A stretch of DNA of 53,109 bases from Clostridia bacterium (GTDB lineage Bacteria; Bacillota; Clostridia; UMGS1883; UMGS1540): assembly GCA_029006755.1 (NCBI GenBank), contig JAQXGO010000036.1, positions 1 to 53,109 on the forward strand, written 5' to 3'. A model generated the notes under the pieces. That model worked only from the letters and a program-made list of their open reading frames with translations, was not told the DNA's origin and did not search any database. Within the stretch, counting starts at the first letter, position 1; each line of letters begins with the position of its first letter. Shown here piece after piece: positions 1-53,109 of the stretch. The translations under genes were made by a program, and so were the position numbers.

Positions 1-354
1 AATGCCATGGTTTAGCGAATTCCCACCCTAACTTTTTGACTCTTCTAAGGCTTATCCGCATATTCTCAAGAATCGTATGCTTTATGCGGTCTGTGCATTT
101 TGCTACCACTCCTTTTGGGGCTGGAGAAAAATAGTGCAGAATGGACAAACTGCGCCAAAGCCGTAGGCTTTGGGTTCCCGAAGGCGTACACAGGTACGTC
201 GAGAGGCGAAGTTTGTTCATAGCATAAAGCATTTTTATTTTAAGAAATGCATTGTTTAGCGAATTTCCACCCTAACTTTTCGACTCTTATAAGGCTTATC
301 CGCATATTCTCAAGCATAGTATGCTTTATGCGGTCTGTGCATTTTGCTGCGGCC
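1..354 (+). repeat. Modular structured repeat, locus 1 (C-B-C)
   Basis: This stretch holds no credible gene. It has two copies of module C (about 1-104, cut by the window edge, and 221-349) around one module B (about 116-230). Module B has outer arms at 145-156 and 205-216 (ACAAACTGCGCC with GGCGAAGTTTGT, 11 of 12 pairs) enclosing two hairpins at 156-172 (arms CAAAGCC/GGCTTTG) and 183-200 (GGCGTACACAGGTACGTC), so a transcript could fold as a three-way junction. Module C copy 2 is bounded by GCATAAAGCA (222-231) and TGCTTTATGC (322-331). The array ends about 16 bases past the fucI stop codon, so it forms the 3' flank of that gene. The same modules recur near 9.5-10.05, 38.4-38.6 and 49.8-50.06 kb. 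Confidence 0.85.
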
Positions 355-369
355 CCTTTACTGGAAAGC

Positions 370-2151
370 CTATCTGTACATAGGGCCATACTTTTTGCAA
401 GCTTCATAGTCAGCCGCCTGTGTATCTGTTGTGCCGAATGACGCCCATGCGTGAGGACGATAAACCTTGTCGTCTGCTACATTGTGCATTGTTACAGGAA
501 TACGGAGCATGGAGCACATTGTGATAATATCCGCACCAATATGCCCTCCGACTGTTACACTATGGTTTGCACCCCAGTTTGCCATAACGCTGTATACATC
601 TTTGAATGAACCCTCTCCCGTGAGGATTGGAGCGAACCAAGTTGTTGGCCAAGTTGGGTCTGTTCTCTTGTCAAGTTTGTCATGAATGTCGTTTTCGAGT
701 ATTACGGTGTAACCCTCTGCGATCTGAATCACCGGACCAATACCTTCAACAAGATTGAGTCTAAGCATTGTGACCGGCAGTTCTGCCTGTGTTTTAAAAT
801 GGCTTGAAAAACCACCGCCACGGAAGTATTCATAGTCAGCTCTGCACCAGTCTGTTGCATCAAGGCAAGCCTTGATATCAGCATCTGTCATATTCCACCA
901 TTCCTTAATGGTACCGTTTCCATTTTCGTCCTTTGCGGCACCTGTGCAGTCAAGTGCAGTTGCACCTGAGTTGATAAGGTGAATAATGCCGTTTGCAGCC
1001 TTGCCGCTAAGTTCCTTACCGGTCACTCTCTTTACAGCATCTGGTGACCAGTATGTGCGAACATCATGGAAGCAAGGTGCTTTCCCTGTAAGAAGTGTGC
1101 CAAAAAGCATTGAGATACCATTTAACGTATCATTCTCTGTTGCAAAAGCGGTAGGTGCTTTTTTGCCGTTCCAGTCAAATGATGATGCCATAATAGCTTC
1201 TGTAAAATCAGCATTAGGGAGCCAGTCTGTCCAGTTTCTTTGTCCTTGAAATCCGCCTGCAATTGCGTTTTTTCCAAGTGCTTCTTCATGCCATCCCATT
1301 TCACCTAGCTTTTCGTTCCCGTAAAGGATATCCTTAACAATAATTGAGAACTTGGCAATAAACTCCCAATCCTTGTCAGCAGGAATGGTTTTTGACTTTT
1401 TAATGATTTCAGGGAATGTCTTTCCCGCATTCTTGTCAAAACCTTCCTTACAATTTGCCTTAATCCAAGTCAAAGCCTTTTCATATTCGTCCTTGTCATA
1501 TATTTCGTGTGTAATTCTTCTGAGAATTTCTGTCAGGTCAACCCATTCCGCACGAATACCAAGATATTTCTGCATAAATGACATATCACAGTAAGAGCCG
1601 GCAATGCCCATGGACACACCGCCAAGGTTTACATAAGCCTTGTCCTTCATTTGACCAACTGCGATTGCCGCCTTTGCCCATCTTATCATCTTTTCTGTAA
1701 CATCATCAGGAACAGAATTATCTTCAATGTCTTGTACATCATGTCCGTACATTGAGAACGCAGGCAAGCCTCTCTGTGCAAATGCAGCCATAACTGCCGC
1801 CAGATAAACCGCTCCGGGTCTTTCTGTGCCGTTAAATCCCCAAACAGCCTTAATTGTATCCGAGCTTAAATCCATTGTTTCTGAACCATAGCACCAGCAA
1901 GGAGTAACCGCAAGTGTTGCACAGACATTTTGATTTTTAAAGAAATCAGCACACTTTGCCGCTTCTGCGCCACCACCAATTGTGCAAGGCGAGATAACAC
2001 ACTGAACAGGTGTTCCGTCCTGATATCTAACATTTGCTTCCATCAATTCCTTTGCAGCATTTGCCATTGCCATAGTTTTTGCCTCAAGGCCTTCACGTAC
2101 ACCGCCCCATCTTCCGTCGATGGTCGGTCTAATACCGATTTTTGGATACAT
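370..2151 (-). CDS. fucI: L-fucose isomerase
   Basis: Interconverts L-fucose and L-fuculose (also D-arabinose and D-ribulose) in the cytoplasm, the first step of fucose breakdown; a manganese enzyme. The 593-residue product matches the usual length of about 590. Candidate metal and catalytic residues fall at Glu339 (in TEND), Asp363 (in FHDV) and His530 (in GANHS), each two positions after the residues known in the E. coli enzyme (E337, D361, H528). The start is ATG behind AGGAGG. It lies 28 bases downstream of the mutarotase gene fucU, so the two form an operon, divergent from an AraC regulator. No fuculokinase, fuculose-phosphate aldolase or fucose transporter gene is in the window. Identity is secure. 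Confidence 0.96.
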   Translation of the reverse strand: MYPKIGIRPTIDGRWGGVREGLEAKTMAMANAAKELMEANVRYQDGTPVQCVISPCTIGGGAEAAKCADFFKNQNVCATLAVTPCWCYGSETMDLSSDTIKAVWGFNGTERPGAVYLAAVMAAFAQRGLPAFSMYGHDVQDIEDNSVPDDVTEKMIRWAKAAIAVGQMKDKAYVNLGGVSMGIAGSYCDMSFMQKYLGIRAEWVDLTEILRRITHEIYDKDEYEKALTWIKANCKEGFDKNAGKTFPEIIKKSKTIPADKDWEFIAKFSIIVKDILYGNEKLGEMGWHEEALGKNAIAGGFQGQRNWTDWLPNADFTEAIMASSFDWNGKKAPTAFATENDTLNGISMLFGTLLTGKAPCFHDVRTYWSPDAVKRVTGKELSGKAANGIIHLINSGATALDCTGAAKDENGNGTIKEWWNMTDADIKACLDATDWCRADYEYFRGGGFSSHFKTQAELPVTMLRLNLVEGIGPVIQIAEGYTVILENDIHDKLDKRTDPTWPTTWFAPILTGEGSFKDVYSVMANWGANHSVTVGGHIGADIITMCSMLRIPVTMHNVADDKVYRPHAWASFGTTDTQAADYEACKKYGPMYR

Positions 2152-2179
2152 AATTTTTACCTCCTAAATCATGAATATT

Positions 2180-2599
2180 TTATTGAATCACGCCTTTTTT
2201 CAACAATATATTTGCATAAAGAGCCCCTTCGCCTGTGGAAATAACAGCATATGCCTTTCTTGCTCTTTCATAAAATTCAAAACGGTCTATTTTTTCAAAA
2301 TCTGCGTCAGAATACTTTTTGGCTATTTTTTTATATGCATCCCATATAGGTGTTTCCACCGTATCGCCTGCCACCTTTTCCATAAGGAATAGAGGCTGCG
2401 CGTATGTATCAAGCGGCAAAAGCTGTAAAACCGCCTCAAAAACCTCAGCCGCATCGTTTCCGCTAAGGTAAACTACTCTTCTACCCATTTCAGCAGCAGG
2501 AAAGTTTCCGTCAGCAATTACAAGCTCGTCACCATGACCCATTTCGCACAGAATTTTCAACAAATCCGGGGGAATAATCTTAGGTATATTTTTAAGCAT
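2180..2599 (-). CDS. fucU: L-fucose mutarotase (RbsD/FucU family)
   Basis: Interconverts the alpha and beta anomers of L-fucose to feed the isomerase. At 139 residues it has the family length (about 140). The N-terminal segment with GHGDELVIADGNFP matches the conserved FucU/RbsD active-site region, including the early His-Gly-Asp. It starts with ATG behind GGAGG at six bases' spacing, and is the first gene of the fucU-fucI unit, driven by a promoter overlapping that of the divergent AraC gene. A ribose pyranase (RbsD) is the alternative family member, but direct linkage to fucI argues for fucose. Confidence 0.93.
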   Translation of the reverse strand: MLKNIPKIIPPDLLKILCEMGHGDELVIADGNFPAAEMGRRVVYLSGNDAAEVFEAVLQLLPLDTYAQPLFLMEKVAGDTVETPIWDAYKKIAKKYSDADFEKIDRFEFYERARKAYAVISTGEGALYANILLKKGVIQ

Positions 2600-2649
2600 A
2601 TCGAACCTCCATGTTTTATTTCACCATTTCTTAATCTCTAAACAATTTA

Positions 2650-2678
2650 ATTATATTATTGACTTGTTCCATTGTCTT
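2650..2678 (-). promoter_or_regulatory. Promoter of fucUI
   Basis: On the minus strand AAGACA (2678-2673) and TATAAT (2655-2650) are 17 bases apart, about 50 bases upstream of the fucU start. It overlaps the promoter of the divergent araC-type gene, so one regulator bound here could act on both. Confidence 0.6.
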
Positions 2679-2688
2679 GTGATATTAT
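2659..2688 (+). promoter_or_regulatory. Promoter of the AraC-family gene at 2729
   Basis: TTGACT (2659-2664) and TATTAT (2683-2688) with an 18-base spacer, about 40 bases before the start codon. It interleaves with the fucUI promoter on the other strand. Confidence 0.55.
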
Positions 2689-2728
2689 ATTAAAAAATAT
2701 AAATATTTTAACTATTTGGTGATTTTGA

Positions 2729-3541
2729 ATGAACGATTTTTCAAATTACGAATCCATTCGTAGAGGTACGCCCGATTTCCAGGTGGAATTATATGATGTA
2801 ACCAACAAGCACCCACGATATCATATGCAACACCACTGGCAAAACAGTTATGAAATTATTTATGTGGTGCATGGCACATTAACATTGCTTCTGAATAACA
2901 AAAAGATTGTGCTTCACCAGAGCGAAGCTGTATTTATTCCGGACGGAGTGATACATGGCGGAACGCCAACCAACTGCCGGTATATTTGTGTGGTTTTTTC
3001 CTCCTCTATTTTTTCTGCAACACAAAAAAGCCGTCTGATCACGAAAACCCGCATCAGACAGCCAATTTTGTTAAAAAATGAACCCTTGATTAAAACCATA
3101 ATTCAAGATATGATGGAAAAAAGTGACGGATATCAATTGTCCGTAATAGGAAATATTTATATACTGACACACAAGCTGTTGACAATGTGCTTGGATAACA
3201 AAATATCGACGAATATAAAAATAGAAAAAATAAAGCCTGCAATGGCATATATTGAAAGAAACTACTCCAAAAACATTACACTGTCTGACCTTGCCAAGGA
3301 ATGTTCTATGAGTCCAAATTATTTTTGTAGATTTTTTAAAAGCATCACAAACGAAACCCCTATCGGTTTCATAATACGTTATCGCATAGAAATGGCTTGC
3401 GAATTTCTTCTATCGGGTATGTCAATCACGGATACAGCCTATTCCTGCGGCTTTAATGATATAAGCTATTTTATAAATGTTTTCAAGCAACGAACAAACC
3501 TATCACCTAAGAAATATCAAATGCAGAATTCTCAATATTAA
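2729..3541 (+). CDS. AraC-family transcriptional regulator, probable fucose regulator
   Basis: A 270-residue one-component regulator. The N-terminal part (about 1-130) is cupin-like, with HHWQNSYEIIYV and HQSEAVFIPDGVIHG matching the effector-binding beta-barrel of AraC proteins. The last 100 residues carry the double helix-turn-helix, including LSDLAKECSMSPNYFCRFFK and AYSCGFNDISYFINVFK, and the closing SPKKYQ. It starts with ATG behind GGTGAT. Divergence from fucU, with overlapping promoters, points to control of fucUI in response to L-fucose or a derivative; that ligand is inferred, not visible. Confidence 0.9.
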   Translation: MNDFSNYESIRRGTPDFQVELYDVTNKHPRYHMQHHWQNSYEIIYVVHGTLTLLLNNKKIVLHQSEAVFIPDGVIHGGTPTNCRYICVVFSSSIFSATQKSRLITKTRIRQPILLKNEPLIKTIIQDMMEKSDGYQLSVIGNIYILTHKLLTMCLDNKISTNIKIEKIKPAMAYIERNYSKNITLSDLAKECSMSPNYFCRFFKSITNETPIGFIIRYRIEMACEFLLSGMSITDTAYSCGFNDISYFINVFKQRTNLSPKKYQMQNSQY

Positions 3542-3981
3542 AAAAGACAGATTTTTCAAAATCCATTCCGGATCGGTATTCTGTTTTGTGCCAAACACCA
3601 TACATCAGCCCGGTTTGTACGGCCAGCCTTCAAACCCTGAATCCTTGCGGATTTTCAAATTCTGGTCTTTCATTGACAAGAAGGGAAATATCTCGTCTTC
3701 CTCCATACAGTCTTGTATGCCCATCTCCCGCATTTCCTCCTTGTCAAAAATCTAAAATGAAAATGATTGATTTTGGTTTCCGTATTGAAGTCAATGGTGA
3801 AGATTTGCTCTCTTTTTATGGTTGCACCGAGAAAACCCATATAATTCCTTGTCCTGAAAAGAAAATTTTGAATATGCAAGACCGCATGACAAGCGTAAGT
3901 AGCGGCGATTCTTATAACTATCTTCTTGATAGCTCCTAAATTGCTGCAGCCATCGGCTTTGCAAACGTATACTGCTTTCTC
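3542..3981. other. Gene-poor stretch with probable decayed coding remnant
   Basis: Between the two AraC genes no intact gene is convincing. On the minus strand one frame (about 3744-3610) reads DKEEMREMGIQDCMEEDE followed by some 27 more plausible residues ending WPYKPG, hits a stop, then gives about 20 further plausible residues in the same frame. That suggests a small piece of a broken gene of unknown family. On the plus strand a frame from about 3757 to 3939 reads LLSFYGCTEKTHIIPCPE, faintly like a leucine-rich BspA-type repeat. Neither has a ribosome site. I could not assign a family. Confidence 0.3.
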
Positions 3982-4749
3982 TTATATGTTTTTAGCGTTC
4001 GGGTTTAATTTTTTGTACTGCATCGGCGATACACCGACGATTCGTTTAAAAATCCTGGAAAAATTCGGGTAATCGGAAAATCCTGCACGTGCAGCAATTT
4101 CGGAAAGCGGAAAATCATAAACCACCATAAGACGTTTGGCAAAGTCAACACGGCGCAGGTTTATAAATTCTATAATCGTTTGCCCTGTTTCTGCCCTAAA
4201 TAATGTGCTAAGATATTGCGGTGTAAGATGTATATGGGCAGAGAGGTTCTCCAGTGTAATTTTCTCCGCTATATGATCCTCGATATACTGTTTTGCTTTC
4301 ATTATATGAGGGTTTTGTCGCAAAGCATGTGTTTCGATCAGCTGATGATACAGAAAAGAAAAAAGTGCAACGCACTGCTCATACTGTACATCTGAAACAG
4401 AATGATATTCCTTTTGAAACATTTCCAGGAAAAAAAGTGTATTTCTTGTTACACTCTTCGGCAGATAGCCGGAAAGCGTCGGCGTAAAATCATTGGAAAA
4501 CTGAATATTAAAGCTGGCATAAAACACATCTCCCTTTTCAAAAGTACGCTGGCGTTTTGCTCCCGGCGGAAATAAAATTGCATCCCCACTTTGTAAACGT
4601 ATACGTTCATCGTTATAATAGTATTCCATTGTGCCTGATAACAGATATGTCAAATCCATATATGGCAATTTGCGAGGCGGCAACCACATCGTTACATCTT
4701 TTTTTGATAAGTTATATCGCAGAAACTTTATTTCATTTGTAAACAGCAT
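3982..4749 (-). CDS. AraC-family transcriptional regulator
   Basis: A 255-residue regulator with an N-terminal cupin-like sensor (about 20-90, including LLSGTMEYYYNDERI and GDAILFPPGAKRQ) and a C-terminal AraC DNA-binding domain (ITLENLSAHIHLTPQYLSTL, then IAARAGFSDYPNFSRIFKR and SPMQYKKL). I place the start at the ATG at 4749, behind AAGGTGAT, rather than at the in-frame ATG 33 bases upstream, which lacks a ribosome site. It faces away from the secreted carbohydrate-binding and SLH genes at 5057-9320, so it is the natural candidate for their regulator. The signal it senses is unknown. Confidence 0.88.
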   Translation of the reverse strand: MLFTNEIKFLRYNLSKKDVTMWLPPRKLPYMDLTYLLSGTMEYYYNDERIRLQSGDAILFPPGAKRQRTFEKGDVFYASFNIQFSNDFTPTLSGYLPKSVTRNTLFFLEMFQKEYHSVSDVQYEQCVALFSFLYHQLIETHALRQNPHIMKAKQYIEDHIAEKITLENLSAHIHLTPQYLSTLFRAETGQTIIEFINLRRVDFAKRLMVVYDFPLSEIAARAGFSDYPNFSRIFKRIVGVSPMQYKKLNPNAKNI

Positions 4750-4845
4750 ATTTATCACCTTAAAATCAAACAACTTTTTCAAGAAAATCCTTAATACTAA
4801 TCATTTCACTTTGCTTGGAAAAGTGGTACAATTAGTTATGAAAAC

Positions 4846-4874
4846 AGTATAGCATTTTTTTTTATTTAAAACAA
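4846..4874 (-). promoter_or_regulatory. Promoter of the AraC-family gene at 4749
   Basis: Minus-strand TTGTTT (4874-4869) and TATACT (4851-4846) with a 17-base spacer. No equally good promoter for the plus-strand gene at 5057 was found in the 180 bases to the right, which are AT-rich. Confidence 0.5.
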
Positions 4875-5056
4875 GGAATTTGTAAAAAAAACATTTCAAA
4901 AGCAGAAATTCTGGCTTTAAACCGATAGGCAAGCCTTTTTGCAAAGACCTATTATGCTAAGATTATATGAACGATTAAATACAGAATGTATGAGTTTTCA
5001 CATTTACATCTGTTTTTATTCGGTAAGTATAAAAAAATGAAAGGAAGAGGTAAAAA

Positions 5057-6118
5057 ATGAAAGGAATTTTAAAAAAATCAATCGCACTATCCATTATGGC
5101 AGCAATCCTTATCAGCATGGCTGTTCCGGCGGCAGCGAATACAAATGTTCTTCCGGGTGGCGGATTTGAAAGTTTATTGACCAATGAATTCGCAACTTCA
5201 ACGGATGAAATCGAGATTACCAACGCAGTCGGAAACGGTTATTCGTTCGGCGGAGGTGCCTGGACAATCTGGGCAAGCAATGCCGCTGTTCCGGCCACTC
5301 TTAACTATAATGGCGGAAATCCATGGGTGGCCATTAACAGAACCAACGCCGGCTATATGACTCTTACATCAGCTCCTTTTGCTATTTCACGCGGTGCCAC
5401 ATACAGACTTTCGTTTGATTATCGCTCCGGCATAAAAAATACTAAAGCTATGCTTAGAGCTAACTTGATTCATTGTACCGAAGAGGGTGATGGCAGCGGC
5501 AGCTCGGTACTATTTACATCGCAGACAGGTGCAAATACTGCATTTCATCATGTAGAAGTATATTTTACTTGTCCAACAAGCCGTTCCAATATTAAAAAGG
5601 CACAGCTTCAGTTTATGCTTGAAGACAGAATCGAAAAAGTAATGCTACAGAATCTTTCCATGGAAATATGTGACGAAAATACTGTTTTGTGGTATAATAC
5701 AACCGATACAATTGAAACCAATGCAGTACAGGTAAATCCTTGGTTTAAAGATACCTATGGTTACAGTATTGCACATGTTATGCAAACCAATTCTGGCCAG
5801 ACACCTGTTTTGGCACCTACGGTAGGGAATTCCTATACGGTAATCAAAGCATTACCTGTTGTGGTAGAGGCCGAAGGCGTCATTCCCGTTATGATTCTTG
5901 CACAGTATAAAGGGACTTCTCTGAATTCGGTGAATATCATCGATAATCTTTCTCCGGCACTTGATGCATCGTCAGGGCTTTATATACAAAATTTAAAGGG
6001 TGAAACGATAACTGTAAATGCCGGCACCGATACCTACAAGGCATTCTATTGGAAAAGCTTTAGCAGTATGAATCCACAGAGTCAAATGGGAATGGGCAGT
6101 GTACTGCCACAGATGTAA
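5057..6118 (+). CDS. Secreted protein with a carbohydrate-binding-like beta-sandwich
   Basis: The 353-residue product begins with a classic signal peptide (basic MKGILKK, a hydrophobic stretch, then PAAANT; cleavage near residue 27). Residues about 30-205 look like a CenC/CBM4-9-type jelly roll: NVLPGGGFESL at the start, AWTIWASNAA, then YMTLTSAPFAISRGATYRLSFDYRS, all typical of these glycan-binding folds. The C-terminal 130 residues are unassigned, with no catalytic motif and no SLH or LPXTG anchor. The start is ATG behind GGAAGAGG. The SLH-anchored hydrolase-like gene follows after 16 bases, so the two are probably co-transcribed and act together outside the cell. Function beyond sugar binding is unknown. 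Confidence 0.7.
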   Translation: MKGILKKSIALSIMAAILISMAVPAAANTNVLPGGGFESLLTNEFATSTDEIEITNAVGNGYSFGGGAWTIWASNAAVPATLNYNGGNPWVAINRTNAGYMTLTSAPFAISRGATYRLSFDYRSGIKNTKAMLRANLIHCTEEGDGSGSSVLFTSQTGANTAFHHVEVYFTCPTSRSNIKKAQLQFMLEDRIEKVMLQNLSMEICDENTVLWYNTTDTIETNAVQVNPWFKDTYGYSIAHVMQTNSGQTPVLAPTVGNSYTVIKALPVVVEAEGVIPVMILAQYKGTSLNSVNIIDNLSPALDASSGLYIQNLKGETITVNAGTDTYKAFYWKSFSSMNPQSQMGMGSVLPQM

Positions 6119-6134
6119 AATAGGAGGATAACGC

Positions 6135-9100
6135 ATGAAACGATTTTTAGCCGTTTTGCTTGCCCTTTTGATTATGGTTTCCGGTATGCAGGCCTTCGCA
6201 GCCGGAAAAATTCAGGGCGGACCGAATATACTTTATAAAAACGGAAATGTTGGTTTTGAAAATGATAACCCCGGTAAAATGCCTACCGGATACAGTATGT
6301 CTGATGTAACAGAATATGACAAGGTGCAGTCAGATAATAAAATGGCGCGCACGGGAGATATCAGTGCAAGAACCGAAATCACTACGCCGAAAGAATATAT
6401 GGCATGTCTTCGTGCAGGTTCTGCAATTGCCGGTATAGAGGGTACAATCGAACTCGGCAAGGAATATGAAGTTTCTGTTTGGATCAACACAGGCGATACG
6501 CCCGCAAAGGATGGTGAAGGCTTCAGCCTTCGTGTCCAATACCATAATGCGAATGGCGAGGTAAAAAATGCTTACAGCGCAAGCGGTTGGAAAAAAGACA
6601 CAAAAGGAAAATGGGAAAAACTTTATGTAAACATTGTAGCAGAATCCATCCCTACAATCAGAACGATTTATCTCGTAGCAGCACCAGGGACTGTGGGAAC
6701 AGCTTGGTGGGATGACTTGGCTCTTCGTGATTTGTCCGAGACGCGCGAAAGCGAAGAAATGGAAGAAGAGTATCAGGCTTATGTAGCACCCCCCGTTCCA
6801 CAGCCTGCAATCATAGAGATGCCCGATTGGTCTGAAAATATCATTCAAAATGGTGATTTAGAAACTCTTGATGAAAATGGTGCGCCTGTAGGCTTTGTTC
6901 CTTATAAAGGTTCCTGGAGCGATATCGTTTCAAGAGTGGACGATCCTGAAAAGGGCAGCTGTGTACGCATAAAGGACACGCAATCGCTGAGCCCCTGGTT
7001 TCGTTATGAAGTTGCGGTTGTACCCGGTGCAAAATATCAGTTCGTTGCCGACTTTAAATCTGACCCCAAAACCACCGAAGGTGCAATAAAAATAGAGTAT
7101 TATAATTCTGCAGGCAAAAATATTAACTCTGCAAATTCTCAGAGATTCGGTACAACAGACGGAAAATGGGAAAAACGCGGTACAGCCTTCGACGTTCCTC
7201 TAAACAGTGATGTGAAAAGGGTTAGTTTGTACTTCAGAATGTATGAAAACGGCGAACTGTATTATGACAACTTACAGCTATATATGGTACAAAAACCGAA
7301 TTATATTATTTTTGAAGGAGACACTTTCCTTTACACAGAGTGGGAAACCTCCACGATAGGCATCAGAGTAAATGACATGCTGCAGACACCTGTGGAAGGT
7401 GATTTGTTTGACGTTGCCCTTGTAGACGGCGAAACTGTATTAAAAGAAGAACTCGGCCTTTCCGCAATCGGCGAGCATGATTTCGTAGTATCCGTTTCCT
7501 CTTTGGCAGAAAAAGGAAAAGAATATGCGCTTCGAGTTCGTTATTATAATGCAAATGGCACGGAATACAGCACAGAAAGCCATGTACTGTACCGTTATGA
7601 CAGACCAAAAATACTGAATGCGGACGGAACACTGACTGTAAACGGTAAACCTTTCTTCCCCGTAATCGGTTACCATGTATATTCAGCAGAAAAGCGTCTT
7701 TTGGATGCGCAGGCAGCAGGTATAAATGTTGCAGCTTCGGGCGGCGGCAGCATGGAGGATGCAAAGCTTTATCTTGATAATTGCCAAAAGCTCGGTATGA
7801 TGGGTACACTCATGCTGTACGGCGGCGGCAGCGGCGCTATGAGACCGGCAGGAAGTGCGGAGAATATAGAAAAAACAAAACAGCTTGTAGCGGCTTACAA
7901 GGATCATCCTGCATTGCTCGGTTATCTTGTTATGGATGAGCCATATCTGCATCAGTCCAATCCCATGCCTGAACTCATCACCTCCTACAAAACGATCCGC
8001 GATATTGACCCTGACCATCTTATTATGATTCAGGATAGCCAGATGAGTAACTCCACCAGGGAAGTATCCTCTGTGTCCGATGCAATCATTGTGCATTCTT
8101 ATCCGATCACTTCGAAGCTTATAGATAACTACGGAATGTCAAGTACAAAAGAACTGGTTTTAGACCCCGTTTTAAAAACCTTTGACTTTGGTAAAACAAA
8201 TGTGCACAAAAAGCCTGTGTATTATTTAGGTCAGACATTTGGTGATGATACTCGCAAAGAAGCTGAAGAAAGCGGATTATTCTACTATCAGCCAACTGGC
8301 GACCAGCTGCGTAACCATCTTTATCTGGCACTATGGGAAGGCGTAAACAGTCTCGGTTACTATTCCTTTAAGGATTCCGGGATGGAGCTTGTAGAAAAGC
8401 CTCTGTATCAGGATATGCTTCAATTCGCCAAATGGGAACAGGACTTCTTGATTGACGAATTTGTAAATAAAACACATATCTATGTAAACGAGGATAAAAC
8501 AACCGATGTATGGTGGCGCGTGTCAGTAGCAGACGGTAAACTATATGTAATGGCAGTCCACCTCGGTCTTACACCAACAGAGATTGAAATTCCGCTTGTA
8601 AGTCAAAAAGGAAATGTGATGTTCGGCGCATACGAAGGACGTCTGATTGCAGGCGAAAATATGGAGGAAACCATTGCAGGCAACGGCACAGTCAAATTGC
8701 CTATAAACCTTCACGGTGCAGTGCTCTATGAACTGACAGTGGCAGATATGCCCGACTTAACACCGTTAGCTCCTGCCAACTTCACAGATATGGAAAATTA
8801 CGCGTGGGCAAAAGAAGCGGTAGACACACTTGAAAAAGAGAATGTCTTAAACCATAAGGGCGAAAATCTCTATGCTCCCGGAATGAATATCACACGTGGC
8901 GAGTTTGCAATGATGCTCGTACGCACCTTGGGACTCGAAACTGTTGTAGACGGAAACTTTGAAGATGTAGCTTCTGATGCAGAGTATGCAAAGGAAATTG
9001 CGGTTGGTAAAAAACTTGGTATTTTGCAGGGAATTGGTGAAAATAAATACAATCCCGAAGGCGAAATCACAAGACAGGATTTAATGACGATTATATCCCG

Positions 9101-9320
9101 TGCATTAAAGCTTTCTGGCAAAGATAATGTTTTGCATGCATTCTCAGATAAAGATCTTATAGCGGATTACGCTTTGGAACATGTGAAAGCCATGATTTCC
9201 GAAGGCGTTATAAAGGGAAATGCAGATGGCACATTAAATCCCCAAGGCAATACAACCCGTGCTGAAGCAGCGGTTATTATGTACCGTATCTTTATGAAGC
9301 ACAGCAAAATATATGCATAA
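6135..9320 (+). CDS. S-layer-anchored multidomain protein, probable glycoside hydrolase
   Basis: A 1061-residue secreted protein. In order: signal peptide (1-22, ending QAFAAG); two CenC/CBM4-9-like sandwiches (about 30-197 and 233-387, each opening with an N-G-[N/D] motif and closing with WWDDLAL or YYDNLQL); a beta-rich linker domain (about 390-495); a barrel-like catalytic region (about 500-780) starting VNGKPFFPVIGYH, as in GH2/GH42-type clan A enzymes; a short sandwich; and three SLH repeats (883-1055, with FTDMENYAWAKEAV, ITRGEFAMMLVRTLGL and TTRAEAAVIMYRIF). The catalytic acid could be Glu602 in GYLVMDEPYL; a nucleophile is not obvious. SLH repeats would hold it on pyruvylated wall polymer. 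The ribosome site is AGGAGG. The exact family and substrate are unknown; nearby fuc genes make a fucose-containing glycan possible. Confidence 0.8.
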   Translation: MKRFLAVLLALLIMVSGMQAFAAGKIQGGPNILYKNGNVGFENDNPGKMPTGYSMSDVTEYDKVQSDNKMARTGDISARTEITTPKEYMACLRAGSAIAGIEGTIELGKEYEVSVWINTGDTPAKDGEGFSLRVQYHNANGEVKNAYSASGWKKDTKGKWEKLYVNIVAESIPTIRTIYLVAAPGTVGTAWWDDLALRDLSETRESEEMEEEYQAYVAPPVPQPAIIEMPDWSENIIQNGDLETLDENGAPVGFVPYKGSWSDIVSRVDDPEKGSCVRIKDTQSLSPWFRYEVAVVPGAKYQFVADFKSDPKTTEGAIKIEYYNSAGKNINSANSQRFGTTDGKWEKRGTAFDVPLNSDVKRVSLYFRMYENGELYYDNLQLYMVQKPNYIIFEGDTFLYTEWETSTIGIRVNDMLQTPVEGDLFDVALVDGETVLKEELGLSAIGEHDFVVSVSSLAEKGKEYALRVRYYNANGTEYSTESHVLYRYDRPKILNADGTLTVNGKPFFPVIGYHVYSAEKRLLDAQAAGINVAASGGGSMEDAKLYLDNCQKLGMMGTLMLYGGGSGAMRPAGSAENIEKTKQLVAAYKDHPALLGYLVMDEPYLHQSNPMPELITSYKTIRDIDPDHLIMIQDSQMSNSTREVSSVSDAIIVHSYPITSKLIDNYGMSSTKELVLDPVLKTFDFGKTNVHKKPVYYLGQTFGDDTRKEAEESGLFYYQPTGDQLRNHLYLALWEGVNSLGYYSFKDSGMELVEKPLYQDMLQFAKWEQDFLIDEFVNKTHIYVNEDKTTDVWWRVSVADGKLYVMAVHLGLTPTEIEIPLVSQKGNVMFGAYEGRLIAGENMEETIAGNGTVKLPINLHGAVLYELTVADMPDLTPLAPANFTDMENYAWAKEAVDTLEKENVLNHKGENLYAPGMNITRGEFAMMLVRTLGLETVVDGNFEDVASDAEYAKEIAVGKKLGILQGIGENKYNPEGEITRQDLMTIISRALKLSGKDNVLHAFSDKDLIADYALEHVKAMISEGVIKGNADGTLNPQGNTTRAEAAVIMYRIFMKHSKIYA

Positions 9321-9350
9321 AATTGAATCAACAGTCCTGTCAGACTGTCG

Positions 9351-9390
9351 AAAATCCCTGTTTTGCATTAGGCAAAGCAGGGATTTTTCT
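9351..9390 (+). terminator. Rho-independent terminator after the SLH hydrolase-like gene
   Basis: AAAATCCCTGTTTTGC pairs with GCAAAGCAGGGATTTTT across a short loop and ends in a T-run, 30 bases past the stop codon. From 9391 to 9467 I see nothing. Confidence 0.85.
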
Positions 9391-9467
9391 GCACGAAAAA
9401 AATCTATCAAAATCATTTGGAAAATCGAGGTATTTCCGTTGCTATTCCCCAATTTTGGATGTTTGAG

Positions 9468-10004
9468 AAAAAGTAGACTTCTGCGTCCTTCGGCGAAGCG
9501 CATATCAAAATAGTAAGGGGCCGTAGAAAAATGCACAGACCGCATAAAGCACACGATTCTTGAGAAGATGCAGATCAGGCTTATAAGCGTCAAAAAGTTA
9601 GGGTGGAAATTCTCTAAACAATGATGCATTTCTTAGAATATAAATACTTTATGCTATGAACAAACTTCGCCTCTTGACGTACCTGTGTACGCCTTCGGGG
9701 ACCCAAAGCCTGCGGCTTTGGCGCAGTTTGTCCATTCTGCACTATTTTTCTCCAGCCCCAAGGAGATGTAGAAAAATGCACAGACCGCATAAAGCACACG
9801 ATGCTTGAGAAGATGCGGATCAGGCTTATAAGCGTCAAAAAGTTAGGGTGGGAATTCGCTAAACCATACATTTCTTAAAATAAAAATGCTTTATGCTATG
9901 AACAAACTTCGCCTCTCGACGTACCTGTGTACGCCTTCGGGGATCCAAAGCCTGCGGCTTTGGCGCAGTTTGTCCATTCTACACTTTTTTTCTCCGGCCC
10001 CAAA
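9468..10004 (-). repeat. Modular structured repeat, locus 2 (D, then C-B twice)
   Basis: Module D (about 9468-9520, hairpin with CTTCGGCGAAG at its tip) is followed by two tandem C-B pairs on the minus strand, opposite to locus 1: C about 9527-9656, B about 9653-9760, C about 9770-9895, B about 9893-10001. The outer arms of the two B units are 9660-9671 with 9720-9731 and 9902-9913 with 9962-9973. The inner hairpin CAAAGCC/GGCTTTG keeps its stem while its 3-base loop differs from locus 1. The array lies between the convergent SLH gene and upp and holds no supported gene. Confidence 0.85.
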
Positions 10005-10056
10005 AGGAGCCGTAGCAAAAAGATTTTGAATCATCATTTTGCTACGGCTCCCTCTT
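10005..10056. terminator. Module A hairpin, bidirectional terminator for upp
   Basis: GGAGCCGTAGCAAAA and TTTTGCTACGGCTCC form a 15-bp perfect stem around a loop of about 17 bases. T-rich sequence follows on both strands (CTCTTTTT on plus, TTTTGG on minus). It lies 11 bases past the upp stop codon. Nearly identical hairpins stand at 38424-38469 and 49866-49911. Confidence 0.8.
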
Positions 10057-10066
10057 TTTCGTCTCT

Positions 10067-10696
10067 TTATTTTGTACCAAAGATACGGTCGCCTGCATCG
10101 CCTAAGCCGGGCACAATGTAAGCGTCCTCGTTCAAACGATCATCAAGAGCGGCAACATAAATCTGTACATCCGGATGCACCTCTGTAACATGGGCAACGC
10201 CTTCCGGTGCTGCGACAAGACACATAAGACGAATATTGGTGCAGCCTTCCTTCTTTAACATGGAAATGGCATCACAAGCACTGCCGCCGGTTGCAAGCAT
10301 GGGGTCAGTAACAATAACGAATCTGTCTTTAATATCATTGGGGAGCTTGCAATAATACACAACAGGCTTATGGGTGTCATGATCCCGATAAAGACCGATA
10401 TGGCCAACTCTTGCTACAGGTAATAAACGCAAAAGGCCGTCCACCATGCCAAGACCTGCACGAAGGATGGGAACAATCGCTAATTTTTTGCCTTCAATGC
10501 GCTTTGCAGTCATTTTTTGAATCGGTGTTTCAATTTCTATGTCAGTCAGGGGGAAATCCCGTGTTACTTCATAGCCCATTAAAAGAGCAATTTCGTCTAA
10601 AAGATTGCGAAAGTCTTTAGTGCCGGTCGTTTTCATACGCATAATGGTCAGCTTATGCTGTACCAGCGGATGGTCAATAATGTGTAAATTTTTCAT
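10067..10696 (-). CDS. upp: Uracil phosphoribosyltransferase
   Basis: Makes UMP from uracil and PRPP in the pyrimidine salvage pathway. The 209-residue product (family about 208) has the conserved features: HPLVQHKLT near the start, PILRAGLGM in the middle, the PRPP loop in [12 protein letters not shown], and the uracil-binding C-terminus [18 protein letters not shown] chose ATG at 10696, behind AGAGAGGAAG; a longer frame reaches 10762 but overlaps the upstream gene and matches nothing in the family. It follows a membrane-anchored protein of unknown function by 16 bases and probably shares its promoter; module A terminates it. Confidence 0.96.
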
Positions 10697-10712
10697 TCTT
10701 TTCTTCCTCTCT

Positions 10713-11345
10713 TTATTTTCCTTCATTGGCAATGTAGGTGAATATTTCCTTTGCTTTTTCAACGCCTTTATTTGCTAATTCATCATTGCGTTCTAAATCC
10801 ATAAGCGCTTTCATCGCCACATACATATTGCCTTGGTCAAGCTGCATTTTTTTCCCAACGGCATTATCACGAAGCGGAATGGCAATGACTTTGCCCTCCT
10901 CGTTTTTGATGCCGTCCTCCAGCTTTTCCGGTGGCAAAATATCCTCAAGCGGGATAAAATATGCCGCCTTTTCCTTTGCATACTTTTCTTCAATCAAGTA
11001 AAGTCGCGCACTTTTATCTAAAAGCGAATAGTCAAACTCCAGCTTCTTATTCACATCATAGGATTCAATGATATTATCCCGAATGGCAATAATGCGATAA
11101 TTGATGGTTTTTCTCCCGTCGCCGTCCAAATCGCCGACAATATCCTCTACCTTTTCGCGAATGGGAGCAAATTGCGACTCATTTCCATATTGTCCACTCA
11201 CATAGACGACTACAAAATCCGGATCGCGCTTTTGAATAATATTCGTTGCATAAACGATGCCACTAAAAACAAAAAACAGCACAATTAGCGTAATGATTTT
11301 ATTATGATACCAATAATTATCCAACCATTTCAAAAATTTACGCAA
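10713..11345 (-). CDS. Membrane-anchored protein of unknown function
   Basis: A 210-residue protein with a short basic N-terminus, one membrane segment (about 17-36, [17 protein letters not shown]) and an extracytoplasmic domain of about 170 residues. That domain contains [10 protein letters not shown], a calcium-loop-like or dockerin-like acidic motif, but only one. I do not recognise the family. It starts with TTG at 11345, placed seven bases after GGAGGCGG, and is preceded by a near-consensus sigma-A promoter. It is followed closely by upp, but nothing suggests a shared biochemical role. Confidence 0.75.
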
Positions 11346-11371
11346 CCCAATGCCGCCTCCTAACCTTAGTC

Positions 11372-11400
11372 ATTATAACGGATTTACCCGAAATAGTCAA
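11372..11400 (-). promoter_or_regulatory. Sigma-A promoter of the membrane protein-upp unit
   Basis: Minus strand TTGACT (11400-11395), 17-base spacer, TATAAT (11377-11372), about 25 bases before the TTG start. Confidence 0.85.
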
Positions 11401-11405
11401 GGATT

Positions 11406-13298
11406 TTATGTAAAAAGGTGGTTCGCCGCATTTTCCCAAGCTTCGTATAATTCGGCAAGTTCTGCTTCCGCCTGTTGCACTTCTGCGGCAAGTGCCATTG
11501 CTTTTACATAATCTGCGCCGGCCTCCTCCGTTTCCCGGTTTTTTTGGGCAATGGTTTCTTCCAATTTGGCGATTGCGGCTTCAAGCCTTGCCACCTGTGC
11601 AGCCTCTTTGCGCTCAGCCGCACGCAGTGCCTTTTCTTCTTTGTATTGACTCACAGCCTTCTGTTTGGGCGTGAAAGCAGGATTTTCTTTCATCTTACGC
11701 TTTTCCTGATAATAGCTGTAATCACCATCGTAACTATCTACACCACTTTGTTCCATCGCCAAAACACGGGTAGCCAGCTTATCGATAAAATAACGATCAT
11801 GCGAAACCGCCAGTATCGTGCCGCCATACTGCAAGAGTGCGGTTTCCAATGCTTCCTTAGCATCAATATCCAGATGGTTGGTCGGCTCGTCCAACAGAAG
11901 AAAGTTTGGACGAGACAAAAGAAGCATGGTTAAGGCCACTTTGGCACGTTCACCGCCGGAGAGCGTAGAAATTTCTGCATGAACAGCATCGCCGCGTAAC
12001 CCGAGTGCAGCTAAAGCACCGCGCAGCTGTGTTTCAGTATGCTGCGGAAAAGCATCCCGTACCTGCGAGAGTGCAGTTTTTGTCGGCACTAAATTGGATT
12101 GCTTTTGGTCAAAGTAGCCTACATCAACGCCGGTACCCATTGTCACATGCCCGCTATCCGGACAGACTGCGCCTCGCAAAAGATTGAAAAGCGTGGTTTT
12201 CCCGCATCCGTTTGGGCCCAGTAAAAAAACACGCTCGTTTTTATAGATTGTAAAAGAAACAGAAGAAAACAGCGTTCTGCCATCAAAGCTTTTCTCTAGG
12301 TTTTCCACACGAAGGACTTCGCCGCCGGTTTTGCGGCTTGGAGAAAACTGCATAAAAACGCCTTTTTCCGCTTTCGGCGGTTTCTCCATTTCGTTTCGTA
12401 TGCGGTCAATTTGCTTTTGTTTGCTTTCCGCCATACGAATATTGCGTTCCCGGTTAAAGCGGCGCTGGGTTTCGATGATCCCTTCAATTCTTTTAATTTC
12501 TTGCAGCTGCTTTTCATATTGCTTTGCAGCGAAGGACTCCTCCGCCTCTCTTTTTTTAGTAAAGGCAGTGTATCCGCCGGTGTATAGAGTGAATTTCCCG
12601 CCGTAGAGCCGCATGGTCTTATTTGTAACATGGTCCAGAAAATAACGGTCATGGGAGATAATGATTGCAGCACCTTGCCATGCTCGCAGATAATCTTCAA
12701 GCCATGTGCAGGCATCCATGTCGAGGTGGTTTGTCGGTTCGTCCAAAAGGAGAAGGTCAACATCGCTTAAAAGAAGGCGTACAAGGCTTGCCATCGTGCG
12801 TTCACCGCCGCTTAATACACGCACGGGCTTTTGAAAATCTTCTTCTGTAAAGCCGATGCCGCGTATCGCCGCTTTGGTACGGCTTTGATAGGTTAAACCG
12901 CCGGCGGCCTGATAGGCCTCCGTCAATGTGTGTTGCCGATGCGTGAGGACTTCGGCATCCCCTTCGCCGCGGTCAATTGCTTCTCCGATCGAAACGAGCG
13001 TTTTTTCCATCTCCCGCAAGGGAGCAAAAACAGATTCTACTGCTTCATATAGCGTCATATCACTGTCTGGCAGTGCATGTTGCTCTAAATATCCGATGCG
13101 GCAGGTGTTTGCAGAGGCAACTTGCCCGTTCGTGGGGGAGAGCTTGCCGGCTAAAATCTTTAATAAAGTGGTTTTCCCTACGCCGTTACTGCCGATCAAT
13201 CCAATTTTATCTTGTTTTTCTACCGTGAAGCTGCAACCGGTAAAAAGGGCACGTTCCCCAAAGCTGCAGCTGATATCCTGTGCTTGTAAAAGGGCCAT
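11406..13298 (-). CDS. ABC-F family ATPase (YdiF-like)
   Basis: A 630-residue soluble protein with two ABC domains and no membrane segment. Each domain has Walker A (GSNGVGKTT near 37; GPNGCGKTT near 357), an LSGGE signature and Walker B with LLLDEPTNHLD. Between them lies the long charged linker that defines ABC-F proteins (about residues 230-310), which reaches the ribosomal P/E-tRNA. The C-terminal 90 residues are a predicted coiled coil, as in B. subtilis YdiF (about 640 residues). The role is in translation; resistance-type ABC-Fs exist, but nothing here points to one. Its ATG overlaps the recN stop as TAATG, so it is translationally coupled as the last gene of nadK-argR-recN. Confidence 0.92.
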   Translation of the reverse strand: MALLQAQDISCSFGERALFTGCSFTVEKQDKIGLIGSNGVGKTTLLKILAGKLSPTNGQVASANTCRIGYLEQHALPDSDMTLYEAVESVFAPLREMEKTLVSIGEAIDRGEGDAEVLTHRQHTLTEAYQAAGGLTYQSRTKAAIRGIGFTEEDFQKPVRVLSGGERTMASLVRLLLSDVDLLLLDEPTNHLDMDACTWLEDYLRAWQGAAIIISHDRYFLDHVTNKTMRLYGGKFTLYTGGYTAFTKKREAEESFAAKQYEKQLQEIKRIEGIIETQRRFNRERNIRMAESKQKQIDRIRNEMEKPPKAEKGVFMQFSPSRKTGGEVLRVENLEKSFDGRTLFSSVSFTIYKNERVFLLGPNGCGKTTLFNLLRGAVCPDSGHVTMGTGVDVGYFDQKQSNLVPTKTALSQVRDAFPQHTETQLRGALAALGLRGDAVHAEISTLSGGERAKVALTMLLLSRPNFLLLDEPTNHLDIDAKEALETALLQYGGTILAVSHDRYFIDKLATRVLAMEQSGVDSYDGDYSYYQEKRKMKENPAFTPKQKAVSQYKEEKALRAAERKEAAQVARLEAAIAKLEETIAQKNRETEEAGADYVKAMALAAEVQQAEAELAELYEAWENAANHLFT

Positions 13299-14926
13299 TA
13301 TCTTAGCATTTCCTCCGCCGTTTTTAATGTTTGCTCTGAAACGCGATCGCCGCTAATCATGCGTGCAATCTCTTCAATCCGACCACTTTTCTCCAACCTT
13401 GCAACCGTGGTAACAAAGCGGTCATCGGTTTCTGTTTTGTCTATTTTAAACTGTGCGGTTGCACGCGCGGCAATTTGCGGCAAGTGGGTGACACATAAAA
13501 TTTGTCTTTTTTCCGCCAACGCTGCAAGCTTTTCACCCACACGCTGTGCAGCCCGACCGCTGATGCCGGTATCAATTTCGTCAAAAATCATAGTTTGCGA
13601 GTGGGTATCCTCAGCTGTACCATAAAAGGCAAGGACAGTTTTTAAAGCCAGACATACACGGGATAATTCACCGCCCGATGCAATTTTAGCCAATGGTTTT
13701 TGCGGTTCGGCGGGATTGGTGGAAATGAAAAACTCTATGCTGTCGCCGCCGGTTTCACCATAGGCTTTGCTTTCTATCTGGACAGAAAATGTTGTTTTGG
13801 CCATATCCAGTGCCGCAAGCTCTTTTTCCATTTTATCGGCAATGGCACAAGCTGCCTTTTTTCTGCATGCAGTGAGCATAGCTGCGGCCTTGTCAAGCTC
13901 GACTTCCGTTTCAGCAAGCTTTTCTTTCAGGGAGGCAAGGCGAGCGTCACTGTTTTCCATGGATGCGCGTTCTGCTCGTATGGTATCCAAGTAAGCAAGC
14001 ACATCCTCAATAGTATGTCCATATTTGCTTTTTAATTTATGTAAAACATTTAATCGGTCTTCAATCTCAGAAAGCGCGCCGCTATCATTTTCAACTTCCT
14101 CTTCAGAAAGCGCGTCTGCCAGTTCCTCGGTTTTATACAACATGTCCCGAATTTCTTCCGCCTGATGTGCCAACCGCGGAGAGTAATCGCCGACAGATTC
14201 TAAGGCTCTTGCGGCATCCGACAGCAAATCCCGCGCGCTGACCTCTTCGCCGCATAGCGCGGCGTAGGCCATCATAATTCCTTTTTGGATTTTTTCGGCA
14301 TGCCGAAGCCGAAGCCGTTTTTCCTCTAATTCTTCATCCTCGCCGATTTCCGGGTCGGCCGCTTCAATTTCGTCAATCCAAAAGGAAAGTATTTCAAGCC
14401 GAGAAGACTTTTCCTTCTCATCGGCAGAAAGCGATTCTATTTCGGATACAAGCATATTTTTTTCTTTATATAGCTCTTGATAGGCTGATAAAAGAGCAGC
14501 GGTATCTCCAAAAGTGTCAACATAGGCTAAATGCGAAGCTTTATGCAAAAGCTGTTCTGTGTCATGCTGGCCGTGTATGGCCAATAGGCCTTCAGCGGCC
14601 TCACGCAGGCCGGCGACTGTGACCATTTGTCCATTTATGCTGCAAAGATTTCTGCCGTCTGCATACAGTTCACGGCGCAAAATAAGCATACCGTCTTCAT
14701 CCGCCAAAGGGTGCTGACAGAAAAAGGCAGCTTCTGCCACGGCGCATCGTGCACCATGTCGAATGATATCGCGCCCGGTTCGACCGCCCAATACCATAGT
14801 AATGGCATCAATAATTAGCGATTTGCCTGCGCCGGTTTCTCCTGTCAGTACGGAAAAGCCACCGTCTAACGTAATGGTGGCAGAATCAATGACAGCAACA
14901 TCTTGAATGGATAAGCGACAAAGCAT
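13298..14926 (-). CDS. recN: DNA repair protein RecN
   Basis: An SMC-like ATPase that acts early in double-strand-break repair. At 542 residues it is near the usual 550-575. The N-terminal half has Walker A in LTGETGAGKSLIIDAI (about 28-43), the middle is a long coiled-coil stretch (about 150-370), and the C-terminal half has the signature IASGGELSRVCLAL and Walker B MIFDEIDTGISG. Start ATG behind AGGAGGTG. Gene order nadK-argR-recN is standard for Bacillota; usually spoIVB comes next, but here an ABC-F gene overlaps the recN end. Confidence 0.96.
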   Translation of the reverse strand: MLCRLSIQDVAVIDSATITLDGGFSVLTGETGAGKSLIIDAITMVLGGRTGRDIIRHGARCAVAEAAFFCQHPLADEDGMLILRRELYADGRNLCSINGQMVTVAGLREAAEGLLAIHGQHDTEQLLHKASHLAYVDTFGDTAALLSAYQELYKEKNMLVSEIESLSADEKEKSSRLEILSFWIDEIEAADPEIGEDEELEEKRLRLRHAEKIQKGIMMAYAALCGEEVSARDLLSDAARALESVGDYSPRLAHQAEEIRDMLYKTEELADALSEEEVENDSGALSEIEDRLNVLHKLKSKYGHTIEDVLAYLDTIRAERASMENSDARLASLKEKLAETEVELDKAAAMLTACRKKAACAIADKMEKELAALDMAKTTFSVQIESKAYGETGGDSIEFFISTNPAEPQKPLAKIASGGELSRVCLALKTVLAFYGTAEDTHSQTMIFDEIDTGISGRAAQRVGEKLAALAEKRQILCVTHLPQIAARATAQFKIDKTETDDRFVTTVARLEKSGRIEEIARMISGDRVSEQTLKTAEEMLR

Positions 14927-14961
14927 TTTTCACACCTCCTGTTGTGCATTTCAAAGATGCA

Positions 14962-15411
14962 TTAATGCAGCATTTCAGAAAGGCGTGATTTGACAATCTG
15001 GGCAGATTCCGCATCACGCAGTACGACCATGACCGTGTCATCTCCGGCAATCGTGCCTAAAATCTCCGGCCATTCCATAGATTCCAACGTGATAGCCGCG
15101 GCATCTGCCATACCGGCCAAGGTTTTTATGACCATCATGTTCGAGGCACATTCTACGCTTTTGGCCGCATTTTGAAAGATGGAATGAACCCGGCCGGAGC
15201 TTTCCTTCAGGCTATCCGGTTCCGGCGCCACATAGCGACAGCCGCCGCCGGTTTGCTTTTTTACAATCCGTAGTTCCTTTATATCGCGGGAAACGGTGGC
15301 TTGGGTCACATCAAAACCGCGGCGAATCAGCTCGTCCGACAAATCCTCCTGGGTTTTTATACACATTTCTTTCACGATCTCAAGAATTGTTCCTTGTCTA
15401 CCTTGCTTCAT
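14962..15411 (-). CDS. argR: Arginine repressor ArgR/AhrC
   Basis: A 149-residue arginine-responsive repressor (family about 150), hexameric when bound to arginine. The N-terminal winged helix carries the family motif with the recognition helix in VTQATVSRDIKELRIVK. The C-terminal oligomerisation and arginine-binding domain includes VIKTLAGMADAAAITLE and IAGDDTVMVVLRD, with the aspartates that contact arginine. It lies between nadK (21 bases) and recN (35 bases) in the classic order. No arginine biosynthetic gene is in the window. Confidence 0.95.
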   Translation of the reverse strand: MKQGRQGTILEIVKEMCIKTQEDLSDELIRRGFDVTQATVSRDIKELRIVKKQTGGGCRYVAPEPDSLKESSGRVHSIFQNAAKSVECASNMMVIKTLAGMADAAAITLESMEWPEILGTIAGDDTVMVVLRDAESAQIVKSRLSEMLH

Positions 15412-15432
15412 AAAAACTCAATCCTTTCTTTT

Positions 15433-16275
15433 TTATTGGTGCAGTTTTTGCCGAAGCACCTCAAAGAACATATGATTATGCAGTGATGCAATTTTTGCCG
15501 TATGGACGGCACGAAAAATGCTTATTGTATCGCCCGGCAATAAGGGCAGATTATCTGTGCCATCTGCCGTTAAATAAATTTGTTGTTTCGGGTTATCGAT
15601 GAGTTCGATTTCCACAGTGCTTTTCCCCGGCAAGACAATGGGTCTTGCATGGAGCATGTGCGGACAAATGGGGGTTACTAAAATGGCTTCCATTCCGGGA
15701 TGTACGGCTGGACCGCCTGCTGCAAAGGAATAAGCTGTAGAGCCGGTGGGCGTTGCTACAATAATTCCATCTGCCGTATAGTTCGCAATCAGGTGGTCAT
15801 CTGCTTGTACTTTTAAATGGATGAGGGAGGAAGCGGAAACATTCCGCAGAACGACATCATTTAAAGCGGAATACGTCACAATTTTTCTGCCGTCACGAAA
15901 AACGGAAGCAGTCAGCATCATGCGTTCTTCAATGCGAAGTGCGGATAGCAATTCTTCCGTATCGCCACTAAAAAAAGCATCTTTTTCCACACCGGCCAGA
16001 AAACCTACGTTCCCAAGATTGATGCCTAAAACGGGGACACCATAAGGCGCAGCCTGCCGGGCGGCAGTCAGAAGTGTGCCGTCTCCACCCAAAATCAAAG
16101 CCAAATCCTGGCCAAGGAATAAGGCATCCTCCGGCACATACGCATGCGCTTCAATGATATTCTGAAGGGCTTCATTTACAGTGATCGTTGCAAACATCTT
16201 TAACCGTTCGATAACGGCATGGGTAGTGCGTAAATCTTTATCTTTGACTCTATTCGGAATAACACTAACCTTCAT
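15433..16275 (-). CDS. nadK: NAD kinase
   Basis: Phosphorylates NAD+ to NADP+. The 280-residue product has the signature LALILGGDGTLLTAAR (GGDGT, about 68-73), the second motif NDVVLRN, and the glycine-rich TPTGSTAYSFAAGGP. I start it at ATG 16275, eight bases after AAAGG; a TTG one codon upstream is possible but less well placed. It is the first gene of the nadK-argR-recN-ABC-F operon, driven by a consensus promoter just upstream. Confidence 0.95.
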   Translation of the reverse strand: MKVSVIPNRVKDKDLRTTHAVIERLKMFATITVNEALQNIIEAHAYVPEDALFLGQDLALILGGDGTLLTAARQAAPYGVPVLGINLGNVGFLAGVEKDAFFSGDTEELLSALRIEERMMLTASVFRDGRKIVTYSALNDVVLRNVSASSLIHLKVQADDHLIANYTADGIIVATPTGSTAYSFAAGGPAVHPGMEAILVTPICPHMLHARPIVLPGKSTVEIELIDNPKQQIYLTADGTDNLPLLPGDTISIFRAVHTAKIASLHNHMFFEVLRQKLHQ

Positions 16276-16312
16276 CAAACTAACCTTTCATTTATAATGC
16301 ATATTATATTTT

Positions 16313-16341
16313 ATTATATCTCAAATCATCAATATAGTCAA
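16313..16341 (-). promoter_or_regulatory. Sigma-A promoter of the nadK operon
   Basis: Minus strand TTGACT (16341-16336), 17-base spacer, TATAAT (16318-16313), about 40 bases from the nadK start. Confidence 0.85.
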
Positions 16342-16427
16342 GGGTTTTGCATAATTTATGGAAGCGGCATTTTTGTTCCTTCATTTGCATGAAATGTATA
16401 GTGAAAAAAGATGTTTAAAATGAGTGC

Positions 16428-16456
16428 TTGACAAAAAATGAGTTCTTTAGTATAAT
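16428..16456 (+). promoter_or_regulatory. Sigma-A promoter of the Dabb-protein gene
   Basis: TTGACA (16428-16433), 17-base spacer, TATAAT (16451-16456): both boxes are perfect consensus. The start codon is 24 bases further on. Confidence 0.9.
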
Positions 16457-16479
16457 GTGGAAACAGAAAGGGTGATTGG

Positions 16480-16782
16480 ATGGTTAAGCATATTATTTTA
16501 TGGAAGTTAAAGGATGCGTTTTCAGCAGAAAAAAAGGCAGAAATCAGGGAAAATGCCAAAGCAAATTTAGAAGGGTTGGTTGGGCAAATTGAGGGGCTGA
16601 CAAAGCTTTCCGTGCACATTGACGGTTTGGCAAGCTCCAACGCAGATATGATGCTGGACTCTGAATTTGTCAGTGAAGAAGCGCTCAAAGGGTATGCAAA
16701 GCATCCGAAACATGTTGCAGTGGCAGAAAACTTTGTCAGACCGTTTACAGAGGTCAGGCTTTGTCTGGATTTTCAAGCATAA
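16480..16782 (+). CDS. Stress-response A/B-barrel (Dabb) domain protein
   Basis: A 100-residue protein that is one Dabb domain: the opening MVKHIILWKLKD, the central GLTKLSVHIDGL and the closing AVAENFVRPFTEVRLCLDF match the dimeric alpha/beta-barrel fold. These proteins have varied or unknown roles, some in stress response. The gene has its own perfect-consensus promoter and a GGTGAT ribosome site, so it may be highly expressed. The MATE exporter gene follows after 74 bases and may be read from the same promoter. Confidence 0.88.
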   Translation: MVKHIILWKLKDAFSAEKKAEIRENAKANLEGLVGQIEGLTKLSVHIDGLASSNADMMLDSEFVSEEALKGYAKHPKHVAVAENFVRPFTEVRLCLDFQA

Positions 16783-16856
16783 TTGTATGTGCAGGTACAT
16801 CGCATGTAAGGATAAACAAGATAATTATGGAGAGAATTGTTTAGGAGGCGAAACCC

Positions 16857-18209
16857 ATGCGCAGAAAGATGCAGGTGGATTTTTTAGAAGGCGGCATTTT
16901 AAAAAATGTTATTTTATTTGCAATTCCACTGATTTTAAGTGGAATCTTGCAACTGCTTTTTAATGCGGCAGACATCATTGTTGTAGGAAACTTTGCCGGC
17001 AGTCATGAAATGGGCGCGGTGGGATCTACCGGGTCAACGACAAACCTGCTGATTTCTATCGGTATAGGACTTTCCGTTGGCTTAAATGTTGTGGTTGCAC
17101 AAAGTGTTGGAGCCGGAAATAGGGAAATGGTGCAGCGTTCTGTACATACAGGTATGTGTCTGAGTCTTGCGGTAGGCCTTGCTCTTGGAATGATAGGATA
17201 CTTTTGCGCAGCTTCGCTTTTGCGCCTTTTAAGTACACCTCTGGATATCATTGACAGCGCAACCGTATATTTGCGTGCATATTGCATGGGGATTCCGTTT
17301 AATATTATATATAACTTCGGCAGCGCTGTTCTGCGTGCCAATGGAGATACAAGGCGTCCGCTTTTTTTTATGACCATTGCCGGTGTTGTCAATGTAGTTT
17401 TAAACATTATCTTTGTACGGCAGTTTCATTTGGGTGCGTTGGGGGTTGGGATTGCAACGGCAATTTCGCAGTTTGTTTCTGCGACGTTGGTGGTTTGCTG
17501 TCTTTTGACCGAGCAAAGCGTGGTACAGCTTTGTATCAAAAAACTTCGATTTCATAAAGAAGAAACATTTCGTATAATGATGATCGGTCTGCCGGCCGGG
17601 ATCCAAAGCTCTTTGTTTGCCATTTCCAACATGCTGATACAATCTTCTGTAAATTCCTTTGGAGCAGATGCAGTTGCAGGGAATTCGGCTGTTATGAATT
17701 TGGAAGGGTTTATTTACATAGCCATGAACTCCATTTATCAAACGATTGTCACTTTCACTGCACAAAACCGCGGGGCAGGAAAGTATCAACGTGTCAACAA
17801 AGGACTGGTTGTCAGCATGGGCTGTGTAATCGCAATCGGAGTGATTTTAGGATCCATGTTTCAAATTTTTCCCAGGGAACTGATTTCTCTTTACACAAGG
17901 GATGAAAAGGCCATTTTATATGGCTTGATTCGTGTACCGTTTTTCGCTTTGCCGTATTGCCTTTGCGGGCTAATGGAAACAATCATGGGTGCGGTGCGCG
18001 GATTGGGATATTCCATGATGCCGCTGATTACATCGCTGCTTGGCTCCTGCTTTTTCCGGATTGCCTGGGTACAAACAGTCTTTGCACAGCATAGAACCTT
18101 GCAAAGTTTGTATTTGTCCTATCCGATTTCGTGGGCGCTCACAGCATCCATTCATTTGGCGTGTTTCCTGCTTGTACGGAAAAAAGCCTTTCAAAAGAAT
18201 ACCATATAA
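16857..18209 (+). CDS. MATE-family multidrug/metabolite exporter
   Basis: A 450-residue membrane protein with about 12 hydrophobic segments. The start RKMQVDFLEGGILKNVILFAIPLILSG and the repeated halves with QLLFNAADIIVVGNF and GFIYIAMNSIYQTIVTF are characteristic of the MATE fold (NorM/DinF-like; usual length 440-480). It would export cationic drugs or metabolites in exchange for Na+ or H+. The substrate cannot be read from the sequence. Start ATG behind AGGAGG. It lies between a Dabb protein and spoIVB, with no regulator beside it. Confidence 0.92.
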   Translation: MRRKMQVDFLEGGILKNVILFAIPLILSGILQLLFNAADIIVVGNFAGSHEMGAVGSTGSTTNLLISIGIGLSVGLNVVVAQSVGAGNREMVQRSVHTGMCLSLAVGLALGMIGYFCAASLLRLLSTPLDIIDSATVYLRAYCMGIPFNIIYNFGSAVLRANGDTRRPLFFMTIAGVVNVVLNIIFVRQFHLGALGVGIATAISQFVSATLVVCCLLTEQSVVQLCIKKLRFHKEETFRIMMIGLPAGIQSSLFAISNMLIQSSVNSFGADAVAGNSAVMNLEGFIYIAMNSIYQTIVTFTAQNRGAGKYQRVNKGLVVSMGCVIAIGVILGSMFQIFPRELISLYTRDEKAILYGLIRVPFFALPYCLCGLMETIMGAVRGLGYSMMPLITSLLGSCFFRIAWVQTVFAQHRTLQSLYLSYPISWALTASIHLACFLLVRKKAFQKNTI

Positions 18210-18285
18210 GCACAAAAAATTAACATTATTTTTATGGTCTATCTTGCGTTCTTTTGGTTACAGTAAAAGAGAGGTGAGAACGACT

Positions 18286-19485
18286 TTGAAACTTTATAAA
18301 CAGTTTTTTAAAGCACTGACCGCAGTGCTTTTATTTATTTTCATGCAGGGGTATCAACAGGCAGCAGCCGTTCCAAGTTCTCTGATTATGCAAAGAGGAG
18401 AAACACACAGTTTGCCGCCTTATCTTTCCGCGTATGCACCGAAAGACAGTTTTTTATTCAAAAACAACCAGGTCATTCCAACCCAAAGCGGCACATTTGC
18501 AATGCATTTTTCTCTTTTGGGATTATTCCCTAAAACAACCGATGTGCAAGTAGTAGAACCTGCAACGGTTACATTGGGCGGAGAAACCGTAGGCATAAAG
18601 CTTTTTTTGGACGGTGTTTTGGTGGTAGGCATTTCTGAAATTCCGGGGAGTGAAAGGAAAAGCCCGGGCAGAGATGCAGGGATACAGGTGGGGGATAGAA
18701 TTTTACGCGCCGGCGGAAAAACCCTTCGCGACAGCGATATGCTGAACAGCATTGTGGAAAACAGTGAGGGAAAGCCGATTACCTTGTCGGTATGCAGGGG
18801 AGAAGAAGAATGGGATACAGTCGTAACGCCGGTGTATTATGCGGAGGGCGGTGCATATAAACTCGGCCTTTGGGTGCGGGAAAGCACAGCCGGTATAGGG
18901 ACAGTAACCTTCTCCCTGCCGGAGAAAAATGTATATGCAGCATTAGGACATGGCATTGAAGATCCGGATGCCGGTACAATGCTTGCAGTGGCAAAAGGAA
19001 GTATTACGGATTGTGATATTGCCCAGATAATCCCCGGGGAACAAGGATCGCCCGGAGAACTGCGCGGCGTTTTTCATGCGAAAGATATAGGTACGGTAGA
19101 CAAAAATATATCCGTCGGCATTTACGGGCATTTACAACACAGCTTAGGCGATACTGTCCGTGTTCCCATCGCTGTCAGTACCCAAGTAAAAAGCGGCGCG
19201 GCCCAAATCTTTTGTGAGGTGGATGGTGCTGTGCGTGGGTATAATGCCGAAATTGAAAAGCTGTTACCGTACAGTACAAACAGCACGAAAAGCATGATTC
19301 TCCATGTGACGGACGAACAGCTTTTGGCGCAGACGGGGGGCATTGTACAGGGGATGAGCGGTAGTCCGATTGTGCAGGACGGGCGGCTTGTCGGCGCAGT
19401 TACCCATGTGTTTGTCAATGACCCTACAAGAGGATACGGTATTTTTGCAGAAACGATGCTTGACGCACTGCACGAGGCAGCTTGA
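18286..19485 (+). CDS. spoIVB: SpoIVB serine protease
   Basis: In sporulating Bacillota SpoIVB is secreted from the forespore and triggers SpoIVFB-dependent pro-sigma-K processing. The 399-residue product has an N-terminal membrane/signal segment (about 6-25), a PDZ domain (about 110-180, with GRDAGIQVGDRILRAGGK) and a C-terminal S55 peptidase domain with the catalytic serine in GMSGSPIVQDGRLVGAVTHV; a His in YAALGHGIEDPD fits the rest of the site. I start it at TTG 18286, eight bases after AGGTGA; the longer open frame back to 18040 lies inside the MATE gene. It does not sit next to recN and spo0A as in most relatives. Confidence 0.93.
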   Translation: MKLYKQFFKALTAVLLFIFMQGYQQAAAVPSSLIMQRGETHSLPPYLSAYAPKDSFLFKNNQVIPTQSGTFAMHFSLLGLFPKTTDVQVVEPATVTLGGETVGIKLFLDGVLVVGISEIPGSERKSPGRDAGIQVGDRILRAGGKTLRDSDMLNSIVENSEGKPITLSVCRGEEEWDTVVTPVYYAEGGAYKLGLWVRESTAGIGTVTFSLPEKNVYAALGHGIEDPDAGTMLAVAKGSITDCDIAQIIPGEQGSPGELRGVFHAKDIGTVDKNISVGIYGHLQHSLGDTVRVPIAVSTQVKSGAAQIFCEVDGAVRGYNAEIEKLLPYSTNSTKSMILHVTDEQLLAQTGGIVQGMSGSPIVQDGRLVGAVTHVFVNDPTRGYGIFAETMLDALHEAA

Positions 19486-19551
19486 AGTAGCGTACGCGGC
19501 TTATAAAACAGCAGAATTTATTAAAAGGATTTCCATTCTATGTGGAACTTA

Positions 19552-19580
19552 TTGACAAACCACCTATTTTGTGATTTAAT
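19552..19580 (+). promoter_or_regulatory. Promoter of the SDR gene at 19618
   Basis: TTGACA (19552-19557), 17-base spacer, TTTAAT (19575-19580); an AGGAGGT ribosome site follows. Confidence 0.75.
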
Positions 19581-19617
19581 TAACATGTACAGATAAAAAA
19601 ATAATAGGAGGTATACC

Positions 19618-20418
19618 ATGAATCGATTAAAGGACAAAGTTGCCATTGTCACCGGTTCTACCGGCGGTATTGGCACGGGTATTGCAAAGCTTTTTGCAGC
19701 GGAAGGCGCATCTGTTGTTGTCTGTGGTCGCCGCGAGGCGAAAGGCCAGGCTGTTGTGGATGCAATTAAGGAAAATGGGGGCGAAGCTTCGTTCCATTTT
19801 ATGGACATCTTGCAGGTAGAAAGTATTGAAGCTCTGGTGAAGGACACTGCTGAAAAGTACGGGAAAATTGATATTTTGGTCAACAATGCCGCGAATGTAG
19901 GCTTGAAGGATGGTCGTGTGGATGAGTTGACTTTGGATATGTGGGATGCTGTCTTTCACTCCGACCTGCGTGGCACATTCTATGCGACCAAATGCGTCAT
20001 CCCCTATATGCAACAGAATAACGGAGGTTCTATTATCAACATTGGCTCCATGGCATCCTGTGGTGGCGATTTAGGCGCTACGGCTTATGCTTGCGCAAAG
20101 GCGGGTGTGGACATGCTCACCCAGTCCACTGCTCTGCAGTATGGCAAATCCAACATTCGGTGTAACTGTGTGCGCCCCGGTCTGATTGTTACGCCCGACA
20201 ATGAGGCAAAAGTTCCGCAGGTTCTGAAAGATATATTCCTCAACAACATTATGGTACCCCGTTACGGCTGCCCGGAAGATATTGCCAATATATGTGTGTA
20301 TCTGGGATCCGACGAAAGTACATTTTTCACAGGGCAGGTGCTTACAGTGGACGGCGGCCTGAATAGCCATGTTTCTACGGTTGGCGAGTTCAAAAAGATG
20401 GCAGGTCGTACCTGGTAA
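19618..20418 (+). CDS. Short-chain dehydrogenase/reductase (classical SDR)
   Basis: A 266-residue NAD(P)-dependent oxidoreductase. It has the Rossmann motif TGSTGGIGTG (about 13-22), the NNAA motif in ILVNNAANVG, catalytic Ser in INIGSMAS and the YxxxK pair in AYACAKAG, and ends with the tetramer-forming segment FFTGQVLTVDGGL plus a tail of about 20 residues. It resembles FabG and the hydroxysteroid dehydrogenases of gut Clostridia (BaiA-like), but the substrate cannot be assigned. It is a single-gene unit with its own strong promoter and a ribosome site of AGGAGGT, and faces feoB across a multi-hairpin element. Confidence 0.9.
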   Translation: MNRLKDKVAIVTGSTGGIGTGIAKLFAAEGASVVVCGRREAKGQAVVDAIKENGGEASFHFMDILQVESIEALVKDTAEKYGKIDILVNNAANVGLKDGRVDELTLDMWDAVFHSDLRGTFYATKCVIPYMQQNNGGSIINIGSMASCGGDLGATAYACAKAGVDMLTQSTALQYGKSNIRCNCVRPGLIVTPDNEAKVPQVLKDIFLNNIMVPRYGCPEDIANICVYLGSDESTFFTGQVLTVDGGLNSHVSTVGEFKKMAGRTW

Positions 20419-20459
20419 TTTCACTGCATGATGCCGTCAGGCTAAACTTGTATGCACTA

Positions 20460-20543
20460 AAAATGGACTGCCGCAGCACGAAGTGGTTTCGCAGGGGATG
20501 TTGCCCCTTTGATTGCAATCACTCGTGAGTGGCAGTCCATTTT
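20460..20543. repeat. Multi-hairpin element between convergent SDR and feoB genes
   Basis: A perfect 13-bp inverted pair, AAAATGGACTGCC (20460-20472) and GGCAGTCCATTTT (20531-20543), encloses four small palindromes: CACGAAGTG (20477-20485), GGGG...CCCC (20494-20507), GATTGCAATC (20511-20520) and CACTCGTGAGTG (20520-20531). Folded, it would be a multibranched loop. It may end transcription of both genes, but the stem is not followed by a long T-run. It shares GCAAAATGGACTGC with the 3' part of the feoB coding sequence. Confidence 0.65.
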
Positions 20544-20575
20544 GCAGAAACGAGCGCAATGCATTGCAGATTGCA

Positions 20576-22678
20576 TCAGCGTATGCAGCTGATAAAAACG
20601 TTGAAGAGAATACAGAGCAGGATTCCGCAAATGGTAGGCAGGGCAACGGCAATCGCAGTCCATTTTGCGCTGCCTGTTTCTTTTTTTATTGTCAGCATGG
20701 TCGTCGAACAAGGCCAATGCACCAGTGTGAAAAGGAGCATGGAAGCGGCGGTTTGCCATGTCCAGCCATTTTGTACAAGAACGGTATGCAGGGCATTGGT
20801 GTCACTGACCTCCGGCAGACTACCCGTTGCCATATAGGTCATAAGGATAAGCGGCATGACAATTTCGTTGGCCGGAAAACCTAAAATAAAGGCAAGCAGG
20901 ATAACCCCATCCAGTCCCATAAGACGGGCAAACGGATCAAAAAATGCGGCGCAATGGGAGAGAATGCTTGTGCCATGCACAGAAACATTTGCAAGCAGCC
21001 AAATGACAAGACCGGCAGGTGCAGCAATGGCCACAGCGCGCCCCAAAACAAAAAGGGTTCTATCCAGTACCGAACGCACAATGACGCGCCCCAATTGCGG
21101 ACGACGGTAGGGCGGCAGCTCCAATGTGAAGGAGGAGGGAACGCCCTTTAATACCGTTTTAGTTAAAATCTTTGTGGCCGCAAAGGTCAAAAGTATACTT
21201 AACAAGATGAAGAACGTGAGGAGGGCGGCAGATAAAAGCGAAGGGAAAAGACCGGCTTCCGCACTGACGAAAAACATAGTGATTAACAGAATCAAGGTTG
21301 GAAATCGACCGTTACAGGGCACAAAGCTGTTGGTTAAAATGGCAAGGAGCCGCTCACGCGGAGAGTCAATAATGCGGCAGCCTACAACCCCTGCAGCATT
21401 ACAGCCGAAGCCCATACACATGGTCAGCGCCTGCTTCCCACAAGCACAACATCTTTTAAAGGGTTTATCGAGATTATATGCAATGCGCGGTAGGTATCCG
21501 GCATCCTCCAAGAGTGTAAAAAGCGGAAAGAAGATGGCCATGGGCGGCAGCATAACGGAAACAACAGAGGCAAGTACGCGGTAAACCCCAAGAATCAGTG
21601 CGCCGTAAAGCCAATCCGGCATGTTGATCTGCAAACAAAATGCCGTAAGATATGTCTGTAATTGATTAAACAATGCAGAAAGTAAGGCCGAAGGGTAATT
21701 GGCACCCGTGATGGTAAGCCAGAAAATAAACGCCAGGAAGAACAACATAATAGGATATGCTGTAAACCGTCCGGTTAGGAGCTTGTCGAGCTGTCTGTCA
21801 AACTTATTATAGGTATCTTTTTCATATGTAATAGCACCTTGGCATATTTTTTCTGCAGCTTGCACCAAGGCGGATACAATCGCGTCCTTTATCTTGTCGC
21901 TGTCCATACCTTTTTCTGCTAAATCGCTTAAGATGGCCTGCGTCTCCCTTGTGAGAACTTCATCGTTGGAAAACGAAGGATTCCCCTGCAAAATCTGCAA
22001 ACAAACCCACCTTGGATTCAAGACGAGGGAGGATGGCAGGAAAGGGGAAAGGCGAGCGATTGCGTCTTCAATTTCTGCCGGATACGAAACTGCGTATGGC
22101 GTTGTAACTCTTTTTTTCTCTACTACGGCAGTGACAGCTTTTAATAAAGCTTGCAGGCTTCGCTTCTTTCTTGCAATTGTGCTGACAACCGGCACGCCTA
22201 ATCTTTTTTCAATTTTGCCTAAATCCAGACGAATATGCTTTCGCGCGGCTTCATCCATAAGGTTTACGCATACAACTGTCTGGGGGCATAATTCAATGGT
22301 TTGTAAAACTAAATTCAGGTTGCGTTCCAGACAGGTTGCGTCACAGACAACCACCACGGCATCCGGCTCGCCGGAGCATAGCAAATCTCTGGCAACCTCT
22401 TCTTCTGCAGAATGGGGCATCAAGGAGTAGGTCCCCGGGATGTCTACTAACACATAGGTATTTCCTCCATCTTTGCATATCCCCTGGGCGGTGGCAACTG
22501 TTTTCCCCGGCCAATTACCGGTATGCTGATGCATACCGGTCAGGCTGTTAAAAACTGTGCTTTTTCCAACATTGGGGTTGCCGGCAAGGGCAATAACCCG
22601 ATCCTGGGGAGATGTTTTTTCAATGATAAGACCGCTGTCCACCGCATGTATGCCGATAGAACTGTTTGTTAATCCCAA
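20576..22678 (-). CDS. feoB: Ferrous iron transporter FeoB
   Basis: Imports Fe2+ across the cytoplasmic membrane. The 700-residue protein has an N-terminal G-protein domain (about 28-190) with G1 in AGNPNVGKST, G2/G3 in TGNWPGKTVA and VDIPGTYSL, and G4 in VNLMDEA. The membrane region (from about 285) has gate-like repeats with conserved cysteines, including CCACGKQALTMCMGFGCNAA. It starts with TTG at 22678, seven bases after GAGGAGG. feoA lies 12 bases upstream, so they are an operon; no feoC is present. Confidence 0.96.
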   Translation of the reverse strand: MGLTNSSIGIHAVDSGLIIEKTSPQDRVIALAGNPNVGKSTVFNSLTGMHQHTGNWPGKTVATAQGICKDGGNTYVLVDIPGTYSLMPHSAEEEVARDLLCSGEPDAVVVVCDATCLERNLNLVLQTIELCPQTVVCVNLMDEAARKHIRLDLGKIEKRLGVPVVSTIARKKRSLQALLKAVTAVVEKKRVTTPYAVSYPAEIEDAIARLSPFLPSSLVLNPRWVCLQILQGNPSFSNDEVLTRETQAILSDLAEKGMDSDKIKDAIVSALVQAAEKICQGAITYEKDTYNKFDRQLDKLLTGRFTAYPIMLFFLAFIFWLTITGANYPSALLSALFNQLQTYLTAFCLQINMPDWLYGALILGVYRVLASVVSVMLPPMAIFFPLFTLLEDAGYLPRIAYNLDKPFKRCCACGKQALTMCMGFGCNAAGVVGCRIIDSPRERLLAILTNSFVPCNGRFPTLILLITMFFVSAEAGLFPSLLSAALLTFFILLSILLTFAATKILTKTVLKGVPSSFTLELPPYRRPQLGRVIVRSVLDRTLFVLGRAVAIAAPAGLVIWLLANVSVHGTSILSHCAAFFDPFARLMGLDGVILLAFILGFPANEIVMPLILMTYMATGSLPEVSDTNALHTVLVQNGWTWQTAASMLLFTLVHWPCSTTMLTIKKETGSAKWTAIAVALPTICGILLCILFNVFISCIR

Positions 22679-22690
22679 AATAAAGCCTCC

Positions 22691-22954
22691 TCATTTAATA
22701 CATATACCTTTTAAATCCTCCGCCCGTATGGCAATCACAGCACCGCGAATCATAAAGGCGGATAAATCACCGCCGGGGCTTTGGCTGATACATTCTACGT
22801 CGGTATTCTCAATAAGACCGAGATCCAAAATTCGTCTGCGCATGCTTCCTTTTGTCAAAAGCTTTCGGACAGTGGCATGCTCCCCAGGGCGAAGGTCGCA
22901 TAAAGTGCGGTTCATACGCCTCTCTCCCTTATAGTGTTTTATGGAACTTGCCAC
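22691..22954 (-). CDS. feoA: Ferrous iron transport accessory protein FeoA
   Basis: An 87-residue SH3-like protein that assists FeoB. It has the family pattern MNRTLCDLRPGEHATVRKL, RRRILDLGLIENTDVECI, SPGGDLSAFMIRGAVIAIR. I count 87 residues from the first ATG at 22954; the Met at residue 14 (MNRTLC, 22915) is an alternative that would give a more usual length of 74 and has GGGAGAGAGG just upstream. The perfect palindrome TTTTCATGAAAA at 22971-22982 lies just upstream and could be an operator, though it is not a canonical Fur or DtxR box. Confidence 0.92.
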   Translation of the reverse strand: MASSIKHYKGERRMNRTLCDLRPGEHATVRKLLTKGSMRRRILDLGLIENTDVECISQSPGGDLSAFMIRGAVIAIRAEDLKGICIK

Positions 22955-23018
22955 TACTATGGTATTCTGTTTTTCATGAAAAGGTGACTGGTTCCCAAAG
23001 CATAACCGGCCAAAATCA

Positions 23019-23059
23019 AAAGCGCAAGCCTACGCTTTCGGTGCATAGGCTTGCGCTTT
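23019..23059 (-). terminator. Terminator of the exporter-SLH operon
   Basis: A perfect 14-bp stem (AAAGCGCAAGCCTA with TAGGCTTGCGCTTT) followed on the minus strand by T-rich sequence, 13 bases past the SLH gene stop. Confidence 0.85.
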
Positions 23060-23071
23060 GTACAGTAAAAA

Positions 23072-25552
23072 TTATTTTGCGACTGCAATCAGAATTCGTA
23101 TTTTTCCGCCCAAGGTAGGAGATTTGTCATAGTAAGCAGTGAGGGTATACGCATCCGTGGAAACGTCCTGCGGAGCCAGTAAGGTGTAGGAATAATCACT
23201 GTTTTGACGGTAAACTGCCGCATCGGTTATATCGTAGCGACTGCCGTCTGAGAGTGTAATACGACTCGCGGTATATCCTGTAATACTGCCGGACAGGCTG
23301 GATAAAGGCTTGATCGTATAAATCTGCCCATTGCTATAAGAGAAGCACGCTGGATTTCTCGAACCGATGGAGAAGGTTTTGCCGGTTGAAACATAATTGC
23401 CGGCATTCCCATCAATCATGTAGGCGTAAGCGCCTGAAACACTCATGCCCATGGAGTTGTTCTTTGCACTGGTCACAACCCCATACCGGTGTAAATCACC
23501 GGTTACATTTTTAAGAATGAGCTGAGAAATGCGGTTTTGGTTATCCCGTGCGGAGTATAAAATATCAGCGGAGGAAAGGGTAACGCCATCGAGTCGCTGC
23601 AGGAAAACGCTTGCAGCACTGCCCGGATCATATTCTGACGGCGCATAGGTATCAATAATCTGTACCTGCGGTGAAAGTGTGGATTCACCCAGACGAAGGG
23701 CAGCAGCATCGACCTTGCCGGAAACACCGCTGATCGAAGTGGCGGTCGCATTGGCCTTTCCATCACTAAAGGTCAGGGTGGCAACATCGCCTAATAGAGA
23801 GGCATACTCGCGATTGGTTTCATATTCATAAAGATTGCCGTCTGCCTGCATAAGGGAAAGGTAATATCCGGTATACGATTCCCCATTATTGTTTTCAAAG
23901 CTTTTTGTACCTGTTTGCAGAACAAAGCCGGCAACATTTTCCGAAACACTTGTGCCGGTGGCGACATCTGCCACCTCGCCATTTCGGCCTAAAAGAAGAG
24001 TGACGCTATCTCCAAAGCTAAAGGAACCACCGCTTGCCAGCTTGTGAAATGCACTTAAGGACTCAATGGCATAGGATTTGCCGGAGACCGTCACAGAAGT
24101 CGGCACATCCTGCGAGGGGGAGGCGTTTTGATAGATGCCTATCACTTTGTCCGTATAAGCCAGCACCATATTGAGTTCCTCGGAATAATACAAAATATCA
24201 TAAACCTCAATATCAGCCCGGTCGGCTTTTTTGCCGTTTCGCATAATAGCCGTTTTTTCATTTAAGGGGAAGTATCCGGTCCAGCTGCTGTTTTGTACGG
24301 TGTAAGGCCCGTCAACGCCTTTGGTATCTACAATCACATACTCGACTTTCTTGCTGTCTTTATCCTTATAATTGACTTTAATAATGTCGCCCATTTGCAG
24401 AGTGGATTTTTGCAGGACACCAGCCGCTTTATCATCCTTGTAAAGGGTTACGCCATCGTCAATTTTCACAGTTTCCATAGCGCCGTCTTTGTAGGTGATA
24501 ATGCCGTCTTGCAATACTGCATATACAGCATAGGTTTCCATGGTGGAGGTGAAAACATCGCCCGTATTGGGCTTCCGAAGCAGTGCATATTCAGCGGTGT
24601 TGTCCGCATCAAAATAGACGGTAAAGGTGTCCCCTTCCTCTGCTGTGTTATAGGCCGTGGCGTAGGTAGTCTGCGCAGATTTATAATAGACTGGCATCGC
24701 ATCCTCCCAGTTGTAGATTGTGCCGCCGAGAAGAAGATCGTCACCGGCTGTACCGGTAACAGTAAAGGATTGCGCACTTTGCGGCTTGGGGACGAAAGCC
24801 ATAATGGTATCGCCGTCCTCGAGAAAGAGTTCCCCGTTGCGCCCGATCCAATCCATCGAGAAGGATTTGCCTTTTTTAAAGGTTCCCACAGAGGTTAAAA
24901 CCTTATTGGTCGGAATAGAAGCATCCTCTTGATTTGTTGCACATAAAACTACGTTATCATAAGAAATGCAATCCAGCATGGTAATGTAGTCGGCATCGCC
25001 ATTGTGGATTTTGCAATCCAAAAGATTATAAAGGAGTGTTACCGTGTCGCGACGGGTAATGGCATCATTCGGGCCGCAGGAAATATCCGCAGTAAGCCCT
25101 TCGTCAGCGGCAATTGCCATATGGCCTGCAGGCCATGCGGCACCGAATTCGCTATTGGTATAGCCTAAAAGGCGCAGGAAAACCGCAGAGGCTTCTGCTA
25201 AAGTAATGGATGCATTCGGACGGAAGGTAGAATCTAAGTAACCATTCACGTACCCATTTGTGGAAGCAAGCTGGATATAGGGTGCAGACCACAATGTATA
25301 TGGTACATCCGAAAAAGGAGAAACAGCCATTGCAGAGGAAATTTTCTTTCTGTCCTTAGAGGCAAGAACTGCAATTTTGCTGAATTCCCCACGAGTAAGT
25401 GTATTCTCCAGGCGGAAGCTGCCATCCTCATAGCCATGCATAATGCCAAGACTGCTAATCAGCGCGAGTTTTCCCTCATCTGAAGCGGCCAAGGCAGGAA
25501 GGACAGCAGATAGGCAAAGTGCCAAAAGAAGTGCGCAGGTTTTCTTAAACAT
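23072..25552 (-). CDS. SLH-domain cell-surface protein
   Basis: An 826-residue secreted protein. The signal peptide (MFKKTCALLLALCLSAVLPALAA) is followed by three SLH repeats (about 25-200, with LTRGEFSKIAVLASKD, YVNGYLDSTFRPNASITLAE and ITRRDTVTLLYNLL) that would bind it to cell-wall polymer. The remaining 620 residues are a beta-rich, Ser/Thr/Gly-rich exterior with no recognised enzymatic motif. I start at ATG 25552, nine bases after AAAGGA; an in-frame ATG overlapping the permease stop (25570) lacks spacing. It is the last gene of an adaptor/ATPase/permease operon, so it may be exported by, or work with, that system. Confidence 0.85.
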   Translation of the reverse strand: MFKKTCALLLALCLSAVLPALAASDEGKLALISSLGIMHGYEDGSFRLENTLTRGEFSKIAVLASKDRKKISSAMAVSPFSDVPYTLWSAPYIQLASTNGYVNGYLDSTFRPNASITLAEASAVFLRLLGYTNSEFGAAWPAGHMAIAADEGLTADISCGPNDAITRRDTVTLLYNLLDCKIHNGDADYITMLDCISYDNVVLCATNQEDASIPTNKVLTSVGTFKKGKSFSMDWIGRNGELFLEDGDTIMAFVPKPQSAQSFTVTGTAGDDLLLGGTIYNWEDAMPVYYKSAQTTYATAYNTAEEGDTFTVYFDADNTAEYALLRKPNTGDVFTSTMETYAVYAVLQDGIITYKDGAMETVKIDDGVTLYKDDKAAGVLQKSTLQMGDIIKVNYKDKDSKKVEYVIVDTKGVDGPYTVQNSSWTGYFPLNEKTAIMRNGKKADRADIEVYDILYYSEELNMVLAYTDKVIGIYQNASPSQDVPTSVTVSGKSYAIESLSAFHKLASGGSFSFGDSVTLLLGRNGEVADVATGTSVSENVAGFVLQTGTKSFENNNGESYTGYYLSLMQADGNLYEYETNREYASLLGDVATLTFSDGKANATATSISGVSGKVDAAALRLGESTLSPQVQIIDTYAPSEYDPGSAASVFLQRLDGVTLSSADILYSARDNQNRISQLILKNVTGDLHRYGVVTSAKNNSMGMSVSGAYAYMIDGNAGNYVSTGKTFSIGSRNPACFSYSNGQIYTIKPLSSLSGSITGYTASRITLSDGSRYDITDAAVYRQNSDYSYTLLAPQDVSTDAYTLTAYYDKSPTLGGKIRILIAVAK

Positions 25553-25569
25553 GGTATTCATTCCTTTCA

Positions 25570-26742
25570 TTAATCGTGTCGAAGTGCATCAATCGGATTG
25601 AGCCGGGATGCCTTTTTGGCGGGTAGATAGCCGAAAATAATGCCGATTGCGGTCGAAACGGAGAAAGCAATCAAAATCGATTGCGGCGGCGTAACAACCT
25701 CGATGCCGATGATCTTAGAGGCGAAGGCTGCACCCACCATCCCCAAAAGAATTCCGATTACACCGCCTGCACCACTTGTGACACAAGCCTCTACAACAAA
25801 TTGTCCCAGTATATCCCAAGGGGTTGCCCCGAGGGATTTTCGGATGCCGATTTCTCGAATACGCTCGGTGACGGAAACCAGCATTATATTCATAATGCCG
25901 ATGCCCCCTACTAAAAGGGAGATGGCTGCAATGCCGACTAAGATGGTTGTCATAGTACCGATCAGTGAATTCAGCTCATCAACAATGGAAGTCAGATTCG
26001 TGACGGAGAAAAAGTCCTTTGAGCTGAACCTTTCGGTTAAAAAGTCCTCAAGAATCGTGGTGGCTTTATCAATGTGATCCTTATCCACCGCGCTGAAAAG
26101 ATAAGTGTTTATCTTAGAATAAGAAAGCTGCTGCGCAGTGGTATAGGGGATCAAAATCGCATTATCGGCACTATACTCTGTACTGTCACCGCTTTCTTTC
26201 AGTACGCCTACTACCGTGAAGGGCAAACCGTTTATGGAAAGCGTCTGCCCAATGGGATTTTGCTTATCAAACAGTTCAGAAACAAGATACGTGCCGATCA
26301 CACAGTTTTTCGTTCTCTCAGCAACATCAGCATAGGCGATATGCCGACCAAGCTGTACCTCCGAATCTTTGATTCTTTCGTAGTTTTCGCCTACACCGGT
26401 TGCAGAAGGCGTAACGTTTTTATTCCCGACTTTTACGGTGGCGGAAAAGGAAACGGAAGGAGAGGTATAAAGCAACGTATCTTCATTTTCTGCCATAAAA
26501 CTTTCAATATCTGCAGGGGAAACGCTGCGATTACCGCCGCGTCCGGATATATTGACGGTAATCAGGTTTGCACCGAGATCCTCGAAAGTGTTGACAACTT
26601 TATTGGTCAAGCCGCTCATAAGGCTTACCAGGATAATGACGGCGGCTATGCCGATAATAATACCAAGCATGGTTAAAAAGGAGCGCATTTTACTGGACGA
26701 AAGGCTTTTGAGCGCCAGCATAAAGGATTGGCGTATGTTCAT
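25570..26742 (-). CDS. ABC transporter permease, MacB/FtsX type
   Basis: A 390-residue permease with the MacB layout: one membrane segment near the N-terminus (LTMLGIIIGIAAVIILVSLM), a large extracytoplasmic domain (about 45-260), and three more segments at the C-terminus (ILVGIAAISLLVGGIGIMNIMLVSV; ACVTSGAGGVIGILLGM; ILIAFSVSTAIGIIFGYLPA). The EIGIRKSLGA coupling motif is present. These proteins work as mechanotransmitters with a separate ATPase and adaptor and export peptides, drugs or lipoproteins. Its ATG overlaps the ATPase stop (ATGA). The substrate is unknown. Confidence 0.92.
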   Translation of the reverse strand: MNIRQSFMLALKSLSSSKMRSFLTMLGIIIGIAAVIILVSLMSGLTNKVVNTFEDLGANLITVNISGRGGNRSVSPADIESFMAENEDTLLYTSPSVSFSATVKVGNKNVTPSATGVGENYERIKDSEVQLGRHIAYADVAERTKNCVIGTYLVSELFDKQNPIGQTLSINGLPFTVVGVLKESGDSTEYSADNAILIPYTTAQQLSYSKINTYLFSAVDKDHIDKATTILEDFLTERFSSKDFFSVTNLTSIVDELNSLIGTMTTILVGIAAISLLVGGIGIMNIMLVSVTERIREIGIRKSLGATPWDILGQFVVEACVTSGAGGVIGILLGMVGAAFASKIIGIEVVTPPQSILIAFSVSTAIGIIFGYLPAKKASRLNPIDALRHD

Positions 26743-27425
26743 TTTGCGTCCTCCTTTACGATGTCCGATATGATCTTCCCATCCTGAATTCGTACGATAC
26801 GCGGAATCTCTTGCGCGATGGAATTGTCATGAGTAATCAGAACAACGGTTGTGCCGTCTTCATGCAGCTGCCGCATGAAGGCCAGCACTTCCCGACCGGT
26901 TTTAGAATCCAAAGCGCCGGTTGGTTCATCAGCCAAAATAACGGAGGGATTTCCTGCTAATGCACGAGCAATGGAAACACGCTGCTGTTGCCCACCGGAA
27001 AGCTGGCTGGGCAGCTTTTTGGCACGGTCGGCAATGCCGACACGGTCTAAGGATTCCATTGCCATCTGCCGCCTTTTTCCACTCGGAATGCCCCGATATA
27101 AAAGGGGAAGCTCAACATTTTCCAAAATGCTTAATTTCGGAATTAAGTTGTACTGCTGAAAAACAAAGCCGAGCTCCTGGTTCCGAATATGGGCAAGCTC
27201 CTTTTCACGCATGGTACTTACATCCGTACCGTTTAAATAATAGGTGCCTTTGGTCGGCACATCCAAACATCCAATAATATTCATACAAGTGGATTTACCG
27301 GAACCGGAGGAACCGACGATTGAAACAAACTCTCCTTTGGCAACATGGAGGGAAATACCATCCAGTGCGCGGATCTCACTGTCACCATCGGAATAAATCT
27401 TATAAATATCCGTTAGATTAATCAT
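26739..27425 (-). CDS. ABC transporter ATPase, MacB/LolD type
   Basis: A 228-residue ATPase with Walker [10 protein letters not shown] (about 38-46), signature [15 protein letters not shown], Walker [13 protein letters not shown] and switch His in LITHD. It is the partner of the following permease, with which it shares a 4-base overlap, and of the preceding adaptor 12 bases upstream. The ribosome site is GGAGG. It powers the tripartite-like exporter. Confidence 0.95.
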
Positions 27426-27437
27426 ATAAGGCCTCCG

Positions 27438-29171
27438 TTAGCGCATGCCGCCCGGTGCACCGCCCGGGGCGCCGCCTGGCATGCCGCCTGTAGCAGCATT
27501 ATGCATGCGCATTGCATCCATGTTATTCATCATGGCGGCTTCCGATGCATCCGTCATTTCAACTTTGCCCTCGCCGGAAATGTCCGGCAGAAGAAGGGTA
27601 TCCCCTTCGCGCAAACCATTTGTTACCTCCATATAGTTGCTGTCGGAAATGCCGGTTTCAATATAAACATAATGATAGCCTGTTGGTGCATCTTCCGGCA
27701 TCTTTACAGCACCGGAAGCGGAAGGGGCAGAAACTGTATTTTCACTGCCGCCATCCTGCACTAAGACCCAGTTGCCGCGTTTTATGGCGGAGATCGGAAT
27801 AGTCAAAATATCTGTGCGGGATTCTGTAATAATCGTTGCACTGACATTCATACCGGGAATGAGCCCGCTGTTTTCGTTTCCGTCCAGCACCACCTTTACG
27901 GGGTAGGAGGTTACACCATTGGAAGAAGTACCCACAATGCTCACGTTATCTACATGCCCATGGAATGTCTGTTCGGGAAAGGCATCTGCAGTAATGGTTA
28001 CATCCTGTCCTTCAGACACGTTTGCAATATCCAATTCGTCAACATTCATGCTAAAGGTGAGGGTGGAAAGGTCGGCAATAATTGCCATAGATGATGCTTT
28101 GCTGTTTGCACCGGAATCCAGTTTATCACCGGCCTTCACATTTTTCTGAATGATTTTGCCGTCAATCGGCGCAGTAATTTGATAATCCTTCATCTGATCA
28201 CGCGTGTTGTTCAGGCTGCGCTGTGCATCGTTTAGAGAAATACGGCTTCTTTCTGCGTTATTTGTAATCGTATCACTGGAAAGATAACACAAGACGTTGC
28301 CGGTGGAAACATGGTCGCCATTATGTACAGAAAGGTTATTCACAGTGCCGCCTACATTGGCGGTTAAAAATCTGGTTTCAGCATAGTCGAAGGTGCCGGG
28401 AGCATTACAGGCAAAGCCTTGCACCGTCGCGGTAGCCGTTGCATCCTTGGTGATACCGCCGGGGTTTGTTACGGCAATTTCTACAGTGCTGACGATTGCA
28501 CCGGTACTGCCGACTGTCGTGCCGGAAGCAATGCTTTTTACAGAACCATGCAGAAGCGAGGACGGAGAATTCGTGGGGACAACCGTTGCTGTAGCGCCGA
28601 TCAATAGCTGCTGTGCATCCGAGGCCAAAAATGGAACGGTCAGCAGCATGGTATCCGAATTTACAATGTCTGCAATTTTAGCACCGGCATTGATTTCGTC
28701 CCCGTCTTTTACATATAAAGCCGTAATTGTACCGTTAATCGGTGCGGTAACGGTCTGGTCTGCAACGCTCTGCATGGATTCATTATAAGAGATTCTGGCA
28801 GAGGCTACGCTGGATTCGGCTTTTTCAATATTATAGTTTAGGTTAGTGCTGTCAATGGTGTATAAAAGATCACCTTTTTTAACCATGTCCCCTTCCTCGA
28901 AGGTGTCGGACATGATTTCACCCGTGGCAAGGGCACTGATGGTATACTGGTCAATTGCCTCAATTGTGCCGGTACCTTCAATCGTTTTCACAATGTCGCC
29001 CCGGTTTACGGTGGCAGTAAGCTGCGTTGGACTTTCTGCTTTTTTGCCTTTTGAGGAAACAATAGAGAATATAACAAAAAAGAGCACAAGCACGACTGCA
29101 AGTATCCACAAAATATGCTTGATTTTGGGCTTCCATTTTGGGTTTGCGGAAGCAGATGTTGATTTCGTCAC
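27438..29171 (-). CDS. HlyD/MacA-family adaptor (membrane fusion protein)
   Basis: A 577-residue adaptor, longer than the usual 370-420. One membrane segment (about 20-40) is followed by a biotinyl-lipoyl-like half (TVNRGDIVKTIEGTGTIEA), then a second pair of such halves (NLSVHNGDHVSTGNVLCYL; ITAPIDGKIIQKNVKAGDKL), so the hairpin region looks duplicated. The C-terminal barrel has IPISAIKRGNWVLVQDGG, and the end is a short Gly/Pro/Met repeat (GGMPGGAPGGAPGGMR). Start GTG at 29171 behind AAGGAGG. It precedes the ATPase, permease and SLH genes in one operon with a consensus promoter. In a one-membrane cell it would link the permease to the wall or to the SLH protein. Confidence 0.88.
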   Translation of the reverse strand: MTKSTSASANPKWKPKIKHILWILAVVLVLFFVIFSIVSSKGKKAESPTQLTATVNRGDIVKTIEGTGTIEAIDQYTISALATGEIMSDTFEEGDMVKKGDLLYTIDSTNLNYNIEKAESSVASARISYNESMQSVADQTVTAPINGTITALYVKDGDEINAGAKIADIVNSDTMLLTVPFLASDAQQLLIGATATVVPTNSPSSLLHGSVKSIASGTTVGSTGAIVSTVEIAVTNPGGITKDATATATVQGFACNAPGTFDYAETRFLTANVGGTVNNLSVHNGDHVSTGNVLCYLSSDTITNNAERSRISLNDAQRSLNNTRDQMKDYQITAPIDGKIIQKNVKAGDKLDSGANSKASSMAIIADLSTLTFSMNVDELDIANVSEGQDVTITADAFPEQTFHGHVDNVSIVGTSSNGVTSYPVKVVLDGNENSGLIPGMNVSATIITESRTDILTIPISAIKRGNWVLVQDGGSENTVSAPSASGAVKMPEDAPTGYHYVYIETGISDSNYMEVTNGLREGDTLLLPDISGEGKVEMTDASEAAMMNNMDAMRMHNAATGGMPGGAPGGAPGGMR

Positions 29172-29275
29172 AAGAAGACCTCCTTCATTTTTGCAGCATT
29201 TTTATACACACCAAAATGGCAGTTTTATGCGGATGATGAACAAAAACGCACACAATCCATATTGCCAATGTAGAC

Positions 29276-29304
29276 ATTTTATGCTTGAATTCTGTTTGTG
29301 TCAA
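29276..29304 (-). promoter_or_regulatory. Sigma-A promoter of the adaptor-exporter-SLH operon
   Basis: Minus strand TTGACA (29304-29299), 17-base spacer, TAAAAT (29281-29276), about 105 bases upstream of the GTG start. The long leader has no obvious riboswitch. Confidence 0.8.
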
Positions 29305-29372
29305 GAGATATGTGCAGGATTTACAATTTGTTCAAGAGTTTTTACAAAAAAGTTCAAAAGTCTTCGGTTGTT

Positions 29373-30152
29373 TTAAATAAAAATGCGGAAGGTTGCAAAG
29401 TTTCGCCCTTTGCGGCTTTGTCCGCCTATCTCTGTCAGAATGGCACGTCCATGTCCCTGCCATTTCAGCTTATCGCCGGCGGAAACAGCTTGTCCGCTTT
29501 TGGAAACCGGCAGATCATTGATATAGACAAGTCCATGCGCAATGGCCTCGGCGGCAAGGGCACGGGATACAGTAAAAGCGGCCGCAATGGCTGCATCTGC
29601 CCGAAGCGAAGCAAGAGTGACGGTTTTTTCCCTGGTCGCCTGTAATGGCAAAGAAAGCGCAGAAAGAGGGAGAATTTCCGTACTTAGAGAAACACGGCCG
29701 GCACTGCAATAATTGGATAAAAAGTAATTTTCCAAATCCTTGCGTATCAAAAGCTGTGCGCCTCCCGGTGAAACTAAAATATCGCCGATCCCATCCCTGG
29801 AAAGACCAAGACCTATGGCACTGCCGAGGTAATCCCGATGAGTAGGGGGTTTAGGGGCGTGGTGGGAAACCTGCAGCAGTGAAATTGCTTCTGTCGGCGC
29901 CTCTTCCAAATAGTCGGGCAGAAAAAAAGCCATTTTGCGTTCCGCTTCCGGGTAACCGCCCCAAAGAATCGGCTTTACGGCAAAATGGGAGAGATGCTGC
30001 AGAAGAAGCCCTTGTTGATGGGCATCTAAAAAATGGGATGCTGTGTAAATGTTTTTATTTAGACATGCATTTTGCTTGTCCAAAATATAGGATAAAAATC
30101 GGCGATCCTCATCGTTTTGCGCGAGTTTCAAAAACTGTTCCTTGTTTACCAT
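29373..30152 (-). CDS. ylmH: S4-domain RNA-binding protein YlmH
   Basis: A 259-residue protein with an N-terminal region (about 1-70) typical of YlmH and a C-terminal S4 RNA-binding domain (about 175-240, with VSRALAAEAIAHGLVYIND, PVSKSGQAVSAGD). YlmH binds ribosomal 50S particles and has been linked to ribosome quality control and cell division. I start at ATG 30152, seven bases after GAAGG; a start eight codons upstream has weaker support. In most Bacillota ylmH is in the ftsZ-ylmFGH-divIVA cluster, but here it stands alone, divergent from dut. Confidence 0.88.
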   Translation of the reverse strand: MVNKEQFLKLAQNDEDRRFLSYILDKQNACLNKNIYTASHFLDAHQQGLLLQHLSHFAVKPILWGGYPEAERKMAFFLPDYLEEAPTEAISLLQVSHHAPKPPTHRDYLGSAIGLGLSRDGIGDILVSPGGAQLLIRKDLENYFLSNYCSAGRVSLSTEILPLSALSLPLQATREKTVTLASLRADAAIAAAFTVSRALAAEAIAHGLVYINDLPVSKSGQAVSAGDKLKWQGHGRAILTEIGGQSRKGRNFATFRIFI

Positions 30153-30185
30153 AGCTCTACCTTCTTTTATATTCATTCTAATTTT

Positions 30186-30214
30186 ATTTTAGCATAGTTC
30201 ATGGAAAAAAACAA
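30186..30214 (-). promoter_or_regulatory. Promoter of ylmH
   Basis: Minus strand TTGTTT (30214-30209), 17-base spacer, TAAAAT (30191-30186). Confidence 0.55.
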
Positions 30215-30241
30215 ATAAAGTAGAGGAATTTAAAAAATACC

Positions 30242-30271
30242 TTTACTTTTGCGCCTGTTTTATTATATAAT
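30242..30271 (+). promoter_or_regulatory. Promoter of the dut-maf-mre operon
   Basis: TTTACT (30242-30247), 18-base spacer, TATAAT (30266-30271), 24 bases before the dut start. Confidence 0.65.
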
Positions 30272-30295
30272 GAAAAGAAAAAGGATTGCAAGAAT

Positions 30296-30727
30296 ATGGA
30301 AATGAAAATCAAGTGCCTGCGCGGTACGAAGCCGCCGTTTTATGCAACAAACGGAGCGGCGGGTCTTGACCTTGTGGCAGCAATAGACAAAGAGATGCAA
30401 CTTGAGCCTGCAAAACGCGTGATGGTGCCAACGGGGATTGCGGTCGCCATTCCCGAAGGCTATGTAGGGCTTGTGTATGCCCGTAGTGGGCTCTCTACGC
30501 GGCAGGGGATTACCCTGACGAACTGTGTGGGCGTAATAGATAGTGATTATCGGGGCGAAATTGTGTGTAGTCTGATTCATTTGGGGCAGGAACCGTATAC
30601 GATTCGGCCGGGAGATCGGATTGCCCAACTGGTATTGACGCCTGCACCGCAAGCGGCTTTGCATGTAGTGGAGGTTTTACCCCAAACCGAGAGAGGAGAG
30701 GGCGGCTTTGGATCAACAGGGAAATAA
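30296..30727 (+). CDS. dut: dUTP diphosphatase (dUTPase)
   Basis: Hydrolyses dUTP to dUMP and pyrophosphate, keeping uracil out of DNA and supplying the dTMP path. The 143-residue trimeric enzyme carries all five motifs: GAAGLDL, YARSGLSTR, GVIDSDYRGEI with the catalytic Asp, DRIAQLVL, and the glycine-rich C-terminus RGEGGFGSTGK. Start ATG behind AAGGA. It overlaps maf by 20 bases. Confidence 0.96.
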   Translation: MEMKIKCLRGTKPPFYATNGAAGLDLVAAIDKEMQLEPAKRVMVPTGIAVAIPEGYVGLVYARSGLSTRQGITLTNCVGVIDSDYRGEIVCSLIHLGQEPYTIRPGDRIAQLVLTPAPQAALHVVEVLPQTERGEGGFGSTGK

Positions 30728-31277
30728 GCTTGTGTTAGCTTCTGCGTCACCGCGGCGTTTAGAAATCTTAAAAGAAGCCGGGCTTTCTTTTACCGTGCGC
30801 CCGGTGGAGATTGATGAGAAGATGGAAAGCTATCTCTCACCACGGCTTGCCGTGCAGCTTTTGGCTTGCAAAAAGGCGGCAGCTGCAGCCGGAAAGGAAA
30901 AAGAGATTATCATTGGCGCGGATACAATTGTTGTAGACGGTCATACAATTTTAGGAAAACCGGCAGACGAGGCAGAAGCCTTTACAATGCTACGGCAACT
31001 TTCCGGCAAAACACATGCAGTGTTAACCGGCGTAGCGGTACTGCGAACAGCAGATGGACGCATGTGCTCCTGTTGCGAGGAAACTGCCGTTACCTTTAAA
31101 GCACTGACGGATGCAGAAATTGAGGCCTATATCGCGACAGGAGAGCCGATGGACAAGGCCGGCGCGTATGGTATTCAGGGCGAGGGCGGTAAGCTGGTAC
31201 TAAAAACGGAGGGGGATTTCCGCAATGTAGTAGGTTTGCCTTTGCAGGCGCTCTTACAGCTTTTGGAAGAAATGTAG
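30708..31277 (+). CDS. maf: Maf-family nucleoside triphosphate pyrophosphatase
   Basis: A house-cleaning pyrophosphatase that removes non-canonical or excess nucleotides, linked to septum control. The 189 residues have the signature LASASPRRLEIL (about 9-20), IIGADTIVVDG, KTHAVLTGVAV and the conserved GAYGIQGEGG loop. It starts with TTG at 30708, inside the dut end, preceded by GAGAGGAGAGG. Its place just before mreCD is typical, but mreB is not between. Confidence 0.95.
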   Translation: MDQQGNKLVLASASPRRLEILKEAGLSFTVRPVEIDEKMESYLSPRLAVQLLACKKAAAAAGKEKEIIIGADTIVVDGHTILGKPADEAEAFTMLRQLSGKTHAVLTGVAVLRTADGRMCSCCEETAVTFKALTDAEIEAYIATGEPMDKAGAYGIQGEGGKLVLKTEGDFRNVVGLPLQALLQLLEEM

Positions 31278-31285
31278 GTGTTATT

Positions 31286-32110
31286 ATGGGAAACTTTTTT
31301 AAAAGTAAATTCTTTATTATACTACTGATTGTCACGGCTGTTATACTTATTCTGATGGCGGTATCGACTTTGGTTACCGACAAGGCAACAGTGGCAGAGG
31401 ATGCAATTGGCGTGGTAACAACACCAGTGCAGCGGATTTTTCGCAGCATCGGAGACAGCACAGCAAACTTTTTCAGCTGTTTTAAGTCCAATAGCCAGTA
31501 CCGCAAGGAAAATGCGGCACTGCAAGAAAAGATTGCAGCGCTTGAGGAAGAAACACGCGAATGCTATAAATTGCGCAATGAAAATGAAAGATTGCGCAGT
31601 CTTTTATCTCTCAAAGAATTCCATACAGAATATGAAATGGTAGGCGCACGGGTTGTGGCAAAGGATGCCGGTAATTGGTATAATGCTTTTAAAATTGACA
31701 AAGGAACAAATGACGGCCTTAAAAAGAATGACATTGTTCTGGCGGATAAAGGACTTGTCGGTTATATCTACGAGGTGGGGACAACATGGAGCAGTGTGAT
31801 TTCTGTGATCGATTCGAAGAGTGCCATTGGCTGTGCCATTGAACGTACCGGGGATACAGCGGTCGTGGAAGGCAGCATTGTACACATGAACGAGGGCGTA
31901 TGCAAGCTATCCTATTTGTCCAGAGAAGCGCAGGTTACGGAAGGGGATTTTATAGAAACTTCCGGATTGGGCGGCATATATCCGGAAGGTCTTTTGATCG
32001 GGAAAATAAAAAGCCTTTCCGTTGATTCGCAAGGATTATACTATGAGGCCATTGTGGAGCCGGCAGTAGATTTCAGCCGAGTGGCAGAGGTTTTAGTGAT
32101 TCGGAAATAG
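31286..32110 (+). CDS. mreC: Rod-shape-determining protein MreC
   Basis: A 274-residue cell-shape protein: one N-terminal membrane segment (about 10-30), a coiled-coil (about 65-105, with KENAALQEKIAALEEETREC), then an extracytoplasmic double beta-barrel (110-274, with GARVVAKDAGNWYNAFKIDKG and GVVGYI-like repeats). MreC connects MreB, MreD, PBP2 and RodA in lateral wall synthesis. mreD follows after 14 bases. Confidence 0.94.
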   Translation: MGNFFKSKFFIILLIVTAVILILMAVSTLVTDKATVAEDAIGVVTTPVQRIFRSIGDSTANFFSCFKSNSQYRKENAALQEKIAALEEETRECYKLRNENERLRSLLSLKEFHTEYEMVGARVVAKDAGNWYNAFKIDKGTNDGLKKNDIVLADKGLVGYIYEVGTTWSSVISVIDSKSAIGCAIERTGDTAVVEGSIVHMNEGVCKLSYLSREAQVTEGDFIETSGLGGIYPEGLLIGKIKSLSVDSQGLYYEAIVEPAVDFSRVAEVLVIRK

Positions 32111-32124
32111 CAGGAGGAATATGC

Positions 32125-32625
32125 ATGAGGCATATATGGAAGGGATTGGTGCTGTTTTTTGCATTTGTTTTAGATACAACACTTGGCACCTATATCGAAG
32201 TATTTGGGATAGCCCCGTCTTTTCTTTTGGTCTGCGTGGTTGCAATGGCCATGGTGACTACACCTGCGGAGGCGGGAATATACGGCTTTATAGCAGGGGC
32301 GTTCATGGATGTGTACTGGGGAAGAGTCTTTGGATTTTATACGCTCTTGTTCTTGTATTCTGCGCTTATGGCCAGAGCGTTTTTAGAGTTTGTGTATAAA
32401 AACACACCGACGATTACAGCAGGGATTACTTTTGCGTCATCCCTTTTCTGCAATACGATACTGTGCCTTTTGCGCTTCACGGTATGGGGTGAGGGTAACT
32501 TTTTGTATGCGCTGTTTCGACTGATTATTCCTACTGCAGCATATACAGCCATTGTGCAGATGCTGTTATTTTACCCCATTTCCATTCTTGCAAAGCCGAA
32601 AGAGGAGAGGAGGACGCGGCTATGA
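32125..32625 (+). CDS. mreD: Rod-shape-determining protein MreD
   Basis: A 166-residue integral membrane protein with five or six hydrophobic segments, including LVLFFAFVLDTTLGTYIEVF and GIYGFIAGAFMDVYWGRVF, typical of MreD. It is part of the elongasome. The start is ATG at 32125, six bases after AGGAGGA. Its stop overlaps the PBP2 start (ATGA). Confidence 0.9.
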   Translation: MRHIWKGLVLFFAFVLDTTLGTYIEVFGIAPSFLLVCVVAMAMVTTPAEAGIYGFIAGAFMDVYWGRVFGFYTLLFLYSALMARAFLEFVYKNTPTITAGITFASSLFCNTILCLLRFTVWGEGNFLYALFRLIIPTAAYTAIVQMLLFYPISILAKPKEERRTRL

Positions 32626-34643
32626 AGCGATATCGCTTTATCTATTTTTTAGTGGCATGCTTTGTGTTTGCCGTGGTCTGCCGTCTAATTAATTTGCAGG
32701 TGATCAATGGCAAGGCGTATTTGGAGGAAAGCCGCATGCATCTTGTCAAAACCAGTACGATTAAAGCACCACGTGGAGAAATACTGGACAGAAGCGGGAA
32801 GGCAATGGTGACGAACGAAACCGTTTTCGCGATACGCCTCTATAAAATAGCGGACATGGAGGAAGAAGCACTCAATCAGCTCCTGTTTCGGCTTATACAG
32901 GAAGTGGAAGCAGACGGTGTGGCGATTACAGATAGCTTGCCTATTGTAAAAGGCGCCTATACCATTGAGGGAGAGAAGCTGGAAAAGTGGCTGAAGAGTT
33001 ACGGCATAGGGGAGAATGCAGATGCTGAAACGGCACTTTTGTTCTTTAAAGACCGCTATGGGATCAATAACAACCTGTCCGGAGAAGAGCTGCGCAAGCA
33101 GATTGGGATTCGGTACGAAATGGAGCAAACCGGCTTTTCTGCGCGGACACCCTATACGGTTGCCGAGGGTATCTCCAACACGTTGATGACAAAGCTGAAG
33201 GAACAAAAGTTAGATTTCCCCGGCGTGGTCATTGAAACCTCACCCATGCGGCGGTTTACAAGCGGCACAGCCTGCGCACATGTATTGGGACGCGTTGATA
33301 AGCTATACAAAGAAGAATACGAACAACTGAAAGATAAAAACTATTCCATGAACGATGTGATTGGGAAGCAAGGCATAGAACGCTATTTAGAAGATGATTT
33401 GCGTGGCACGGACGGGCTGAACCGTGTGGAACAAAGCATTGACGGGCAAAGTGTGACTACGGTGGAAGAAAAGCCTGCCAAAAAGGGGAATAATGCAGTG
33501 CTCACGCTGGATTTAAAACTGCAGCAAAGTGCGGAAAAAGCGCTGGCGGATGCTTTGCAGTATGTAAGAGAACAAAGTGTCTACGAAAATGGGGAGGGCG
33601 CCAACGCGACCAATGGGGCGCTTTGTGCGGTGGATGTGAATAGCGGAGAAATACTGGCACTGGTTTCTTATCCCAGTTATAACCCGGCAACGTTCAATGC
33701 AGACTATGAAAGCTTGCGGACAGACAGCCGTGCCCCGATGTTTAATCGTGCGATCGGCGGCGCGTATGAGCCGGGATCCACATTTAAAATGGCAACGGCA
33801 ATTTCGGCCCTGGAAGAAGGTGTCATTACCCCGACGGATACAATTGTTGACGAAGGGATTTATAAGTTTTATGATGATTACCAGCCGGCTTGCTGGATCT
33901 ATAGAGGTACAGGACAAACACATGGCGCCGTAAACGTATCCGAGGCACTGAAACATTCCTGCAATTACTTCTTTTATGATATTGGCAGACGGACAACGAT
34001 TGAAAAAATGAATTTTTATGCAAAAGAATTGGGCCTTGGAACAGCAACCGGTATAGAACTGTCCGAGGAGGAAAATTTAGGGAAGCTGGCAGGCCCTGCC
34101 CAAAGCGAGAAAGACGGAGAAACGTGGATGCCCGGCGATACGTTGCAGTATGCCATTGGGCAATCGAAGAACCTGTTTACTCCATTGCAGCTTGCCAATT
34201 ATCTTGCAACAATTGTAAACGGCGGCACACGGTATCGGACGCACCTTGTAAAGGCGGTACGCGATTCTGAAACCGGAGCGCTTTTGCGGGAGGAGAAGCC
34301 CACCGTTCTGTCCCGTTTGAACATTAAGGAAGAGAATAGACGGGCTATTATGGAAGGCATGCGTGACGTTGTTGAACTGGGTACAGCCAGCACGGTTTTT
34401 AAAGATTTCAATGTAGCAGTTGGCGGTAAAACGGGTACGGCTGAGGTCCCCGGCAAGGCGGACAATGCGATATTTGTAGGCTTTGCCCCGTATGATAATC
34501 CGCAGATAGCGGTATGCGTGGTATTGGAAGAAGGCGTGCATGGCGCAAACGCAGGCCGTGCAGTGCGCGATGTATTGGATACCTACTTTAATAGCGAGGT
34601 AGAAGCGGCAGAGGTAGAAAAAACAAATGTGTTATTGCCATAA
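32622..34643 (+). CDS. mrdA: Penicillin-binding protein 2 (elongasome transpeptidase)
   Basis: A 673-residue class B PBP, which cross-links peptidoglycan during elongation. After an N-terminal membrane segment (about 5-22) comes the PBP dimer domain (about 40-270), with the RGEILDRSG motif, then the transpeptidase domain with all three active-site motifs: SxxK at Ser386 (EPGSTFK), SxN in KHSCNYFFY and KTG at Lys603 (GGKTGTAEVPG). It is coupled to mreD by a 4-base overlap. The usual rodA partner is not next to it. Confidence 0.95.
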   Translation: MKRYRFIYFLVACFVFAVVCRLINLQVINGKAYLEESRMHLVKTSTIKAPRGEILDRSGKAMVTNETVFAIRLYKIADMEEEALNQLLFRLIQEVEADGVAITDSLPIVKGAYTIEGEKLEKWLKSYGIGENADAETALLFFKDRYGINNNLSGEELRKQIGIRYEMEQTGFSARTPYTVAEGISNTLMTKLKEQKLDFPGVVIETSPMRRFTSGTACAHVLGRVDKLYKEEYEQLKDKNYSMNDVIGKQGIERYLEDDLRGTDGLNRVEQSIDGQSVTTVEEKPAKKGNNAVLTLDLKLQQSAEKALADALQYVREQSVYENGEGANATNGALCAVDVNSGEILALVSYPSYNPATFNADYESLRTDSRAPMFNRAIGGAYEPGSTFKMATAISALEEGVITPTDTIVDEGIYKFYDDYQPACWIYRGTGQTHGAVNVSEALKHSCNYFFYDIGRRTTIEKMNFYAKELGLGTATGIELSEEENLGKLAGPAQSEKDGETWMPGDTLQYAIGQSKNLFTPLQLANYLATIVNGGTRYRTHLVKAVRDSETGALLREEKPTVLSRLNIKEENRRAIMEGMRDVVELGTASTVFKDFNVAVGGKTGTAEVPGKADNAIFVGFAPYDNPQIAVCVVLEEGVHGANAGRAVRDVLDTYFNSEVEAAEVEKTNVLLP

Positions 34644-34684
34644 ACATGCGTAGTTGTAAAGAAAGTAAAAACCAGATAAAATAC

Positions 34685-34713
34685 TGGACTAATTTCGTAA
34701 TATATGGTATACT
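34685..34713 (+). promoter_or_regulatory. Promoter of the minD-mgsA-HAD-engB unit
   Basis: TGGACT (34685-34690), 17-base spacer, TATACT (34708-34713), 30 bases before the minD start; the operon from dut may also read through. Confidence 0.55.
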
Positions 34714-34742
34714 ATCTTTGTATAAGGGAAATGGAGGAAGAT

Positions 34743-35537
34743 ATGGGCGAAGTTATAGTCATTACTTCAGGAAAAGGCGGTGTGGGGAAAACAACAACCA
34801 CAGCGAATTTAGGCAGTGCACTTGCTCTGGCAGGAAAATCAGTGGTAATGATGGACGCAGATATTGGCCTTCGCAATTTAGATGTGGCTTTAGGACTCCA
34901 AAATCATGTAGTTTATGATTTGGTCGACGTAATAGAAGGAAAATGCCGGATTCGGCAGGCACTTGTGCGGGATAAGCGGTATGATAAGTTGTACTTACTT
35001 GCAGCTTCGCAAACGCGGGATAAAAATGCTGTGACGCCGCAACAGATGCAGAAATTGTGTACAGAACTGAAAGAACAGTTTGATTATGTACTTATTGATT
35101 GTCCGGCGGGCATAGAACGCGGTTTCTTAAATGCGGTTGCCGGCGCAGATTGTGCAATTGTCGTTACAATTGCGGAGTATGCGGCAATTCGGGATGCCGA
35201 TAGAATTATCGGAAGCCTTGAGGAGGCAGGCATTGCAGAGAAAAAATTGCTCATCAATCGTATGCGGTCGGATCTGGTGAAAAAAGGAGGCATGCTTTCG
35301 ATCTCTAAGGTTGTGGAAATGCTTGCGATTCCCCTTATCGGTGTAGTGCCGGATGATGAGCATGTGCTTTTGGCTGCAACAGTTGGAAATGTTGCCGCAG
35401 CAGATAAAAAGAGCGTGGCGGGCGTAGCCTTTGGAAACACTGCACTACGGCTTATGGGACAGTCTGTGCCGCTTGTGGGACTTTTGGAGAAAAAGCAGGG
35501 TATATTGCGAAGAATTTTTGCCGGAAAACGGAATTGA
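34743..35537 (+). CDS. minD: Septum-site-determining protein MinD
   Basis: A 264-residue ParA-type ATPase that, with a partner such as MinC, blocks septa at cell poles. It has the deviant Walker A GKGGVGKTT (about 10-18), Walker B-like VLIDCPAGIERGF, and the amphipathic C-terminal membrane-targeting helix (ILRRIFAGKRN). I start at ATG 34743, six bases after GGAGG, rather than an upstream in-frame ATG. minC and minE are not adjacent: PBP2 lies before and mgsA follows 54 bases later. Confidence 0.95.
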   Translation: MGEVIVITSGKGGVGKTTTTANLGSALALAGKSVVMMDADIGLRNLDVALGLQNHVVYDLVDVIEGKCRIRQALVRDKRYDKLYLLAASQTRDKNAVTPQQMQKLCTELKEQFDYVLIDCPAGIERGFLNAVAGADCAIVVTIAEYAAIRDADRIIGSLEEAGIAEKKLLINRMRSDLVKKGGMLSISKVVEMLAIPLIGVVPDDEHVLLAATVGNVAAADKKSVAGVAFGNTALRLMGQSVPLVGLLEKKQGILRRIFAGKRN

Positions 35538-35591
35538 AATGGAAAATATCGGGCGGTGCCCGGAAAATATAGACAGAATTGAGGGATACAT

Positions 35592-35990
35592 ATGAATATT
35601 GCATTGATTGCGCATGATAAGAAAAAGGAGCTGATGGTGCAATTTTGCACGGCATATAAAGCAATTTTGGTGCAGCATACATTGTTTTCGACAGCCGGGA
35701 CAGGTGGCCTTGTTGAGGAAACAACCGGATTGCCTGTACATAAATTTTTATCCGGGGCCCAGGGAGGCGATCAGCAGATTGGTGCGCGTATAGCCTACAA
35801 TGAAATTGATTTGGTTCTTTTCTTTGAAGATCCTATGACGGCAATGCCCTATGAACCGGATGTATATAGAATATTAAGGATTTGTGATGTCCACACAATT
35901 CCTATTGCTACCAACATGGCAACGGCTGAGGTTTTGGTACTTGGCTTAAATCGAGGCGATTTGGATTGGCGTAATGTCATTCGGCGATAA
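35592..35990 (+). CDS. mgsA: Methylglyoxal synthase
   Basis: Converts dihydroxyacetone phosphate to methylglyoxal and phosphate, a bypass that relieves sugar-phosphate overload. The 132 residues match the family: [16 protein letters not shown], the phosphate-binding TAGTGG-like loop ([11 protein letters not shown]), [15 protein letters not shown] with the catalytic Asp, and [13 protein letters not shown]. The minCD-mgsA neighbourhood is common in Clostridia, but here only minD is kept. Ribosome site GAGGG. Confidence 0.95.
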
Positions 35991-36034
35991 ATAGGTTTGA
36001 GTGCGAAAAATCAGTCGGCACGGAAAGGATTATT

Positions 36035-36667
36035 ATGTACGATACAATTTTGTTTGATTTAGATGGGACATTGGTAAACTCCGCTCTCGGTATCACCGAG
36101 GGCGTTCGTTATGCTTTGGAAAAATGCAATATGGAACCGCTGCCATATGCCATACGGGAAAAGTTTATCGGGCCGCCGATGCGGCAATCTTTTCAGAAAT
36201 ATTGCTTTGTAGATGAAGAAAAAGCAGAGATGCTTTTGGCGTTGTATCGCGAATACTATGGAACGCAAGGTCTGCACGAATCGGAAGCCTATCCGGGCAT
36301 TCCGGAACTATTGCAGCGTTTGACAGACAAGGGAAAAGAGCTCATTGTTGCAACTGCAAAACCAACAAAATATTCGAAAATCATTCTCGAAGAGTTAGGC
36401 ATTGCATCGTTTTTTCGGGAAATCATCGGGGCAGGATTTGAAAAAAATTTTGAAACAAAAGATAAAATCATTCGGCTTGCGAAATCCATGGCAAAGCATG
36501 AAAAAATAATAATGGTAGGAGATACCTATTTTGATGTAGATGGCGCAAGAGTAAACGGCATACCGGCCATCGGCGTTTTATACGGATTTGGTGATCATAC
36601 AGAACTACGGAAATCCAAACCGCTTTATATTGCGGAAACAGTTGAAGAAATCGAGGCGTACATATGA
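36035..36667 (+). CDS. HAD-family hydrolase (phosphoglycolate phosphatase-like)
   Basis: A 210-residue phosphatase of the Gph/PgpP group. Motif I is LFDLDGTLVNS with nucleophile and general-acid aspartates, motif II has the Thr in LIVATAKPT, and motif IV is MVGDTYFDVDGA, with a cap domain between about 15 and 85. Substrate could be phosphoglycolate, pyrophosphate or a nucleotide. Its stop overlaps engB by four bases (ATGA), so they are coupled. Confidence 0.88.
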   Translation: MYDTILFDLDGTLVNSALGITEGVRYALEKCNMEPLPYAIREKFIGPPMRQSFQKYCFVDEEKAEMLLALYREYYGTQGLHESEAYPGIPELLQRLTDKGKELIVATAKPTKYSKIILEELGIASFFREIIGAGFEKNFETKDKIIRLAKSMAKHEKIIMVGDTYFDVDGARVNGIPAIGVLYGFGDHTELRKSKPLYIAETVEEIEAYI

Positions 36668-37263
36668 ACTTAAATATCCATAATGCCAGCCTGACGATAT
36701 CGGCGGTATCTCCGCGTCAATATCCCCCGGCAGGGGTGCCGGAGATTGCAATGGCAGGGCGTTCCAATGTTGGAAAGTCCTCTTGTATCAATAAAATACT
36801 AAATCGAAAGAGCTTGGCGAGAACCAGCGCAACACCGGGAAAGACGGCAACGATTAACTTTTATAACATTGATCAGCAGCTTTTTCTGGTCGATTTACCC
36901 GGCTATGGATATGCAAAGGTTTCGCGAAATGAACAAGAAAAATGGGCCGCAATGATCAACACCTATTTGACGAAACGTCCCCAGCTGAAAAGTGTTCTGC
37001 TGTTAGTGGATGTGCGGCATAAGCCGACGGCACAGGATAAAGTCATGTTCGACTGGATACGTGGCGCATACGGCAACGTTACTGTGCTTGCCACCAAATG
37101 CGATAAGCTGAGTAAAACAAAGGTGGAGGAAGGGCTTCAATTAATTTGCCAAACACTTGCGATGACGGACGAAGACGCCTTAATTCCGTTTTCGGCGGAA
37201 ACAGGGCAGGGACGAGATGCGGTTTGGCAGGCGATTGCAAGCCTTACGAATGTAGTTTTATAA
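36664..37263 (+). CDS. engB: Ribosome-assembly GTPase EngB/YsxC
   Basis: A 199-residue GTPase needed for 50S assembly. It has G1 in AGRSNVGKSSCIN (about 34-46), G2/G3 in TPGKT and VDLPGYGYAKV, and G4 in ATKCDKL, the hallmarks of YihA/YsxC. The gene is coupled to the HAD gene; it is usually near lonA or clpX instead. No terminator is evident after it. Confidence 0.95.
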   Translation: MNLNIHNASLTISAVSPRQYPPAGVPEIAMAGRSNVGKSSCINKILNRKSLARTSATPGKTATINFYNIDQQLFLVDLPGYGYAKVSRNEQEKWAAMINTYLTKRPQLKSVLLLVDVRHKPTAQDKVMFDWIRGAYGNVTVLATKCDKLSKTKVEEGLQLICQTLAMTDEDALIPFSAETGQGRDAVWQAIASLTNVVL

Positions 37264-37325
37264 GAAAGCGCAGTTTGCAAAATTGAAGCTTTTCTTTGCA
37301 GAATTGTATTTTTTATGAAATATAG

Positions 37326-37353
37326 TTGACACCTCTTTGCACCATGATATAAT
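37326..37353 (+). promoter_or_regulatory. Promoter of the Gfo/Idh oxidoreductase gene
   Basis: TTGACA (37326-37331), 16-base spacer, TATAAT (37348-37353). Flanking GTTGAC (37325) and GTCAAC (37361) form a split inverted repeat about the promoter, a possible operator. Confidence 0.75.
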
Positions 37354-37384
37354 TTGGATAGTCAACAAAGGAGGATAAATAGAA

Positions 37385-38398
37385 ATGAATACGGTTCGAT
37401 TTGCCATTGTCGGGTGCGGACGGATTTGCATGTCTCATATAAAAGGAATTGCAGATGCGCCTTCAGCCGTTTTGATCGCAGTATGCGATATAAAGGAAGA
37501 AAAAGCACGCAAGGCTGCCGAGGAGGCCGGCATTGCCGCGTATTACACAGATTTGGAAATGATGCTGGATAAAGAAAAGCCCGATGTTTTATGTGTATGT
37601 GTGCCTAGCGGTTATCATGCAGAATGTGCCATTCTGGCTGCTCGAAAAGGGGTTCATGTTCTTTGTGAGAAACCGCTTGATGTAACACAAGAAAAAATAG
37701 ATGCAATGATTAGGGCTTGCGATGAAAATCACGTAAAAATCGGCGGCATTTTTCAGCGCCGAAATGTTTCTGCAGTACAGCATGCTCGGCAAGCGGTAGC
37801 AGCAGGCAGATTAGGAAAGCTCGTTATGGCTTCAGCTTCCCTAAAATATTTTAGAGATCAGGCATATTATGATAGTGGTGCGTGGCGCGGAACGAAGGCG
37901 CTGGATGGCGGATGCCTGATGAATCAATGTATTCATGGCATTGATCTTTTGCAGTATCTGGCCGGAGAAATCACATCGGTATTCGGTATGTGCGCAACTT
38001 TGGCACGGGAAATCGAGATGGAAGACACGGCCGCTTGCACCGTGCGATTTAAAAATGGCGCTATGGGCGTAATTGAGGCGGCAAGTTCGGTAAGCCCCGG
38101 ACAGGACACAATGATTTCCCTGCATGGAACAGAGGGAACCATCATTATCGGAGGAAATGGGTTCTTGCAGTGGGCACTTGCAGATGGGAGCGAAGCACCC
38201 TCTGTCACAGATTCAATGGGTGGATTGAATTGTGGTTGGGTGGGGCATTCTTTGCATGCAAGGCAAATTGAGGATATGGCCAAGGCAGTGATGGAGGATC
38301 GATTGCCTATGGTGCCGGGACAGGAAGCACGTAAGGCTGTGGACATTATTCAGGCAATTTATCGCTCTGCGGCATCAGGAAAAATAGAGAAAGTCTGA
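37385..38398 (+). CDS. Gfo/Idh/MocA-family oxidoreductase
   Basis: A 337-residue NAD(P)-dependent sugar or inositol-type dehydrogenase. The Rossmann start is FAIVGCGRICMSHIKGI (GxGxxC where the family mostly has GxGxxG), followed by VLIAVCDI and the catalytic-lysine motif CEKPLDVT. The C-terminal alpha/beta domain contains GGCLMNQCIHGIDLLQYLAG with the conserved His. The start is ATG behind AAAGGAGG. It is a single-gene unit with a strong promoter and a module A terminator. Substrate (UDP-sugar, inositol or another) is not readable. Confidence 0.9.
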   Translation: MNTVRFAIVGCGRICMSHIKGIADAPSAVLIAVCDIKEEKARKAAEEAGIAAYYTDLEMMLDKEKPDVLCVCVPSGYHAECAILAARKGVHVLCEKPLDVTQEKIDAMIRACDENHVKIGGIFQRRNVSAVQHARQAVAAGRLGKLVMASASLKYFRDQAYYDSGAWRGTKALDGGCLMNQCIHGIDLLQYLAGEITSVFGMCATLAREIEMEDTAACTVRFKNGAMGVIEAASSVSPGQDTMISLHGTEGTIIIGGNGFLQWALADGSEAPSVTDSMGGLNCGWVGHSLHARQIEDMAKAVMEDRLPMVPGQEARKAVDIIQAIYRSAASGKIEKV

Positions 38399-38423
38399 AA
38401 AAACTGAATGGATAGAAATGGCC

Positions 38424-38474
38424 GGAGCCGTAGCAAAATGATTTTGTAAAATCTTTTTGCCACGGCTCCTTTTT
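38424..38474 (+). terminator. Module A hairpin terminating the Gfo/Idh gene
   Basis: GGAGCCGTAGCAAAA and TTTTTGCCACGGCTCC (one G:T-type change) form a stem followed by TTTTTG, 25 bases past the stop codon. Same family as the hairpins at 10005 and 49866. Confidence 0.8.
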
Positions 38475-38582
38475 GTGGAATGTAGAACAATAGTTAGAAT
38501 GGACAAACTGCGCCAAAGCGTAGGCTTGGGGTTACTCGAAGGCGTATACGGGGACGTCGAGAGGCGAAGTTTGTACATAGCA
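38475..38582 (+). repeat. Modular structured repeat, locus 3 (module B)
   Basis: One diverged module B directly after module A. Outer arms 38503-38514 (ACAAACTGCGCC) and 38563-38574 (GGCGAAGTTTGT) are identical to locus 1. The first inner hairpin has drifted (CCAAAGCGTAGGCTTGG) yet can still pair with one bulge on each side. There is no module C here, only a GCA start of it at 38579-38582. It sits between the Gfo/Idh gene and the promoter of the ACT operon. Confidence 0.8.
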
Positions 38583-38611
38583 TTTTTATAAAAATAATTT
38601 GTGCAAAATAC

Positions 38612-38640
38612 TTGACAAATTCTTCATGGTTGTGTATACT
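38612..38640 (+). promoter_or_regulatory. Promoter of the ACT-hom-lysC operon
   Basis: TTGACA (38612-38617), 17-base spacer, TATACT (38635-38640). Confidence 0.85.
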
Positions 38641-38646
38641 ATATAA

Positions 38647-38693
38647 ATACGATTGTTTTTCTGTGAAGGACACGCAGAAAACGTATAGTTTTT
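38647..38693 (+). promoter_or_regulatory. Leader hairpin, possible attenuator
   Basis: In the short 5' leader, ATACG (38647) to CGTAT (38686) bounds a hairpin whose inner arms are GTTTTTCTGTG and CGCAGAAAAC, followed by GTTTTT. It could be a weak transcription terminator in the leader of the aspartate-family operon. No threonine- or methionine-rich leader peptide and no lysine or SAM riboswitch is seen. Confidence 0.35.
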
Positions 38694-38706
38694 AGAAAGG
38701 ACGGGA

Positions 38707-39147
38707 ATGAATAGAATGCGAAGTTGTTATATTTTGGCAGATGCATCTATATTGCCTGAGGTTTTTCCTAAAGTGTTGCAAACCAAACGGCTGCTTCGAA
38801 GTGGCAAGGCGGCAACCGTGCATGATGCAGTGCGAATTACCGGCATAAGCCGAAGCGCATATTATAAATATAAGGACCATATTTTCCCTTTTAATGAGAT
38901 GCAGGGTATTTTGACAGTATATTTTGAACTCATGGATATTCCCGGTACCTTGTCGGAAATACTGGGGATTGTAGCGAAGGCCGGCTGTAATATTCTGACG
39001 ATTAATCAAACGATTCCCATAAATGGCGTGGCAAGCATTACCATTACAATGCAAACAGAAGGCATGATAATGGAGTTTGACGAATTGATGGAATTGCTGT
39101 CGACACCCGGCGGTGTAAAAACAGTGGATGTTTTAGGCAAACAATGA
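38707..39147 (+). CDS. ACT-domain protein, PheB family (UPF0735)
   Basis: A 146-residue protein. The N-terminal half has a helix-turn-helix-like segment (GKAATVHDAVRITGISRSAY, about 35-54); the C-terminal half is an ACT domain (about 70-142) with ELMDIPGTLSEILGIVAKAG and the expected DxPGxL pattern. Such proteins bind amino acids and may act as regulators. It opens the operon with hom (13 bases downstream) and lysC, so an amino acid of the aspartate family is the most likely ligand. Start ATG behind AAAGGA. Confidence 0.9.
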   Translation: MNRMRSCYILADASILPEVFPKVLQTKRLLRSGKAATVHDAVRITGISRSAYYKYKDHIFPFNEMQGILTVYFELMDIPGTLSEILGIVAKAGCNILTINQTIPINGVASITITMQTEGMIMEFDELMELLSTPGGVKTVDVLGKQ

Positions 39148-39160
39148 GGAGGATAGAGCA

Positions 39161-40336
39161 ATGAAAATAGCAATTTTAGGCTTTGGAACTGTTGGAAGCG
39201 GTGTGTACGAAATATTAAAGAAAAATGGCGATTTAATAGGACGGCGCGCCAACGAAGAAATCAGCATAAAATATATTGTAGAACTGCGGGACTTTAGCAG
39301 CCATCCGGATGCAGCGCTCTTTACAAATAATTATAATACAGTATTGGACGATAAAGAGGTTTCTGTTGTTGTAGAAATGATTGGCGGTGTAAACGTTGCC
39401 TATAACTTTACAAAGAGTGCAATATTGGCCGGGAAAAATGTCGTCACTTCCAATAAGGCACTTGTAGCGGCACACGGCGCAGAGCTTTTTGCATTGGCAA
39501 AAGAAAATGGCGTGCATTATCTGTATGAAGCAAGCGTCGGTGGCGGTATTCCGATTATCCGACCGATTGGCAATTGCCTTGCAGCAAACCGCATTAAGCG
39601 TGTTATGGGCATTCTAAATGGCACAACCAACTATATTTTGACAAAAATGATTGAAGAAGGACGTTCTTTTGATAAAGCATTGAGCGAAGCACAACAGAAG
39701 GGATACGCAGAGGCAGATCCTTCTGCGGATATTGAGGGGCATGATACCTGCCGCAAAATTGCAATTCTGTCCTCTTTGATATTCGGCAAAAATGTAGACT
39801 ATACACGCATCAGTACAGAAGGAATCAATACCATTGAGCCGGAGGATGTGGAGTATGCACAAGCATTGGATTGTTCAATCAAACTGATTGGTATGGCAAG
39901 AATTGGGGAAGATAAAGTATTTGCCCGCGTTTCCCCGATGCTCATATCCAATGATAACCCGCTGGCAGGTGTCAGCGATGTATATAACGCCGTTATGCTT
40001 ACGGGCGACAGCGTAGGAGATGTAATGTTTTACGGCAGCGGTGCCGGAAAACTGCCGACCGCAAGTGCGGTTGTTTCGGATATCATTGATCTTGCACGCG
40101 GCATCCCTGAAGCCTCCAGATTGGAGTGGGCGGCAGGCGACGGCAGCTATGTAACGCCTATGGCAGAAACAAAGACAACAGTTTTACTGCGAAGCAGTGT
40201 AGAAATAGAAGATGCAACCTGTGTGGATATCGGACTTGAGGATGAAAAAGGCTATATTATCTGCAACATCAGTGAAGGGGAATTAGCAAGTCTTGTCAAG
40301 CGCACAACAGGCATTAAAAAGTTTATTAGAATGTAG
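39161..40336 (+). CDS. hom: Homoserine dehydrogenase
   Basis: Reduces aspartate semialdehyde to homoserine with NAD(P)H, the entry to threonine and methionine synthesis. The 391-residue protein has the N-terminal nucleotide-binding motif GFGTVGSGVYEIL, SNKALVA, and the substrate domain with GGGIPIIRP, LNGTTNYILTKM and EADPSADIEGHDT. Many Bacillota enzymes (about 430 residues) end in a full ACT domain; here only about 60 residues remain after the core, and the ACT module is a separate protein encoded just upstream. Ribosome site GAGGAGG. Confidence 0.95.
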   Translation: MKIAILGFGTVGSGVYEILKKNGDLIGRRANEEISIKYIVELRDFSSHPDAALFTNNYNTVLDDKEVSVVVEMIGGVNVAYNFTKSAILAGKNVVTSNKALVAAHGAELFALAKENGVHYLYEASVGGGIPIIRPIGNCLAANRIKRVMGILNGTTNYILTKMIEEGRSFDKALSEAQQKGYAEADPSADIEGHDTCRKIAILSSLIFGKNVDYTRISTEGINTIEPEDVEYAQALDCSIKLIGMARIGEDKVFARVSPMLISNDNPLAGVSDVYNAVMLTGDSVGDVMFYGSGAGKLPTASAVVSDIIDLARGIPEASRLEWAAGDGSYVTPMAETKTTVLLRSSVEIEDATCVDIGLEDEKGYIICNISEGELASLVKRTTGIKKFIRM

Positions 40337-40349
40337 AGGAGGAGTAAAA

Positions 40350-41564
40350 ATGGGATTGATCGTGCAAAAATACGGCGGTTCATCTGTTGCAGATGCGACC
40401 TGCCTATTTCGGGTGGCAAACCGGATTAAGTCATATTATGACAAAGGAGATTCTCTTGTTGTGGTTGTTTCTGCACAGGGGGATACAACGGATGACTTAT
40501 TGGAAAAAGCTGCGGAGATTAACAAGAATCCGTCGAAGCGCGAAATGGATGTGCTTTTGTCAAGCGGGGAACAGATTTCTATGTCCTTGCTGGCAATGGC
40601 ATTGGAGAAGCTGGGTTGTCCGGTAATCAGCCTGACCGGTTGGCAGGCCGGTATCAGCACCAGTGCAAGACATAGCAATGCCAGAATCGGTTCTATTCAG
40701 ACAGACCGCATTCTGCGCGAACTGGACCAGAAAAGAATAGTTATTGTTGCAGGCTTTCAGGGAATTGACCGCTATGATGACATTACTACACTGGGACGTG
40801 GCGGTTCCGATACATCGGCAGTGGCATTAGCAGCCGCATTGCATGCGGACAAGTGCCAGATTTACACAGATGTGAAGGGCGTGTATACAGCAGATCCGCG
40901 CATTGTGCCGGATGCGGCCAAGCTGGAGGACATCTCTTATGACGAGATGCTGGAGCTTTCCAGCTTGGGTGCAAATGTATTGCACAACCGTTCCGTAGAG
41001 GTTGGAAAAAAATTCAATGTGAAGATGGAAGTCCTCTCAAGCTTTGTAGATGAGCCGGGGACAGAAGTTAAGGAGGTTAGCAAAGTGGAAAAAATGATTG
41101 TACGCGGCGTTGCACGCGATAATGAAGTGGCACGTATTTCATTAAAAGATGTAGGGGATGTTCCGGGAAAAGCGTTTACAGTATTCTCTATTTTGGCACA
41201 GAAAAATATAAATGTAGATATTATTCTGCAATCTCTTGGCCGCGACGGCAAGCGCGATATCAGCTTTACGGTTTCTGAGTCCGCGCTCGATGCGGCACTG
41301 CAAGTATTAGAGGAAAACAGAGATGTGATCGGCGCTGCAGAAGTGCTGCATGATTCTGATGTTTCCAAGGTATCTATTGTAGGGGCAGGCATGGTGTCCA
41401 ACCCCGGCGTTGCGGCGAATATGTTTGAGGCGCTTTACAATGCAAACATCAATATCAAAATGATTTCTACCAGCGAAATCAAAGTATCCGTTTTAGTGGC
41501 ACGAAACGAAGGAGATGCAGCAGTACGCGCCATACACGAGAAGTTTAATCTCTCCAATATATGA
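40350..41564 (+). CDS. lysC: Aspartokinase
   Basis: Phosphorylates aspartate, the committed step to lysine, threonine and methionine. The 404 residues include the substrate motif VQKYGGSSVAD (about 4-14), LSSGEQISMSLLA, the ATP-site motif TLGRGGSDTSAVALA, and two C-terminal ACT domains (about 255-400, with VPGKAFTVFSILAQKNINVDII and GVAANMFEALYNANINIKM) for feedback by lysine and/or threonine. I start at ATG 40350, behind GGAGGAG; an earlier in-frame start lies inside hom. It follows hom closely and overlaps rlmB by ATGA. Confidence 0.95.
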   Translation: MGLIVQKYGGSSVADATCLFRVANRIKSYYDKGDSLVVVVSAQGDTTDDLLEKAAEINKNPSKREMDVLLSSGEQISMSLLAMALEKLGCPVISLTGWQAGISTSARHSNARIGSIQTDRILRELDQKRIVIVAGFQGIDRYDDITTLGRGGSDTSAVALAAALHADKCQIYTDVKGVYTADPRIVPDAAKLEDISYDEMLELSSLGANVLHNRSVEVGKKFNVKMEVLSSFVDEPGTEVKEVSKVEKMIVRGVARDNEVARISLKDVGDVPGKAFTVFSILAQKNINVDIILQSLGRDGKRDISFTVSESALDAALQVLEENRDVIGAAEVLHDSDVSKVSIVGAGMVSNPGVAANMFEALYNANINIKMISTSEIKVSVLVARNEGDAAVRAIHEKFNLSNI

Positions 41565-42292
41565 ATGAGAATATAATTATCGGAAGAAACTCCGTGCAGG
41601 AAGCGCTGCGTGCCGGTCGAGCTCTTGACAAGCTTTATGTTCGTCAGGGAGAACCGGATGCGGCGCTTGGCCGCATTATAGCGGCTGCACGTGCGCTTCG
41701 GATTCCGATAGCAGAAACAGATAAACGGCGGCTTGACACGATGGCAGAAGGCGGCAACCATCAGGGCGTGGTTGCGCTGGGACGTCTTTATGAATATGTC
41801 AGTGTAGAGGACATGCTCGTCTATGCAGCAGAAAGGGGAGAAGCGCCCTTTATCGTGCTGTGTGATAAAGTATGTGACCCGCATAATTTAGGGGCAATGA
41901 TTCGTACTGCCAATGCGGCAGGGGCACATGGGGTTGTGATTACAAAACATGAGGGCGTAGGCGTTACGGCAGTGGTGGACAAGGCTTCTGCCGGTGCGGT
42001 GTCGCATACGAAGATTGCACGCGTTACAAGCCTTGCAAAAACAATTGATGTATTAAAAGCAAATGGTGTTTGGGTTACCGGGGCAGATGGCAGTGGTGAA
42101 AAAACGCTGTTTGAAGCAGATTTTAGCGGTGCAGTGGCAATTGTGGTCGGCAGTGAGGGAGAAGGGATTTCCCGCCTTGTAAGGGAAAAGTGTGACTTTT
42201 TAGTCAGCATTCCCATGCGCGGTGCCATCACTTCACTCAACGCATCCGTTGCAGCGGCACTCTTTATGTATGAGGTGGCAAGAAAACGATGA
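41561..42292 (+). CDS. rlmB: 23S rRNA (guanosine-2'-O-)-methyltransferase RlmB/TrmH family
   Basis: A 243-residue SpoU-type methyltransferase. The N-terminal substrate-binding part (IIIGRNSVQEALRAGRALDKLYV) is typical of RlmB. The C-terminal SPOUT knot has all three motifs: DPHNLGAMIRTANAAGAHGVV, AIVVGSEGEGISRLV, and IPMRGAITSLNASVAAALFMYEV. It probably methylates 23S rRNA or a related site. It overlaps lysC and the ApgM-like gene by four bases each, though functionally unrelated to them. Confidence 0.92.
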   Translation: MNENIIIGRNSVQEALRAGRALDKLYVRQGEPDAALGRIIAAARALRIPIAETDKRRLDTMAEGGNHQGVVALGRLYEYVSVEDMLVYAAERGEAPFIVLCDKVCDPHNLGAMIRTANAAGAHGVVITKHEGVGVTAVVDKASAGAVSHTKIARVTSLAKTIDVLKANGVWVTGADGSGEKTLFEADFSGAVAIVVGSEGEGISRLVREKCDFLVSIPMRGAITSLNASVAAALFMYEVARKR

Positions 42293-43491
42293 AATATGTA
42301 ATTATATTAGCTGATGGCATGGCAGATTATCCGAACGAAGCCTTGGGTGGAAAAACGCCAATGGAGGTGGCAAAAAAGCCGTATATAGATAGTCTTGCCG
42401 CAAAAGGAGAACAATTTTTGGTCAAGACGGTGCCGGATCATTTAAAACCCGGCAGTGATGTAGCCAATCTTACGGTTATGGGATACGATACAGCAAAATG
42501 TTATACAGGAAGATCTCCGCTTGAGGCTGCAAGCATTGGCGTCAGCCTGGCAGATGAAGATACATCTTTTCGGGCAAATTTAGTATCGCTTGCAGGCATA
42601 GGGGAATACGAAACGCTTTCCATGCAGGATTATAGTGCAGGTGAAATCAGCACGGAGGAAGCGGCTGCACTGATTCATACATTAGCCGAAGAGCTGCCGC
42701 TTGAGAATATGGATTTATATGCAGGCATTAGCTATCGGCATCTTTTGGTATGGCATCATGCACAAGATTTCGGCACGCTCACACCACCCCATGATATCTC
42801 GGGAAAGCCGGTGCTGGACTATTTACCGCAGAATCAAACGCTTTTGGGTCTTATGAAAAAAAGCCGTGAGATACTGCGGAAGCATCCGGTGAATGAAAAA
42901 AGACGGGCTAAGGGCAAGCCTACCGCAGATTCCTTGTGGATTTGGGGCGAGGGAAAGAAACCGCAGCTTGAACCCTTTTATGATTTATATCATAAGCGCG
43001 GCGCCGTGATTTCGGCAGTGGACTTAGTACGAGGCATTGGCTACTTGGCCGATATGCAGGTCATCCATGTGCCGAATGTAACAGGGAATATTGACACAAA
43101 CTTCAAAGGCAAGGCAGAAGCAGCTGTTCGTGCACTTTTAGACGAGGGCAACGACCTTGTATATGTACACATGGAGGCGCCGGATGAATGTGGGCATCGT
43201 GGCGAAATCAAAAATAAAGTTAAATCCATTGAAATGATAGACGAAAGTGTGGTACAATATATTGGCAACGCATTAAATGCAAGCAAAGAACCGTATCGAA
43301 TGATGGTTTTGCCGGATCATCCTACACCGTTGGTGACAAGAACCCATGCACGGGACGCTGTACCATGCCTTCTTTTTGACAGCCGTAAAACCTTAAATGG
43401 GAAAAATGTTTTCACAGAAAAATCAGCAGCGGAAGGCGGATTGGTGGCACCGGGCTATGCGTTGATGGAACGTTTTTTAAAAGATGAATGA
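42289..43491 (+). CDS. ApgM-like alkaline-phosphatase-fold enzyme, candidate homoserine kinase
   Basis: A 400-residue member of the cofactor-independent phosphoglycerate mutase (ApgM) family. It has the N-terminal metal/nucleophile region IILADGMADYP, SDVANLTVMGYDTAKCYTGRSPLEAA, and metal motifs EAPDECGHRGE and PDHPTPL in the C-terminal part. One subgroup of this family has been proposed to act as an alternative homoserine kinase in genomes lacking ThrB. Linkage here with hom, lysC and an ACT protein fits that, since no thrB is nearby. It is coupled to rlmB by ATGA. Phosphoglycerate mutase activity remains the alternative. Confidence 0.85.
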   Translation: MKYVIILADGMADYPNEALGGKTPMEVAKKPYIDSLAAKGEQFLVKTVPDHLKPGSDVANLTVMGYDTAKCYTGRSPLEAASIGVSLADEDTSFRANLVSLAGIGEYETLSMQDYSAGEISTEEAAALIHTLAEELPLENMDLYAGISYRHLLVWHHAQDFGTLTPPHDISGKPVLDYLPQNQTLLGLMKKSREILRKHPVNEKRRAKGKPTADSLWIWGEGKKPQLEPFYDLYHKRGAVISAVDLVRGIGYLADMQVIHVPNVTGNIDTNFKGKAEAAVRALLDEGNDLVYVHMEAPDECGHRGEIKNKVKSIEMIDESVVQYIGNALNASKEPYRMMVLPDHPTPLVTRTHARDAVPCLLFDSRKTLNGKNVFTEKSAAEGGLVAPGYALMERFLKDE

Positions 43492-43524
43492 AGAAGGATC
43501 GGATTGTGAAAGGAGCACTGGAAA

Positions 43525-44586
43525 ATGGGCAGATGCAAGGCATTTCTGGAAAGAAAAAATGTAATCTTCTCAGCAAAGAGATATGGGATTGATGCATTGG
43601 GGGCAATGGCACAAGGCCTTTTCGCTTCACTCTTAATCGGAACAATATTGAGTACGTTAGGGGAGCAGGCAGGATTGCCTGTTTTCGTAGAGATTGCAAA
43701 GTACGCGCAGAGTGTTACCGGCGTTGCTATGGCGATTGCGATTGGATACGCTTTGCAGTGCCCGCCGTTGGTTTTGTTTTCCCTTGCGGCAGTTGGGCAG
43801 GCAGCCAATGTACTCGGCGGTGCCGGCGGCCCTCTGGCCGTATACATAGTGGCAACGATCAGTGCAGAAATTGGTAAGATAGTCAGTAAAGAAACGAAGA
43901 TAGATATATTGGTTACGCCTATTGTCACGATTGGCACAGGCGTTTTGCTATCCATGTGGGTGGCCGGATATATCGGGCAGGCGGCCAGTGCAGTAGGCGG
44001 TGCTATTATGTGGGCAACGGAGCTGCAACCTTTCTGGATGGGGATGTTCGTCTCTGTTATCGTGGGTATTGCACTTACCCTGCCGATTAGCAGCGCGGCT
44101 ATTTGCGCTGCGCTAAGCCTTACCGGTCTTGCAGGCGGGGCGGCGGTTGCAGGCTGCTGTGCACAGATGATCGGCTTTGCGGTCCTTAGCTATCGTGAAA
44201 ATCGGTTTGGCGGTTTTATCGCACAGGGATTGGGAACAAGCATGCTGCAGATGGGAAATATCGTAAAGAATATTAAAATATGGATTCCGGCCATATTGAC
44301 CTCGGCCATTACAGGGCCGATTGCAACTTGCGTTTTTGGTCTTAAAATGAATGGCGCGGCCGTCGCCAGCGGTATGGGTACATGTGGCATGGTTGGCCCG
44401 ATTGGCGTATATACCGGTTGGATTGCCGATATTGCAAATGGGCAGAAAACCGGCATCACCGCTATGGATTGGATTGGCCTTTTGTTCATTGCCATTGTTT
44501 TGCCGGCAGTATTGACATGGGTGTTTGGACTGATTTGCAGAAAGCTTGGCTGGATAAAAGAAAACGATTTAAAACTGGATTTATAA
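43525..44586 (+). CDS. PTS EIIC-like membrane protein (PfoR/PTS_EIIC_2 family)
   Basis: A 353-residue membrane protein with about nine or ten hydrophobic segments, rich in Gly/Ala (GVAMAIAIGYALQC, NVLGGAGGPLAVYIVATISAEIG, GMGTCGMVGPIGVYTGWIAD). It resembles EIIC-domain proteins of the PfoR type, which lack the EIIA/EIIB phosphotransfer parts. Their substrates are mostly unknown. No PTS partner is encoded nearby, so it may transport without PTS coupling. Its place just after the aspartate-family genes allows the guess that it moves an amino acid or related metabolite; that is untested. Confidence 0.75.
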   Translation: MGRCKAFLERKNVIFSAKRYGIDALGAMAQGLFASLLIGTILSTLGEQAGLPVFVEIAKYAQSVTGVAMAIAIGYALQCPPLVLFSLAAVGQAANVLGGAGGPLAVYIVATISAEIGKIVSKETKIDILVTPIVTIGTGVLLSMWVAGYIGQAASAVGGAIMWATELQPFWMGMFVSVIVGIALTLPISSAAICAALSLTGLAGGAAVAGCCAQMIGFAVLSYRENRFGGFIAQGLGTSMLQMGNIVKNIKIWIPAILTSAITGPIATCVFGLKMNGAAVASGMGTCGMVGPIGVYTGWIADIANGQKTGITAMDWIGLLFIAIVLPAVLTWVFGLICRKLGWIKENDLKLDL

Positions 44587-44587
44587 T

Positions 44588-45538
44588 ATGGATTTTCAGA
44601 ATTTTACGGCACTGGCACCCTTAGCGGGTGTCAGTGACCTTGCTTTTCGACGCATCTGCCGTGCTATGGGGGCGGATGTTGCCTATACGGAAATGGTAAG
44701 CGCAAAGGCGATGCAATATGGCGATAAAAAGACATTTGCGCTGATGCAGTTTGCCGAAGAACCAAGACCGCATGTGGTACAGCTATTCGGCCATGAGCCG
44801 GATGTGATGGCGGCGGCAGCAGCACGCGTAGGCGAGTTTGCTGATTGGATTGATATTAATATGGGTTGTCCGGCACCGAAAATCACCGGCAATGGAGAAG
44901 GATCTGCGCTTATGAAGTCACCGGTCTTAGCCGGAAAAATCGTAGAAGCGGCCGTCAGACATGCCGGTGTACCTGTCACCATTAAAATCCGCAAAGGTTG
45001 GGAGACAGAAACGGCGCCTTCTTTTGCTAAAGTGCTTGAAGAAAGCGGTGCGGCGGCAATTGCTGTGCATGGCAGGACGGCAATGGAGCAATATAGAGGG
45101 CAGGCGGATTGGGAAACAATTCAAAAGGTGAAGGCAAAGGTTTCGATTCCCGTGATAGGAAATGGGGATATTACGAAAGCGGCCGATGCGCTTCGCATGC
45201 AGAAGGAAACCGGGTGTGATGGCGTCATGATCGGGCGCGGTGCAATGGGAAATCCATTTATTTTTCGTGAAATTCAAGCATATAGAGTTGGAAAGAAAGC
45301 GGCGGCGCCTACGGTACAGGAACGGATTGAAACCTGTCTTTATCAGGTGCGCCGCATGATGGAATATAAAGGGGAACGCACAGCCGTTTTAGAGGCACGA
45401 TCTCATGCGGCATGGTATATAAAAGGGCTGCCGGGGGCATCGGCCGTCCGGGAGATGGTCAATCATGCCGTGTCCTATACGGCCTTATCAGAAATACTGT
45501 ATGCCTTTTTAGAAAGAATTGAGGAGGATGGCGTATGA
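44588..45538 (+). CDS. dusB: tRNA-dihydrouridine synthase (DusB family)
   Basis: An FMN enzyme that reduces uridine to dihydrouridine in tRNA. The 316 residues have APLAGVSDLAFRRICRAMG at the FMN-binding N-terminus, the catalytic cysteine in INMGCPAPKITGN, AVHGRTAMEQYRGQADW, and GVMIGRGAMGNPFIF. The helical C-terminus (about 240-316) is as in bacterial DusB. It overlaps the following SDR gene by ATGA and is one base from the EIIC-like gene, so coupled to both. Confidence 0.95.
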   Translation: MDFQNFTALAPLAGVSDLAFRRICRAMGADVAYTEMVSAKAMQYGDKKTFALMQFAEEPRPHVVQLFGHEPDVMAAAAARVGEFADWIDINMGCPAPKITGNGEGSALMKSPVLAGKIVEAAVRHAGVPVTIKIRKGWETETAPSFAKVLEESGAAAIAVHGRTAMEQYRGQADWETIQKVKAKVSIPVIGNGDITKAADALRMQKETGCDGVMIGRGAMGNPFIFREIQAYRVGKKAAAPTVQERIETCLYQVRRMMEYKGERTAVLEARSHAAWYIKGLPGASAVREMVNHAVSYTALSEILYAFLERIEEDGV

Positions 45539-46329
45539 AGGTTGCGGTAGTCAGCGGGGCATCCGGCGGCATAGGAAAAGAATCGGCAAAGAGGTTAGTG
45601 TCCAAAGGATATCGTGTATATGACTTGAGCCGAAGCGGTGAAGATGATGGACAAATTTTGCATATCTATGCAGATGTAACGCAGGAAGAGACGATAGAAA
45701 AGGCCTTTGCGCAAATTAAAGCCAGGGAGGGGAAAATAGACCTGTTGCTTTTATGTGCCGGATTCGGCATTTCCGGGGCGGCTGAGTTTACGGAAATAAC
45801 GGATGCAAAACGGCAGCTCGAAGTGAATTTTTTTGGGGTGCATCTCTGCACAAAATACGCACTGCCTCTTTTAAGAGAATCCAAAGGAAGAATTCTTGCA
45901 ATCAGTTCGGCGGCGGCTGTATTCCCGATTCCTTTCCAGTCTTTTTATTCTGCTTCTAAATCTGCAATCAATACATATATTCTGGCACTCCGCAATGAAG
46001 TGCGGCGGTTTGGCATTACCGCGGCGGTCATCATGCCCGGCGATGTGAAAACCGGGTTTACGGCCGCAAGACAGAAGGAAAAAGCCGGGGAAGATGTCTA
46101 TGGTGGATGCATAGGAACTTCTGTTGCCGTGATGGAAAAGGATGAGGAAAGCGGCATGAAGCCGGAAAATGTAGCCAAATATATTGTCCGCATTGCTGAA
46201 AAAAAACGTATACGTCCGTTATATACGGCCGGATTGATTTATAAAGTGTTTATAGGCATACAAAAAGTATTAGGAATGACAATCGTGAATGCCATTCTCG
46301 GCAAAATGTATATAAAGAATCCAAAGTAA
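45535..46329 (+). CDS. Short-chain dehydrogenase/reductase
   Basis: A 264-residue SDR with the Rossmann motif VSGASGGIGKESAKRL (about 5-20), LLCAGFG in place of NNAG, Ser in AISSAAAVFP and YSASKSAINTY (YxxxK). The C-terminal region with KPENVAKYIVRIAEKKR and a hydrophobic tail resembles YqjQ/DltE-like SDRs of lipid or wall chemistry. Substrate unknown. It is coupled to dusB by 4 bases and precedes mnmG by 15 bases. Confidence 0.88.
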   Translation: MKVAVVSGASGGIGKESAKRLVSKGYRVYDLSRSGEDDGQILHIYADVTQEETIEKAFAQIKAREGKIDLLLLCAGFGISGAAEFTEITDAKRQLEVNFFGVHLCTKYALPLLRESKGRILAISSAAAVFPIPFQSFYSASKSAINTYILALRNEVRRFGITAAVIMPGDVKTGFTAARQKEKAGEDVYGGCIGTSVAVMEKDEESGMKPENVAKYIVRIAEKKRIRPLYTAGLIYKVFIGIQKVLGMTIVNAILGKMYIKNPK

Positions 46330-46344
46330 AAGAGGAGAAGGATT

Positions 46345-48195
46345 TTGGTAGATGTAATTATTATCGGTGGCGGCCACGCCGGTTGCGAAGCGGCTGTTGC
46401 ATCGGCAAAAGTAGGTGCAAAGACGTTGCTTTTTTCTATGAGTTTAGACTTTTTGGCCTCCATGTCCTGCAACCCCAACATTGGCGGCAGTGCCAAGGGA
46501 CATTTGGTGCGGGAAATAGATGCGTTGGGCGGCGTTATGGGCAAGGCGGCAGATGCCACCTTCTTACAGTCGCGGTTACTCAATACCGGGAAAGGTCCGG
46601 CGGTGCATGCACTGCGCGCACAAACAGATAAGTGGGCGTACATGCGCGAGATGAAACGTAGGGTGGAGGAAACACCGAATCTCATGGTGCGGCAGGCTGA
46701 AATTGTAGAAATATTAGTGGAAAACGGTGCGGTTTGCGGCGTAAAGACGCACCTTGGTGCTGTTTTCAAGGCGAAAGCTGTGGTTGTCGCTACCGGGACA
46801 TATTTAAACGGAAGAATTATTACGGGCGATTATAGCCGCGCAGGAGGACCGGATGGCATGTTCCCCGCGGCAAAGCTCACAGAATCACTGACGAAAATCG
46901 GTGTCCCGCTGCGCCGGTTCAAGACTGGTACACCGCCGCGTATAGATAAGAGGAGCATTGACTTTTCCAAAATGGAGGAGCAAACCGGCGATGCAGAAAT
47001 CATGCCGTTTTCCGAAGAAACGGAAGGGGAGCTTGTCAATCGGGTCTCATGCTACCTTACCTATACGAATGAGGAAACGCACACGATTATCCGCAATAAT
47101 TTGCATCGTGCACCCATGTATAGCGGCGCGATTCAAGGTGTAGGGGCGCGGTATTGCCCGTCTATTGAAGATAAGGTGGTAAGGTTTGCAGAGAGAAAGC
47201 GGCATCAGCTTTTCATTGAACCAATGGGACTGGATACAGAGGAAATGTATGTTTCCGGGCTGTCTACCTCTTTGCCGGAGGATGTGCAGGAGGCAATGCT
47301 GCACACCATTCCCGGTCTTGAAAATGCAGTCATTATGCGTGCAGGCTATGCGATTGAGTATGATTGCTGCGATCCTTTGCAGCTGAGCCGTACGCTGGAA
47401 TGTAAGACCATAGAGGGACTTTACGGCGCCGGACAGTTTAACGGCACCTCCGGCTATGAGGAAGCAGCGGCGCAAGGGCTTGTGGCCGGTGCCAATGCAG
47501 CACTGAAAGTGTTAGGCCGTGAACCGTTAATCATAGGGCGTGACGAAGGCTATGTAGGCGTTTTGATTGATGATCTTGTGACAAAGGGCACCAATGAACC
47601 ATATCGCATGATGACCTCGCGGTCGGAATACCGGCTGCTTTTGCGGCAGGACAATGCAGATGAACGGCTGACCCCTAAAGGTTATGCGGCGGGATTGATT
47701 TCGGCGGCTCGCTATGAGAAATTCCTGCAAAAGCAAAAGCAGGTACGAGATGAAATTTATCGGCTCGAGAAAAACTCTCTGCCCCCGTCCGAACTGCTTA
47801 GAAGCATCATGAAGGCGAAGGATTGCGAACCGGTGACAACCGGCGTGCGCCTTGCAGATCTGATTCGTCGGCCGCAGCTGACCTATCAGGATTTAACACC
47901 GGTAGATACAGCACGCCCTGCCCTGCCGAAAGCAGTATGGCAAGAGGCGGAAATCCGCATAAAGTACGAAGGGTATATTCAACGACAAAAACGCGCAGTA
48001 GAACAGTTTCGACGGTTAGAAGAAAAGGCACTGCCCGCTGATATCGATTATATGCATATGGATGGACTTTGCATAGAGGCGCGGCAGAAGTTGCATGCAC
48101 AGAAACCTGAAAATATCGGACAGGCCTCGCGCATTTCCGGCGTGTCTCCGGCAGACATTAGTGTGCTGTTAGTTTGGCTGGAAAAGGAGAAATAG
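46345..48195 (+). CDS. mnmG: tRNA uridine-5-carboxymethylaminomethyl modification enzyme MnmG (GidA)
   Basis: With MnmE, this FAD protein adds the cmnm5 group to U34 of tRNAs. The 616-residue protein (family about 620-630) has the FAD motif [13 protein letters not shown] (about 4-16), [27 protein letters not shown], the second glycine motif [17 protein letters not shown] and the [13 protein letters not shown] segment. It starts with TTG at 46345, behind AGAGGAGAAGG. mnmE, its usual neighbour, is not upstream; instead dusB and an SDR are there. rsmG follows after one base. Confidence 0.96.
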
Positions 48196-48196
48196 A

Positions 48197-48895
48197 ATGG
48201 AGGCATTGAAAAAAGGACTGAAGGACTTTTCCATCGAACCGGCGGGAAATCTCCTACAGCAATTTTGTACGTATGAGAAGATGTTGGCAGATTGGAATTC
48301 ACGCATGAATCTGACAGCCATTACAAGCCATAATGAGGTGATTTCCAAGCATTTTGTGGATTCTGTGGCGTGCCAGGGGCTGATTCCGACCAAAGCGCGG
48401 GTGGCTGATGTCGGGACAGGTGCAGGCTTCCCGGGCTTACCACTTGCTATGGTACGGCCGGACATTGCGGTTACATTGATGGATGCACTTGCAAAACGCA
48501 TTAGCTTTTTAGATGCAGTCATAAAAGAACTAAAAATAGAAAATGTAGACACGGTACACGTTCGTGCAGAGGATGCCGGGCAGGACAAAGCACATCGGGA
48601 ACAGTACGATGTGGTTTGTGCCCGAGCAGTAGCGAATCTTTCTGTTTTAAGTGAATACTGTTTGCCTTTGGTAAAGCCTGGCGGGGTTTTCTTGGCATTA
48701 AAGGGCAGGGAAGCGGCAGAAGAAGCTAAAAATGCAGAAAAGGCAATAAAAATATTAGGTGGAGCCGTTTTGGAGATTCGAGAGGTATTTTGGGAGAATT
48801 TGGAGCATCGCGTAGTGATTATACAGAAAAAACAACATACGCCGGCATTATATCCCCGAAAAGCAGGAAAACCGCAAAAATCTCCGCTTTCTTAA
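48197..48895 (+). CDS. rsmG: 16S rRNA (guanine527-N7)-methyltransferase RsmG (GidB)
   Basis: Methylates G527 of 16S rRNA; loss gives low-level streptomycin resistance in other bacteria. The 232 residues include NLTAITSHNEVISKHFVDS, the SAM motif VADVGTGAGFPGLPLAM (about 74-90), and VVCARAVANLSVLSEYCLPLVKPGG. It lies directly after mnmG, as in most Bacillota, and before noc, which has its own promoter. Confidence 0.95.
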   Translation: MEALKKGLKDFSIEPAGNLLQQFCTYEKMLADWNSRMNLTAITSHNEVISKHFVDSVACQGLIPTKARVADVGTGAGFPGLPLAMVRPDIAVTLMDALAKRISFLDAVIKELKIENVDTVHVRAEDAGQDKAHREQYDVVCARAVANLSVLSEYCLPLVKPGGVFLALKGREAAEEAKNAEKAIKILGGAVLEIREVFWENLEHRVVIIQKKQHTPALYPRKAGKPQKSPLS

Positions 48896-48920
48896 CAAGA
48901 AAACTGTCGGAAAAAACTTC

Positions 48921-48949
48921 TTTACACAACTGGGAAAATATGGTAATAT
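48921..48949 (+). promoter_or_regulatory. Promoter of noc
   Basis: TTTACA (48921-48926), 17-base spacer, TAATAT (48944-48949), in the 72-base gap between rsmG and noc. Confidence 0.5.
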
Positions 48950-48967
48950 TTTGCTGAGGTGATGCAT

Positions 48968-49783
48968 ATGTTAGCATTTAAACTACAAGACGAAAAAAGC
49001 AAAATATTTCAATTGCCTGTAGATTCTATTATTCCAAATCCGTACCAGCCGAGACAGACTTTTGACAGTATGGCCATTGAAGAACTGGCGGATTCTATTC
49101 GGGAATACGATGTAATTCAACCTATCACGGTTCGGCGCATTTCGAAAGGATTGTACGAGCTTGTAACAGGGGAACGTCGCCTTCGTGCTGTGAAGTCCTT
49201 GCGGCGCCCGACCATTCCTGCGATTATTATGGATATAAATGACAATGATAGCGCGGTAATTGCCTTGATTGAAAATTTGCAGAGGAAAGAGCTTGGTTTC
49301 TTTGAAGAGGCAGAAGGGTATTATCACCTGATTTATGACCATGGCATGACACAGGAAGAAATTGCAGCAAAAACAGGAAAAAAACAATCCACAGTGGCGA
49401 ATAAGCTACGAATTTTAAAGCTTAGCCCATATCTGAAAAAGATTGTATCTGAAAACCAGCTGACGGAACGGCATGCAAGAGCATTATTAAAGCTGCCGGA
49501 TGAGGAAACGCAGTGGAAAGCACTCATGAAAATTGTAGAAAAAAATATGAATGTGCGTGCAGCGGAGGAGTACATAGAGTCGCTTTTAACGGAGGATACA
49601 CCGGAGCTACCGGAACAGCCGGTAGCAACGCCAACCCTTCGCCGCAAAAAGAATGATTATCGAATCTTCTTGAATACCATAGATAAAGCGCTGGATATGG
49701 TTCGGCAGGCCGGTGTTAAAGCGAAAACCAAAAGTACGGAATATGCGGATTATTACGAATATACAATTCGAATTGATAAATAG
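48968..49783 (+). CDS. noc: Nucleoid occlusion protein Noc (ParB family)
   Basis: A DNA-binding CTPase-type ParB protein that keeps septa off the nucleoid. The 271 residues have the ParB domain with VDSIIPNPYQPRQTF and the CTP motif GERRLRAV (about 62-69), then the helix-turn-helix MTQEEIAAKTGKKQSTVANK (about 121-140) and LTERHARALLKLP, which is the Noc pattern (Spo0J usually has GHARAL). Position after rsmG is where noc normally lies. I start at ATG 48968, after AGGTGAT; GTG/ATG codons three or two codons upstream are possible. parA and parB proper do not follow. Confidence 0.9.
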   Translation: MLAFKLQDEKSKIFQLPVDSIIPNPYQPRQTFDSMAIEELADSIREYDVIQPITVRRISKGLYELVTGERRLRAVKSLRRPTIPAIIMDINDNDSAVIALIENLQRKELGFFEEAEGYYHLIYDHGMTQEEIAAKTGKKQSTVANKLRILKLSPYLKKIVSENQLTERHARALLKLPDEETQWKALMKIVEKNMNVRAAEEYIESLLTEDTPELPEQPVATPTLRRKKNDYRIFLNTIDKALDMVRQAGVKAKTKSTEYADYYEYTIRIDK

Positions 49784-49814
49784 AAGATGAAGGCTACAAA
49801 GCATATGTTGCATC

Positions 49815-50061
49815 TAAAAAGTAGACTTCTGCGTTCTTCGGCTAAGCGCATATAAAAATGGTAAAGGAGCCGTAGCAAAATGATGATTCAAAATCTTTTT
49901 GCTACGGCTCCTTTTGGGTCTGGAGAAAAATAGTGCAATTTGTTCATAGCATAAAGCATTTTTATTTTAAGAAATGCATTGTTTAGCAAATTTCCACCCT
50001 AACGTTTTGACTCTTATAAGGCTTATCCGCATATTCTCAAGAATAGTATGCTTTATGCGTT
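49815..50061 (+). repeat. Modular structured repeat, locus 4 (D-A-deleted B-C)
   Basis: Module D (about 49815-49864) is followed by module A (49866-49911; a 15-bp stem ending in CTTTTGG, a bidirectional terminator for noc and the aconitase gene). The flanks of module B (49920-49949) are joined directly, lacking the roughly 75-base structured core. Module C (about 49948-50061) is bounded by GCATAAAGCA and TGCTTTATGC; its right arm includes the aconitase stop codon. The order and orientation match locus 1 (B-C). Confidence 0.85.
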
Positions 50062-51978
50062 TTGTTTGGTATAGTTTAAAAGACCGCCGGCTAACAGAAT
50101 TTGACGCTGTCTGTCTGAAAGCACCAGGTTTGTAGCAAAGGCAGTACCGCGGGTTGTGTTCTTTACCATAATGGTTTCGCCGGAAAGAACAGCATTTGGT
50201 GCATCTTCAATCAGAAGCACATCCCCTTCAGAAATGGCATCATAGTCGGCAGCATCGGCAAAGGTGAGCGGCAAAATGCCGGAGTTTATTAGGTTTGCCA
50301 TGTGAATACGTGCAAAGCTTTTAGCGATAACGGCACGAATTCCTAAGTACAAGGGAACGAGCGCTGCGTGCTCACGGCTGGAACCCTGTCCGTAATTAGA
50401 ACCGCCTACAATAATCCCGCCGCCGTTTTCTTTTGCCCGTTTCGGGAAGTCGGGATCACAAGGTGCAAGGCAGAAGGAAGAAAGATGCGGAATATTAGAG
50501 CGAAATGGGAGCAAAGATGCGTTGGAAGGCATGATATGGTCCGTGGTAATATTGTCACCCACCTGAATTAATACCTTGCCCTCTACATCCCCTTCGAGTT
50601 TCTTATTTATCGGGAATTCCTTAATGTTCGGGCCACGAACAACTTCCACCGTTTCGCCCTCCGGTGCAGGCGCAACCACCATATTATCATGATTATAAAA
50701 GGCAGTAGGCATATCAACGGTCATGCGTTCGCCTAAAACAGCAGGATCAGTTAACACACCGGTAATTGCAGAAATAGCGGCCGTTTCCGGACTGACGATA
50801 TAAACTTGTGCGGATTTTGTGCCGCTGCGGCCTTCAAAGTTTCGGTTATTGGTACGAAGGGAAACGGCGTTTGATTTCGGTGCTTGTCCCATTCCAATGC
50901 AAGGACCGCATGCACATTCCAAAATACGGGCGCCGGCATCAATCATATCAGCAAGTGCGCCATTCTCTGCCAGCATATGGAGTACCTGCTTGGAACCGGG
51001 CCCGATCACAAGGCTTACATTGGGATGAACAGTTTTACCCTTTAAAATAGCGGCTGTTTTCATCATATCGGTATAAGAGGAGTTTGTGCAGCTGCCGATA
51101 AAGACCTGATCCACTGCAATTTCTCCGATTTCCTGTACGGATTTTACGTTATCCGGGCTGTGGGGCATCGCGGCAAGAGAACCAAGTGCAGAAAGGTTGA
51201 TGGTAATCTCTTCATCATACACAGCATCTGCATCCGGCATAAGCGGTGTAAAGTCTGCTTCACGTCCTTGCGCCTTTAAAAATGCGTGTGTAACTTCATC
51301 ACTGGGGAAAACAGAGGTGGTCGCGCCGAGCTCTGCTCCCATGTTTGTAATCGTGGCACGTTCCGGTACAGAGAGGGATGCAACGCCTTCACCGGCGTAT
51401 TCAATCACTTTACCAACACCGCCTTTTACTGTAAGAATGCGAAGAACTTCTAAGATGACGTCCTTGGCAGATACCCAGCCGGAAAGCTTGCCGGTCAGAT
51501 TCACGCGAACGACTTTAGGAATAGTTAAATAATAAGCGCCGCCGCCCATAGCAACTGCAACATCAAGACCGCCTGCACCAATGGCAAGCATACCGATGCC
51601 GCCGCCGGTGGGGGTGTGACTGTCAGACCCTAACAAGGTCATACCCGGTACGCCAAAGCGTTCCAAATGGACCTGATGGCAGATGCCGTTGCCGGGACGA
51701 GAGAAATACACGCCATGTGCGGCAGTAACCGTCTGAATATATTTATGGTCGTCTGCGTTCTCGAATCCGGCCTGAATTGTATTATGGTCAATGTAGGCTA
51801 CCGAGCGTTTGGTTTTTACTCTCGGAATCCCCATGGCCTCAAACTGCAGATAAGCCATGGTGCCGGTGGAATCCTGCGTTAAGGTTTGGTCAATGCGAAT
51901 AGAAATTTCTGACCCCGCTGTCATCTCGCCGGAAACAAGATGTGCTGCAATCAGCTTTTGTGTCAAATTTTGTCCCAT
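50053..51978 (-). CDS. acnA: Aconitate hydratase (Aquifex/LeuC-like short type)
   Basis: Isomerises citrate and isocitrate via a [4Fe-4S] cluster. The 641-residue protein is of the short aconitase type common in anaerobes (standard AcnA is about 890). Cluster cysteines lie in FIGSCTNSS and ECACGPCIGMG; the swivel domain has the catalytic serine in GSNYGQGSSREHAALVP. I start at ATG 51978, six bases after GGGAGGG, rather than seven codons upstream. The stop TAA (50053-50055) lies inside the arm of repeat module C. No citrate synthase or isocitrate dehydrogenase gene is in the window; homoaconitase is a less likely alternative. Confidence 0.95.
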   Translation of the reverse strand: MGQNLTQKLIAAHLVSGEMTAGSEISIRIDQTLTQDSTGTMAYLQFEAMGIPRVKTKRSVAYIDHNTIQAGFENADDHKYIQTVTAAHGVYFSRPGNGICHQVHLERFGVPGMTLLGSDSHTPTGGGIGMLAIGAGGLDVAVAMGGGAYYLTIPKVVRVNLTGKLSGWVSAKDVILEVLRILTVKGGVGKVIEYAGEGVASLSVPERATITNMGAELGATTSVFPSDEVTHAFLKAQGREADFTPLMPDADAVYDEEITINLSALGSLAAMPHSPDNVKSVQEIGEIAVDQVFIGSCTNSSYTDMMKTAAILKGKTVHPNVSLVIGPGSKQVLHMLAENGALADMIDAGARILECACGPCIGMGQAPKSNAVSLRTNNRNFEGRSGTKSAQVYIVSPETAAISAITGVLTDPAVLGERMTVDMPTAFYNHDNMVVAPAPEGETVEVVRGPNIKEFPINKKLEGDVEGKVLIQVGDNITTDHIMPSNASLLPFRSNIPHLSSFCLAPCDPDFPKRAKENGGGIIVGGSNYGQGSSREHAALVPLYLGIRAVIAKSFARIHMANLINSGILPLTFADAADYDAISEGDVLLIEDAPNAVLSGETIMVKNTTRGTAFATNLVLSDRQRQILLAGGLLNYTKQNA

Positions 51979-52027
51979 ATGTAACCCTCCCAAAAACATA
52001 ATAAAAATAGTATATCATAAATGGCAG

Positions 52028-52080
52028 AAAAAAACAAGAGGGGAGATGCAAAATATTCTCATTCTGCAATCCTCCCTCTT
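52028..52080 (-). terminator. Terminator of the DUF3787-like gene
   Basis: AAGAGGGAGGATTGCA pairs with TTGCATCTCCCCTCTT on the minus strand (one mismatch), followed by GTTTTTTTC, in front of the aconitase gene. Confidence 0.85.
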
Positions 52081-52087
52081 TGCAGGG

Positions 52088-52240
52088 TTAGAGCTTTAGC
52101 TCCTCGGACCATTCCCGGGCTTCCTGCACATTTTTCAGAGAAGGACGGGATGTCTGATCCTTTTTGTTCATTTTAGCTTTTTCCGCCAATGCCAAAGTGT
52201 CATACGGCTGCGGATTTTTCTGTTTATCCTGCAAAAGCAT
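52088..52240 (-). CDS. Small protein, DUF3787-like
   Basis: A 50-residue charged protein. It starts MLLQDKQKNPQPYDTLALAE and ends with PSLKNVQEAREWSEELKL, which resembles the C-terminal PSxxxVxxAKEWVDxN pattern of the small DUF3787 family of Clostridia. Function of that family is unknown. The start ATG 52240 follows AAGGGGG at short spacing. It has its own terminator and lies downstream of an inverted repeat at 52263-52313, so it appears to be a real monocistronic unit. It contains no cysteine or signal peptide. Confidence 0.6.
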   Translation of the reverse strand: MLLQDKQKNPQPYDTLALAEKAKMNKKDQTSRPSLKNVQEAREWSEELKL

Positions 52241-52262
52241 TGCCCCCTTCCGTGATAGGGTA

Positions 52263-52313
52263 AATTGACGAATTCGAAATGCGAATTTTTAGGAAAGCTC
52301 GGATTCGTCAATT
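52263..52313. repeat. Inverted repeat upstream of the DUF3787-like gene
   Basis: AATTGACGAATTCG (52263-52276) and CGGATTCGTCAATT (52300-52313) match in 13 of 14 positions. It could be an operator or leader hairpin for the small gene, or a relic terminator of the broken pyk. A promoter is not clear. Confidence 0.6.
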
Positions 52314-52341
52314 GATCATAGCGTATGCAAATGCAGAGGAA

Positions 52342-52722
52342 TTATGCAACTTGGTGCACTAAAATCATATTTGTTTTGCCTGCATGCCCGACAGCGGAAC
52401 TGCCGGTAATCACGATCGTATCTCCTGTTGCGACCAGGTTACAGGAAACGGTTTTCTGCATTTTCTGTTTTTGCAATCGTTTTTATATTGTCGCCATCGT
52501 TCTCCGGAAGAAGCTGCCGTACCTGCCGGATATCATCCGCACAGCGAACGAAAGAGGCGGCAATCAAATCAACGCAATACCGAATATCATCTGCCGGAAT
52601 TGTATTGCCCGGTCGAAGAACTGCAGGCAGTCCTTTATAGGAAACAGATACAATGTTTGCATCACCGCATATCGGGCGGGTTGTAAGTGTAAACCGCTGG
52701 ACCTTTTTAAGATGTAATTTCC
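52342..52722 (-). pseudogene. pyk: Pyruvate kinase remnant with internal deletions
   Basis: The minus strand reads three separate blocks of pyruvate kinase. FTLTTRPICGD with NIVSVSYKGLP and VLRPGNTIPADD is the B-domain and following segment. It jumps directly to DLIAASFVRCADDIRQVRQL, missing the block between. Then GDNIKTIAKTENAEN is followed by a frame change into LVATGDTIVITGSSAVGHAG and TNMILVHQVA, the extreme C-terminus of the enzyme, ending at a true stop codon at 52342. About 125 residues survive of the normal 475 or more. It lacks an N-terminus and a start, so it is non-functional. A functional pyk must lie elsewhere, if at all. Confidence 0.85.
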
Positions 52723-52904
52723 CCGCAGAAGCAGTATAATGTAAAGGGCATTGAACAAATGTGTTCTTTTCCTAATACATTATATATGGCCGCGGCTCAT
52801 TTGCGATAATATGAAAAGTGGCTATATAGACAAGGCGTTGATAATCCAAAACTTGAAACCATAACCACAAACCAATTTTATCACGAATGGAGACTAAAAA
52901 CAAG

Positions 52905-53015
52905 ATGAAAGAGAAATTTGTTGAAAACGGAATTGAGTATGTGAGAAACGGAGATTACTACATACCAAACCTAACTGTACCCGCTGAAAAAACATATAAC
53001 ATCGGCAAGTTTTGA
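52905..53015 (+). pseudogene. Truncated TnpV-like transposon protein
   Basis: A 36-residue frame, MKEKFVENGIEYVRNGDYYI plus PNLTVPAEKTYNIGKF, matches the N-terminus of TnpV-type proteins encoded in transposons and integrative elements of Clostridia; the normal protein continues with GRMRLRYL-like sequence for about 80 more residues. Here a stop follows GKF directly. There is no good ribosome site. From 52723 to 52904 I see AT-rich sequence without a gene, and from 53016 to the window end nothing is recognised. Confidence 0.65.
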
Positions 53016-53109
53016 TATATTCTTTCAGCATTTTGCATAGCTTTCTCGGTGAAAATATTTGTCTTATTTTCCCTTTACAATTTATTACCGCCTGTCCTGA
53101 TTTCACGGC

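Follow-up and report, generated by a model that had tools for sequence, protein, structure and literature searches.

The element skin intervenes in sigK, and both skin and gin are excised for sporulation. Integrons hold cargo behind a fixed anchor, each piece ended by a recombination site, and the anchor is whole after each addition; the core sites of integron attC read RYYYAAC and GTTRRRY. In the parts of the sources covered here, gin lies in gerE of B. cereus and has three serine recombinases (PMC5595907), yin is an intervening element in yabG (PMC10747680), and the attP of phage serine recombinases is an inverted repeat, symmetric around central dinucleotides (PMC5595907). Other large serine recombinases have single target genes, with one conserved gene serving as attB and a two-base core (PMC10083194, in the sections covered).

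The window analyzed here is a stretch of 53,109 nucleotides from a Clostridia bacterium (contig JAQXGO010000036.1), in which the order spoIVB, SDR gene, site, feoB is found, with a long hairpin in the gap between the last two genes. We propose, from comparison of sequences, that the right half of this hairpin (20499-20549) is very probably the decayed attR of a family of mobile elements that recombine at one codon of spoIVB (GIVQGM/SGSP). The features are as follows.

18040-19485, + strand: spoIVB open reading frame, intact, with PF05580 at 18853-19461
19354-19356, + strand: ATG, spoIVB recombination point, just before SGSP
19618-20418, + strand: SDR-family oxidoreductase, probable cargo gene
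20419-20575: SDR-feoB gap, between two convergent stops
20460-20543, no strand assigned: long imperfect hairpin, specific to the window, probable two-way terminator, with its right arm in the putatively spoIVB-derived half
20460-20472: left arm, AAAATGGACTGCC, 13 nt
20499-20525, + strand: putative decayed element half-site P, TGTTGCCCCTTTGATTGCAATCACTCG, to be compared with the consensus TGTTGTCCC.TATTGACA.CA.TCG; carries a 2-nt insertion
20526-20527, + strand: presumed crossover dinucleotide TG, from the GTG end in the fragment and the ATG end in spoIVB
20528-20549, + strand: putative start of the displaced spoIVB 3' end, AGTGGCAGTCC, reading S-G-S-P
20531-20543: right arm, GGCAGTCCATTTT, 13 nt
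20539-20575, + strand: what is likely left of the final spoIVB codons, with an internal deletion before it; weaker support than the core site
20576-22678, - strand: feoB (TIGR00437), convergent neighbour
20655-20668, no strand assigned: second occurrence of the right-arm 14-mer, inside feoB, probably by coincidence

The family resembles the intervening elements of sporulation genes, as far as those sources are covered, in its large serine recombinases (three in gin) and in its insertion inside a sporulation gene. It differs from gin, yin and skin in targeting spoIVB and in including units, found in 15 genomes, that have a whole spoIVB, no such recombinase and cargo of a metabolic or defence-like kind and that sometimes form rows; the window, moreover, has an intact spoIVB and a decayed site. 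As in integrons, the spoIVB units would be added behind a fixed anchor that is left whole each time, and each is ended by a recombination site. In contrast to integrons, which use tyrosine recombinases, the spoIVB sites are associated with serine recombinases and include a piece of spoIVB itself, and the window element is without attC core sites (the 84 nt of the hairpin contain no AAC and no GTT followed by three purines). The single-target large serine recombinases share with the family the use of one conserved target gene, here spoIVB, and a two-base core; the covered portion of PMC10083194 describes no units in which the target gene is whole and a recombinase is lacking, and the word spoIV is absent from its main text. 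No spoIVB-targeting element was found among the open-licence papers listed, judged by titles, term counts and the openings of abstracts, nor in the covered portions of PMC10083194, PMC10747680 and PMC5595907. The gene spoIVB, which encodes a sporulation protease, would be a hotspot for mobile DNA whose att sites are defined closely enough to be tested, and its units suggest a cassette-like gain of genes without an integron integrase. A plain-looking terminator gap can, on this reading of the window, be the scar of an element insertion.

The 84-nt feature at 20460-20543 is one long hairpin and not four palindromes. A perfect 13-bp inverted pair had been predicted here and is present: the two arms are 100% complementary with 58 nt between them, and 8 of 20,000 dinucleotide shuffles of the gap give such a pair. 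The 84 nt fold with an energy of -46.7 kcal/mol on the + strand and -40.1 kcal/mol on the - strand, and none of 1000 shuffles was as good for either strand. A self-complementarity far above chance, as originally claimed, is borne out for the whole 84 nt; the 58-nt interior taken alone is only mildly unusual in its fold (equalled by 23 and 25 of 1000 shuffles). Description of the feature as a multi-hairpin element does not stand, because the small repeats do not fold separately: enforcing them gives -29.3 kcal/mol at best, 17 kcal/mol worse than the single long stem. Two of the internal palindromes had been called perfect; this is true of GATTGCAATC, which is its own reverse complement, but CACTCGTGAGTG is a 5-bp stem with a 2-nt loop. 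The feature lies at convergent 3' ends, as first noted: the SDR gene stops at 20418 and feoB, read from the other side, at 20576.

A 121-nt query covering the hairpin gave a single full match in its own genome. Model R1, which was made from two copies of one sequence and is a weak test of the fold, matched only itself, and a search of 40 genomes (G000 included) for the hairpin as a repeat gave three matches, at chance level. On these grounds the reading of the hairpin as a dispersed repeat was rejected. The arm pair was absent from the GTDB contigs scanned, no Rfam family reached its gathering score for the feature (the weak matches being at chance level), and hidden open reading frames across the hairpin had no Pfam match. 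A genome-wide search, which the original prediction had suggested, thus leaves the hairpin as such unique, but not the putative attachment site within it.

Before any profile was made, a BLAST search of 98 genomes matched 20499-20550 to one place, in G044 (E 8.3e-5 with a shorter query). The match in G044 proved to be a spoIVB 3' end that has been displaced. With up to one mismatch, the pattern ATCACTCGTGAGTGGNAGTCC occurs in 3 of 391 class genomes, namely the window's own genome, G044 and G017, and in the latter two a displaced spoIVB 3' end begins with it, in the frame VSGSPIIQ...GYGIFIENML. In both, this end follows genes for a pyruvate-formate-lyase-like (PFL-like) enzyme and a radical-SAM activase, assigned by Pfam in G044.

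Displaced spoIVB 3' ends of this kind recur across the class, taken to be Clostridia on the strength of FeoB matches. PF05580 has matches in 281 of the 391 class genomes and two or more in 32; a second PF05580 search covered these 32 multi-match genomes plus G000 and G035. There are 28 extra short matches, in 21 genomes and nine families, which start at profile position 175 (27 matches) or 176 (one match), and these spoIVB 3' fragments end at profile position 209 or 210. Left uncounted were six short C-terminal matches, starting at 152, 168, 182 (two), 185 and 192, together with longer matches resembling paralogues or genes cut by contig ends. Eighteen of the 28 fragments share contig and strand with a full spoIVB and lie 2-13 kb downstream of it, and the other 10 are on contigs without a full spoIVB; in G043, G104 and G374 two fragments follow in a row on one contig. 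Before the junction there is a conserved motif, which at the 22 sites first read is TGTTGTCCC.TATTGACA.CA.TCG-TG. A profile was built from these 22 junctions with the remaining six fragments kept out, and all six independent fragments match it with E 4e-13 or better. The uncounted match starting at 185 (in G374) carries the motif as well.

When the profile of these 22 other sites was run against the window and own-genome sample (425 kb), its best match was 20499-20549 (E 4.4e-6), and its second match was the window's own spoIVB at 19355-19379, the predicted codon (E 0.31). The SGSP codons directly follow the core in the window (GTG and then AGTGGCAGTCC), and the site follows both spoIVB and the SDR gene, reading downstream along their common strand (19485 -> 19618-20418 -> 20499). 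The P half alone gave E 3.3 and ranked second, and with an ungapped matrix the window site scored 3.7 bits compared with 26-68 for the others, again second in the sample; these low scores arise because of the 2-nt insertion plus other changes.

The gap also resembles the end of the window's own spoIVB. The gap, within 20539-20575, and spoIVB have in common the exact 14-mer TTTTGCAGAAACGA (19443-19456 in spoIVB), and the alignment of the gap with the spoIVB end was equalled by 6, 2 and 1 of 2000 shuffles in three scorings and outscored all 1678 window chunks tested. A PF05580 search of the gap found no spoIVB fragment. The gap is readable against spoIVB in two partly different registers, and we read it as a decayed, internally deleted copy of a displaced spoIVB end, in which the deletion would reconcile the two registers. 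The original prediction had hinted at a local duplication with feoB as partner; a duplication is upheld, but spoIVB, across the SDR gene, is the better supported partner.

Given the order of genes in the window, in which spoIVB directly precedes the SDR gene, the SDR gene is probably cargo. Two further units, in G237 and G304, also carry SDR genes as cargo. Among 60 genomes, a match to the window's SDR gene at E 1e-60 was found only in G035 besides its own genome. G035 has the closest SDR relative (83%), which speaks against cargo: its spoIVB is on a different contig, and no spoIVB 3' end was found in the 3.8 kb around its SDR gene. No empty site or sister genome displaying the insertion event at the window was found, and spoIVB is whole in the window, with no interruption.

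Three tandem large serine recombinases lie just before the site in G011, in G016 and in an unannotated record, MT836038.1. Pfam, run on the third recombinase of G011 and all three of MT836038.1, identified Resolvase/Recombinase domains, and the third recombinase of G016 is 93% identical to that of G011. In G011, G016 and G096 the spoIVB match stops at the same codon (...GGI[IV]QGM) and is followed by GTG[AT]GTTATAATAGGGACAACA, a left end whose reverse complement resembles P. The mirror half-site GTGAGTTATAATAGGGACAACA, or a version one base off, is found in all three genomes, and P and the reverse-complemented left ends have TGTTGTCCC, TATT and CACTC in common. Because spoIVB in these three genomes is split by an inverted form of P, P-TG-P' is, judged from the letters, a dyad about the two-base core, as is usual for the attP of large serine recombinases; this applies to the family and not to the window. 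No recombinase gene is present in the window. A close recombinase relative is likewise absent from the window and the sampled quarter of the genome, where the best identity is 25% (L202 and L209), and none of the four recombinases compared had a match at E 1e-10 in the regions fetched from the 15 genomes in which one contig carries both an entire spoIVB and such a fragment.

In the genomes with the three split genes, interrupted right before SGSP (L294, L295 and L296), excision of the splitting element may be needed to sporulate, as with skin or gin. MT836038.1 (L300) contains, at 1007-5781, three tandem serine recombinases and the att site, together with a spoIVB 3' end in displaced position. 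The record is labelled Bacteriophage sp., but by eye the genes after its spoIVB end look bacterial, and its source may therefore be a bacterial contig and not a phage. Plasmids gave no match to the feature or the site. In the phage search 20455-20550 was unmatched, and a 40-nt site query matched one record. The exact site pattern is absent from viral contigs; these include 62 stretches with the 15-mer GGCAGTCCATTTTGC, none of which has the arm pair. One viral stretch matching CACTCGTGAGTGG.AGTCC lies inside an open frame and was taken as chance.

The hairpin probably serves as a two-way terminator, a predicted role for a hairpin that is stable on both strands between convergent stops. As far as the sources are covered, it resembles bidirectional intrinsic terminators in this placement and in its A and T runs (PMC1852404, PMC5381666, PMC12207403), but differs from them in its length of 84 nt, compared with the stem-loop size limit of 59 nt in TransTermHP (quoted in PMC12207403), and in the shortness of its T runs (4 and 5 only). 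A pattern scan for terminators did not call it. If the hairpin were a bidirectional intrinsic terminator alone, its likeness to the spoIVB site would be chance, and we regard this as improbable. Strong hairpins are nevertheless the rule at convergent gaps. In a gap sample of 425,254 bases (the window and 32 stretches), the median hairpin energy is -23.8 kcal/mol for convergent gaps (n = 22), compared with -7.6 for divergent (n = 28) and -7.7 kcal/mol for co-directional gaps (n = 75), and when three gaps of contig C17 are removed as artefacts, 12 of the remaining 19 convergent gaps, the window's own included, are at -15 kcal/mol or better. Beside FeoB relatives, to which the original prediction had pointed for comparison, hairpins are frequent but unrelated to that of the window: other hairpins were seen by eye at the same gap in 8 of 13, and 62 of 79 usable loci are at -12 kcal/mol or better, a count without a shuffle control. 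A hairpin at the window position is therefore ordinary, though long, and the P half by itself is not significant. Against a terminator alone, the best match in 425 kb of a profile made from other genomes falls where it was predicted, no more than 1.2 kb from spoIVB, and the gap has its additional likeness to the window's own spoIVB end.

Still more improbable is a derivation of the arms from feoB through a local template switch. The arm sequence GCAGTCCATTTTGC does recur in feoB at 20655-20668, as had been claimed; a 14-mer common to the gap and 300 nt of the feoB end was given by 17 of 20,000 shuffles, and AAAATGGACTGC is present four times in the genome, three of them within 207 bp. A strict direct alignment of the gap with feoB was equalled by 9 of 1000 shuffles (8 of 2000 in a second run) and by 9 of 1038 chunks, and a lax inverted alignment, consisting mostly of gaps, by 2 of 1000 shuffles and 2 of 2064 chunks. 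The same-sense gapped alignment with the feoB end, however, is not significant in lax scorings, and a 12-mer common to gap and gene occurs in 1 of 79 other FeoB gaps. The 14-mer match is probably a coincidence, because the right arm is already explained by the spoIVB half-site, and feoB was rejected as an unlikely source of the arms. The hairpin was also considered as a piece of the attachment machinery itself. This was ruled out by the 22 other attachment sites, none of which has the hairpin or inverted arms longer than 7 nt, and whose folds range from -5.5 to -24.4 kcal/mol compared with -47.8 kcal/mol at the window.

The reading of the window site as a decayed attR places it in a family whose members differ in what they carry. 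In 15 genomes the units combine cargo with an entire spoIVB and lack such a recombinase, and some of them form rows. Their cargo, identified from the ten-odd proteins scanned, comprises a PFL-like enzyme with its activase, AraC and GntR regulators, an EamA transporter, a DHDPS-family protein, FAD and zinc-type dehydrogenases and an AbiEii toxin. In two families (L221 in G017 and L222 in G044) a spoIVB site closes an AraC-PFL-activase unit, and the stretches from activase to site are 79% identical over 931 nt, which suggests transfer between the two families.

For the recombinase-bearing elements ordinary attP x attB integration would suffice. The units with a whole spoIVB would need an extra step, because on the left they begin with a spoIVB 3' end instead of P'. 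By one route, a P/spoIVB-end junction would recombine in trans with spoIVB and the anchor would be regenerated each time, as in an integron; by another, homologous recombination would take place inside the spoIVB end. From the first route we put forward, tentatively and as a possibility short of probable, that Clostridia have an integron-like capture of genes via serine recombinases with spoIVB as anchor. Cargo circles with a P/spoIVB-3'-end would join in trans, a whole spoIVB would be regenerated and the former end pushed outward, giving rows of cargo and passage between distant families, and the window would be a worn unit. A spread of the spoIVB 3' copies by homologous recombination of DNA circles with a spoIVB end, rather than by site-specific recombination, is less likely than not. 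It would fit the 15 genomes with recombinase-free units and whole spoIVB, and a displaced end provides more than 100 nt of homology; against it, all 28 fragments begin at one fixed codon behind the conserved P motif, and the recombinase triads lie at the same site. Homologous recombination could still account for the movement of the recombinase-free units.

For the window itself, the preferred reading as a decayed attR implies that recombination at the GIVQGM/SGSP codon linked spoIVB to DNA with the SDR gene, and that spoIVB either stayed whole or regained its wholeness after the joining. The old spoIVB 3' end would have been pushed behind the SDR gene and then have decayed. The left half of the hairpin would have arisen later, and the stem would now terminate transcription between SDR and feoB, both ways.

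A different hairpin is an abundant dispersed family genome-wide. Hairpins of GGAGCCRTAGCAAAA are found in the window at 10006-10055, 38424-38473 and 49866-49915, and with up to one mismatch the genome has 57 forward and 53 reverse GGAGCCRTAGCAAAA sites, with none for the reversed control. This hairpin was flagged in 4 of the 19 sampled convergent gaps. The feature at 20460-20543 had been described as distinct from the A-D modules, and the GGAGCCRTAGCAAAA arm is indeed absent from its 84 nt. Positions 1-16706 of contig C17 (L194) are identical to their own reverse complement, which represents either a fold-back assembly artefact or a palindromic molecule.
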